47,898 nt of DNA, taken from the NCBI GenBank assembly GCA_016869765.1, contig VGES01000026.1, forward strand, positions 1 through 47,898, written 5' to 3'. The position numbers were made by a program, and so were the translations under genes. Source of the DNA: Alphaproteobacteria bacterium. Lineage in GTDB: Bacteria; Pseudomonadota; Alphaproteobacteria; SHVP01. Shown here piece after piece: positions 1 to 47,898 of the stretch. Each line of letters opens with the position of its first letter. Position 1 is the first letter of the stretch. The notes under the pieces are model-generated. The model had not been told where the DNA came from. It searched no databases and saw nothing but the letters and a program-made list of their open reading frames with translations.

Positions 1-233
1 CAGGAGGCGTTTGCCTGATCACGGACGCACCGCCATTTCGTGCGGTTGACCTCTTTCAGGCCGTCATCATGGATTGGGAGACACGGAACCATGATGAACC
101 CTATTTCAGCATCAGCTGCGCCTCGAACTGGGCCAAGGAGCTGCGCGACCTCGGGTTCGTCGACGTTGCGGAACACGGCCTCGGCGAACGGAACGCCTAT
201 CCGTATGTGACCGTGGCGACCAAACCGTCTTAG
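1..233 (+). CDS. C-terminal fragment of a probable SAM-dependent methyltransferase
   Basis: The window opens inside a reading frame that runs from base 3 to the TAG at 231-233, giving about 76 C-terminal residues. The fragment has a beta-strand-like GGVCLITD segment, then an aromatic and acidic stretch (MDWETRNHDEPY) and ends in a strand-like YPYVTVATKP. In class I methyltransferases of alphaproteobacteria a similar late segment, a D-W-x-x-x-x-N-x-E-P pattern, precedes the last strand. That is my only reason for the call, because the SAM-binding motifs lie outside the window. The stop is 14 bases before the next start, so the two genes probably share a transcript. Any other alpha/beta enzyme remains possible. 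Confidence 0.45.
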   Translation, partial: GGVCLITDAPPFRAVDLFQAVIMDWETRNHDEPYFSISCASNWAKELRDLGFVDVAEHGLGERNAYPYVTVATKPS

Positions 234-247
234 GGTCGGGTCGAGCG

Positions 248-565
248 ATGTCGCGCAAGCCGCCCTTCTTCGATGTGCCTCACGTCGACGCGCTGATGCG
301 CATGAACACCGAACTTCTGGCCGAACTTTGGATCGTAAAGGACCGGCTCCTGGTGCTCGAGCATCTGGTCGGCCAGAAGTTGGGCTTGGACTCCGAAGCG
401 ATCGATCGCTTCACCCCCGACCCGGCGCTCGCGGAGCGGCTCGATCGCGAGCGCGAGCAGGTGATGAAGAAGGTCATGCTGGCGCCGTTCGCCGACGAGG
501 ATCGTCGCGTCGAAACGATCCTCGAGACTTACCTGGGGAAGAAGCGCCCGTCCGCGAAGACTTAG
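248..565 (+). CDS. Small hypothetical protein (105 aa)
   Basis: I do not recognise this 105-residue protein. It has no signal peptide or membrane segment and is predicted to be mostly helical and highly charged: a central leucine-rich stretch around residues 20-45 (AELWIVKDRLLVLEHLVGQ) could form a coiled coil or dimerisation helix, and the rest is rich in D, E, K and R. The ATG follows the previous stop by 14 bases, with a GGGTCGGG purine-rich stretch upstream acting as a weak ribosome site. Its stop is only 7 bases from the stop of the convergent dnaE, with no hairpin terminator between them. It is supported as a real gene by its position behind the upstream gene and by the absence of another plausible frame here. 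Confidence 0.6.
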   Translation: MSRKPPFFDVPHVDALMRMNTELLAELWIVKDRLLVLEHLVGQKLGLDSEAIDRFTPDPALAERLDREREQVMKKVMLAPFADEDRRVETILETYLGKKRPSAKT

Positions 566-572
566 TCCGCGA

Positions 573-3500
573 TCAGATGTCGCGGAGCTGCGCCACACCG
601 CGCACGCCGGCAATATTGTCGCGGACGATCGGCGTGATAGAGAACCCACCGGGGAGATCGATGATGACCTCGCGCCGCTGACCCGAGAGCGGCAGGTGGA
701 CGGTCACCTTGCCCTTGCCGCCTCGCGCCTCCGCGAGCTGCTCGCGAAGCGCGGCGAGGACCGCGGCGTCGGCTTCGACCGCCGAGCCCAGCACGATCTC
801 GAGCCCGGCCGCGGCTTGCGCCGCCGCGGCATCGAGCGATTGCACATGCTGCACGGTCAGTCGTGCTTGACCTTCTTCCATCCGCGCATCGACCGACAGC
901 AGTACCTTCTGTCCGACTTCGAGCAAATCGCGATGGGCCGAGAGCACCTCGGAGAATGCCGTGACTTCGAAGGATCCGCTGGGATCCGAAAGTTGGACGA
1001 ACGCGAATTTGTTGCCGCGCGCCGACGTCCGCTCCTGACGCCCGGTGATCGAACCCGCGAGCTTGACCCGCTTGATCTCGCCATTCACCTGACGCGCGAG
1101 ATCGGCGAAACGAATGACCTCCAGCCGGCGCAGGCTGGCGCCATAGGAATCAAGCGGATGCGCAGATAGATGGAAGCCCAACGCTTCAAACTCCTCCTGC
1201 AATTCCTGTATCTGTTTCCACGGCTTGACGTCGGGAAGCGGCAGTTCGGCGGGTCCGCCGGAACCGTCGAACAGGTTGGATTGTCGACTCGATCGTTCCT
1301 CCGCGGTGCTGGCCGCACGTCGCATGATCATGTCGGCCGCAGCAAAGACTCGTGCGCGATTGCGCTCGATCGGGTCGAAGGCCCCGGCCCGCGCCAAGTT
1401 CTCGATCTGGCGCTTGTTGAGATCGCGTGGGTCGATCCGGGCGGCAAAATCCGGCAGCGATCGGAAGCGCCCTTTGGCAGCGCGTTCGCCGACGACCGAC
1501 GCCATCGCCTGCTGGCCGACATTGCGGACGGCCGCGAGCCCGTAGCGGACGGCCGTTCGCCCTTCGCCCACCGCCTCGACCGAGAAATCGACTTCCGAGC
1601 GATTGATTTCGGGCGGCAGCAACGGGATGCCTAGGCGCTTCATCTCCTCGCGGAAAACGTTGAGCTTGTCGGTATTGTGCTGATCGAGCGCCATCGAGGC
1701 GGCGAAAAACTCGACCGGATGGTTGGCTTTGAGCCATGCCGTCTGGTAGGCGACCAAGGCGTAACCGGCAGAGTGCGCCTTGTTGAAGCCATACCCGGCG
1801 AACTTGGCCACCAGGTCGAAGACGTAGACCGCTCGCTCGCGATCGACACCGCGTTCGGTCGCCCCCTTCACGAAGATGTCGCGCTGGGCATCCATCTCGG
1901 CTTTGATTTTCTTGCCCATGGCGCGGCGCAGCAGATCGGCCTGCCCGAGCGAATAACCGGCGAAGCGCTGCGCGATCTGCATCACCTGTTCTTGGTAGAT
2001 GATCACGCCATAGGTGTCGGCGACGATCGGCGTGATGGTCTCGTGCAGGAACTCCGGCTGCTCGCGGCCGTGCTTGCAGGCCACGTACTTGGGAATGTTT
2101 TCCATCGGGCCCGGGCGATACAGCGCGACCAGCGCGATCAGGTCCTCGATATTGGACGGCATTGCCTCGCGAAGCAGATCGCGCATACCGCTCGATTCGA
2201 ACTGGAACACCCCGATCGATTCGGCGCGCTGCAACATCTCGTAGGTCTTCAAATCGTCGAGCGGGAGGCGCGCGATGTCGACCTCGACGCCTTTCTGCCG
2301 CAATAGCTTCTGCGCTCGATCGATCACCGTCAGCGTCTTCAGTCCGAGGAAGTCGAATTTCACCAACCCGGCCGACTCGACGTACTTCATGGAGAATTGG
2401 GTCGCGGGCATCGGCGAGCGCGGGTCGAGATAGAGCGGCACCAGTTGGTCGAGCGGCCGGTCGCCGATCACGACGCCCGCGGCATGAGTCGAGGCATGGC
2501 GATAAAGCCCCTCGAGCTTCATACCGATGTCGAGCAACGGATCGACGCCATCCTCGGTGTCGCGCAGGTGCTTGAGGCGCGGCTCGTTTTCGATCGCATC
2601 CTTGAGCTTCACCGGATTGGCCGGATTGTTCGGCACCATCTTGCAAATGCGGTCGACGAGCCCATAGGGCATCTGCTGCACGCGCCCGACGTCGCGCAAT
2701 ACGGCGCGGGCCTGCAGCGTGCCGAATGTGATGATCTGGGCCACCCGGTCGCGCCCGTATTTCTCCTGGACGTAGCGAATGACCTCGTCCCGCCGGTCCT
2801 GGCAGAAATCGATGTCGAAGTCCGGCATCGAGACGCGGTCGGGGTTGAGAAAGCGCTCGAAGATCAAGCCGAACCGAAGCGGATCGAGGTCGGTGATCGT
2901 CAGCGCCCAGGCGACGACCGAACCTGCGCCGGAACCGCGCCCGGGCCCTACCGGGATGTCGTGTTCTTTCGCCCAGCGGATGAAATCGGCCACGATCAGG
3001 AAGTAGCCGGCGAACCCCATCTTGATGATGACGTCGAGTTCGAACTCGAGCTGGCGCCGATACGGGGCCGCCTTTGCTTCGCGCTCGTCGGAAGTCGTTT
3101 CGGCCTTGACGACTTCGTTGGCGAGGCGCTGATCGAGGCCGTTCTTAGCCTCTCGGCGCAAGGTGTTCGCTTCGTCCTTGGCGAACACCGGGAGGATCGG
3201 ATTGCGCATCGGTGCCATGACGGCACAGCGCTTCGCGACGACCAGCGTGTTGCGGATCGCCTCCGGTAGGTCCTTGAACAGCAAGGCCATTTCTTCCGGG
3301 GATTTGAAGCGATGCTCCGGCGTCAACCGGCGACGTTCTCGATCGGAGACGTAGCTGCCCTCGGCGATGCAGAGGAGTGCATCGTGGGCCTCGTAGGCCG
3401 ACTCGTCGGTAAAATAGGGCTCGTTGGTCGCGAGCAGCGGCAGGTTGTGTTTGAAGGCAAGCGGCAAGAGCGCCGCCTCGATCCGTTGTTCGCGCGGCAG

Positions 3501-4040
3501 CCCGTGACGCTGGAGCTCGACGTAGAGGCGCCCTGCGAATATCTCGCTCAAGCGCAGCAACATCGCCTCGGCCGCCTCGATCTGCTGTTCGTCGAGCAGC
3601 CGTCCCAACGGCCCCTCAGGACCGCCGGTCAGCGCGATCAGGCCTGCGTGGTGTTCCGCCAGTTGGGCCACGGTAACGGTCGGTGGCTCGCCGGGAGGCG
3701 TTTCGAGGTATGAGAGGCTCGACAGCCGGATGAGGTTGCTGTAACCGCGCTCGTTCTGGGCCAGGAGCACGAGGCGCTTTGGTCGTCGGAGCCCGCGGGC
3801 TTCCCCAAGACCTTCCCCGACGTGTTTGAGGGCGATCGCCGAACCGATGATCGGCTGGACGCCGGCCTTCTTGCAGTACTGCGAGAACTCGAGGGCGCCG
3901 AACAGATTGTCGCTGTCGGTGAGGGCGACCGCGGGCATGCCGTGCCGTTTGCATAGGTCGATCAGCTCGCCGATGCGAATCGCCCCCTCGGAAAGCGAAA
4001 AGGCCGTGTGCAGGTGGAGGTGGACGAACGTCGCCGCCAT
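573..4040 (-). CDS. dnaE: DNA polymerase III subunit alpha
   Basis: This is the replicative DNA polymerase catalytic subunit, 1155 residues, the usual DnaE length. The N-terminal PHP domain begins with FVHLHLHTAFSL (residues 5-16). The polymerase palm carries the catalytic PDFDIDF motif with D407 and D409, preceded by the GRGSGAGSVVAW loop, and the third palm aspartate lies in VKFDFLGLKTL. An OB-fold-like segment near the C-terminus (GNKFAFVQLSDPSGSFEVTAF) follows the helix-hairpin-helix region. I chose the ATG at 4040 because GGGAAG lies about 8 bases upstream and the protein then starts at the usual place. Two in-frame starts further up (4076 and 4097) lack such a site. It lies 72 bases after lolD and probably ends the proS-lol unit. 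Confidence 0.96.
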   Translation of the reverse strand: MAATFVHLHLHTAFSLSEGAIRIGELIDLCKRHGMPAVALTDSDNLFGALEFSQYCKKAGVQPIIGSAIALKHVGEGLGEARGLRRPKRLVLLAQNERGYSNLIRLSSLSYLETPPGEPPTVTVAQLAEHHAGLIALTGGPEGPLGRLLDEQQIEAAEAMLLRLSEIFAGRLYVELQRHGLPREQRIEAALLPLAFKHNLPLLATNEPYFTDESAYEAHDALLCIAEGSYVSDRERRRLTPEHRFKSPEEMALLFKDLPEAIRNTLVVAKRCAVMAPMRNPILPVFAKDEANTLRREAKNGLDQRLANEVVKAETTSDEREAKAAPYRRQLEFELDVIIKMGFAGYFLIVADFIRWAKEHDIPVGPGRGSGAGSVVAWALTITDLDPLRFGLIFERFLNPDRVSMPDFDIDFCQDRRDEVIRYVQEKYGRDRVAQIITFGTLQARAVLRDVGRVQQMPYGLVDRICKMVPNNPANPVKLKDAIENEPRLKHLRDTEDGVDPLLDIGMKLEGLYRHASTHAAGVVIGDRPLDQLVPLYLDPRSPMPATQFSMKYVESAGLVKFDFLGLKTLTVIDRAQKLLRQKGVEVDIARLPLDDLKTYEMLQRAESIGVFQFESSGMRDLLREAMPSNIEDLIALVALYRPGPMENIPKYVACKHGREQPEFLHETITPIVADTYGVIIYQEQVMQIAQRFAGYSLGQADLLRRAMGKKIKAEMDAQRDIFVKGATERGVDRERAVYVFDLVAKFAGYGFNKAHSAGYALVAYQTAWLKANHPVEFFAASMALDQHNTDKLNVFREEMKRLGIPLLPPEINRSEVDFSVEAVGEGRTAVRYGLAAVRNVGQQAMASVVGERAAKGRFRSLPDFAARIDPRDLNKRQIENLARAGAFDPIERNRARVFAAADMIMRRAASTAEERSSRQSNLFDGSGGPAELPLPDVKPWKQIQELQEEFEALGFHLSAHPLDSYGASLRRLEVIRFADLARQVNGEIKRVKLAGSITGRQERTSARGNKFAFVQLSDPSGSFEVTAFSEVLSAHRDLLEVGQKVLLSVDARMEEGQARLTVQHVQSLDAAAAQAAAGLEIVLGSAVEADAAVLAALREQLAEARGGKGKVTVHLPLSGQRREVIIDLPGGFSITPIVRDNIAGVRGVAQLRDI

Positions 4041-4112
4041 GGGGCGAACTTCCCACGCCGGCGGCTCCCGCGTCATTGGAACAAAACGAGACCGCACCCA
4101 ATTGGCTGTGGA

Positions 4113-4793
4113 TCACTTTGGGTGCAGCACACCATCCTGTAGGTACACCGTGCGGGTCATCTTCGACGCCAGGTCTTCGTTGTGGGTCGCGATCACCGCG
4201 GCGACGCCGAGCTCGCGGACGGCCTCGAGCAACTCGGCAAAGACGCGATCCGCGGTGCGGCCGTCGAGGTTGCCGGTCGGCTCGTCCGCGAGAATAACGC
4301 GTGGCTCGTTGGCCAGGGCCCGGGCGATCGCAACCCGTTGCTGCTCGCCACCGGACAATCGGGCGGGGCGGTGGCTGAGCCGGGCGGCGAGCCCGAGCCG
4401 ATCGAGCAACGCCGCGGCCCGTTTTCGGGCCCGGGCCCGGGCGTGACCCGCCACCAACATCGGCATCATGACGTTTTCGAGTGCGGAGAACTCGGGCAGC
4501 AGATGATGGAACTGGTACACGAAGCCGATGGTCTCGCGTCGCAACCGTGTCCGTGCGCCGTCCCCGAGGCGTCCGGCCGCCAAGCCACCGATGATGACTT
4601 CGCCACGCTCGGCCTGTTCGAGGAGGCCGGCGATATGGAGAAGGGTGGATTTTCCCGACCCCGACTGGCCGAGCAACGCAACGATCTCGCCCGGTGCCAC
4701 CTGCAGGGACACGCCTTTCAAGACTTCGAGGACTTCGCTCCCCTGTCGGAACGTCTTGCCGATTTCGCGCAGGTCGAGGGCGGCCGCGTCCAT
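4113..4793 (-). CDS. lolD: Lipoprotein-releasing system ATP-binding protein LolD
   Basis: This is the ATPase of the Lol exporter, which extracts outer-membrane lipoproteins from the inner membrane and passes them to the periplasmic carrier LolA. At 226 residues it is a minimal ABC ATPase: Walker A GQSGSGKST (42-50), Q-loop Q94, signature LSGGEQQ, Walker B VILADEP (166-172) and the H-loop H204. The start ATG overlaps the stop of the permease by one base (TGATG), so the two are translationally coupled. An in-frame extension upstream to 4988 lies inside the permease gene and is a shadow. Assignment to LolD rather than to another MacB/FtsE-type ATPase rests on the adjacent LolC/E permease and the alphaproteobacterial proS-lol-dnaE order. 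Confidence 0.93.
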   Translation of the reverse strand: MDAAALDLREIGKTFRQGSEVLEVLKGVSLQVAPGEIVALLGQSGSGKSTLLHIAGLLEQAERGEVIIGGLAAGRLGDGARTRLRRETIGFVYQFHHLLPEFSALENVMMPMLVAGHARARARKRAAALLDRLGLAARLSHRPARLSGGEQQRVAIARALANEPRVILADEPTGNLDGRTADRVFAELLEAVRELGVAAVIATHNEDLASKMTRTVYLQDGVLHPK

Positions 4794-6037
4794 CACTCGT
4801 ATCGCAGGGCTTCGACCGGGTCGAGGCGTCCGGCCCGCCAGGACGGATAAATCGTGGCGAGGAACGACAGTCCGAGCGCCATGGCGACGACCATGATCAC
4901 CTCCCCGGAATCGACCTTCGCGGGAAGACGCGACAGGAAGTAGATCTCGGCGGCGAACAGGTTGGTTCCGGTCAGACCTTGCAACCACTGGCGGATGGTC
5001 TCGATGTTGGTGGCGAACGCCAGACCCAGCCCGAGGCCGAGCAACGTACCGACGACGCCGACGCTGGCTCCAGCCGTGAAAAAGATGCGCAGCACGGCGC
5101 CGCGCGTCGCACCCATCGTCCGCAGAATGGCGATGTCCCTGCCTTTGTCCTTCACCAGCATGATGAGGCTCGAAATGATGTTGAAGGCCGCGACCAGAAT
5201 GATGAGCGTCAGAATGAGGAACATGACGTTGCGCTCGACCTGCAACGCGTTGAAGTAGCTTGCGTTCAGCTGTTGCCAGTCGGTCAGGCGCAGGGGCCGG
5301 TCCAAGGCGGCGAGGATTCGTGGACGGAAAGCGGCGACTTGGTCGGCATCGGCGATCGTGACTTCGATCGCTCCGACTCCGTCTCCGAATCGGAAGAAAA
5401 GCTGGGCGGCCCCGAGCGGCATGAACACGAACGTCGAATCGTACTCGAACATGCCGATGTCGAAGAGCGCGGCGATACGATAGGCGCGGGCACGGGGGAC
5501 CGTGCCGAGCGGTGTCGCGGTCCCCTCCGGGGAGATCAAGGTGATGCGATCGCCCACGCCGAGGCCGAGGTTGGCGGCCAGGCGCATGCCGAGGACGACA
5601 TCATTGCGAGGGTCGATGCCCTCGAGCGCCCCGGCACGAATGCCAGCCGCGATCAGCGGGTGGTTGCGCAGGTCCTCGATCCGGACCCCCCGGACCATCG
5701 CCCCCACAGCCCGCCGGTCGGAGGTCGCCATCACTTGCCCATCGAGGATCGGGGCCGCTCGTACCACTCCGGGAAGCGCGCGCAGCCGCGCCAGCGTCGC
5801 GTCGTGGTCGGTCAGCGGTCCCGAGACGGACTGCACGAGGACGTGACCGTTGATGCCGAGAATGCGCCCGAGCAACTCCTCGCGGAAGCCGTTCATCACC
5901 GAGAGCACGACGATCAGCGTCCCGACCCCCAACGCGATTCCGAGCAGGGAGAACGCGGCGATGACCGAGATCAGCCCTTCCGCACGGCGCGCCCGCAGAT
6001 AACGCATGGCGACCATGGTCTCGAAGCCGAGGGCCAT
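4793..6037 (-). CDS. Lipoprotein-releasing ABC transporter permease (LolC/LolE family)
   Basis: Membrane partner of LolD, 414 residues. The N-terminus (GFETMVAMRYLRARRAEG) and the following hydrophobic segment with VVLSVMNGFREELL are hallmarks of the LolC/E family. The layout is one N-terminal transmembrane helix, a large periplasmic MacB-like domain (roughly residues 50-260), then three C-terminal FtsX-type helices with the RTMGATRGAVLRIFF coupling segment. Only one permease gene is present, which fits the single-permease (LolF-like) arrangement known in many alphaproteobacteria, where the protein acts as a homodimer. A second permease elsewhere in the genome cannot be excluded, so I leave the C/E/F letter open. 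It starts 39 bases after proS. Confidence 0.92.
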   Translation of the reverse strand: MALGFETMVAMRYLRARRAEGLISVIAAFSLLGIALGVGTLIVVLSVMNGFREELLGRILGINGHVLVQSVSGPLTDHDATLARLRALPGVVRAAPILDGQVMATSDRRAVGAMVRGVRIEDLRNHPLIAAGIRAGALEGIDPRNDVVLGMRLAANLGLGVGDRITLISPEGTATPLGTVPRARAYRIAALFDIGMFEYDSTFVFMPLGAAQLFFRFGDGVGAIEVTIADADQVAAFRPRILAALDRPLRLTDWQQLNASYFNALQVERNVMFLILTLIILVAAFNIISSLIMLVKDKGRDIAILRTMGATRGAVLRIFFTAGASVGVVGTLLGLGLGLAFATNIETIRQWLQGLTGTNLFAAEIYFLSRLPAKVDSGEVIMVVAMALGLSFLATIYPSWRAGRLDPVEALRYE

Positions 6038-6076
6038 CAGTGTCCCCCCGGCTCGTCGCGCGGCACCGGGCGCACG

Positions 6077-7393
6077 TCAGGCGGTGAGATAGGCAACGGC
6101 CGCCTCGGGCGAGAGATCGAAGCGCTTGCCAGTGGCCCGGATCTTGAGCTCGATCACACCGGATTTGACTCCGCGGGGTCCGATCATCACCTGGATCGGT
6201 GCCCCGATGAGGTCGGCTGCCGCGAATTTCGCGCCGGCGCGTTCCTCACTGTCATCGTAGAGCACCTCGATCCCAGCGAGTTGCAGGCTGGCGTAGAGGT
6301 CGTCGCAGGCCTTGTCGACCGCGGTATCGCCGCGTTTGAGGTTGAGCAACGCAACGCGATACGGGGCGACGCTGTCCGGCCAAATGATGCCGTGCTGATC
6401 GTGACTGGCCTCGATGATCGCGCCGACGAGGCGCGATACGCCGATGCCATAGGATCCCATTTCGAGCGTCACGGGTTCGCCGTTCGCCCCGGCGACGACG
6501 GCGCCCATCGGACGCGAATACTTGGTGCCGAAATAGAAGATATGGCCAACCTCGATGCCGCGGGCGGTCACCTGCTTGTCCGCCGGAATCCCAGCGAAGC
6601 GGGCCGGATCGTGCTTCTCGTCGGTCGCCGCGTAGGACGCCGTCCACCGGTCGACGAGAGGCTGGAGGTCGCGGTCGTAGTCGATCGCTTCCTTCATGAT
6701 GTCGAGATCGAGAAGGTCGCGATGGCAATAGACCTGGCTTTCCCCGGTCGGCGCCAAGATGATGAACTCGTGGCTCAAGTCGCCACCGATCGGGCCGGTG
6801 TCGGCTTGCATCGGGATCGCCTTCAGGCCCATGCGCGCGAACGTGCGCAAGTAACAGACGAACATCTTGTTGTAGGCATGGCGCGCCGAGGCGTAATCGA
6901 GATCGAAGGAATAGCTGTCCTTCATCAAGAACTCGCGCCCGCGCATGACGCCGAAGCGCGGTCGCACCTCGTCCCGGAACTTCCATTGGATGTGGTAGAG
7001 CAGCTTCGGCACATCGCGGTAGCTCTTGACCGAGCTGCGCACGATGTCGGTGATCAGCTCCTCGTTGGTCGGTCCGTACAACATGTCACGTTCGTGCCGA
7101 TCCCGGATGCGGAGCATCTCCTTGCCGTAATCGTCGTAGCGACCGCTCTCCCGCCACAGTTCGGCCGGTTGAATCGTCGGCATCAGCAGTTCCTGGCAGC
7201 CGGCACGATCCTGTTCTTCGCGCACGATCGCCTCGATCTTGCGCAGGACGCGATGGCCGAGGGGTAACCAGGAGTAGATTCCCGCACTCGACTGGCGGAC
7301 CATTCCCGCCCGCAACATCAGTTGGTGCGAGACGATCTGCGCCTCAGCCGGGGTCTCCTTGAGAATTGGAAGCAACAGTCGTGACAGGCGCAT
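6077..7393 (-). CDS. proS: Prolyl-tRNA synthetase (short, type 2)
   Basis: Charges tRNA-Pro with proline. At 438 residues it is a class II aminoacyl-tRNA synthetase. Motif 2 is present as [16 protein letters not shown] and motif 3 as [14 protein letters not shown]. The C-terminal anticodon-binding domain starts near residue 345 ([12 protein letters not shown]). Bacterial type 1 enzymes of about 570 residues carry an editing insertion between motifs 2 and 3. Here that insertion is missing, which is the normal alphaproteobacterial form, so mischarged Ala-tRNA-Pro would have to be cleared by a free-standing factor not seen in this window. It is followed by the Lol genes and dnaE on the same strand, and preceded after 72 bases by the exported unknown protein. 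Confidence 0.96.
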
Positions 7394-7465
7394 TCACCAA
7401 CCTCGAGGGAACGGCTCGGCGGGGCGCCGACTTTAGACAGGTGGTACGCGGCCCGCAACGGAGGG

Positions 7466-7993
7466 TCAGGGCCGTCGCGATAGCGCCTCGCGGCACGCGG
7501 CGATCACGGCTTCGCGGTCACGCGGGCTGAGTGGCTCGTCGTTGAACAGCACCTGATTGCCCCGCACCGTGAGTTTGCCGATCGGCGCCACCGAGTCGCT
7601 CAAGCCCCGCGGGGTCCGCGCCAGATAGTCGCTCAAGCGCACGGTCAAGTTGAACGTGAGTTCGTTGGGCAAATTGAGCCGCGGCGTACTTTCGACATCG
7701 GCCGGTCGAACCGGGCGCCCGCGGACATCGACCCCAGGCTGATATTCGACCCCGGGCGCCGGTCGGTACTCGACCGCCTGTTGACAGTCGTTGCGATTGA
7801 CGGCGAATCGCGTTCCGCCGTCGACGGCCGGAGCGCTCGGCGCCGGTGTGGTGGCCCGCGCCGGAGGCGCACGGTCTGCCGGTCGAACCTGGACGGGTTC
7901 ACGCGGGGTTTGCGTGAGGGCGTTCGGCGCGATGAGCACCGCACCCAGGATCGCGAGGGTCGCCGCCCTAACGGTTGGCCATGGCGCTGTCAA
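7466..7993 (-). CDS. Exported protein of unknown function (175 aa)
   Basis: I do not recognise a family. I place the start at TTG 7993 because GAGG lies 5 bases upstream and translation from there yields a clean signal peptide: short N-region, a hydrophobic core around ATLAILGAVLIA (residues 10-21) and a polar boundary near ALTQTP. The upstream in-frame ATG at 8167 would put about 58 non-secretory residues before the signal and falls inside the intrinsic terminator, so I reject it. The mature part begins with a proline- and alanine-rich linker (about residues 30-60), then a region repeating the pattern Y-R/Q-P-G-V, and ends with a charged helix. Two cysteines (NDCQQ and AACREA) could form a disulphide. 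It probably shares a transcript with proS. Confidence 0.7.
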   Translation of the reverse strand: MTAPWPTVRAATLAILGAVLIAPNALTQTPREPVQVRPADRAPPARATTPAPSAPAVDGGTRFAVNRNDCQQAVEYRPAPGVEYQPGVDVRGRPVRPADVESTPRLNLPNELTFNLTVRLSDYLARTPRGLSDSVAPIGKLTVRGNQVLFNDEPLSPRDREAVIAACREALSRRP

Positions 7994-8157
7994 TTGTGCC
8001 TCGGCAGAATTTCCCACTGGCGGCGTCCCGTGCCATTCGTAGAATCCGCCACGCTTCGGGTCGCACCAAGGATATCGCGGTCCGAGTTTGGGGAGGATTA
8101 ACAACCGAGAACCGGTCGCCAGGGGATCGCGGACGTAGGAGCCGCCGGCCGGTCGGC

Positions 8158-8189
8158 AAAAAAGCAAGGCTCATGGCCTTGCTTTTTTT
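8158..8189. terminator. Bidirectional intrinsic terminator
   Basis: A perfect 7-bp GC-rich stem (8164-8170 paired with 8176-8182, loop TCATG) is flanked by six A on the left and seven T on the right, so it has the hairpin-plus-U-run form on both strands. On the minus strand it lies 42 bases after the DUF1467 gene and should end the long nuo-birA-coaX-rnj-mce transcript. It separates that unit from the proS-lol-dnaE unit. Confidence 0.88.
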
Positions 8190-8230
8190 GTTTTTCGACA
8201 AACAGTTAGTTGTCGTTCTTAATCTACGAC

Positions 8231-8464
8231 TCAGGGTCGCAAGGACAGCCAGGGGCTTTCGATCAGCCAGTAGACCAAGCCCCATACCAGAGCTGCCAAC
8301 GCCGTGTTGACGAGGAGCTTGATCCTCAACCTGGGTTTCTTGGGTGCGCTTTGCTCCTGCCCCGGGATCGGCTCGTCGCTCGGCGCGTTACCCCAGGGCA
8401 GGACGGCGAACAACGTGATCCACCAGATCACCACGTACATGGCGATGGCGGTGCCGACGCCCAT
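8231..8464 (-). CDS. DUF1467 family small membrane protein
   Basis: A 77-residue inner-membrane protein with two transmembrane helices (about residues 4-24 and 52-70), joined by a proline-rich charged loop containing KKPRLRIK. The sequence start GVGTAIAMYVVIWWITLFAVLPWG matches my memory of the DUF1467 family, which in alphaproteobacteria sits between methylmalonyl-CoA epimerase and proS. Its function is unknown. The ATG overlaps the epimerase stop by one base (TGATG). It is the last gene before the intrinsic terminator. Confidence 0.88.
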   Translation of the reverse strand: MGVGTAIAMYVVIWWITLFAVLPWGNAPSDEPIPGQEQSAPKKPRLRIKLLVNTALAALVWGLVYWLIESPWLSLRP

Positions 8465-8868
8465 CAGATCTGTTCCAGCTCGATCAACGTGCCGTCGAAG
8501 TCCTTCGGATGCAGGAACAACACAGGCTTGCCGTGGGCGCCAATCGTGGGTTCTCCGCTTCCGAGCACGCGGGCACCGGAGGCGCGCAAGCGATCACGAG
8601 CAAGCCGGATATCCTCGACCTCGTAGCAAACGTGATGCATGCCCCCGCTCGGGTTCTTGCCGAGGAAGGCGGCGATCGGGGAGTTGTCCCCCAGTGGGTG
8701 AAGAAGTTCGATTTTCGTGTTCGGCAACTCGACGAAGACCGTCGTGACGCCATGGTTTGGCAAGTCGATGGGGGCCGACACGGCGGCGCCCAGAACGTCC
8801 GAGTAACGTTTGGCGGCGGCCGCCAGGTTCGGCACGACGATCGCCACGTGGTTTACTTTCCCGATCAT
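8464..8868 (-). CDS. mce: Methylmalonyl-CoA epimerase
   Basis: Interconverts the (R) and (S) forms of methylmalonyl-CoA on the route between propionyl-CoA and succinyl-CoA. The 134-residue protein is a vicinal-oxygen-chelate fold with all metal ligands in place: H7 in VNHVAIVV, the MHHV pair at 78-79 and E130 in LIELEQ. It also has the epimerase-like segment SGGMHHVCYEV. The start overlaps the stop of ribonuclease J in an ATGA, and its own stop overlaps the next gene, so it is coupled on both sides. The mutase and the carboxylase are not in this window. A general glyoxalase-family protein is the alternative, but the motif spacing and synteny favour the epimerase. Confidence 0.92.
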   Translation of the reverse strand: MIGKVNHVAIVVPNLAAAAKRYSDVLGAAVSAPIDLPNHGVTTVFVELPNTKIELLHPLGDNSPIAAFLGKNPSGGMHHVCYEVEDIRLARDRLRASGARVLGSGEPTIGAHGKPVLFLHPKDFDGTLIELEQI

Positions 8869-10568
8869 TGGTTTCCTGCCTTTCGGCGGGGTTCGTGGGC
8901 GGCTACCCCCTGCGCCGTCACGATCTGGATGTCGATGATCGGGCGCTTGCCGGAGGATTGCCGCACATCGCGATTGAGCAAGCGCCGGGCGGCCAGGTCG
9001 ATGGCGTCGTGGTCGCGACCATCGAGGCGCGCCAACTCGTTGGCGAGTGCGGCTTCCAAGCGGTTGAGGTCGGCCTCGGTGCTCAACTCGGCGATTCCGT
9101 GCGCGCTGACCTGCGGTGGAGCAATCCAGCGCCCGTTTTCGTCGACCACGACCGTCAGGCCGAGGTAGCCATGGTGCATAAGCCGCTTGCGGGCGCGGAT
9201 GACATCGTGGTCTGCCGGCAAGAGGCGACGACCATCGAGCACGAGGCGCCCGGCGCGGACGTGATCGATCACTTCCGGGGGCCCGGGGCGTAAGCGAAGG
9301 AGTTGCCCGTTTTCGATCGTGGTGACGTGTTCGACCCCGAGATCGCGGGCGAGATCGGCGTGGGCCCGAAGATGGGCCGCTTCGCCATGAACCGGAACCG
9401 CGGCCTTGGGTTTGAGCCATCCGTACAGCCGACGAAGTTCGTCGCGCGCAGGATGGCCGGAGACGTGGACGAACGCCGTCTTCTCGGTGATGACCTCGAT
9501 ATCGTCGGCGATCAGGGCATTGCACAGCCGTCCGATGGTTCGCTCGTTTCCGGGAATGATCCGGGACGAAAAAATGACGGTGTCGCCGGCCTCGAGGTCG
9601 ATCGTCGGATGGTCGCCATAGGCGATGCGGCTCATGGCGCCACGTGCCTCGCCTTGGCAACCGGTGCAGATGAGCAGAAGTTTTTCCGGCGCGATGTAGG
9701 CGGCCTCTTCATCGGTCAGCAACGTGGGGAGGTCGGCGAGGTACCCCGCCTCCTTCGCGGCCTCGACGGTTCGCCACAGCGAGCGCCCGACCAGGGCCAC
9801 CTCGCGCCCGGTTTCGTGCCCGATCTCGGCAAGGCTGGCGACCCGCGCGATGTGGGAGGCGAAGGTCGCGACGGCAACCCGTCCACGGCGTTGCCGGACA
9901 ATCTCGCGCAGGCTGTCGCGGACCTCGGCCTCCGATCCCGACACCCCGTCCCTGAGGGCATTGGTCGAGTCGCAGACCAGAACATCGACCCCGCGCCGGC
10001 CGATGCGCTCGAACAAGACTTGATCCGGTGGCGCACCGAGCAGCGGCTGATCGTCGAGTTTCCAATCGCCCGAGTGGAACACCGTGCCGAGGCCCGATTC
10101 GATCAAGAGCGCGCTACCCTCGGGGATCGAGTGGGTGATGGGCAGGTAGGTCACGGAAAACGGTCCGAGCTTGATGGCATGGGAGTACCCGACCACGGTC
10201 ACCGGAACCTGAGCCGCAATCCCCGCCTCGTTCAGCTTGCGTCGCAGAATCGCCGCGGTGAACGGCGTCGCATAGACCGGGCAGCCGAGTTGGCCCCAAA
10301 GCGTGGCCACGGCCCCCAAGTGATCCTCGTGGGCGTGGGTCAGGAACAGGGCCAGGAGCGAATCGCGGCGTTCGACGATGAACCCCGGGTCCGGAAACAC
10401 CAGATCAACCCCGGGTAACGAATCGTCGGCGAACGTCACCCCGCAGTCGACCATGATCCACCGGCCGTCCTGGCCGTAGAGGCTGAGATTCATGCCGATT
10501 TCGCCCGCGCCCCCGAGGGCGAGAAACAGCAGGCCGTCGTCGCGATCCGTTCGAGGTGGTGCGGCCAT
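8865..10568 (-). CDS. rnj: Ribonuclease J
   Basis: A beta-CASP metallo-beta-lactamase ribonuclease of 567 residues, the usual RNase J size. The zinc-binding THAHEDHLG motif is at 77-85. Further family features are VFHSGDWKLDD, VLVCDSTNAL, the beta-CASP segment with CTGCQGEARGAMSRIA, and the HVSGHPARDELRRL motif near residue 370. The C-terminal part (from about residue 450) is the small RNase J domain. RNase J is a 5'-3' exonuclease and endonuclease acting in rRNA maturation and mRNA turnover. In alphaproteobacteria it is commonly encoded next to coaX and mce, as here. The ATG at 10568 lies 5 bases after coaX. The frame continuing upstream overlaps coaX and is not used. Confidence 0.95.
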   Translation of the reverse strand: MAAPPRTDRDDGLLFLALGGAGEIGMNLSLYGQDGRWIMVDCGVTFADDSLPGVDLVFPDPGFIVERRDSLLALFLTHAHEDHLGAVATLWGQLGCPVYATPFTAAILRRKLNEAGIAAQVPVTVVGYSHAIKLGPFSVTYLPITHSIPEGSALLIESGLGTVFHSGDWKLDDQPLLGAPPDQVLFERIGRRGVDVLVCDSTNALRDGVSGSEAEVRDSLREIVRQRRGRVAVATFASHIARVASLAEIGHETGREVALVGRSLWRTVEAAKEAGYLADLPTLLTDEEAAYIAPEKLLLICTGCQGEARGAMSRIAYGDHPTIDLEAGDTVIFSSRIIPGNERTIGRLCNALIADDIEVITEKTAFVHVSGHPARDELRRLYGWLKPKAAVPVHGEAAHLRAHADLARDLGVEHVTTIENGQLLRLRPGPPEVIDHVRAGRLVLDGRRLLPADHDVIRARKRLMHHGYLGLTVVVDENGRWIAPPQVSAHGIAELSTEADLNRLEAALANELARLDGRDHDAIDLAARRLLNRDVRQSSGKRPIIDIQIVTAQGVAAHEPRRKAGNQ

Positions 10569-10573
10569 CGGCC

Positions 10574-11350
10574 TCACGCGCGACCACGGCGATTGCGCCG
10601 CCAGATTTCGAGCAATCCGAGGAGCGTGATGTCCGGATCGATCTTCTCGATCATCGCCGTGCCACCCGCGAACAACGGCGCGAGGCCGCCGGTGGCGATC
10701 ACCGTCATCTTGCGGCCGAATTCGTGCTGGATACGCGTCACCAAGCCCTCGATCAATCCGACATAGCCCCAGTAGATGCCCGACTGCATCGCCGCCACCG
10801 TACCGCCGCCGATCACGCGCTCGGGCCGTGCCACGGCGATACGCGGAAGTTGCGCCGAAACCGCGTGGAGCGCTTCGAGGCTGAGGTTGATTCCCGGGGC
10901 AATGACCCCGCCGCGGTAAGCGCCGTTCTCGTCGATCACGTCGAAGTTGGTTCCCGTGCCGAAATCGACGACGATCGCCGGACCGCCGTAGTGATGGTGA
11001 GCGGCCACCGCGTTGGCCAGGCGGTCGGCGCCCGGTGTGTGCGGTTCGTCCATGATGATTTCGAGGCCGAGGTCGACGTTGCGCCCGACGATCATGGGCT
11101 CGACGTTGAAATAGGTGCGGCACAGGGTTTCGAGATCGAACATCGCCGGCGGAACGACGCTCGCGATGATGACGTCGGTCACGTCGGCCGCCTCGAGGCC
11201 CCTCATCGCCATCAACGGCGTCAGCCAGACGGCATAGTCATCTGCCGTGCGGGGAAATTTGGTGGCCGCCCGCCACTGGCCGCGACGATCGTTTCCGTCA
11301 TAGACCGCGAAGACGACGTTGGTGTTTCCGGCATCGATGGCGAGAAGCAT
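10574..11350 (-). CDS. coaX: Type III pantothenate kinase
   Basis: Catalyses the first step of coenzyme A synthesis, ATP-dependent phosphorylation of pantothenate. The 258-residue protein belongs to the ASKHA fold: phosphate-binding DAGNTN at 6-11, the pantothenate-site [10 protein letters not shown] segment, [13 protein letters not shown] and [15 protein letters not shown], then the adenosine loop ATGGLAPLF. Type III kinases need a monovalent cation and are not feedback-inhibited by CoA. It lies 3 bases downstream of birA and 5 bases upstream of rnj. The pairing of biotin ligase with a CoA-pathway kinase is a common alphaproteobacterial arrangement. Confidence 0.95.
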
Positions 11351-11353
11351 GGG

Positions 11354-12112
11354 TCAGGCTGTCGGCGTTGATGGAAAGTATACCTCGCCGCCGGCGATGG
11401 TTCGCCGCCCGCCCTCGGCGAGTTCGAGCACCAGTCCGCCGTCGGGGTCGAGGTCGAGGAAGCGGCCGGTCAGTTTCTGCTGACCGAGCGTCGTCGTCAC
11501 CGGCTCGTGGCGTCCATACGCCTGAGCCAGCCAAGCCGCCCGGATCGGGGCGAACCCGTCCCGGCGCCAGCGGTCCTGCCAGGTGGCAAACGCTGCGCCG
11601 AAGCGCTCGATCACGTCATCGGCTGATGCGGTTACGCCGAGGTCGGCGAGCGCGACGCCGACGGCCGTATCCCCCGGGCCATCGGCGACGTTGATCCCGA
11701 CCCCGATGACCAACCAATCGAGCCGCCCCTCCGGGGTCGTCGCAGATTCGAGCAGGATGCCCGACACCTTGCGTCCCGCGACGAGGACGTCATTGGGCCA
11801 TTTCAAGGCGATCGGGATGGCGCTCGGCAGCAGCGGCCGGAGGGCGTCGGCCACGGCGAGCGCCGTCACGAACGACAGCTGTGCGGCGAGACGCGGTGGA
11901 CACGCCGGCCGCAGGATCAGCGAGCAGAGCACGTTGCCCGTGCCCGATATCCAGGAGCGTCCCTGTCGGCCGCGCCCGTGAGTCTGCGCTCGCGCCGTGA
12001 TCAGGGTGGAGTCGGCGGCGCCGGCGGCGGCCTGGCGCTTGGCCTCGTCGTTGGTACTGTCGATGACCTCGAAACCGCAGTGGACGAAGCCCGGCGGCAG
12101 AACCAGGGTCAC
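11354..12112 (-). CDS. birA: Biotin--[acetyl-CoA-carboxylase] ligase
   Basis: Attaches biotin to the biotin carboxyl carrier protein of acetyl-CoA carboxylase and related carboxylases. The 252-residue protein has the biotin protein ligase core: STNDEAKR (19-26), the adenylate-binding GRGRQGR loop (46-52), KWPNDVLV (104-111) and KVSGILLE (115-122). A short C-terminal SH3-like domain ends the protein. There is no N-terminal helix-turn-helix, so it is a monofunctional ligase and not a repressor of biotin genes. The start is a GTG overlapping the nuoN stop (GTGA), making birA translationally coupled to the complex I operon. Confidence 0.94.
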
Positions 12113-13560
12113 GGCAACAGGGCACCCGCTGCAATCCGCGCCCAGGCCAGCAACGGCGCCGGGTACAGCACGAACAGCAGGGTGAAGGCTCCACTAACGG
12201 CGAGGATCGCGCGCATCTCGCCCGGCATCGGCTGTTCGAAGGATTCGGCCGGGTCGTCGAAGTACATCACCTTGATGATTCGCAGGTAGTAGTACGCCGC
12301 GACCACGGAGGACAGGACACCGGCGACAGCCATGACATAGAGCTTGGCGTCGACCGCGGCGAGGAACACGTAGAACTTGCCGAAGAACCCGGCCATTGGC
12401 GGAATTCCGGCGAGCGAAAACATCAGGATCGCCAGGGCGAAGGCCATCATCGGGTTCGACTTGCCGAGCCCGGCCAGGTCGTTCACCCCCTCGACCATGG
12501 TGCCGCGGACCCGCATGGTCAGGATCGCGGCGAACGTTCCGACGTTCATCACGAGGTAGAGGGCCAGGTACACGAGGACGCCTTGGAGCCCTTGGGACGT
12601 TCCAGCGGCAAGTCCCATCAGGGCGTACCCCATGTGGCCGATCGAGCTATACGCCATCAGGCGCTTGAGATTGTCCTGGCGCAAGGCGGCGAAGGCGCCC
12701 AAGGCCATGGACGCGATCGCGATCACCACGATGATCTGCTGCCACTGTGCGAACGCCTCCATGAAGGGAGCCACGAGGGTGCGCAGGAACAGCGCCATTG
12801 CCGCGATCTTGGGCGCAGCGGCAAGGAAGGCCGTCACCGGCGTGGCGGCGCCTTCGTAAACGTCCGGCGTCCACATGTGGAACGGCACGGCCGAAACCTT
12901 GAACGCCAGGCCCGAGACCAGGAACACCAAGCCGACGATCAGGCCGACCGAATGGGCGACATCGGTCGAGCGGAGAGTTTCGGCGAGCTGTACGAAGTTC
13001 GTCGATCCGGTAAATCCGTAGATCAAGGAGATGCCGTAGAGCAGCATCCCGGAGGACAAGGCGCCGAGTACGAAATACTTGAGGCCGGCTTCGGTGGCGC
13101 GGACCGAGTCGCGCTTGAATGCCGCGACGACGTAGAGCGCCAGGCTCTGCAACTCGAGCCCGAGGTAGAGCGACATCATGTCATTTGCCGAGATCATCAT
13201 CATCATTCCGAGCGTCGCCAGGACGATGAGAATCGGAAACTCGAAGCGCGCCATCCCCTCGTTCCGGAGATAGCCGAGCGACATGATGATCGCGAGCGAT
13301 GATCCGAGCAGCGCAAGCACCTTGGCGAAGACGCCAAACGCATCGACGATGAACATGCCACCGAAGGTCACGGTCTTGTCCTGCGGACCCGACACGACCA
13401 GCACGGCCGCGATGATCAGGACCGCGATGCTGAGCCAGGACACCAAGCCCGTGCCGCGATCGCCGCGGAATGTCCCGATCAGGAGCAGGACCAGCGACGC
13501 GGCGGCGACCCACAGCTCTGGCAGGGCCGGCATCAGGTCACTCATGGACAGGGTGGTCAT
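12109..13560 (-). CDS. nuoN: NADH-quinone oxidoreductase subunit N
   Basis: Antiporter-like proton-pumping subunit of complex I, 483 residues with about 14 predicted transmembrane helices. Recognisable segments include [14 protein letters not shown], a conserved stretch with [23 protein letters not shown], the [10 protein letters not shown] helix and [15 protein letters not shown], with the lysines and glutamate used in proton translocation in this family. It is the last nuo gene, 15 bases after nuoM, and its stop overlaps birA. The start at 13560 begins [15 protein letters not shown]. Confidence 0.96.
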
Positions 13561-13575
13561 CGCCGGGCTCCCGAA

Positions 13576-15090
13576 CTATCGCGGCAACGCCGCCAGCGCC
13601 CGCCCGGTGTCGAGCGCCGCGTGGTGCTGTTTGATGAGGTGATCGACCGAGACGTGCATGACGTCGAGCCACGGCTGGGGATGAACGCCGAAGAAAATCA
13701 CGGTGGCGATCAGCGGCACCAGGATCACGAGTTCGCGTCGGTTGACGTCCGCGATCCGCTGCAGATCGGCCTTTTCGATGACGCCGAAAACGACCCGGCG
13801 GTAGAGCCAGAGTGCATAGCAGGCGCTGAGGATCACGCCTGTCGTGGCGAACATCGCCACCCAGGTGTTGACCTGGAAGGCGCCGACCAGGACGAGGAAC
13901 TCGCCGACGAAACCGCTGGTGCCCGGCAACCCGACGTTGGCCAGCGTGAACACCATGAGCGCGAGGGCGTACTTCGGCATACGATTGACCAGTCCGCCAT
14001 AGCGCGCGATCTCGCGCGAATGGATGCGGTCGTAGATCACGCCGACACAGAGAAAGAGCGCGCCGGACACGAGGCCGTGGCTCAGCATCTGGACCAGTCC
14101 CCCCTCGATGCCCTGCGTCGTCATCGTGAACAGACCGATGGTCACGAATCCCATGTGTGCGACCGAGGAATAGGCGACCAGTTTCTTCATGTCCTCCTGC
14201 ATGAGCGCGACCAGAGAGGTGTAGATCACCGCGACGACGCTCAGTCCGAACACGAACGGCGTGAAGAATTCGGTGGCGTGCGGGAACATCGGGATCGAGA
14301 ACCGTAGGAACCCGTACGCCCCCATCTTCAGGAGCACGCCCGCCAGGATGACCGATCCCGCGGTCGGGGCCTCGACATGCGCATCGGGCAACCACGTGTG
14401 CAGCGGCCACATCGGAATCTTGACGGCGAAGGACGCGAAGAACGCCAGCCACAGCCAGTACTGCATGGCGGCGGGGAACGTGCCGCGATCGAGCAACTGG
14501 ATGATGTCGGTCGTCCCGGTGTGAAAGTACATGGCCATGATGGCCAGCAGCATCAGCACCGATCCGAGCAAGGTGTAGAGGAAGAACTTGAACGTCGCGT
14601 AGATCCGATTGGCCCCGCCCCAGACGCCGATGATCAGGAACATCGGGATCAGGCCGGCTTCGAAAAACAGGTAGAACACGACGAGGTCGAGGGCGCAGAA
14701 CACCCCGATCATCGTGCTCTCCATCACCAGGAACGCGATCATGTATTCCTTGACGCGTTCCTTGATCGAATCCCAACTCGCCAGGATGCAGATCGGCATG
14801 AGGAACGCGGTGAGGACGATGAACAGCATCGAAATGCCGTCGACGCCCACCTGATAGGTGATCACGTTCGACAGCCAGGCCCGTTTCTCGCGGAACTGGA
14901 AGTCGGCCGTGCTCGGGTCGAAGTTGAGCCACAACACAAGCGACAGCACGAAATTGCACAACGTCACCCATAGGGCGACCCAGCGGGCATTGCGGGCGAC
15001 GACGCTGTCAGAACCGCGGACGGCGAGGACCAGCACCGCCCCGATGAGCGGCACCAGGATGAGGAACGACAGGATCGGCCAAGTCGCCAT
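13576..15090 (-). CDS. nuoM: NADH-quinone oxidoreductase subunit M
   Basis: Second antiporter-like proton pump of complex I, 504 residues, about 14 transmembrane helices. Family landmarks are the [21 protein letters not shown] segment with its key glutamate, [20 protein letters not shown], the [13 protein letters not shown] helix and [18 protein letters not shown]. It starts 3 bases after the nuoL stop. The gene is full length with no frame disruption. Confidence 0.97.
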
Positions 15091-15093
15091 CGT

Positions 15094-17022
15094 TCAGCCC
15101 ATGACCAGGAAGAAGGTGACGAGCGCCGCCACGCCGATCAGCATGGCGAACGCGTAGTGGTAGACGTATCCCGATTGCGCGGCGACGGCGCGCCGCGCCA
15201 GCTGGATGGTCATGGCGGCAAACCCGTCGGGCCCGAAGCCGTCGATGATCTTGCCGTCCCCTCCCTTCCAGAGAGTCCGGCCGAGCCATTTCGCAGGCCC
15301 CACGAAAATCAGGTCGTAGAGCTCGTCGAAGTACCACTTGTTGAGCAGGAACTTGTAGAGCGGGGCATTGACGGTCGCCCACCGCGCCGGCAGATCCGGC
15401 CGGCGCACGTAGAGGAACCACGACAGCACGAGGCCGAGCACGGCGGCCAGCATCGGCAGCCAAACAATCGGCCACGGCAGGTGGTGCGCATGCTCGATCG
15501 GATCGTGCGAAGGCATGACGAAAATGGCATTGCCCCAGAACGCCGCCCGCCCCTCGCCCACCATGAAATCGTAGGCCCAAAAGCCGGCGACGATCGCGCC
15601 GAGCGCCAGAATGAGGTTGGGCACGTTCATGACCTTGGGCGCTTCGTGGGCGTGCGACATCACGGCTTTGTCGACGCGCGCCGGCCCGTGGAACGTCATG
15701 AACAACAGTCGGCCGGAATAGAACGCCGTCATGAGGGCGACCGTGACGCCGGTCCAGTAGGCGAAGTACCCGACGCCCGAGCCTGCGGCAAAAGCAGCCT
15801 CGAGGACCAGGTCCTTCGACCAATACCCCGAGAGCGGAATGATTCCGGCGAGCGACAGCGAACCGATCCACATCAAGGCGTAGGTCAGCGGCAGCAACGT
15901 GTAGAGGCCGCCCATCCGTCGCATGTCCTGTTCGCCCGACATCCCGTGAATCACCGATCCCGCGCCGAGGAAGAGCAGCGCCTTGAAGAAGGCGTGCGTG
16001 AACAGATGAAACATGGCGGCCGAATAGGCCGACACACCCGCCGCGAAGAACATGTAGCCAAGCTGACTACAGGTCGAATACGCGATGACGCGCTTGATGT
16101 CGTTCTGGACCAGCCCGACCGACGCGGCGAAAAACGCGGTCGCGGCCCCGACGATGGTCACAACCATGAGCGTGGTCGGGGCGTATTCGAACATCGGGGA
16201 GAGCCGAACCACCATGAACACGCCGGCGGTCACCATGGTCGCGGCATGGATCAACGCCGACACCGGCGTCGGCCCTTCCATCGCGTCGGGCAGCCAGGTG
16301 TGCAGGAACAGTTGCGCCGATTTGCCCATCGCGCCCAAGAACAGGAGCATCGTCAGCGTCGTGACGATATCGAGCTGCATGCCGAGGAAGGAGAACGTCT
16401 GCCCGGCCTTGATCGCCGTGGCGGCGAACACGGTTGCGAAATCGACCGAGTTGAAGACCAGGAAAACGCCCATGATCCCGAGCGCAAATCCGAAGTCGCC
16501 GACGCGATTGACCACGAAGGCCTTGATCGCGGCGGCATTGGCGCTCGGGCGGTCGTACCAGAATCCGATCAGCAGGTAGGACGCGAGGCCCACGCCCTCC
16601 CAACCGAAGAACAGTTGAACGAAATTGTCGGCCGTCACCAGCATGAGCATGGCGAAGGTGAACAGCGACAGGTAGGCCATGAACCGCGACTTGTGGTGAT
16701 CGTGGTCCATGTAGCCGACCGAATACCAGTGGACGAGCGCCGAAACGACCGTGACGACGACCAGCATGACGCAGGTCAAAGTGTCGATCTGCAGCGCCCA
16801 TGACATCTCGAACGATCCCGATTGCATCCAACGCAGCAGTTCGACGTGTTGGGGCGCCCCGCCGAACCCGATCTCGAAGAACGTGAGAATGGACAGGACT
16901 GCGGCGATGGTCACGGCGCCGCAGGTCACCATCTGGGCGCCGCGGTCGCCGATCCAGCGGCCGAAGAATCCGGCGATGAGGGCCGCGACCGCCGGCAGAA
17001 ACACGATCAGCGCATACAACAT
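15094..17022 (-). CDS. nuoL: NADH-quinone oxidoreductase subunit L
   Basis: Distal antiporter-like subunit of the complex I membrane arm, 642 residues. The core of about 14 helices includes [39 protein letters not shown] and IKRVIAYSTCSQLGYMFFA. The C-terminal extension contains the long lateral helix that runs along the membrane arm. The protein ends in a hydrophobic segment (MLIGVAALVTFFLVMG). It starts 9 bases after nuoK. Confidence 0.97.
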   Translation of the reverse strand: MLYALIVFLPAVAALIAGFFGRWIGDRGAQMVTCGAVTIAAVLSILTFFEIGFGGAPQHVELLRWMQSGSFEMSWALQIDTLTCVMLVVVTVVSALVHWYSVGYMDHDHHKSRFMAYLSLFTFAMLMLVTADNFVQLFFGWEGVGLASYLLIGFWYDRPSANAAAIKAFVVNRVGDFGFALGIMGVFLVFNSVDFATVFAATAIKAGQTFSFLGMQLDIVTTLTMLLFLGAMGKSAQLFLHTWLPDAMEGPTPVSALIHAATMVTAGVFMVVRLSPMFEYAPTTLMVVTIVGAATAFFAASVGLVQNDIKRVIAYSTCSQLGYMFFAAGVSAYSAAMFHLFTHAFFKALLFLGAGSVIHGMSGEQDMRRMGGLYTLLPLTYALMWIGSLSLAGIIPLSGYWSKDLVLEAAFAAGSGVGYFAYWTGVTVALMTAFYSGRLLFMTFHGPARVDKAVMSHAHEAPKVMNVPNLILALGAIVAGFWAYDFMVGEGRAAFWGNAIFVMPSHDPIEHAHHLPWPIVWLPMLAAVLGLVLSWFLYVRRPDLPARWATVNAPLYKFLLNKWYFDELYDLIFVGPAKWLGRTLWKGGDGKIIDGFGPDGFAAMTIQLARRAVAAQSGYVYHYAFAMLIGVAALVTFFLVMG

Positions 17023-17031
17023 GGCGGTGCG

Positions 17032-17340
17032 CTATCCCTTCATCACGTTGATGTCTTCGACGGCGATCGAGCCGCGATTGCGGAAATAGATGACCAGGAT
17101 CGCGAGGCCGATCGCCGCTTCCGCAGCCGCCACGGTCAGCACGAACATCGTGAACACCTGGCCCACGAGGTCATTGAGATGCGCGGAAAAGCCGACCAGG
17201 TTGATGTTGACCGCGAGCAGCATCAACTCGATCGACATCAGGATGATGATGACGTTCTTGCGGTTGAGGAAGATGCCGAAAATCCCGAGCGTGAACAGGA
17301 TCGCCGCCACGGTCAGGAAATGGCCGACTCCGATCGCCAT
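17032..17340 (-). CDS. nuoK: NADH-quinone oxidoreductase subunit K
   Basis: Small membrane subunit of complex I, 102 residues and three transmembrane helices. The family motif [18 protein letters not shown] contains the conserved membrane glutamate on helix 2, and the third helix contains [15 protein letters not shown] with the second buried glutamate. The ATG overlaps the nuoJ stop by one base (TGATG). Confidence 0.97.
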
Positions 17341-17954
17341 CAGATGCCGCTCCCGGGCGTGACCTTGCGAACCTCGACGGCTTCGTCGCGCCGACGCGCG
17401 ACCTGACGCGCGATGCTCTGGCGGCGCACGCCGCCGCGTTCCCGCAACGTGAGCACGATCGCGCCGATCATCGCCACCAGCAGCACCATGCCCGACGCCT
17501 GGAAAAGATAGATATAGCGGGTGTAGAGCACTTGTCCGAGCGCCTCGGTGTTGGTCATTTCGCTCAGCGGCGGAATCGGCGCGCCGGTGGCCCCGACCGT
17601 CTCGGGTGTGGCGAACCGGGTGCCGAGCACGAACACCAACTCGACGAGGAGGATGAAACCGATGAGCGCCCCGATCGGCAGGTAGTTCAAGAAGCCTTGG
17701 CGAAGTTCGACGTAATTGATGTCGAGCATCATGACGACGAACAGGAACAACACGGCGACGGCGCCGACGTAGACGATCACCATGATCATCGCCAGGAACT
17801 CGGCGCCGACCAGGATGAACAACCCCGCGGCATTGAAGAACGCGAGGATGAGGAACAACACCGAGTGCACGGGATTGCGCGCGGCAATCACCATGACGCC
17901 CGAAGCGACGATGATCGCCGAGAAGAGGTAGAACGTGATTTCCTGCAGCACCAT
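17340..17954 (-). CDS. nuoJ: NADH-quinone oxidoreductase subunit J
   Basis: Membrane subunit of complex I, 204 residues, five predicted transmembrane helices. The diagnostic segment is [25 protein letters not shown] on helix 3, where the pi-bulge involved in coupling lies, followed by the amphipathic stretch starting at D-I-N-Y. The C-terminus after the last helix is basic and hydrophilic ([21 protein letters not shown]), as in many alphaproteobacterial NuoJ proteins. It is 24 bases downstream of nuoI. Confidence 0.96.
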
Positions 17955-17978
17955 GGTTCGGCCTAACGGGCGTTGCTC

Positions 17979-18467
17979 TCAGCGGTAGGGCGCGTCACGG
18001 CGCAGGTTTTCCGCGATCGGCCGCTCCCAACGCTCGCCGTTCGCGAGCAGACGTTCCTTGTTGTAGAGCAGCTCCTCGCGGGTCTCGGTCGCGAACTCCA
18101 TGTTCGGACCCTCGACGATGGCATCGACCGGGCAGGCTTCCTGGCAGAACCCGCAATAGATGCACTTCGTCATGTCGATGTCGTAGCGCGTCGTTCGTCG
18201 GCTGCCATCGGCCCGCGGCTCGGCTTCGATGGTGATGGCCAGAGCCGGGCACACGGCTTCGCAGAGTTTGCACGCGATGCAGCGCTCTTCGCCGTTCGGG
18301 TAGCGGCGCAGCGCGTGCTCGCCGCGGAAGCGCGGGCTGATCGAGCCCTTCTCGAACGGGTAGTTGATCGTCGCTTTCTTCTTGAACATGTAGCGCAACG
18401 TGACGCCCATGCCCTGGATCAGTTCCCACAGAAGAAGCGACCTTACGCTGCGATCGATAAAGGCCAT
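17979..18467 (-). CDS. nuoI: NADH-quinone oxidoreductase subunit I (two [4Fe-4S] ferredoxin)
   Basis: Carries iron-sulphur clusters N6a and N6b in the peripheral arm of complex I, passing electrons toward N2. The 162-residue protein has two classical four-cysteine motifs: C63, C66, C69, C73 ([12 protein letters not shown]) and C102, C105, C108, C112 ([12 protein letters not shown]). The remaining cysteine of each cluster is supplied crosswise, as usual in 8Fe ferredoxins. The N-terminal amphipathic region (residues 1-30) packs against the membrane. It lies 16 bases after nuoH. Confidence 0.97.
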
Positions 18468-18483
18468 CGGTCGTCCTTTCCGT

Positions 18484-19494
18484 TTACTTCGGGAACCAGT
18501 CGAACGCGACCAGCGCGCCGGCGGTGATCACGACCCACAGGAGCGACGCCGGCAGAAAAACCTTCCAACCCAGCCGCATCAGTTGATCGTAGCGATAGCG
18601 CGGGAACGTGGCGCGCACCCAAATGAACACGAACAAGAGGAGGACGATCTTGGCCGTGAGCCAGATCGGTCCCGGGATCCAATTGAACGGCGCGATGTCC
18701 AAGGGCGGCAGCCAGCCGCCGAGGAACAGCACGGCGGTCATCGCACTCATCAGCATCATGTTGGCGTATTCGCCGAGGAAGAAGAGTACGAAGGGCACCG
18801 ACGAATACTCGACCATGTAGCCCGCGACCAATTCGGACTCGGCCTCGGGGAGGTCGAACGGATGGCGGTTCGTCTCGGCCAGGGCCGAGATGAAGAAGAT
18901 GACGAACATCGGAAACAGCGGGATCGCGAACCACAACCCCCGTTGCGCCTCGACGATGGCCGAGAGGTTGAGCGAGCCGACGCACAGGAGGACAGTCACG
19001 ATGACGAAGCCCATCGAGACCTCGTAGGACACCATCTGCGCCGAGGACCGCAGCGCGCCGAGGAACGGATAGCGCGAATTCGACGCCCAGCCGGCCATGA
19101 TGATGCCGTATACCCCGAGCGAGGAGATCGCGAACAGGAACAGGATTCCGACGTTGATGTCGGCCACCACGAGGCCCGGCCCGAACGGGATCACGGCCCA
19201 GGCGACCATCGAAAGGATGAACGTGACCAGCGGCGCGGCGAGGAAGACGACCTTGTTGGCGCCCGTCGGAATGATGGTTTCCTTCAAGAACACCTTGAGG
19301 AAATCGGCGAACGATTGCATCAGGCCCCAGGGTCCGACGATGTTCGGGCCGCGGCGCAGCGCCATCCACGCCAACACCTTGCGCTCGAAGTAGACGACGA
19401 ACGCGACCGCGATCATGACCGGCAGCAGGACCGCGAGGATCTGCGCCAGGATCAGCAGTCCCGGGATGACATAACCCGACCAGAGACTATCCAT
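18484..19494 (-). CDS. nuoH: NADH-quinone oxidoreductase subunit H
   Basis: Membrane subunit forming the quinone chamber at the junction of the two arms, 336 residues with eight transmembrane helices. The characteristic cytoplasmic loop is present: [21 protein letters not shown] near residues 38-58, then the E-rich loop [29 protein letters not shown]. The ATG at 19494 overlaps the end of nuoG by 8 bases. Confidence 0.97.
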
Positions 19495-21571
19495 GGGTGC
19501 CCGTCACCGCCCCACGCCGGGCCTGTTGGTTGGCCGAACTGCACGCCGCCATCGTGGGCGAGGCCCGCGAGATCGGATCGGTGAGGAAGAAATCGCGAAT
19601 CGCCACGCCGAACGGCGCGGCGTCAAGCGCGCCCGTCTGGCCGAACGGCTGCCAGGGTGCCGCCACGACCCGGCCGATTTCGGCCATCGCGGGCACGTCC
19701 TTGACCAGTTGACGGCGGAGCTCGGCGAGCGAGTCGTAGGGCAACGTGCGCCCCGCGCTTTCGGACAACGCGCGCAGAATGGCCCAGTCCTCCCGCGCCT
19801 GACCCGGCGGGAACGCCGCGCGGAAGGCGCGTTGCACGCGGCCCTCGGTGTTGACGAAGGTGGCGTCCTTCTCGGGATAGGCGGCGCCCGGCAAAACGAT
19901 GTCGGCGCGATGGGCCCCGGCGTCCCCGTGATGGCCGATGTAGACGACGAAGGCACGACCGAGGTGGCGCGTGTCGATTTCGTCGGCGCCCAGCAGCACG
20001 ATCACGTCGAGTTCGCCCCGCTCCGCCCCGTCGAGCATCCCGAGTACGTCCCGGCCGCCGGCCCCAGGCACGAAGCCGAGGTCGAGGCCACCCACGCGCG
20101 CCGCCGCCGTGTGCAGGACGTTGAAACCGTTCCAGCCGTCTTTGACCATGGTGTAACGCTCGGCCACCGCCCGGGCGAGCGCGAGGACGGCGGCACCGTC
20201 ACGGCGCGCCAGGGCCGCTTGTCCGAGAATCAGCATCGGCCGCTGGGCGGCGCCCAGCGTCTTGCTGAAGGGATGGCGAGCCTCGAGCACGTCTTGCAGC
20301 GCCGTCGGCCCGGCGCCGAGGTATTCATGGGCGTAGGTCAGGCCGTCGGGACGTTCGATCGGAGCGCCGATCAATCCGACGGAAAAACCGCCGCGCAGCG
20401 AGCGTTTGCGCAGGCGCGCGTTGATGATCGGTGCTTCCCAGCGCGGGTTGGACCCGATCAAAAGGCACGCATCCGCCGACTCGATGCCGGCGATCGTCGT
20501 GTTGAACAGGTAGCCCGCTCGACTGCGCGCATCGAGTTTGGCGCCGTCCTGGCGACAATCGAGGTGCGGCGAGCCGAGCGCCGTCATCAGCCCCTTGAGG
20601 GCATACATCGACTCGACGTCGGCCAAGTCCCCGGCGATCGCCGCGATGCGCGTGCCATTCGCCGCTTTGAGACGGGCGGCCACGGCCGCCAACGCCTCGC
20701 CCCAGGTCGTGGGTTGCAGCTTGCCGTCGCGACGAACGTAGGGCGTGTCGAGGCGTTGGCGCGACAGGCCGTCCACGGCAAAGCGGGTCTTGTCGGAGAT
20801 CCACTCTTCGTTGACGTCTTCGTTGAGCCGCGGCAGCACGCGCATGACCTGACGACCGCGCGCGTCGATCCGGATGTTGCTGCCGACGGCATCGAGCACG
20901 TCGATCGATTCGGTCTTGCGCAGTTCCCACGAGCGCGCGGTAAACGCGTAGGGCTTCGAGGTCAGGGCGCCGACCGGGCAGAGATCGATGATGTTGCCCG
21001 AAAGCTCCGAGGTGAGAAGACGTTCGACGTAGGTGCCGACCTCCATCTCCTCGCCGCGTCCGGTGGCTCCCAGCTCGGGCACGCCGGCCACTTCGGTCGC
21101 GAAACGGATGCAGCGCGTGCAATGGATGCAACGCGTCATCTCGGTCTTCACCAGGGGGCCAAAGTCCTTCTCGGGCACGGCGCGTTTGTTCTCGGCGAAA
21201 CGGTTGCCGGAGCGGCCGTAGGCCATCGCCTGATCCTGCAGGTCGCATTCCCCGCCCTGATCGCAAATCGGGCAATCGAGCGGGTGATTGATCAGCAGAA
21301 ACTCCATCACCCCTTCTCGCGCCTTCTTCACTTTGGCGGTGTTGGTGTGGATGACCATGCCCTCGGCGACGGGCATGGCGCAGGAGGCGATCGGCTTGGG
21401 CGACTTCTCCATCTCGACCAGGCACATGCGGCAGTTGCCGGCGATCGACAGGCGGTCGTGGTAGCAGAAGCGCGGAATTTCGGCGCCAACCTGCTCGCAG
21501 GCCTGCAGCACGGTCAAACCCCGGTCGACCGAGATCTTGACGCCATCGATGGTGAGATTGACGTTGGCCAT
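19487..21571 (-). CDS. nuoG: NADH-quinone oxidoreductase subunit G
   Basis: Large iron-sulphur subunit of the NADH module, 694 residues. The N-terminal [2Fe-2S] site has C36, C47, C50 and C64. The His-ligated [4Fe-4S] site is H96, C100, C103, C109, and the next cluster uses C148, C151, C154 and a cysteine in the [12 protein letters not shown] segment. The remainder is the molybdopterin-oxidoreductase-like domain that has lost its cofactor. The extra N7 cluster cysteines known in Escherichia coli are not obvious, which fits the alphaproteobacterial and mitochondrial form. ATG 21571 was chosen because the ferredoxin domain begins at once. The frame further upstream overlaps nuoF. Confidence 0.96.
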
Positions 21572-21573
21572 GT

Positions 21574-22863
21574 TCAGGCTGCCCGGCTGACGGCGGACTT
21601 CTTGCGCTCGACGATGCGGTGCTCGACCTCGGCCCGGAAATGCCGCATCAGGCCTTGGATCGGCCAGGCGGCCGCATCGCCCAGGGCGCAGATCGTGTGA
21701 CCTTCGACTTGGCTGGCCACGTCGAGCAAGAGGTCGATCTCCTCGACCTCGGCCTCGCCCTTCACCAGGCGGTCCATGACGCGCCACATCCAGCCGGTGC
21801 CTTCGCGGCACGGCGTGCACTGACCGCAGCTCTCGTGCATGTAGAACTTGGAGAGCCGCGCGATCGCCCGCACGACATCGGTCGACTTGTCCATGACGAT
21901 CACGGCGGCGGTGCCGAGACCGGATTTGACAGCGACCAGCGAATCGAAATCCATGAGGACCGTATCGCAGATCGACTTGGGCAACAGCGGCACCGAGGAA
22001 CCGCCGGGGATCACCGCCAGCAGGTTGTCCCATCCTCCGCGCACGCCGCCGGCATGGCGCTCGATCAACTCGCGCAGCGGAATGCCCATTTCCTCTTCGA
22101 CGTTGCACGGCTTGTTGACGTGACCGGAGATGCAGAACACCTTCGTGCCCGTGTTCTTCGGACGACCGATGCCGGCGAACCACGCCGCGCCACGGCGTAG
22201 GATGGCCGGCGCGACCGCGATGCTCTCGACATTGTTGACGGTCGTCGGGCAACCCCACACGCCCATGTTGGCCGGAAACGGGGGTTTCAGGCGCGGCTGG
22301 CCCTTCTTGCCCTCGAGGCTTTCGATCAGCGCCATCTCCTCGCCGCAGATGTAGGCGCCGGCGCCGCGGTGGACGTAGATGTCATAGCTCCAGCCCGAGC
22401 CGCAGGCGTTCTTACCGAGCAGGCCCGCGGCCGTCGCTTCATCGATCGCCGCCTGCAGACGATCGGCTTCTTCACCGAACTCGCCGCGGATGTAGATGTA
22501 GCAGGCGTGTGCCCCCATCGCGAACCCGGCGACCAAGCAGCCCTCGAGCAGCTTGTGCGGGTCGTGGCGCAGGATGTCGCGGTCCTTGCACGTCCCGGGT
22601 TCACCTTCATCGGCATTGACCACGAGATAGTGCGGCCGTCCATCGGATTGCTTGGGCATGAACGACCACTTCAAGCCGGTCGGGAACCCCGCCCCACCCC
22701 GACCACGCAGGCCGGAATCCTTCATGATCTGGATGATCGGATCGCGGCCGAGATCGAGCAGCGCCTTGGTGTTGTCCCAGTCCCCGCGCCGGCGCGCGCC
22801 GGCCAGCCGCCAGTCCTCGAACCCGTAGAGATTGGTGAAGATGCGATCGGCGTCGCGCAACAT
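21574..22863 (-). CDS. nuoF: NADH-quinone oxidoreductase subunit F
   Basis: NADH- and FMN-binding subunit of complex I, 429 residues. The [10 protein letters not shown] loop (54-63) and the later [15 protein letters not shown] segment bind FMN and NADH. A soxL-like SLBB domain follows, and the C-terminal domain holds the N3 cluster ligands C346, C349, C352 and C392. It forms the electron entry module with NuoE and NuoG, whose genes flank it at 4 and 2 bases. Confidence 0.97.
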
Positions 22864-22867
22864 GCGG

Positions 22868-23482
22868 TTACTTTCTTCCTTCGCTCAGCGTGGACGTGGT
22901 GCCGACCGGTTCGGAGGCATGGCGGCCGGCCTGAGGGCCCGCCTTCGGCGTTTCGCCGCGCGCCAACGCCTCGAGAATTTGCCGCGCGCGATCGGCCGTC
23001 AGGTCCTCGTAAAAGCGATCCCCGATCCAGACGACGGGGGCGTTGACGCAGGCATTGAGGCACTCGACCTCCTGCAGCGTGAACTTGCCGTCCCTAGTGG
23101 TCTCGCCGATCTCGACCGCGAGGGCCTTCTCACAGGCGGCGACGATCTCGTCCGAACCGCGCAGCCAGCAGGGCGTCGTCGTGCATACCCGCACGTGGTG
23201 ACGACCGACGGGCGCCAGGTTGTACATGGTGTAGAAGGTCGCGACCTCGTAGGCGCGCATGCGCGGCACGCCCAACAGGTCCGCGACATGGTCCATCGCG
23301 GCGCGCGGCAACCAGTTGTCGTGCTGACGCTGGGCGAGGTCGAGCAGCGGCATCATGGCGCTCGCCTGGCGACCCTTGGGGTAGCGCGCGATGATCGCCT
23401 CCACCGCGGCGCGGTTCTCCGCCGCGAAAGCGAACGTCGCCGGTTGTCGTTCGGGGGGCGCAGGATGACGGGCGGCGCTCAT
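22868..23482 (-). CDS. nuoE: NADH-quinone oxidoreductase subunit E
   Basis: [2Fe-2S] (N1a) thioredoxin-like subunit of the NADH module, 204 residues. Cluster ligands are C100 and C105 ([10 protein letters not shown]) and C141 and C145 ([10 protein letters not shown]). The C-terminal 35 residues are a low-complexity hydrophilic tail ([17 protein letters not shown]) of the type often found in alphaproteobacterial NuoE. The ATG at 23482 overlaps the nuoD stop in an ATGA. The longer open frame upstream lies inside nuoD and is rejected. Confidence 0.96.
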
Positions 23483-24657
23483 CGGTCGATCTCGCCGAAC
23501 ACGATGTCCTGGCTGCCGATGATCGCGACGGCATCGGCCAGCATGTGGCCGCGCGACATGTAGTCGAGGCCCTGCAGGTGGGCGAACCCGGGCGCGCGAA
23601 TCTTGCAGCGATAGGGTTTGTTGGTTCCATCCGACACGAGAAAGACGCCGAACTCGCCCTTCGGTGCTTCCACCGCCGTGTAGGTCTCGCCTGCGGGAAT
23701 GTGGAAGCCCTCGGTGTAGAGTTTGAAGTGGTGGATCAACGCCTCCATCGAGCGCTTCATTTCGCCGCGCGAGGGCGGCACCACCTTGCTGTCCACCGCC
23801 GAGCAAGGTCCCGACGGCAACTCGGCGAGACACTGACGAATGATGCGGATGCTCTGACGCATCTCCTCGACCCGGCAGAGATAGCGGTCGTAACAGTCGC
23901 CGTTCTTGCCGACCGGGACGTCGAAATCCATCTCGGCGTAGACCTCGTAGGGCTGCGCCTTGCGCAGATCCCAGGGGACCCGCGAGCCGCGCAACATGAC
24001 GCCGGTGAAGCCCCAATCGATCGCGTCCTCGGCCGAGATGATTCCGATGTCGACGTTGCGCTGCTTGAATATCCGGTTCTCGGTCAGCACGCTTTCGATA
24101 TCGTCGATGACCTTACCGAAATGATCGCAGAACTCGGCGATGTCGTCGGTCAATCCCGCGGGCAGGTCCTGGTGCACGCCGCCGACGCGGAAGTAGCACG
24201 CATGCATCCGTGCGCCCGATACGCGCTCGTAGAACGCCATCAGCTTTTCGCGTTCCTCGAAGGCCCACAGCGCCGGGGTCATCGCGCCCACGTCCATCGC
24301 CTGAGTCGTGATGTTGAGCAGGTGATTGAGGATGCGGGTGATCTCGCTGAACAGCACACGGATGTAGCGGCCCCGCGGCGGCACCTCGAGGGCGAGCAGC
24401 TTCTCGGCGGCGAGCACGAAGGCGTGCTCCTGGCACATCATCGAGACGTAATCGAGCCGATCGAAATACGGGATCGCCTGGAGGTAGGTCTTGTGCTCGA
24501 TCAATTTCTCGGTGCCGCGATGCAGGAGACCAATGTGGGGGTCGGCACGGCGCACGATTTCGCCGTCCATCTCGAGCACGAGACGCAGCACGCCGTGGGC
24601 CGCGGGATGTTGCGGCCCGAAATTGAACGTGTAGCTGGAGATCAGAGGATCGGCCAT
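23479..24657 (-). CDS. nuoD: NADH-quinone oxidoreductase subunit D
   Basis: 49-kDa-type subunit that forms the quinone-binding site together with NuoB. The 392-residue protein begins with [23 protein letters not shown], contains the [14 protein letters not shown] segment and the quinone-site region [17 protein letters not shown], and ends with VFGEIDR as expected for the family. It evolved from the large subunit of NiFe hydrogenases. It lies 4 bases after nuoC. Confidence 0.97.
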
Positions 24658-24661
24658 CGGG

Positions 24662-25276
24662 TCACCTCTTGTCCGGCGTCGCGGCCTTCTCGTCGCCCGG
24701 CAGCACGTAGCTGGCGCCCTCCCAAGGACTCATGAAGTCGAAGCGACGAAACTCCTGGGTGAGTTTGACCGGCTCGTAGACCACGCGCTTCTCGTCGTCC
24801 GAATAGCGAACCTCGACGAAACCGGTGAGCGGGAAATCCTTGCGCAGCGGGTGTCCCTCGAAGCCGTAGTCGGTCAGCAGGCGCCGGAGATCCGGGTGAC
24901 CGGAGAACAGGATGCCGTACATGTCCCAGGCCTCGCGCTCGAACCAGCCGGCGCTCGAGAACAGCCCGGCCGCGCTCGGGACCGGCGTGTCTTCGTCGAC
25001 GGCCACCTTCACCCGAACACGTTGGTTGAGGGTGAGCGACAGCAGGTTGTAGACGACGTCGAAGCGTTTGGGGCGATTGGGATAATCGGCGCCACACACG
25101 TCGACCAGCATCTTGAACTGGCAACTCGCGTCATCGCGGAGGAAGGCCAGGACCTTGGGCAGGCCCGTGAGCGTCGCGTTGACGCACAACTCGCCATGAG
25201 CAACGGCGACGGCCGCGACCTCCTGCGGCAGCGCATTGCGGATGTGCTCGCCGAGCTCCTTAAGCGCACTATCCAT
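24662..25276 (-). CDS. nuoC: NADH-quinone oxidoreductase subunit C
   Basis: 30-kDa-type subunit of the peripheral arm, 204 residues, without cofactor. Family features are the [10 protein letters not shown] segment, the [20 protein letters not shown] motif and [19 protein letters not shown]. NuoC and NuoD are separate genes, as in most alphaproteobacteria, and not fused as in Escherichia coli. It starts 27 bases after nuoB. Confidence 0.97.
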
Positions 25277-25303
25277 CGACTTGAAACCGACCGTCTTTGA
25301 CTG

Positions 25304-25840
25304 TTAACGCGCGATCGTGCCGACCCGGCGAATCTTCTTCTGCAACTGCAGCACGCCGTAGACCAAGGCCTCCGCCGTCGGCGGGCAGCCCGGAACGTAG
25401 ATGTCGACCGGAACAATCCGGTCACAGCCGCGCACGACGGAATAGGAATAGTGGTAATAGCCGCCGCCGTTGGCGCAACTGCCCATCGAGATCACGTAGC
25501 GCGGCTCGGCCATCTGGTCATAGACCTTGCGCATGGCCGGCGCCATCTTGTTGGTCAGCGTCCCGGCGACGATCATCACATCGGACTGCCGCGGACTCGC
25601 CCGCGGTATCAAACCGAAACGTTCGAGGTCGTAGCGCGGCATCGAGGCGTGGATCATCTCGACCGCGCAGCAGGCGAGCCCGAAGGTCATCCACCACAAT
25701 GAGCCGGTGCGGGCCCAGTTCACCACCGTGTCGAGTTGCGTGACGAGATAACCCTTGTCCGAGAGCTCGCTCTGGACGCCGCGGAAGAACGGATCCGCCG
25801 GAGCGCTCGTCGCGGTCGCAGGCTGCGGGGCTACTCCCAT
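25304..25840 (-). CDS. nuoB: NADH-quinone oxidoreductase subunit B
   Basis: Carries the terminal cluster N2, which donates electrons to quinone. The 178-residue protein has the four N2 cysteines: the adjacent pair C57-C58, C122 in GSCANGGG and C152 in VPGCPPT. An extra C139 in VVRGCDR is frequent in alphaproteobacterial and mitochondrial homologues. I start at ATG 25840, which overlaps the nuoA stop region by 10 bases. The longer frame upstream is a nuoA shadow. The first 20 residues are a variable, alanine- and proline-rich tail. Confidence 0.96.
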
Positions 25841-26196
25841 TCCAGGGCCCCCTTCTTCCACTCGTAGACGAAACCGACCGTCAGGATCAGCAGGAACACG
25901 AACATCGACCAGAACCCGAACGCGCCGAGATCCCCGAGCGTGATCGCCCACGGGAACAGAAAGGCCACCTCGAGGTCGAAAATGATGAACAGTAGCGCGA
26001 CAAGGTAAAAGCGCACGTCGAACTGGCTGCGGGCGTCGGCAAAGGGCGTGAAGCCGCACTCATAGCCCACGAGCTTCGCGGTATCGGGTTTCTGCTCGGC
26101 GGCGAAATACGAGGCGGCCATGAATACGACGCTCATACCGACCACCAACGCCAGGAAGATCAGGATCGGCAAGTAGGACAACAGCAGTTCTTGCAT
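25831..26196 (-). CDS. nuoA: NADH-quinone oxidoreductase subunit A
   Basis: First gene of the complex I operon, 121 residues, three transmembrane helices. The loop after helix 1 has the family motif [12 protein letters not shown] with the conserved cysteine, followed by [31 protein letters not shown], where the acidic residues face the quinone chamber. The operon leader lies between this start and tRNA-Asp. Confidence 0.97.
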
Positions 26197-26319
26197 CGGC
26201 GTCCCGTCACGATTCCCCTACCGCCGACGCAGCCGTGCCGACGAATCGGCCGATCCCTGGGTTTTCCTGGCGGCATCGCACCCGCAAGACCACCCGGGAA
26301 ACCGGCATGTTGCGGCGCA

Positions 26320-26348
26320 TTCTTACTACGCCATGCCCGGTGAAACAA
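26320..26348 (-). promoter_or_regulatory. Candidate sigma-70-type promoter for the nuo operon
   Basis: On the minus strand TTGTTT (26348-26343) is separated by 17 bases from TAAGAA (26325-26320), roughly 125 bases before nuoA and downstream of tRNA-Asp. The -35 is a fair match but the -10 is weak. This is a pattern match by eye in the 200-base leader. Other positions are possible, and read-through from tRNA-Asp is also possible. Confidence 0.25.
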
Positions 26349-26400
26349 CCGTACGGCCGCATCGGAAAAAGGTATCAAAAGCAGGGGCGAAGGGAGGAAA

Positions 26401-26477
<77 letters not shown>

Positions 26478-26517
26478 GCAATCGGGCGGTTCCGTTTACT
26501 TTACCCCAGATAGGGGG

Positions 26518-26961
26518 TCAAGCGTGCCGCGGCCGGCGCCACCAGATCGTGCTGCGCTGGACGCCACGTTTGGTCGTTTGTGGCGGCGTCGTGAGGACGA
26601 GTTGCCCGTCCTCGAAGCGCGCCAGCCGACGCTGCTCGTCCCCCACCCAATTGGGGTACATGCTCGCCTCGACGGTGTGGATGATGGTGTCCCCGCCTGC
26701 GATCCGGTAACGCCCCGCGTAGGCATAGAAGCTGTTCCAGGCGGCGATCTTTTCCTCGGCGCTCGCGGTCAGCGCCTCGCCGGTGGTGAACCGCGGGCGG
26801 CCCCGCCGCATCAAGAACGCGGCCATATGGCCATCGGCGGTATAGAGCAGCTGGCCTTGCGCATCCTCCCCCATCGGAAAGATCACGCGTCCATCGTCGT
26901 AGCGCGTCTCCCATCGCACCATTTCCCAAGTCCCGATCAGCGACTGTCCGTCGATCGTCAC
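26518..26961 (-). CDS. Lipocalin-like domain protein
   Basis: A 147-residue protein starting SLIGTWEMVRWETRYDDGRV after a short lead. This resembles the small bacterial lipocalin-like family (Pfam Lipocalin_5 type), which opens with a G-T-W-x-L motif and continues with a G-x-L-x-Y-T-x-D-G-x-M-x-A pattern, here GQLLYTADGHMAAF. There is no signal peptide, so it should be cytoplasmic. The ligand is unknown. I prefer GTG 26961, one base after the stop of the upstream membrane protein. A second GTG at 26988 would add nine residues and overlap that gene, and neither has a strong ribosome site. The pair sits between tRNA-Val and tRNA-Asp. Confidence 0.72.
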   Translation of the reverse strand: MTIDGQSLIGTWEMVRWETRYDDGRVIFPMGEDAQGQLLYTADGHMAAFLMRRGRPRFTTGEALTASAEEKIAAWNSFYAYAGRYRIAGGDTIIHTVEASMYPNWVGDEQRRLARFEDGQLVLTTPPQTTKRGVQRSTIWWRRPRHA

Positions 26962-26962
26962 G

Positions 26963-27772
26963 TCACACCATCGCCACGGTTCGTCCACCCGACGTGCAGA
27001 GGCGGAACACGATCGCGAGGGCGCTGAGCAGGCAGGCCAAGGACGTGATGGCCACGCCTTCGACCACCAGCATTGTCAACCAGCGCACGATGATCGATCC
27101 GGTGTCCTGCACGATGGCACTCGCCACGAACCTTACCGCCATCGAGGGCAGCAGTACGGCGATCGACGTGCCCACGATGACGCCGAACACAAGGTGCCCG
27201 CGGCGTTTGGTTGCTTGCCAGCTCTGGGACAGGTTGAGGGGCCGATCCACAGCAATGGCGGGGAAGACGAGCGAAAGTCGTCCGTAGAGCCACACGAGTC
27301 CCACCGCGAAAATCGCGGCCAGCAACGGGCCGGCGGCGGCCAGCGGGGCGCCGATGATCAGGAGCAGCATCGAGGCCGATAGGAGAAACCCGATCCAATG
27401 CAACAGGAATCGCGTATGGCGTGGCCGCCAGCGCAACGTCTCGCCGATGGTCGGCGTCTCCAATGGCGTGAGAATGCGTCGCAGCCACGCCACACTGAAC
27501 GTGACGAGGAAGTAGGCCGAGGCGGCGATCAGCGCGAGCAAGACCAGAAGGAATAGTCCGATGTTGTCGGGCGGCTCCACACCGGGCGCGGGTGCCAAAT
27601 CGGCGATGCGGATGCCGAGCGCATCGTTCACGGTCAGGGCGGCGGCCTGGAGAAGGCTCATCGCGACGACGTTGGGCAACGCCAGCCAGAACAGATCGTC
27701 GCGTTGTTGCCCGCACGTTCGAAGGGCGTCGATCACGATCGACACGATCGATGTCCCGGCCGGTGCACTCAT
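26963..27772 (-). CDS. Multi-pass membrane protein of unknown function
   Basis: A 269-residue inner-membrane protein with about six hydrophobic segments, near residues 28-50, 72-95, 122-140, 143-165, 195-215 and 232-255. Short charged loops contain RRILTPLETPTIGETLRWRPR and SQSWQATKRRGH. The first 20 residues resemble a cytoplasmic helix. I do not recognise a family with confidence. The general pattern of repeated amphipathic loops followed by paired helices resembles uncharacterised membrane domains annotated with DUF numbers. It lies one base upstream of the lipocalin-like gene and the two are probably cotranscribed. ATG at 27772. Confidence 0.75.
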   Translation of the reverse strand: MSAPAGTSIVSIVIDALRTCGQQRDDLFWLALPNVVAMSLLQAAALTVNDALGIRIADLAPAPGVEPPDNIGLFLLVLLALIAASAYFLVTFSVAWLRRILTPLETPTIGETLRWRPRHTRFLLHWIGFLLSASMLLLIIGAPLAAAGPLLAAIFAVGLVWLYGRLSLVFPAIAVDRPLNLSQSWQATKRRGHLVFGVIVGTSIAVLLPSMAVRFVASAIVQDTGSIIVRWLTMLVVEGVAITSLACLLSALAIVFRLCTSGGRTVAMV

Positions 27773-27850
27773 GGAATCACTGACTGTCGCCGACGCCTCG
27801 GTCCATCCACGTCCCCGGCAGGCGCCTCGTCCCGGGTCAATGCTCCGACA

Positions 27851-27926
27851 TGGTGGGCGATGACAGACTCGAACTGCCGACCCCCTCGGTGTAAACGAGG
27901 TGCTCTACCAACTGAGCTAATCGCCC
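27851..27926 (-). tRNA. tRNA-Val (UAC)
   Basis: A 76-base cloverleaf on the minus strand with encoded CCA. The acceptor stem is GGGCGAT with ATCGCCC, the D arm is AGCTCAGTTGGTAGAGC, the anticodon loop GTTTACA reads TAC, and the T arm carries GGCAGTTCGAGTCTGTC. It lies between HU and the membrane protein gene. Confidence 0.97.
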
Positions 27927-27978
27927 CTCGCCCCATCCTATAGTGAGACTCGTCCACGCTGCCAACCGTCAGGCCGAC

Positions 27979-28012
27979 AAACGAAAACGCCGGTTGCGGG
28001 GCAACCGGCGTT
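27979..28012 (-). terminator. Intrinsic terminator after the HU gene
   Basis: A perfect 12-bp inverted repeat (27986-27997 with 28001-28012, GGG loop on the plus strand) is followed on the minus strand by TTCGTTTG. It starts 22 bases after the HU stop. The stem is strong; the U run is interrupted. It also separates HU from tRNA-Val. Confidence 0.8.
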
Positions 28013-28034
28013 CTGTGGAAAACGCAGAAACGGT

Positions 28035-28307
28035 CTAGTTGACCGCGTCTTTGAGCGCCTTGCCGGCCTTGAACTTGGGCTGCATCGACGCCGGGATCTG
28101 GATCTTCTCTCCGGTTCGTGGGTTACGTCCCTCCGACGCCTTGCGCTTGGCGACTTTGAAGGTGCCGAAACCGACCAGGCGAACTTCCTGCCCCTTCTTC
28201 AGGGATGCGGTGATGGCGTCGAACACACACTCGACGGCCTTTGCAGAGTCGCTCTTGGACAGCCGTGCTTTATCCGCAACGTTAGCCACCAGATCGTTCT
28301 TGTTCAC
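28035..28307 (-). CDS. hup: DNA-binding protein HU
   Basis: A 90-residue nucleoid-associated protein of the HU/IHF family that binds DNA without strong sequence preference and bends it. It shows KNDLVANVADKARLSKSDS at the N-terminus, the VRLVGFGTFKVAKRK core and the GRNPRTGEKIQIPAS arm that inserts into the minor groove, with the intercalating proline. The start codon is GTG at 28307, backed by AGAGGGGG 7 bases upstream. It follows lon, as in many proteobacteria, and has its own terminator. Whether it has a separate promoter in the 166-base gap is not evident. Confidence 0.96.
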   Translation of the reverse strand: MNKNDLVANVADKARLSKSDSAKAVECVFDAITASLKKGQEVRLVGFGTFKVAKRKASEGRNPRTGEKIQIPASMQPKFKAGKALKDAVN

Positions 28308-28434
28308 GTGAGGACCCCCTCTTGAGGTTTGACAGCATGCCGGAATGGCACGAGACGGTGTGAAAACGTCGACAACCTACGGCGCGCCGTTCGGAGCCGT
28401 CAAAGAGAAAAACGGAGATATCCCCAGCTTTTCT

Positions 28435-28459
28435 GCGCCCCGCCGTGGGGGCGGGGCGC
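28435..28459 (-). terminator. Strong hairpin downstream of lon
   Basis: A perfect 10-bp GC-only stem (28435-28444 with 28450-28459, five-base loop) begins 15 bases after the lon stop. No U run follows it on the minus strand (AGAAAAGC instead). It may be a factor-assisted terminator or a 3'-end stabiliser for lon mRNA. Confidence 0.5.
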
Positions 28460-28473
28460 ATCTCGACATGCCG

Positions 28474-30897
<2,424 letters not shown>

Positions 30898-30988
30898 GGG
30901 TCCAGACAACGCTGTGTGACGGAATACCGCAACAACCTACCGCGGCACGTTCGTTAATAGGTGGCCCGCCGCGGGCCTCGCTTCAAGC

Positions 30989-31012
30989 CCGTCGATCCCC
31001 CAAGATCGACGG
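30989..31012 (-). terminator. Hairpin directly after clpX
   Basis: A 9-bp inverted repeat (30989-30997 with 31004-31012, six-base loop) abuts the clpX stop codon, and a second shorter GC hairpin lies at 30963-30977. No U run follows. It may act as a weak terminator or attenuate read-through into lon. Confidence 0.4.
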
Positions 31013-31013
31013 C

Positions 31014-32282
<1,269 letters not shown>

Positions 32283-32354
32283 GGATGCACCACCTTCAAC
32301 CGGCTTTGCCGGACATCGTATGCCCAGGATTCGGCCCCGCACAACCTAAATCTT

Positions 32355-32376
32355 GGGACAAACCGAGGTTCGTCCC
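32355..32376 (-). other. Hairpin between clpP and clpX
   Basis: On the minus strand a stem of about 9 bp with one G-U pair and a CTCG loop lies 74 bases after the clpP stop and 72 bases before the clpX start. No U run follows. A processing site or attenuator is possible, and so is chance. Confidence 0.3.
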
Positions 32377-32449
32377 GCAGCATATGGTTAAGCAGCGCTG
32401 AATGACCGAGTGCTAGCACCAGTCATCAGCATCGGCGACAGCAACCGGA

Positions 32450-33067
32450 TCAGGCCGCTTTCACCTTGGTGTCGACCGGCGCCGGCCGCTTGTCGACCAC
32501 CTTGTCGATCAGGCCGAACTCGACGGCTTGATCGCCGGAAAGGAAGCGATCGCGCTCCAGAGCCTCCTCGATCACTGCGATCGATTGGCCCGAATGCCGC
32601 ACGTAGATCTCGTTGAGGCGTCGGCGCGTGTCGAGGATTTCCCGGGCATGGATCTCGATATCCGTGGCCTGTCCCTGAAATCCGCCGAGCGGCTGGTGCA
32701 CCATGATGCGCGCGTTGGGCAGCGCTAAGCGCTTGCCCTTTTTGCCGGCCGACAGCAGCAAAGAGCCCATGCTGGCGGCCTGACCGATGCACAACGTCGA
32801 GATGTCCGGGCGGATGTATTGCATCGTGTCGTAGATCGCGAGACCCGAGGTGACGACGCCGCCCGGCGAATTGATATAGAGCGCGATGTCCTTGTCGGGG
32901 TTCTCGGCTTCGAGGAAAAGGAGCTGGGCGCAAACGACCGTGGCCACGGCGTCGTTGATGGGACCAGCCACGAATACGATGCGCTCCTTGAGGAGCCGCG
33001 AGTAGATGTCGAACACCCGCTCGCCGCGGTTCGTTTGCTCGACGACGTAAGGAATCGAATAGCTCAT
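32450..33067 (-). CDS. clpP: ATP-dependent Clp protease proteolytic subunit
   Basis: Peptidase core of the ClpXP protease, 205 residues. The catalytic triad is S99 (QAASMGSLL), H124 (MVHQPLGG) and D173 (ERDRFLS). These match the Escherichia coli residues after allowing for its propeptide. The N-terminal [28 protein letters not shown] is typical and lacks a long propeptide. The gene stands between tig and clpX, the classical order. The ATG at 33067 is 73 bases after tig. Confidence 0.97.
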
Positions 33068-33140
33068 TGCCTGCCCCTGGTTGTCCGCCCGACGGCGCCC
33101 GTTTGACCAATATGGGGACCGCCCGGCGGCTCTGCCAACC

Positions 33141-34472
33141 CTACTTCTTCTCGGTATCGGGGTCGGCGAGAAGTTCCTCTTTGGTTACTTTGCGCTCCGT
33201 TACCTTCGCGAGCTCGAGGATAAAGTCGACGACCTTGTCCTCGAAAATCGGTGCGCGAAGCTGGGCCGAAGCCTCCGGGTTGCTCTGGTAGTACTCGAAT
33301 ACCCGTTGCTCCTGACCGGGGAAGCGCTGCGCCTGAACGGCGATCGCGCGGCTCACTTCGTCCTGCGTCACGGAAATGGTGTTGGCCTCTCCGATCTTGG
33401 CGAGCAGGAGACCGAGGCGGACGCGTCGTTCGGCAATCGGGCGATACTCGGCCTTGACCTCGTCGTCCGACTTGCCCTTCTGATCCTCGTCGACGACGCC
33501 ACGCTCGCGATCGGCTTGGATCTGCTGCCAGATCGCCTCGAACTCACCGTTGACGAGACCCGATGGAACGTCGAAGCGGTGCATTTCATCGAGCCGATCG
33601 AGCAACTCGCGTTTCAAGCGGGCGCGTGAAATCTGGCTGAACTCCTGCCCGATCTGGTCGCGCACCTTTTGGCGCAAGCCATCGAGGGTTTCGAGCCCGA
33701 GGCCTTTGGCGAGCTGGTCGTCGATCGGTGGGACCTTGGGCAATTTGACTTCTTTGATCGTGACGTCAAACACGGCGGCCTTTCCGCGCAGCTTCTCGTA
33801 CGGATAGTCCGTCGGGAACGTAACGTTGACCGTCCGTTGGTCGCCCGCCTTCGCACCGACGAGCTGTCCCTCGAAGCCGGGCACGAGCCAACCCGCGCCG
33901 AGGACAACCTGGGCATCCTTGCCCTGCCCGCCGACGAAAGTTTCCCCATCGATCGAGCCTTGATAGTCGATAACGACGGCGTCGGCGTCGCGGGCGGTCG
34001 CGCCGGCTTCGGCGGCGACGTAGGACTTCTGCTGGTCCGCCAGCCGTTTGAGGCCTTCCTCGACCTCGGCGTCAGCAGCCTCGGCGACGAGACGCTCCAG
34101 TTTCACCTGAGAAAAGTCGCCCGGCGTGATCTCCGGCAGGATCTCGACCTCCATGGTGAATTCGAGGTCGGCCCCCTCATCGAATTTGGTGACTTCGATG
34201 CGCGGTTGCAGCGCTGGGCGCAGGGACTTGTCCTGAATCGTCTGGCGCGCCGTCGAATCGAGCGTTTCCTGCAGGACTTCGCCGAGGACAGAGCGCCCAA
34301 AACGTTGGCGCAGGACACGTGTCGGGACCTTGCCCGGTCGAAAGCCGGGCAGTTGAGCCGATTGAGCGATGCTTGCGATCTTCTGCTGGACGCTGGTTTC
34401 AATGGCGTTCGAGGGGATGACGACCTTGAAGCCGCGCTTGAGACCCTCGTTCGTGGTTTCCGTAATCTGCAT
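33141..34472 (-). CDS. tig: Trigger factor
   Basis: Ribosome-associated chaperone with peptidyl-prolyl isomerase activity, 443 residues. The ribosome-docking signature GFRPGKVP is at 43-50. The FKBP-type domain spans roughly residues 150-250, and the C-terminal helical arms follow, ending in a lysine-rich tail. I chose ATG 34472 because [17 protein letters not shown] aligns with the family N-terminus. An open frame further upstream is read through tRNA-Leu and is not coding. The tRNA 3' end lies 36 bases before the start. Confidence 0.96.
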
Positions 34473-34508
34473 TTCACGCTCGTTTGACAAAGACAAAGCC
34501 CGCCGGGG

Positions 34509-34595
34509 TGGTGCGGGCGGAGGGACTCGAACCCCCAAGGGCTTACGCCCACGAGAACCTAAATCTCGCGTGTCTACCAGTTCCACCACGCCCGC
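34509..34595 (-). tRNA. tRNA-Leu (UAG)
   Basis: An 87-base class II tRNA on the minus strand with encoded CCA. The acceptor stem is GCGGGCG with CGCCCGC, the anticodon loop GATTTAGGT reads TAG, the long variable arm is CTCGTGGGCGTAAGCCCTT, and the T loop is GGTTCGAGTCC. It lies immediately upstream of tig and the two may be on one primary transcript. Confidence 0.97.
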
Positions 34596-34777
34596 AGCGG
34601 GTGTTCTCGGCTTGCGACGCACCCCACGAGAGCCAATCGGGCGCTCTCTATAGCATAGGCGTTCCGGGCGAAAACCGGTTTTGCGTCCTGCGGGGTTGTT
34701 CCACGGGCGGCTGGCACGGCCAGTCGTTGGCAGGCCGCCGGATTTCGACCCCTCGGCGCCAGAGCCTCGGCTCGAAC

Positions 34778-34876
34778 AATTGCGAAGTTATGAGCAATTT
34801 CTAATGTTATTAGTTACATTAGAATAAGGTTATAATATATTGATATTTATAAATTTAGAAAGAGATTCTGAAGTAA
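34778..34876. other. AT-rich island with inverted repeats at the 3' end of the NAD(P)H-hydrate repair gene
   Basis: About 100 bases of very AT-rich DNA stand out from GC-rich flanks. The patch contains two small palindromes: AATTGC (34778-34783) with GCAATT (34794-34799), and TTCTAATGT (34799-34807) with ACATTAGAA (34816-34824). It covers the stop codon and last 13-15 codons of the nnr gene. On the minus strand these could act as terminator hairpins, though no U run is present. Foreign insertion or a decayed element are alternatives. Confidence 0.6.
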
Positions 34877-36296
34877 TGGATCGACCAAGATCGAGGGCCG
34901 TCCTGCAGTGGAACCAGGCGGCGGCCGCCGCGGCTTCGAAGGGTGGAAGTCCCGCGGTCATCAAACCCAACGCGCACCCAGCCAGGACATCGCCCGCTCC
35001 TGCCGTCGCGAGCCACGGCGGAGCATTCCCGTTGATCACGGCCCGACCGTCGGGCGCGGCGACGACGGTGTCAGGCCCCTTGAGCAGCACGGTGGCACCG
35101 CTCCGACGGGCCGCCATGCGCGCCCGCTCGAGTTTGCTGCCCCGAAGTTCGGGAAACAGGCGAGCGAACTCCCCCTCGTGTGGCGTCATCAGGGTCGGAC
35201 CCCGGATCGCTCGAAACAATCTGGTGGGCTCCTCGGCGAAGACGGTCAGCGCATCGGCGTCGAGGACCGTGGGCTTGTCGAGGCTCAGAACGGCGAGGAC
35301 GTTGTCGCGGGTTCGCCCACCAAGCCCGTTGCCTGGCCCGAGAAGCACACCCGTTCGCCTTCGGTCGTCGAGGATCGCGGCCAGATCGGCCGTGCTCGCG
35401 ACGACATTGGTCATCACCGCCGCCGTGCTCGCCGCGATGATCGCCAGGGCATCGGGCGGACACGCAATGCCCACCAGACCGGCGCCGCATCGCAGTGCCG
35501 CCTCCGCCGCGAGTCTCGCCGCGCCGGTCGTCGCCGCTCCTCCACTCACTACCGTCGCGTAACCGCGCGTGTACTTGTGACCCTCGGTTGTCGGGCGCGG
35601 CAACCGGTCCCGCCAGAGGTTCGGGTGATTCTCCCAGGTTCGAAGCGGCAGGTTATCCGCCACAGCGGCGGGGGTCCCGATCTCCGCGACCCGGATGGCG
35701 CCGCAGCGCTCGCGTCCGGGCAGCAGCATGTGACCCGGTTTCTTCCTCACGAAGGTCACCGTGCGGGTTGCGTGCGCGGCGTAGCCCCGGACTTCCCCGG
35801 AATTACCGTCGACGCCGCTCGGAACATCGATCGCGACGATCGGCAACGCGCGGCCCTCGGCCTCACGCAGCAAACGACAGGCGGGGCCCTCGAAGGGCCG
35901 AGCCAGGCCGGCGCCAAAGACCGCGTCGACCACGAGTCGCGCGTCTCCGAGCGCCGCCGATTCGACGGCCTCGACCGGCCCCTGCCATCGTGCCGCCGCC
36001 AACGCCGCATCGCCCGCCAGGCGTTCGCGCGACCCGAGCAATGCTACCCGGACCGGCCAGCCGGCTTCCGCAAGCAAGCGTGCCGCCACGAACCCGTCGC
36101 CACCATTGTTGCCCGGACCGCAGACCATGAGCGTCGGGCGGCGCGACCAATGGAGGCGAATTTCGCCGGCGACCGCCGTCCCGGCGGCCTCCATGAGTTG
36201 CGTCCCGGGAACACCTTGAGCGATCGTCGCCGCGTCCGCGGCGTACATTTCCTCGACGCTCAGCAGGATCTGGAGGCTGGCGGCCGGTGCGTCCAA
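34830..36296 (-). CDS. nnr: Bifunctional NAD(P)H-hydrate repair enzyme (epimerase and dehydratase)
   Basis: Repairs hydrated, inactive NADH and NADPH. The 488-residue protein is a fusion of an N-terminal YjeF_N epimerase domain (about residues 15-215, with VCGPGNNGGDGFVAARLL and IAIDVPSGVDGNSGE) and a C-terminal ADP-dependent dehydratase of ribokinase type (about 225-475, with GPGNGLG, TPHEGEFARLFP and the LATAGAGDVLAG motif carrying the catalytic aspartate). The frame start is a TTG at 36296 with GGGGG 4 bases upstream. The first ATG, at 36248, would cut into the conserved LLSVEEMYAAD segment. The last residues (SLSKFININIL) come from the AT-rich island and do not resemble the family end. 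Confidence 0.92.
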   Translation of the reverse strand: MDAPAASLQILLSVEEMYAADAATIAQGVPGTQLMEAAGTAVAGEIRLHWSRRPTLMVCGPGNNGGDGFVAARLLAEAGWPVRVALLGSRERLAGDAALAAARWQGPVEAVESAALGDARLVVDAVFGAGLARPFEGPACRLLREAEGRALPIVAIDVPSGVDGNSGEVRGYAAHATRTVTFVRKKPGHMLLPGRERCGAIRVAEIGTPAAVADNLPLRTWENHPNLWRDRLPRPTTEGHKYTRGYATVVSGGAATTGAARLAAEAALRCGAGLVGIACPPDALAIIAASTAAVMTNVVASTADLAAILDDRRRTGVLLGPGNGLGGRTRDNVLAVLSLDKPTVLDADALTVFAEEPTRLFRAIRGPTLMTPHEGEFARLFPELRGSKLERARMAARRSGATVLLKGPDTVVAAPDGRAVINGNAPPWLATAGAGDVLAGCALGLMTAGLPPFEAAAAAAWFHCRTALDLGRSITSESLSKFININIL

Positions 36297-36310
36297 AAGA
36301 CCCCCGGGCG

Positions 36311-37030
36311 CTAGGCGCGGGCTCCGCGATAGAGGCGAACGCGCATCAAGTTCTCAAACACGTATTCCTGCCCGCGCTTTCCGGCTTCGAATGCCTTGCG
36401 GGTTGTCGGCGTGTCGATTCGGCGTTGCTCGATTGCGTTGTAGGTCGATCCTGCCATGCGCTTTTCGAAGGCGGCAAAGTCGGGAAACGCATACGTGTTG
36501 GTGTACCAGTACTCCTCGATCTGATCGAACAGGCGGTCGGCCGTTCGAGCCATGGCATCGAGCGCCTGGCGGCGGACCGTCGTTTCATCGTGAAACGGTT
36601 TGACGAGTTGCGAGAATTGTCCGCGGATATCGGGTTCGAGCACCAACAGAAAGCCCTTCGACGGTTTCACGACCCTCGCCGCCTCCGCCAGGGCGCCGTC
36701 CATGAGGCCGGCCGGCACATGGTGCAGGGACTTGCTGAACACCACGCCGTCGACCGAGTCGGCGTCACGCGGGATGCGCTCGGCCGACCCCTCGATCAAG
36801 GACACGTTCGCCACGGGTGTGGCACGGCGGTTCTTCTCGACCTGGATGGGATCAGCTTCAATGCCGAGGATTCGCGCGCCGCGTTTGGCCAGGGCGGCCG
36901 CCAGCGACCCATCGGCGCAGCCGACGTCGACGACGTCCAGACCTTGCCAGTCGACGAGTCGGTCGAACACGTCGATATCGCGGGCGATCCCGAGATAGTT
37001 GGGGGATTCCAATTCTTGCGGCAGGCTCAT
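36311..37030 (-). CDS. Class I SAM-dependent methyltransferase
   Basis: A 239-residue protein with a clear SAM-binding Rossmann fold: motif I VVDVGCADGSLAAALA (residues 33-48), acidic strand 2 ILGIEAD, then IEGSAERIPRDADSVDGVVFSKSLHHV, which is the motif II/III region of the UbiE/BioC-like group. The C-terminal 100 residues (EEYWYTNTYAFPDFAAFEKRM and RVRLYRGARA) form a lid. The substrate is unknown, and no small-molecule type can be read. It is 14 bases upstream of the nnr start and probably cotranscribed. ATG at 37030. Confidence 0.88.
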   Translation of the reverse strand: MSLPQELESPNYLGIARDIDVFDRLVDWQGLDVVDVGCADGSLAAALAKRGARILGIEADPIQVEKNRRATPVANVSLIEGSAERIPRDADSVDGVVFSKSLHHVPAGLMDGALAEAARVVKPSKGFLLVLEPDIRGQFSQLVKPFHDETTVRRQALDAMARTADRLFDQIEEYWYTNTYAFPDFAAFEKRMAGSTYNAIEQRRIDTPTTRKAFEAGKRGQEYVFENLMRVRLYRGARA

Positions 37031-37077
37031 GGGGTTCTCCGTTCTCCCGGCCGACTATACACGTCCCGTCCCGTCCT

Positions 37078-38487
37078 TCAGAGCGGGGCGAGACGGCCTT
37101 GCCATCCGCTGACGCGTTCGAAGGCCTGCGCGACCCAGAGGACCCGGAGGTCGCTGCCGATCGGACCGACAATCTGCAGCCCGATGGGGAGCCCGGCGGC
37201 CGACGTGCCGCAAGGCACGCTGATCGCCGGCTGGCCGGTGATATTGAACGGAAAGGTGAAGCACACGGTGGCCGAGAAACGGTCCTCGGGCTCGCGTACC
37301 GGTTCCCGTGATCCGTGCGCATAGGCCGTAACGGGATTGGTCGGTGTGACCAGGATGTCGTGGGTCTCGTGGAAGGTTGCCAATTCGGCACCCAGGCGCA
37401 GCCGGACTTCGAGCGCATGGCGAACGTCGTCAGCGGTGATCTTGGCCGATCGTGCGACCGCCTCCTGGAACGACGGGTCGAGTTTTGCTCGCTGCTCTGG
37501 CGACATCGGGCGCACCACGTTGAGCCACCCGGAGTCGAGCAAGACCCGGTAGAGCGGCATCGGGTCGGCAATGCGCGGCCCGGCCTCGACGACCTCAGCC
37601 CCGAGTTCGCGGAACGCTGCCATGGTGCTCATCACCGCTCGGGCGACCTCGGTCCTCGCCGTCGAGCCGCCCAATTCGGGCGCAAACGCCAGGCGAAGGC
37701 CTTTGAGGCTTGGATCGGCTGACGCGGCGAACGAGTGCGTTCGGTGGGCGCTGCTGGCATACGGATCACGCGGATCCGGTCTTGCAATGCTGTCGAGCAG
37801 CAGGGCGCAATCCTCGGCGCTGCGCGCCATCGGGCCCGTGCTCGACAGCGGCCAAAGGGCGCTCGGCGGCCAAGCGGGAACGCTGCCTTGCGTGGGCTTC
37901 ATGCCCACCACGCCGCAATAACTTGCCGGCTTCCGGCACGAGCCGCCTCCGTCGGTGCCGAGGGCGAGTGGTCCCATGCCGGCGGCGAGCGCGGCCCCTG
38001 CCCCGCCCGACGACCCGCCGGGGTTCATAGCGAGGTTCCAAGGATTGCTGGTGCGCCCGGTGAGGCCCGACTCGGTTACGCCTTTGTGCCCGAACTCGGG
38101 TGTCGTCGTTTTGCCGATGAGGACCGCCCCGCCTTCACGAAGGCGCGCGACAGCGGGGGAGTCGAAGTTCCACGGTCCCGCGTCGGGAGTGGCTCGCGAT
38201 CCGTGCCGCGTGGGCCAGCCACGAACGTGAATCAGATCCTTGACCGATACCGGTACGCCATCGAGGGGGCCAAGGGGCTGCCCCACCTGCCAGCGTCGCT
38301 CGGATTCCCGAGCGCTCGCCAGCGTCGCTTCGGCATCGCGATGGCAAAACGCATTGATCGCGCCATCGCAGCGCTCGATCCGTTCGATGATCGCTCTTGC
38401 GACATCGAGCGGAGAGAGTGTGCGGCGGCGAAACCCCTCGACCAGGGTCGTCGCCCGCATCTCGTGAAGTTCGCCATTCACTGGCAT
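37078..38487 (-). CDS. Amidase signature family hydrolase
   Basis: Hydrolyses an amide bond. At 469 residues it has the family Ser-cisSer-Lys triad: K83 (SVKDLI), S159 (GGSSGG) and nucleophile S183 in GTDGGGSCRKPA. The usual sequence around the nucleophile is GTDxGGSxRxPA, so C184 and K186 are small local changes but the triad is complete. The start ATG 38487 has AAGGGG 8 bases upstream and is preferred over an ATG 27 bases earlier. GatA, the tRNA amidotransferase subunit, is unlikely because no gatB or gatC is near. The substrate is not known. It is transcribed divergently from the amidohydrolase operon. Confidence 0.9.
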   Translation of the reverse strand: MPVNGELHEMRATTLVEGFRRRTLSPLDVARAIIERIERCDGAINAFCHRDAEATLASARESERRWQVGQPLGPLDGVPVSVKDLIHVRGWPTRHGSRATPDAGPWNFDSPAVARLREGGAVLIGKTTTPEFGHKGVTESGLTGRTSNPWNLAMNPGGSSGGAGAALAAGMGPLALGTDGGGSCRKPASYCGVVGMKPTQGSVPAWPPSALWPLSSTGPMARSAEDCALLLDSIARPDPRDPYASSAHRTHSFAASADPSLKGLRLAFAPELGGSTARTEVARAVMSTMAAFRELGAEVVEAGPRIADPMPLYRVLLDSGWLNVVRPMSPEQRAKLDPSFQEAVARSAKITADDVRHALEVRLRLGAELATFHETHDILVTPTNPVTAYAHGSREPVREPEDRFSATVCFTFPFNITGQPAISVPCGTSAAGLPIGLQIVGPIGSDLRVLWVAQAFERVSGWQGRLAPL

Positions 38488-38664
38488 CCCGTTAGCCCCT
38501 TTTCTCATTTTCAATCGCGATCCCGCCGACGACCGAGGGAGGACGCTCTTTTCGGTGCCTTCGGCGGCGGTGAAGCCAAATGGTCGCGTTGCCCGCCCCA
38601 GGCGGCACTGGCATGATCTTGGTACCTTGGGACCACAATCGAAAACAACGGGAACTGACGCGTC

Positions 38665-40146
38665 ATGAGCAGGTCGACCGCTACGGAATCAGCGCGCATT
38701 CGCGCCAAACTCAAGCATCCGATCGTCGATGGCGACGGACACATCGTCGAAACCGGACCGGTGTTGCTCGACTATCTCAAACAGGTGGGCGGTTCGCGGC
38801 TCGCCAAGCGCTACGAAACGCTGATGACAAAGGATGGCGGCCCCTGGGGCTGGTACGCGATGAACGCCAAGGAGCGCCGCGACTGGCGCGCCATGCGCCC
38901 GCCGTTCTGGATCATGCCGGCACGCCACACGCTGGATCGTGCGACGGCGCTGCTCCCCAACCTGATGGCGGAGCGTATGGACGATTTCGGGATCGACTAC
39001 GCGATCATTTACACCTCGATCGGCCTGCCGTTCGTGAGTCTCCACGACGATGAACTGCGGCGCGGCGTCTGTCGGGCGCTCAACGTCATGTACGCCGATC
39101 TTTACCGTGGACACGAGTATCGCTTGACCCCGGCGGCATTGATTCCCATGCACACGCCGAAAGAAGCGATCGAGGAAACCGAATACGCCGTCAAGAAACT
39201 CGGACTCAAGGCCGTCATGATTGCGGCAACCGTCAAGCGACCGGTGAAGGCGCTCGCTCGCAAGCTCGGCAAGCATGCCCACCTCGCCTATTGGGTCGAT
39301 CCGCTGGCGATCGATTCGGATTACGACTACGACCCGGTTTGGGCGAAGTTCGTCGAACTCGGTGTTTCGCCGTCGGCCCACTCGAACTCGATGGGTTGGG
39401 GTGCTCGGGCGACCACGAGCAACTACATGTACAACCACATCGGGCACTTCGCCGCTTCGGGTGAAGCGTTTGCAAAAGCGCTGTTCTTCGGTGGCGTCAC
39501 CAAACGTTTCCCGATGCTCAACGTCGCTTTCCTCGAGGGTGGCGTGGCCTGGGCCTGCAATCTGTTCAGCGACATTATCGAGCACTGGGAAAAGCGTAGC
39601 GGCCGAAAGATGCTCAAGAACCTCGACCCGCGTCGGGTCGATGCCGCGGCCCTTGCGGACTACTACGCGCGCTATGGCGGCCTCATGACCAACCGACTCG
39701 GTGCTTCGCGCGGCGATGCGACCTATGGCGGCAGCGGCGCCATCGACCTCAAGACGATGGACGAGTTTGCCGCCGCCGATGTCCCGACCGAAGAGGCGCT
39801 GTACAACCGCTTCGTCCCCAACTTCTACTACGGCTGTGAGGCCGACGACCGTATGGTGGCGGTCGCTTTCAACGATCGCATCAACCACTTCGGTGCCAAG
39901 TTCAAGGCGATGTTCTCGTCCGACGCCGGCCATTGGGACGTCTCCAACATCGACCGGGTCGTAGCCCAGGCGCATGGCCTCCTCGAGGAGAACTTGATCA
40001 GCGATTCCGACTTCCGGGCCTTCATGTTCGGCAACATTGTCGAGCAACACGGGAAGATGAATCCGAGGTTCTTCCAAGGCACGGCCGTCGAAGCCGCAGC
40101 CGCCAAACACCTCAAGGTGAACGGGCGGCAGAAGCGCGCGGCATGA
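38665..40146 (+). CDS. Amidohydrolase family 2 metal-dependent hydrolase (TIM barrel)
   Basis: A 493-residue protein of the amidohydrolase-2 (ACMSD-like, PF04909 type) family. The N-terminal metal site is VDGDGHIVE (D24-x-H26, the usual D-x-H variant), a central histidine lies in PSAHSNSMGWG and a late aspartate in MFSSDAGHWDV. Family members hydrolyse or decarboxylate aromatic-derived acids, and some require zinc. The length exceeds the usual 300-400, because of extra helical segments at residues 60-110 and 320-370. The stop overlaps the next start in an ATGA, so it heads a coupled + operon. The ATG has GGGAA about 10 bases upstream. Confidence 0.9.
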   Translation: MSRSTATESARIRAKLKHPIVDGDGHIVETGPVLLDYLKQVGGSRLAKRYETLMTKDGGPWGWYAMNAKERRDWRAMRPPFWIMPARHTLDRATALLPNLMAERMDDFGIDYAIIYTSIGLPFVSLHDDELRRGVCRALNVMYADLYRGHEYRLTPAALIPMHTPKEAIEETEYAVKKLGLKAVMIAATVKRPVKALARKLGKHAHLAYWVDPLAIDSDYDYDPVWAKFVELGVSPSAHSNSMGWGARATTSNYMYNHIGHFAASGEAFAKALFFGGVTKRFPMLNVAFLEGGVAWACNLFSDIIEHWEKRSGRKMLKNLDPRRVDAAALADYYARYGGLMTNRLGASRGDATYGGSGAIDLKTMDEFAAADVPTEEALYNRFVPNFYYGCEADDRMVAVAFNDRINHFGAKFKAMFSSDAGHWDVSNIDRVVAQAHGLLEENLISDSDFRAFMFGNIVEQHGKMNPRFFQGTAVEAAAAKHLKVNGRQKRAA

Positions 40147-40334
40147 CTCCGCGACGTTCGATCGTCGGTGCGCTTACCCTCGGTGCCCTGCTGGCTCCCG
40201 CGGCTTGCTTGCCGACGTTCGAACTGCGAGACGACTACATGTTCAAAGAGTGGCTACAACCCTCGAAGGTCGTGGAGCCGATTCGTCGCAACGAGGATGG
40301 TGAACCGGTGCTACCCCCACCGCCTCGCCGATGA
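40143..40334 (+). CDS. Small exported or lipoprotein-like peptide (63 aa)
   Basis: A 63-residue reading frame between two enzymes, overlapped by ATGA at both ends. It opens with MTPRRSIVGALTLGALL, a short basic N-region and hydrophobic core, followed by APAAC with Cys22. The lipobox is imperfect (proline at -3), so cleavage by signal peptidase I at the A-P-A is equally possible. The mature 41 residues are acidic and proline-rich and end PPPPRR. The conserved position and double overlap make it a likely gene. I do not recognise a family. Confidence 0.7.
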   Translation: MTPRRSIVGALTLGALLAPAACLPTFELRDDYMFKEWLQPSKVVEPIRRNEDGEPVLPPPPRR

Positions 40335-40729
40335 CCCAACGGGCGTCCATTCGTCTGGCGCAGATCACCGTCCACGTCCGGGACTGCGATGAGGCGTGCC
40401 GTTGGTACGTGGACAACCTCGGTTGGATCAAGCGCCAGGACGAGACCTATGCCGACGGGACCCGATGGGTCACCGTCTCGGCGCCCGATCAGCCCGACGT
40501 GCGGCTCGTGCTCGACAAGCGGCCGCAGTTCGCCGGGGACAACGGGGTGGGCAAGCAACCGGTCCTGATCGTCGCCACCGACGACTGTGTCGCGGCCTAT
40601 GAGCAGCTGCTGGCACGGGGCGTCCGAATCAAGGATCCCCCGATTCACGAGGTTTGGGGAACGACCGCCCGGTTCTATGATCTCTACGGCAACGAGATCC
40701 ACATGTTTCAGCCATCGCACCGGACCTAG
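40331..40729 (+). CDS. Vicinal-oxygen-chelate (glyoxalase/bleomycin resistance) family protein
   Basis: A 132-residue single VOC module with the beta-alpha-beta-beta-beta pattern: ITVHVRDCDEACRWYVDNLGW, VTVSAPDQPDVRLVL, VLIVATDDCVAAYEQLL, and ARFYDLYGNEIHMFQP. The usual metal ligand positions hold Q11 (in place of H) and a histidine in the last strand (GNEIHMF, in place of E), so the metal site is altered. It could bind a metal differently or act as a binding protein. The ATG overlaps the previous stop (ATGA). Confidence 0.85.
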   Translation: MTQRASIRLAQITVHVRDCDEACRWYVDNLGWIKRQDETYADGTRWVTVSAPDQPDVRLVLDKRPQFAGDNGVGKQPVLIVATDDCVAAYEQLLARGVRIKDPPIHEVWGTTARFYDLYGNEIHMFQPSHRT

Positions 40730-40737
40730 GAGGCCCC

Positions 40738-41448
40738 ATGCACCGCTTCGAGTTCCCTGCCGACGTCGTCGAGCGCGTAGCCAAGCGCCGGGGCCGGCTT
40801 CACGCCTACGACTCGTTTGCACCCAAGGCGACGGCGCTCGTCGTCGTCGACATGCAGAACGCCTTCGTCGAAGAAGGCAGCGGTCACGCCCACGTCAAGG
40901 AAGCAGCCTCGACCTGCCCCAACATCAACCGTCTGGCGGCCGCAATGCGCCAGACTGGCGGCACCGTCGTCTGGATACTGAACACGTTCACGGCGGAATC
41001 GCGCCACAGTTGGTCGCACTTCCACGACGCGCTTTCTTCGCCGGCCTTGTTCAAGCGACGGAGCGAATCTATGGCCGAAGGCGCCCAAGGCCATCAGTTG
41101 TATCGGACCCTCGAGCCCAAGGACGGCGATCTGTTCATCAAGAAGACGCGCTACAGTGCCTTCATTCAGGGCTCATCGGTCCTCGAACGGGTGCTTCGGG
41201 AACGCGGGATCGACACGGTGCTCATCACCGGGACGGCGACCAATGTCTGCTGCGAGTCCACGGGTCGCGACGCCATGATGCTGAACTTCAAGACGACGCT
41301 GGTTTCTGACGCCTGTTCGGCCTCAAGCGACACCGATCATGCAGCAGCCCTCTGCGCCTTCATCCAGAACTTTGGCGACGTCCTCACGACCGATGAGGTG
41401 TTGGCTCGCCTCGCCCCGCGCGCGGTCGATCGGCGAGCCGCGGAATAG
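40738..41448 (+). CDS. Isochorismatase-like cysteine hydrolase
   Basis: A 236-residue protein of the isochorismatase family with all three catalytic residues: D38 (VVVDMQNAF), K136 (IKKTRYSAF) and C171 (TATNVCCEST). Members hydrolyse amide or ester bonds in nicotinamide, carbamates, ureidoacrylate and similar compounds. The GTATNVCCES sequence is close to that of the RutB-type and biuret-type groups, but the exact substrate is not set. A perfect AGGAGG lies 6 bases before ATG 40738, so this gene is well translated despite its place at the end of the operon. It converges on the double-VOC gene with a 3-base gap. Confidence 0.92.
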   Translation: MHRFEFPADVVERVAKRRGRLHAYDSFAPKATALVVVDMQNAFVEEGSGHAHVKEAASTCPNINRLAAAMRQTGGTVVWILNTFTAESRHSWSHFHDALSSPALFKRRSESMAEGAQGHQLYRTLEPKDGDLFIKKTRYSAFIQGSSVLERVLRERGIDTVLITGTATNVCCESTGRDAMMLNFKTTLVSDACSASSDTDHAAALCAFIQNFGDVLTTDEVLARLAPRAVDRRAAE

Positions 41449-41451
41449 GCT

Positions 41452-42471
41452 TCAGGCCCCGATCAGGGTCCAAAAGTAGCCGTCGGGCGCAACGAACGAA
41501 AACGCCCGCTCGCCGAACTCATCGTTCGCAATGGTCGTCACATTGCGGGCCCCGGCTTGCGTCACCAGCCGATGGGTCTGCTCGATGTTTTCGACGCGGT
41601 ACGTGTAGAGGCTCACCCCGAGGTGGCCGGGCCGCGACACGTCGCGAAGGTCCTCGTTCTGGCTGGTCGGATCGAGCCGGAAGGTCTTCAAACGGCCCGG
41701 CAGCCACCCTTTGGGGTCGTCCGAGGACTCGCGCGTGTCGCAGAAGTCGATCATATGCACCCGCTCGTTGTCGGTGATCGGGAACTGGATTCGCCCACCC
41801 TTGGTGTCGCGACCGACGCGGCTGCCGAGATCTTCGCGCCGCAATCCGAGCACGTTGCCGTAGAACGCGACCGCAGAATCGTCGACGCCGACGAAGAACA
41901 TGCCGCAATGGGTGAATTCGGTGCTGCGAAACTGACAGCTATTGTCGTACGTGCCATAGCTCGGTCGATCGTAGCCGAAGGACTTGAAGATCACCTGCCG
42001 AGATTCCGGCCGAAAAATCGTGAACTCGCGGTATCCGGTGATCGGACCCTTGAACGGTTCGGTGCGCGCTTCGTCGATCGGGACCAGTTGAAAAAACGGC
42101 GGTGTGAAGAAGAGGTCCTCGCCGCGGTCCTGCGCCAGTTCGCAGTGATTGAGCACTTCGCTGAAGTCGCGAGTTTTCGAGACGATCCACCGGCTGCCGC
42201 TGGCTCGAAGCGGCGCATAGCGGAGGCCCGCCCCGAGCGGCGTTTCCCACACCATTAAGCGAACGTAGCTGTGTTCGGCTTCGCCGTGCTGCAAACGAAC
42301 CGAGGTTAACGCCGAGTCGACTCCGTAGAGCGCCTTGGCGGACTGGGCCGACAAGTGGCCGCGTTCGACCTCGTGGTACCCGAATAGCGACCAGTAGCTG
42401 ATTTCACGGATGAGGTTACTGACTCCGACGCCGGCGTCGTAAATCCCGCCGAGCACTTGTGGGTTACTCAA
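41452..42471 (-). CDS. Double vicinal-oxygen-chelate domain protein
   Basis: A 339-residue protein with two VOC modules, about residues 5-130 and 165-338, the size and layout of type I extradiol dioxygenases. In the second module the metal ligands are H in FTHCGMFF and H in GHLGVSLYTY, but the third position, usually E, appears as T in GYFWTLIG. The first module has D in place of the first H. Loss of an iron ligand argues against normal dioxygenase activity, although the fold call stands. The start is TTG 42471 with GAGG 7 bases upstream, and it overlaps the preceding stop (TTGA). Confidence 0.8.
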   Translation of the reverse strand: MSNPQVLGGIYDAGVGVSNLIREISYWSLFGYHEVERGHLSAQSAKALYGVDSALTSVRLQHGEAEHSYVRLMVWETPLGAGLRYAPLRASGSRWIVSKTRDFSEVLNHCELAQDRGEDLFFTPPFFQLVPIDEARTEPFKGPITGYREFTIFRPESRQVIFKSFGYDRPSYGTYDNSCQFRSTEFTHCGMFFVGVDDSAVAFYGNVLGLRREDLGSRVGRDTKGGRIQFPITDNERVHMIDFCDTRESSDDPKGWLPGRLKTFRLDPTSQNEDLRDVSRPGHLGVSLYTYRVENIEQTHRLVTQAGARNVTTIANDEFGERAFSFVAPDGYFWTLIGA

Positions 42472-43133
42472 AGGGTGACCTCGCTGATCGTTCTGGAAGG
42501 CGCGAGCTTTGCCCGATCGACCGCGCTCAAAACGACGCGCTTGGTGTGTGGTGATTGCCAGGCTTTCACGAGAAGCGCGGCCACTTCTGCTCGACTGATG
42601 CTGCCAGAGGCTCGCGCATCGGTCGTCAGCACCCCGCTCCCAGTTGCCGGGTCGTCCGTCAGGTGTCCCGGGCGGATGATCGTGTAGGAGAGTCCACTCA
42701 CGCGCAGATACGCCTCGGCTTGGTTCTTGGCCAACAAGGCGTCACGAAGGAACACTTGGGCGCGTGGTTCGAGCGTCTCGAAGGTGTCGCCGCAGCCGAT
42801 CGCCGTCACCAAGAAAAATCGCTCGATGTTGGCGGCCTTCGCGGCGTCGACGATGTGCTTCACGCCGATGTAGTCGATCCGCGGACTGTCGCCGGGTCGG
42901 CCGCCGATCGTGCAAAAAACCGCGTCCCAGGGGCCGCCCGTTTGCAGGGCGCGTTCGACCGATGCCGCTTCGAACGCGTCGGCCAGCACGACCTGGGCGC
43001 CGAGCGCCTCGATTCGCGGCTGCTCGCTCGCCGTCCGAAACATCGCCGTGACGCGATTACCGTCCTGCCGCAGCCGACGAACGAGTTCGAAGCCCGTTCT
43101 CCGGCTGGCGCCGGCGACAAAAACACTGGCCAT
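42468..43133 (-). CDS. NAD(P)-binding atypical short-chain dehydrogenase/reductase
   Basis: A 221-residue Rossmann protein of the NmrA/SDR-a5 type. It has GASRRTGFELV (8-18) as dinucleotide loop, DAVFCTIGG at strand 4, FFLVTAIGCGD, and RVSGLSYTIIRPGHLTDD, a signature stretch of the family. It lacks the classical Y-x-x-x-K pair of true SDRs, so it is either an atypical reductase or a sensor of the dinucleotide ratio. It lies 30 bases downstream of the two-domain hydrolase-fold gene and overlaps the next gene. Confidence 0.85.
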   Translation of the reverse strand: MASVFVAGASRRTGFELVRRLRQDGNRVTAMFRTASEQPRIEALGAQVVLADAFEAASVERALQTGGPWDAVFCTIGGRPGDSPRIDYIGVKHIVDAAKAANIERFFLVTAIGCGDTFETLEPRAQVFLRDALLAKNQAEAYLRVSGLSYTIIRPGHLTDDPATGSGVLTTDARASGSISRAEVAALLVKAWQSPHTKRVVLSAVDRAKLAPSRTISEVTL

Positions 43134-43163
43134 ACCCTGTCCCCGTTGGCGGGGTACCTTAGG

Positions 43164-44756
43164 TCACGAGCGCAAAAACTCAAACAGTGACGGGACTGTT
43201 TCACCACCTGTAACGCTCACGTCTGCTCGACCGCCGAAGACCTGGCCGCTCGAGCTGCCGAAAACGCCGATCATCGACGATGGTCGTTGCTGCGTTAACC
43301 GCCGCCATTCCTCGCGGCGCGCGTTGGGGGCTCCCAGGGACTTGAGTAGATCGACCGTCCTGCGATGGACATCCTGCGGATCGATGGTCGGTTCCTGGCG
43401 CGAAATGCCTCCGCGGTTGCGTTCGAACCAAGGATCGAACAGGCCCGCATCGCGGGCCATATGCCAGGCCTGCAACAGATAGCCGCCATACCAGTCGGGG
43501 GTCAGAGGAAGCGCCCCGAGGCGTTCCCATCGTTCGAGCGTCGCCGCCGCTACCGTTGGCGGGGCGACCATCGCCAGTTTTCGCACCGGCAATCCTCGAT
43601 CGATCAGGGCGGTGGCCGCGCCGGCGGCGCCTCCCAGGGCAATCACGTCGACCGGCTCGCCGGCCCACGCGCGTATAGCCTGGAGAAAAGAGTCCACGGT
43701 GCCCTTCGTCGACTCGCCGTGGCCCGGACGATCCGCCGCGAGAACTCGATGGACTCCAGCGAGACGCGCGAAAAGCGCCTGCCCTTGGGCGGACGATTGC
43801 CCGGCCTCGTGGATGATCACGACGGGGCGACCCTCGCCGTCCGCCGCTCTCGCGTAATACTGTTCCGCGCCGGCAGTCAGGAACGTCTGGCGCGCGCCGG
43901 TGGCGTGTGGTTCCGTTGCCGTCGGTACCGTCGGGGCGTCCCCAGCATGGCGGCGCAGGAAATCACGCGAACGTTCGACCAGTTCCCCGCGATCCCATCC
44001 GGTCCGGACGATGCTGATGTTGGGTCCGATCTCGTTCAAACGCTCGAGATGGGTGACCAGCGGGTCGGGTTGCATGGTCACGAGCAAGGTCGGGCAACGA
44101 ACGCGACCAATGGTCGTTGCCCCAGAAAAACGGAATGCCGCGCGGTAGCCGATCCAGTAGTCCTCGCCGGCGCGCAGCCAGTCGAGAAGGCGCTCGTGGA
44201 ACATCGGTGGGCCCGGCAGGTCGACATCGACGCGCAGCGACAAGCCGGCGCGATGCCAAGGGAAAAAGGCATATTCGTTGCGCATCCGGGCCCAAATCCA
44301 CACGAGATGGGATGCGTCCCATCGGGGCGCTACCGAAGGCGTGTAGTGCGTCGTGAAATCCAGGCGCTCTTCGTCGGAAAAGGCGACGTACCCGTCGGCG
44401 ACGAAGGCCGAGACGCGGTCCGGACGCCGCGCTGCGATCGCCGCCGCGATGCAGCTCCCGGTGTGGTTGCCGAACAGGGCGAAGCGGCCAACGCCAAGCT
44501 GATCAAGAGCAGCGATCATCGCGTCCGCGTAGTCGTCGATCGCGGGATCCGCTCGCCCCAGCGGGTCGGAATGGCCATAGCCTGCCGTGTCGAATGCCAG
44601 GCACGTGAAGTCTTCGGCCAGGGGCGACATCGTCGACACGAGGTCGGCCGACGACAACGGCGACTGATGGAGCATTACCAAGGCCGGACCGCGGCCGGCC
44701 CGGCGGTAATGCATCTGGCGCGAACCTATCGAAACGAAGTGGCGAGTGATCGGCAC
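43164..44756 (-). CDS. Two-domain alpha/beta-hydrolase-fold protein lacking catalytic residues
   Basis: A 530-residue protein made of two alpha/beta-hydrolase-fold halves, about residues 1-270 and 285-530. Each has the beta-strand 5 elbow, but the usual Ser of G-x-S-x-G is replaced: G96-N97-H98-T99-G100 in the first and G375-G376-A377-A378-G379 in the second. The late catalytic His is also missing in both: G253-W254 and G518-E519 lie where G-H is expected. GTG 44756 is the chosen start, on the grounds that translation from it begins with the family-like PITRHFVSIGSRQMHYRRAGRG. The ORF continues upstream into a divergent promoter region. No frame break is visible. Confidence 0.82.
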   Translation of the reverse strand: MPITRHFVSIGSRQMHYRRAGRGPALVMLHQSPLSSADLVSTMSPLAEDFTCLAFDTAGYGHSDPLGRADPAIDDYADAMIAALDQLGVGRFALFGNHTGSCIAAAIAARRPDRVSAFVADGYVAFSDEERLDFTTHYTPSVAPRWDASHLVWIWARMRNEYAFFPWHRAGLSLRVDVDLPGPPMFHERLLDWLRAGEDYWIGYRAAFRFSGATTIGRVRCPTLLVTMQPDPLVTHLERLNEIGPNISIVRTGWDRGELVERSRDFLRRHAGDAPTVPTATEPHATGARQTFLTAGAEQYYARAADGEGRPVVIIHEAGQSSAQGQALFARLAGVHRVLAADRPGHGESTKGTVDSFLQAIRAWAGEPVDVIALGGAAGAATALIDRGLPVRKLAMVAPPTVAAATLERWERLGALPLTPDWYGGYLLQAWHMARDAGLFDPWFERNRGGISRQEPTIDPQDVHRRTVDLLKSLGAPNARREEWRRLTQQRPSSMIGVFGSSSGQVFGGRADVSVTGGETVPSLFEFLRS

Positions 44757-44878
44757 GGGATAGACCCGAAGGTGGGATGACGAACGACGAACATGCAACG
44801 ACGTTGCGCGGAGAACAATGCCTGGCTGAGGAAATGTTCTCGACCGTGCGGTCGTAACGCGTATGCTGGGCGCGAAAA

Positions 44879-45553
44879 ATGCGACACAACACCATCCGCT
44901 ACAAAATCCTCTATCTCGGGCCGTCCGGGGAACGCGGTCGCGAGTGGTGCACCGTGACATCGCACGAGAGCGGCGATCGCACGCTACGCGCCCTATGCGA
45001 GATGGACGACACCGAACTGCTGCGCGATGTGACGTACTCCGTCGATCGCTCGTGGCACCCGAAGGATTGTTTCATTCGTGTGCGTCTTCAGGAACGCTTC
45101 GTCGGTTCGGGTTGGTTTCGTTTTGCCGGAACGTTGGCCGAATGCGAGACCCTCACTGCCGCGGAGGGTCGGCTTCATCAGGCGATCGCGCTCGAAGCTC
45201 CCCCGGTTTCCTTCATCAACCATGCCGTCGCGTGTGATGTCTGGCATTGGGCCGGAATCGACCTCGATCCCGGTCGGCACCAAGTTTGTCGGCCCGTTCC
45301 CGCCTGTTCGCCCCTCCCCAACGGGGCCTCCGGCCCGACCCTGTCGTTGTGGCCGCTGCCCGTCGTATTTCGCGGTCGCGAACGAATCACGACCCGTGCC
45401 GGAGTTTTCGACTGTTTGCGGGCGACGTACCTCACGGCGGGCGGAGAGCCGTCCCTCGATACGTGGTGTACGGACGATCCGGATCGCATCATGGTCAAGA
45501 TGGAGTGGCCGCCCTTCCGCTCCACCTTCGAGTTGGTCGAGTTGTCTCGGTAG
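44879..45553 (+). CDS. Unknown conserved family protein, paralogue 1
   Basis: First of three tandem relatives, 224 residues. Shared features are a GERGRE segment at about residues 18-23, an LCEMDD motif near 38-43, LRDVTYSVDRSW (47-58), ACDVWHWAG near 117-125 and CSPLPNGASGP near 145-155, then a beta-rich C-terminal part with TTRAGVFDC and a late VKMEWPP. There is no signal peptide. The C-terminal pattern (sugar-like PAGxF, then a W-C-T/D segment) recalls the DUF3108-type beta-barrel fold, but I only infer this. ATG 44879 lacks a clear ribosome site; TATGCT lies 12 bases before it. Confidence 0.75.
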   Translation: MRHNTIRYKILYLGPSGERGREWCTVTSHESGDRTLRALCEMDDTELLRDVTYSVDRSWHPKDCFIRVRLQERFVGSGWFRFAGTLAECETLTAAEGRLHQAIALEAPPVSFINHAVACDVWHWAGIDLDPGRHQVCRPVPACSPLPNGASGPTLSLWPLPVVFRGRERITTRAGVFDCLRATYLTAGGEPSLDTWCTDDPDRIMVKMEWPPFRSTFELVELSR

Positions 45554-45560
45554 GTCTGCC

Positions 45561-46241
45561 ATGCAACATCGTTCGTATCGCTACAAGATCAACTATGTCG
45601 GCCCGAAGGGTGAGCGTGGTCGGGAGCGCTGCGTCGTGACGGTCCACGGCGACGGCGATCGCACGATCCGCGCCCTGTGCGAGATGGACGACTCCCAGGT
45701 CCTGCGCGACGTCACCTACACCGTGGATCGCCACTGGCGTCCCCGGGATGCCTTCGTGCGACTGAGCGTCGCGGATCGGTTCATGGGATCGAGCTGGTTC
45801 CGTTTCGACGGCAATCGGGCGGAGTGCGAAGCCTTTACCGCGGCCGAGGGCCGACTGTCGCAACGCCTGGTTCTCGAGCGAGCGCCTGCGTCGTTCGTCA
45901 CGCACCCCGTCGCCTGTGACGTCTGGCACTTCGCTGGGATCGATCGAACGCTGGGCGACCAGATTCAGGAATCCTTGAGCGCCAGTTGTTCCCCGCTGCC
46001 CAACGGAGCTTCTGGTCCGATGCTCGGAATCTCGCGCCACCGCTTCCGCTACCGTGGGCGGCAGCGGACTCGATCACCGGCCGGGACGTTCGACACCGAG
46101 CACGCGGAGTTCGTCGGGCGCGACGGCGTCGTGCGACTCAAGGCGTGGTGCACAATCCACGACCGCATTCTGGTGCGCATGGAGTTCGAACCGCTGCAAT
46201 CGGTCTACGAACTCGTCGAGCTCGAGGGATCTGCCGGCTAG
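45561..46241 (+). CDS. Unknown conserved family protein, paralogue 2
   Basis: Second relative, 226 residues, 7 bases after paralogue 1. By hand alignment about three quarters of its first 80 residues match paralogue 3. The shared blocks are GERGRE, HGDGDRT, LCEMDDSQVLRDVTYTVDR, ACDVWH, CSPLPNGASGP and SPAGTF. A TAGG lies 7 bases before the ATG. The stop codon TAG overlaps the NUDIX stop on the other strand in a CTAG palindrome at 46238-46241. Function unknown. Confidence 0.78.
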   Translation: MQHRSYRYKINYVGPKGERGRERCVVTVHGDGDRTIRALCEMDDSQVLRDVTYTVDRHWRPRDAFVRLSVADRFMGSSWFRFDGNRAECEAFTAAEGRLSQRLVLERAPASFVTHPVACDVWHFAGIDRTLGDQIQESLSASCSPLPNGASGPMLGISRHRFRYRGRQRTRSPAGTFDTEHAEFVGRDGVVRLKAWCTIHDRILVRMEFEPLQSVYELVELEGSAG

Positions 46242-46819
46242 CACTGCCGTCCGCGCAGGCGCTCTTTCAACCAGAGAGCGGCCAAAACCGTCTTGGAGTC
46301 GCGTAGGCGCCCCTCCTCCATATCCTTCCACAGGTCCCAAGGCGCCACTTCGAAGACCTCGATGTCTTCGCCTTCGTCGGTGCCCCCGCCCCGCGTCTGG
46401 CGGCCCTGGTCACTGACCTCGGCCAGAAAGAAGTGCATCTGCTCCGAGCAACTTCCCGGTGCGACGTAATAGACCCCAATACGATGCAACTCGTCGACCG
46501 TGAATCCGAGTTCCTCGAGGATCTCGCGTCGAACGGCGTGTTCGGGCGTCTCGCCGGCATGAACGCCCCCGGCCGCGATTTCCACCATCCAGCCCGGCCC
46601 CTGGTCATGGGTGGCGATCCGGAACTGGCGCGTAAGGACGACCCGGCCAGAGGAGCGGTTGAGAACGATAGCGGCGACGGCCGTACCGGTATCCCACACG
46701 AGATGCGTTAGTTCCGGGCTCATCTCGCCGTTCAGTTTCTCGAATCGATAGGTTGCGCTGCGCAGCCGGTAGTGCCCGTCGTAGAGCAAACGTCTTGCCG
46801 AGATTTCGACTTTCTTCAT
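46238..46819 (-). CDS. NUDIX hydrolase, probable ADP-ribose or nucleotide-sugar pyrophosphatase
   Basis: A 193-residue protein with a complete Nudix box at residues 84-106: G84, E90, R98, E99, E102, E103, G105 (G-x5-E-x7-R-E-U-x-E-E-x-G-U). The upstream VVLTRQFRIAT and the ending ALWLKERL resemble the NudF/NudK subgroup that cleaves ADP-ribose or GDP-mannose. The metal-binding glutamates are all present, so it is probably active. It lies between paralogues 2 and 3 but on the opposite strand. ATG at 46819. Confidence 0.9.
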   Translation of the reverse strand: MKKVEISARRLLYDGHYRLRSATYRFEKLNGEMSPELTHLVWDTGTAVAAIVLNRSSGRVVLTRQFRIATHDQGPGWMVEIAAGGVHAGETPEHAVRREILEELGFTVDELHRIGVYYVAPGSCSEQMHFFLAEVSDQGRQTRGGGTDEGEDIEVFEVAPWDLWKDMEEGRLRDSKTVLAALWLKERLRGRQC

Positions 46820-46854
46820 AGTGTGTCCGCCAACGAGCCAGGGGGGCGCGCACG

Positions 46855-47547
46855 ATGCAGCATCGCGGGTATCGCGGCAAGATTCGTTATCAAGGGGACG
46901 CTCCAGTTGGCGAGCGCGGCCGCGAGTGGTTCACGGTAACGGTTCACGGCGACGGTACCCGGACGCTGCGATCGATGTGCGAAATGGATGACTCGCAGAT
47001 CCTCCGCGACGTGACCTACACCATGGATCGTGACTGGCGGCCACTGGATTCGTTCGTTCGAATCTCGGTCAAGGACAGGTTCTTCGGCGGCGCGTGGTTC
47101 CGTTTCGGCGCGCGCGAGGTAGAGTGCGAGGGGTTCACCGCCGGTGAAGGCCGGTTTTCGCAGCGAGTCGCGGTCGACGATTGGCCACGGTCGTTTGGCC
47201 CTCACCCCGTAGTGTGCGACATCTGGCATCTGGGGGCGTGGAACTGGAAAGGCCCCAAGGCCCAGGAATGGCCGGCGATCATGTCCTCGCCGCTGCCCAA
47301 CGGTGGCTCCGGGCCGATGATCGGTCGTTCGATGATTCGAGCCGAGTACCAAGGCGAGGAGACCGTGACGGTCCCGGCGGGAACGTTCCGCTGCAAACAC
47401 TTCGTGTTTCCACTGCGCGAGTCTGGTCATCCCCCCGAACACGTCTGGTACACCGGTCCCGATCTGCTGTTCGTGAAGATTCGCTGGGATTTGCTCAAGA
47501 CAACGTACGAACTGACCGAGATCTCGGGGGACGTCGGTCGCGAATAG
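46855..47547 (+). CDS. Unknown conserved family protein, paralogue 3
   Basis: Third relative, 230 residues. It has MQHRGYRGKIRYQG at the N-terminus, GERGRE, LRSMCEMDDSQILRDVTYT, VVCDIWHLGA, SSPLPNGGSGP and TVPAGTFRC. The cysteine before SPLP of the other two is absent. GGGGGG lies about 8 bases before ATG 46855. The divergent spacing to the NUDIX start is 35 bases, and its stop is one base from the GNAT stop. Function unknown; it is the most diverged of the three. Confidence 0.78.
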   Translation: MQHRGYRGKIRYQGDAPVGERGREWFTVTVHGDGTRTLRSMCEMDDSQILRDVTYTMDRDWRPLDSFVRISVKDRFFGGAWFRFGAREVECEGFTAGEGRFSQRVAVDDWPRSFGPHPVVCDIWHLGAWNWKGPKAQEWPAIMSSPLPNGGSGPMIGRSMIRAEYQGEETVTVPAGTFRCKHFVFPLRESGHPPEHVWYTGPDLLFVKIRWDLLKTTYELTEISGDVGRE

Positions 47548-47548
47548 G

Positions 47549-47898
47549 TCAGCTCTCCGCGAACGCCGCGTCGTATTGAACGGTCCCGCTCGGCCGTTCT
47601 GGACCGAATGGAAGCGCGAGAAAGAACTTCGCCGGCACGCTTGGATATTCCAGGCCGACCTTCGGCGCGAAGCCGAAACGTCCATAGAACGCCGGTTCGC
47701 CAACCAGCACGCAGCCGCGTGCGCCCCGCTGGAGCAACATGGCCAGCGCCCTCTCCATGAGGCGCGTGCCGATCCCCTGTCGCTGGCGCGCCGGCAGGAC
47801 CGAAATCGGACCGAGTCCGAACCATCCCGACGCTCCGCTCGAAATCGAAACCGGCGAGACGGCGACGTGACCGACGACATGCCCGTCGTCCACGACCA
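47549..47898 (-). CDS. GNAT family N-acetyltransferase, partial
   Basis: The reading frame runs into the window edge, so the N-terminus is missing. About 116 residues remain. The acetyl-CoA-binding motif A is visible as LPARQRQGIGTRLMERAL, with the pattern Q/R-x-x-G-x-G/A, preceded by strand GPISV and followed by a strand with ARGCVLVGEPAFYGRFGF, the typical GNAT motif with an F-Y-x-x-x-G-F segment. The substrate is unknown. It converges on paralogue 3. Confidence 0.85.
   Translation of the reverse strand, partial: VVDDGHVVGHVAVSPVSISSGASGWFGLGPISVLPARQRQGIGTRLMERALAMLLQRGARGCVLVGEPAFYGRFGFAPKVGLEYPSVPAKFFLALPFGPERPSGTVQYDAAFAES

Follow-up and report, generated by a model that had tools for sequence, protein, structure and literature searches.

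EipB is built of 14 antiparallel strands that form a spiral cylinder, and its gene adjoins bamA and lpx genes (PMC10787603). The LolA-fold proteins have a common hydrophobic ligand pocket and a variable lid loop; hydrophobic ligand binding is their unifying feature, most of them are without enzyme activity, and VioE is a cytosolic enzyme with this fold (PMC6363788). Our search of the literature returned nothing on the function of DUF3108, of DUF6134 or of pJE1. To our knowledge, no function has been proven for DUF1089.

Here we analyze a 47,898-nt stretch of alphaproteobacterial DNA (the window), which stops where its contig stops and which carries three genes on the + strand, P1 (44879-45553), P2 (45561-46241), and P3 (46855-47547), with products of 224, 226, and 230 aa. 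Full-length BLASTP comparison gives 55% identity for P1-P2 (E 7e-90), 52% for P2-P3 (E 1e-82), and 45% for P1-P3 (E 3e-66), a sequence similarity that is far above chance and marks the three as paralogues. P1 and P2 are spaced by 7 bp, and between P2 and P3 lies a - strand gene (46238-46819) for a NUDIX hydrolase of the YffH/AdpP-type nucleoside diphosphatases (Pfam NUDIX, 3e-18; TIGR00052, 115 bits, above cut-off), which is convergent with P2, overlapping it by 4 bp, and divergent from P3 across a 35-bp gap. An earlier note, made from the letters of this DNA, had described three paralogues of 224-230 aa with a NUDIX gene on the opposite strand between copies 2 and 3, and both descriptions hold. 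By eye, a frame at 47549-47893 (- strand), cut by the contig end, resembles a GNAT-type acetyltransferase.

The blocks GERGRE, CEMDD, CD(V/I)WH, and SPLPNG(A/G)SGP, which the note had listed as shared, occur in all three proteins; a fifth, LRDVTYT, reads LRDVTYS in P1. Conservation among the copies is high along residues 1-104, low at 127-142, high again at the SPLPNG block, and moderate beyond: identity between pairs is 58-71% over residues 1-80, 7-27% over 127-142, 56-75% over the SPLPNG block (143-158), and 31-42% over 159-226. The proposed constant core with a diverging middle is thereby refined to an identity minimum at 127-142 followed by a recovery at the SPLPNG block.

None of the three window proteins scores above cut-off against a Pfam or NCBIfam family. 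The whole-protein scores against DUF3108 (PF11306) are 22.1 bits for P1 and 17.7 bits for P3, with no match for P2, all under the Pfam gathering cut-off of 26 bits, which is reached only by the copy on contig C86 of the same genome (26.1 bits). DUF3108 is matched weakly by 18 of 34 members, and the match is restricted to profile positions of about 141-199 out of 209. Over 54 columns, hhalign of the family against DUF3108 gives a P of 2.9e-6 (reversed control, 0.18). The member on plasmid pJE1 is named "DUF3108 domain-containing protein" by NCBI. No solved relative was found by sequence at a significant level; partial, weak matches to DUF1348 and to PpsC polyketide-synthase chains (E 0.01-0.03) drew no support from fold searches and were set aside.

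To predict the fold, we gave the 34-member alignment to AlphaFold2, which modelled P2 with a pLDDT of 94.1 and P3 with one of 95.3. Each model contains 14 strands, strands 8 and 9 being separated by a helix (117-126 in P2 numbering), and the predicted fold of the family to which P1, P2, and P3 belong is a 14-strand spiral beta-barrel. Among solved structures, the models come closest to EipB, 6ntr (Foldseek E 1.8e-6; Z 16.0 and 16.4 over 199-200 residues, rmsd 3.2-3.3 Å). The DUF3108 structures 3fzx and 4fvs share the fold (Z 9.7-10.9 over 158-163 residues, rmsd 3.8-4.2), and for the LolA/VioE superfamily, which is marked by a curved antiparallel beta-sheet (beta-clam) and a helical plug, the scores against VioE (Z 8.4-9.3) and LolA (Z about 6.5-8.6) are both near the background level quoted for the tool. 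The earlier view of an unrecognised family therefore stands insofar as no named family covers the proteins whole, and gives way at the C-terminal hairpin, which matches DUF3108, and at the predicted fold, an EipB/DUF1089/DUF3108-like spiral barrel.

A hydrophobic N-terminal segment is absent in 67 of 68 members and present in 14 of 17 solute-binding control proteins; because it is absent, the family members are most likely cytosolic. Six residues are invariant in the 68 sequences (E22, R49, H115, G149, G175, and L218). At position 120, all 63 sequences of the main clade and one of the five divergent sequences have D, and most of the others have E; within the main clade, R37, E41, D63, R67, E90, R98, and Q101 hardly vary. 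Ionisable residues of this kind would be required by an active site or by a binding site specific for a polar ligand or group. We infer that the invariant polar residues lie in the barrel cavity; they could instead be structural.

Upstream of P1, the window holds a double alpha/beta hydrolase of 516 aa (43164-44714, - strand), homologous to a 573-aa hydrolase of the pJE1 cluster; its nearest solved relatives are hydrolases of ring-cleavage products, namely alpha-(N-acetylaminomethylene)succinate hydrolase and meta-cleavage-product hydrolases. Beyond it are an NAD(P)-binding NmrA-like protein (42468-43133, - strand), a two-domain VOC protein of the glyoxalase/extradiol-dioxygenase superfamily (41452-42471, - strand), an isochorismatase-fold amidohydrolase (40738-41448, + strand) nearest to RutB, the ureidoacrylate amidohydrolase, although under the equivalog cut-off, a second VOC protein (40331-40729, + strand), an amidohydrolase_2 protein (38665-40146, + strand) weakly related to 2,3-dihydroxybenzoate decarboxylase, and an amidase (37078-38487, - strand; NF004815, above cut-off).

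Part of this layout is shared with relatives. The window shares the order VOC (40331-40729), isochorismatase, NmrA-like, P2, NUDIX, P3 with three genomes from another genus of its bacterial family, whose P2 and P3 are 63-72% identical to those of the window (63-65% for P2), so that the NmrA-like gene is a conserved neighbour of P2 and the NUDIX gene of P3; a third lineage (L049, L050) retains isochorismatase, NUDIX, and P3. In the family tree, whose bootstrap is not fully settled, P3 falls with strong support within an 11-member clade separate from P1 and P2, and P1 groups with copies elsewhere in the same genome, its sisters being those on contigs C86 and C68. On these comparisons the P2-NUDIX-P3 arrangement is old, because its order is conserved in another genus and because P3 belongs to a different clade from P1 and P2. 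The genes for P1, the double alpha/beta hydrolase, and the two-domain VOC protein are missing from the relatives' loci and are probably later additions. The earlier note had called the three genes tandem paralogues with the NUDIX gene inserted; on the tree we reject a recent tandem triplication, and on the conserved gene order we reject the insertion.

The three window copies are a small part of the complement of this genome (3.99 Mb, 164 contigs, 99.6% complete), in which we found 20 matching places, or about 20 copies, with open frames. All nine other genomes of the same bacterial family have at least one copy (range, 1-18), and most genomes of that family carry more than one, as the note had suggested counting. 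Outside it, full-length members are rare: about 6 of the 380 other class genomes have them, as do 3 of about 400 genomes of the phylum. They are also found on eight sphingomonad plasmid records; the other matches in class and phylum genomes are short and C-terminal and are probably DUF3108 proper. No relatives were found in the viral contigs searched, nor any viral fold matches at E 1e-3 or better. One genome of the bacterial family has four members in a row followed by an expanded methyltransferase (L048:4182-7090, the same as L098), and a divergent subfamily of the YERF type (L075:4702-6101, L091, L092, L097) often stands beside glutathione-S-transferase-like and MaoC/FAS1-dehydratase-like genes.

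Members occur in clusters for the uptake and degradation of small molecules. At the window locus, the neighbours are the amidase, the decarboxylase-like amidohydrolase, the two VOC proteins, the RutB-like amidohydrolase, the NmrA-like protein, and the double alpha/beta hydrolase. Of the 87 SBP_bac_5 transporter genes in the window genome, 9 have a copy no more than 3 kb away, where 2.3 would be expected (binomial P 5e-4, an approximate and optimistic value, as these genes are clustered). The number of these peptide/opine-type solute-binding protein genes, about 87 in 4 Mb, is itself an observation on this genome, as is the presence of about 60 paralogues of one ~390-aa SAM-dependent methyltransferase family (query, L076:11775-12926). 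The methyltransferases are mostly 38-57% identical, have their own N-terminal region, and are often in tandem (e.g., C113, C11:64-67 kb, and C25:12-16 kb), an expansion larger than that of the barrel family. Co-location of the two families was considered and is not convincing (three within about 3 kb vs. about 1.7 expected).

On two plasmids, pJE1 and pTomTYG65b, the gene for a member comes immediately after VOC, alpha/beta hydrolase, and membrane-protein genes and is part of a block that further holds a cupin, an FAD oxidase, an MFS protein, a second hydrolase, a TonB receptor, two CE4 hydrolases, an isochorismatase, HMG-CoA lyase, a CoA-transferase, and LeuCD. Some of the block also adjoins members in genomes from other families of the class and from the phylum (L225, L227, L233), and the members at these loci share one clade with the plasmid members. 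On sphingomonad plasmids (L220-L224) and, partly, in other groups (L225, L227, and L233), we note a catabolic cluster with two CE4 hydrolases, isochorismatase, LeuCD, an isocitrate-lyase-like gene, HMG-CoA lyase, CoA-transferase, and a TonB receptor. As judged from gene content, this set would suit the opening of a cyclic imide and the cleavage of an alkylated maleate or malate; our literature search returned nothing linking the CE4 pair to imide opening. In the window genome, the surroundings of the copies show no significant enrichment in homologues of the pJE1 cluster genes (10 of 155 vs. 10 of 273 control genes, P 0.14).

We tentatively favor, at slightly less than an even chance, a reading in which the members are cytosolic proteins that handle small molecules, each for a single degradative pathway and probably as enzymes that need no cofactor. 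Its computed basis is the predicted fold, the lack of a signal peptide, the expansion in paralogues, the conserved gene order with catabolic neighbours, and the invariant polar residues. We propose that a small and probably fairly hydrophobic intermediate of the pathway would enter the barrel, where the invariant Glu/Arg/His/Asp set may act on it without a cofactor, as VioE does; by analogy with the lid loop of the LolA fold, the variable stretch 127-142 may form the pocket entrance and fit each paralogue to one degradative pathway. For the window copies, the putative partners would be the amidase, the decarboxylase-like amidohydrolase, the VOC proteins, the RutB-like amidohydrolase, and the hydrolase of ring-cleavage-product type. 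The main rival, almost as likely, is that the members are non-catalytic cytosolic carriers: much like LolA-fold proteins in the periplasm, they would bind a pathway intermediate that is hydrophobic or reactive, keep hold of it, and pass it to neighbouring enzymes. Hydrophobic ligand binding unifies the LolA-fold proteins, mostly non-enzymes (PMC6363788), and the high divergence of 127-142 and the transporter genes close by are likewise in keeping with a carrier; on the other hand, the invariant E22, R49, and H115, together with the almost always acidic residue 120 in the 68 sequences, exceed what a generic hydrophobic pocket needs. A fuller version of the enzymatic reading, which we regard as doubtful, holds that the family is a novel cofactor-free enzyme on an EipB-like spiral barrel, with a Glu/Arg/His/Asp center and one pathway step per copy, and that one widespread branch works in a pathway whose last steps open a cyclic imide and cleave an alkyl-maleate/malate (CE4 pair, isochorismatase, LeuCD, and isocitrate-lyase-like genes). 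As a guess, the substrates of that branch might possibly be tetrapyrrole-derived or similar.

The remaining explanations are much less probable. That the members are EipB-like envelope factors working on lipids or outer-membrane proteins would follow most directly from EipB being the closest solved fold, yet it is very unlikely: the signal peptide is absent, the profile-profile relation to EipB has a probability of about 1%, a separate EipB gene, the only one in this genome, lies on contig C12, and the neighbours are catabolic whereas eipB stands by bamA and lpx genes. Equally improbable is a role as ligand sensors or regulators of their clusters; a single copy per cluster would fit a specific sensor, but one barrel takes up the whole chain, with no DNA-binding or signalling domain. 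The least probable is that the copies at the window locus arose by neutral amplification on the spot and do not differ in function. Transporter and methyltransferase families are amplified in this genome as well; against this stand P2 and P3 orthologues that keep 63-72% identity and gene order in other genera, the retention of P3 even in a 2.2-Mb genome, and the open frames of the copies.

Four known systems come closest to the family, and it differs from each of them. With EipB (DUF1849, PF08904), both models share the 14-strand spiral barrel, whereas EipB is periplasmic, single copy, and encoded next to bamA/lpx genes, and the members are without a signal peptide and have catabolic neighbours; hhalign gives a probability of 1.1-1.2%, with no sequence profile similarity. 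DUF1089 (Glycolipid_bind, PF06475; PDB 2h1t, PA1994) resembles the family in fold (Z 15.5 over 167-168 residues) but is shorter, at about 185 aa, and is without sequence relation to it: there is no Pfam match to PF06475, and the hhalign probability is 0.2-0.6%, again with no profile similarity. DUF3108 (PF11306; 3fzx, 4fvs) shares the C-terminal hairpin G-x-E-x-V-T-V-x-A-G-T-F over ~55 residues, whereas the N-terminal 150 residues of the family have no match in it and the window copies score under the Pfam cut-off. VioE of violacein biosynthesis (2zf3/2zf4), itself a protein of LolA-like fold, is cytosolic, as the members most likely are, and works in small-molecule metabolism; its Z of about 9 is near the level of common arrangements; it differs in being smaller and biosynthetic, not degradative, and no sequence similarity to the family was found. 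On present evidence the family is a variant of a known fold class and not a categorically new system. If the preferred reading is true, proteins now labelled "hypothetical" or "DUF3108 domain-containing", including those of cultured sphingomonads, would gain a testable function, and the catabolic clusters of uncultured alphaproteobacteria would become easier to read; a fold so far familiar chiefly in periplasmic carriers and proteins of the envelope would then have been adopted in the cytosol, where its copies would form a set of tools for degrading small molecules.
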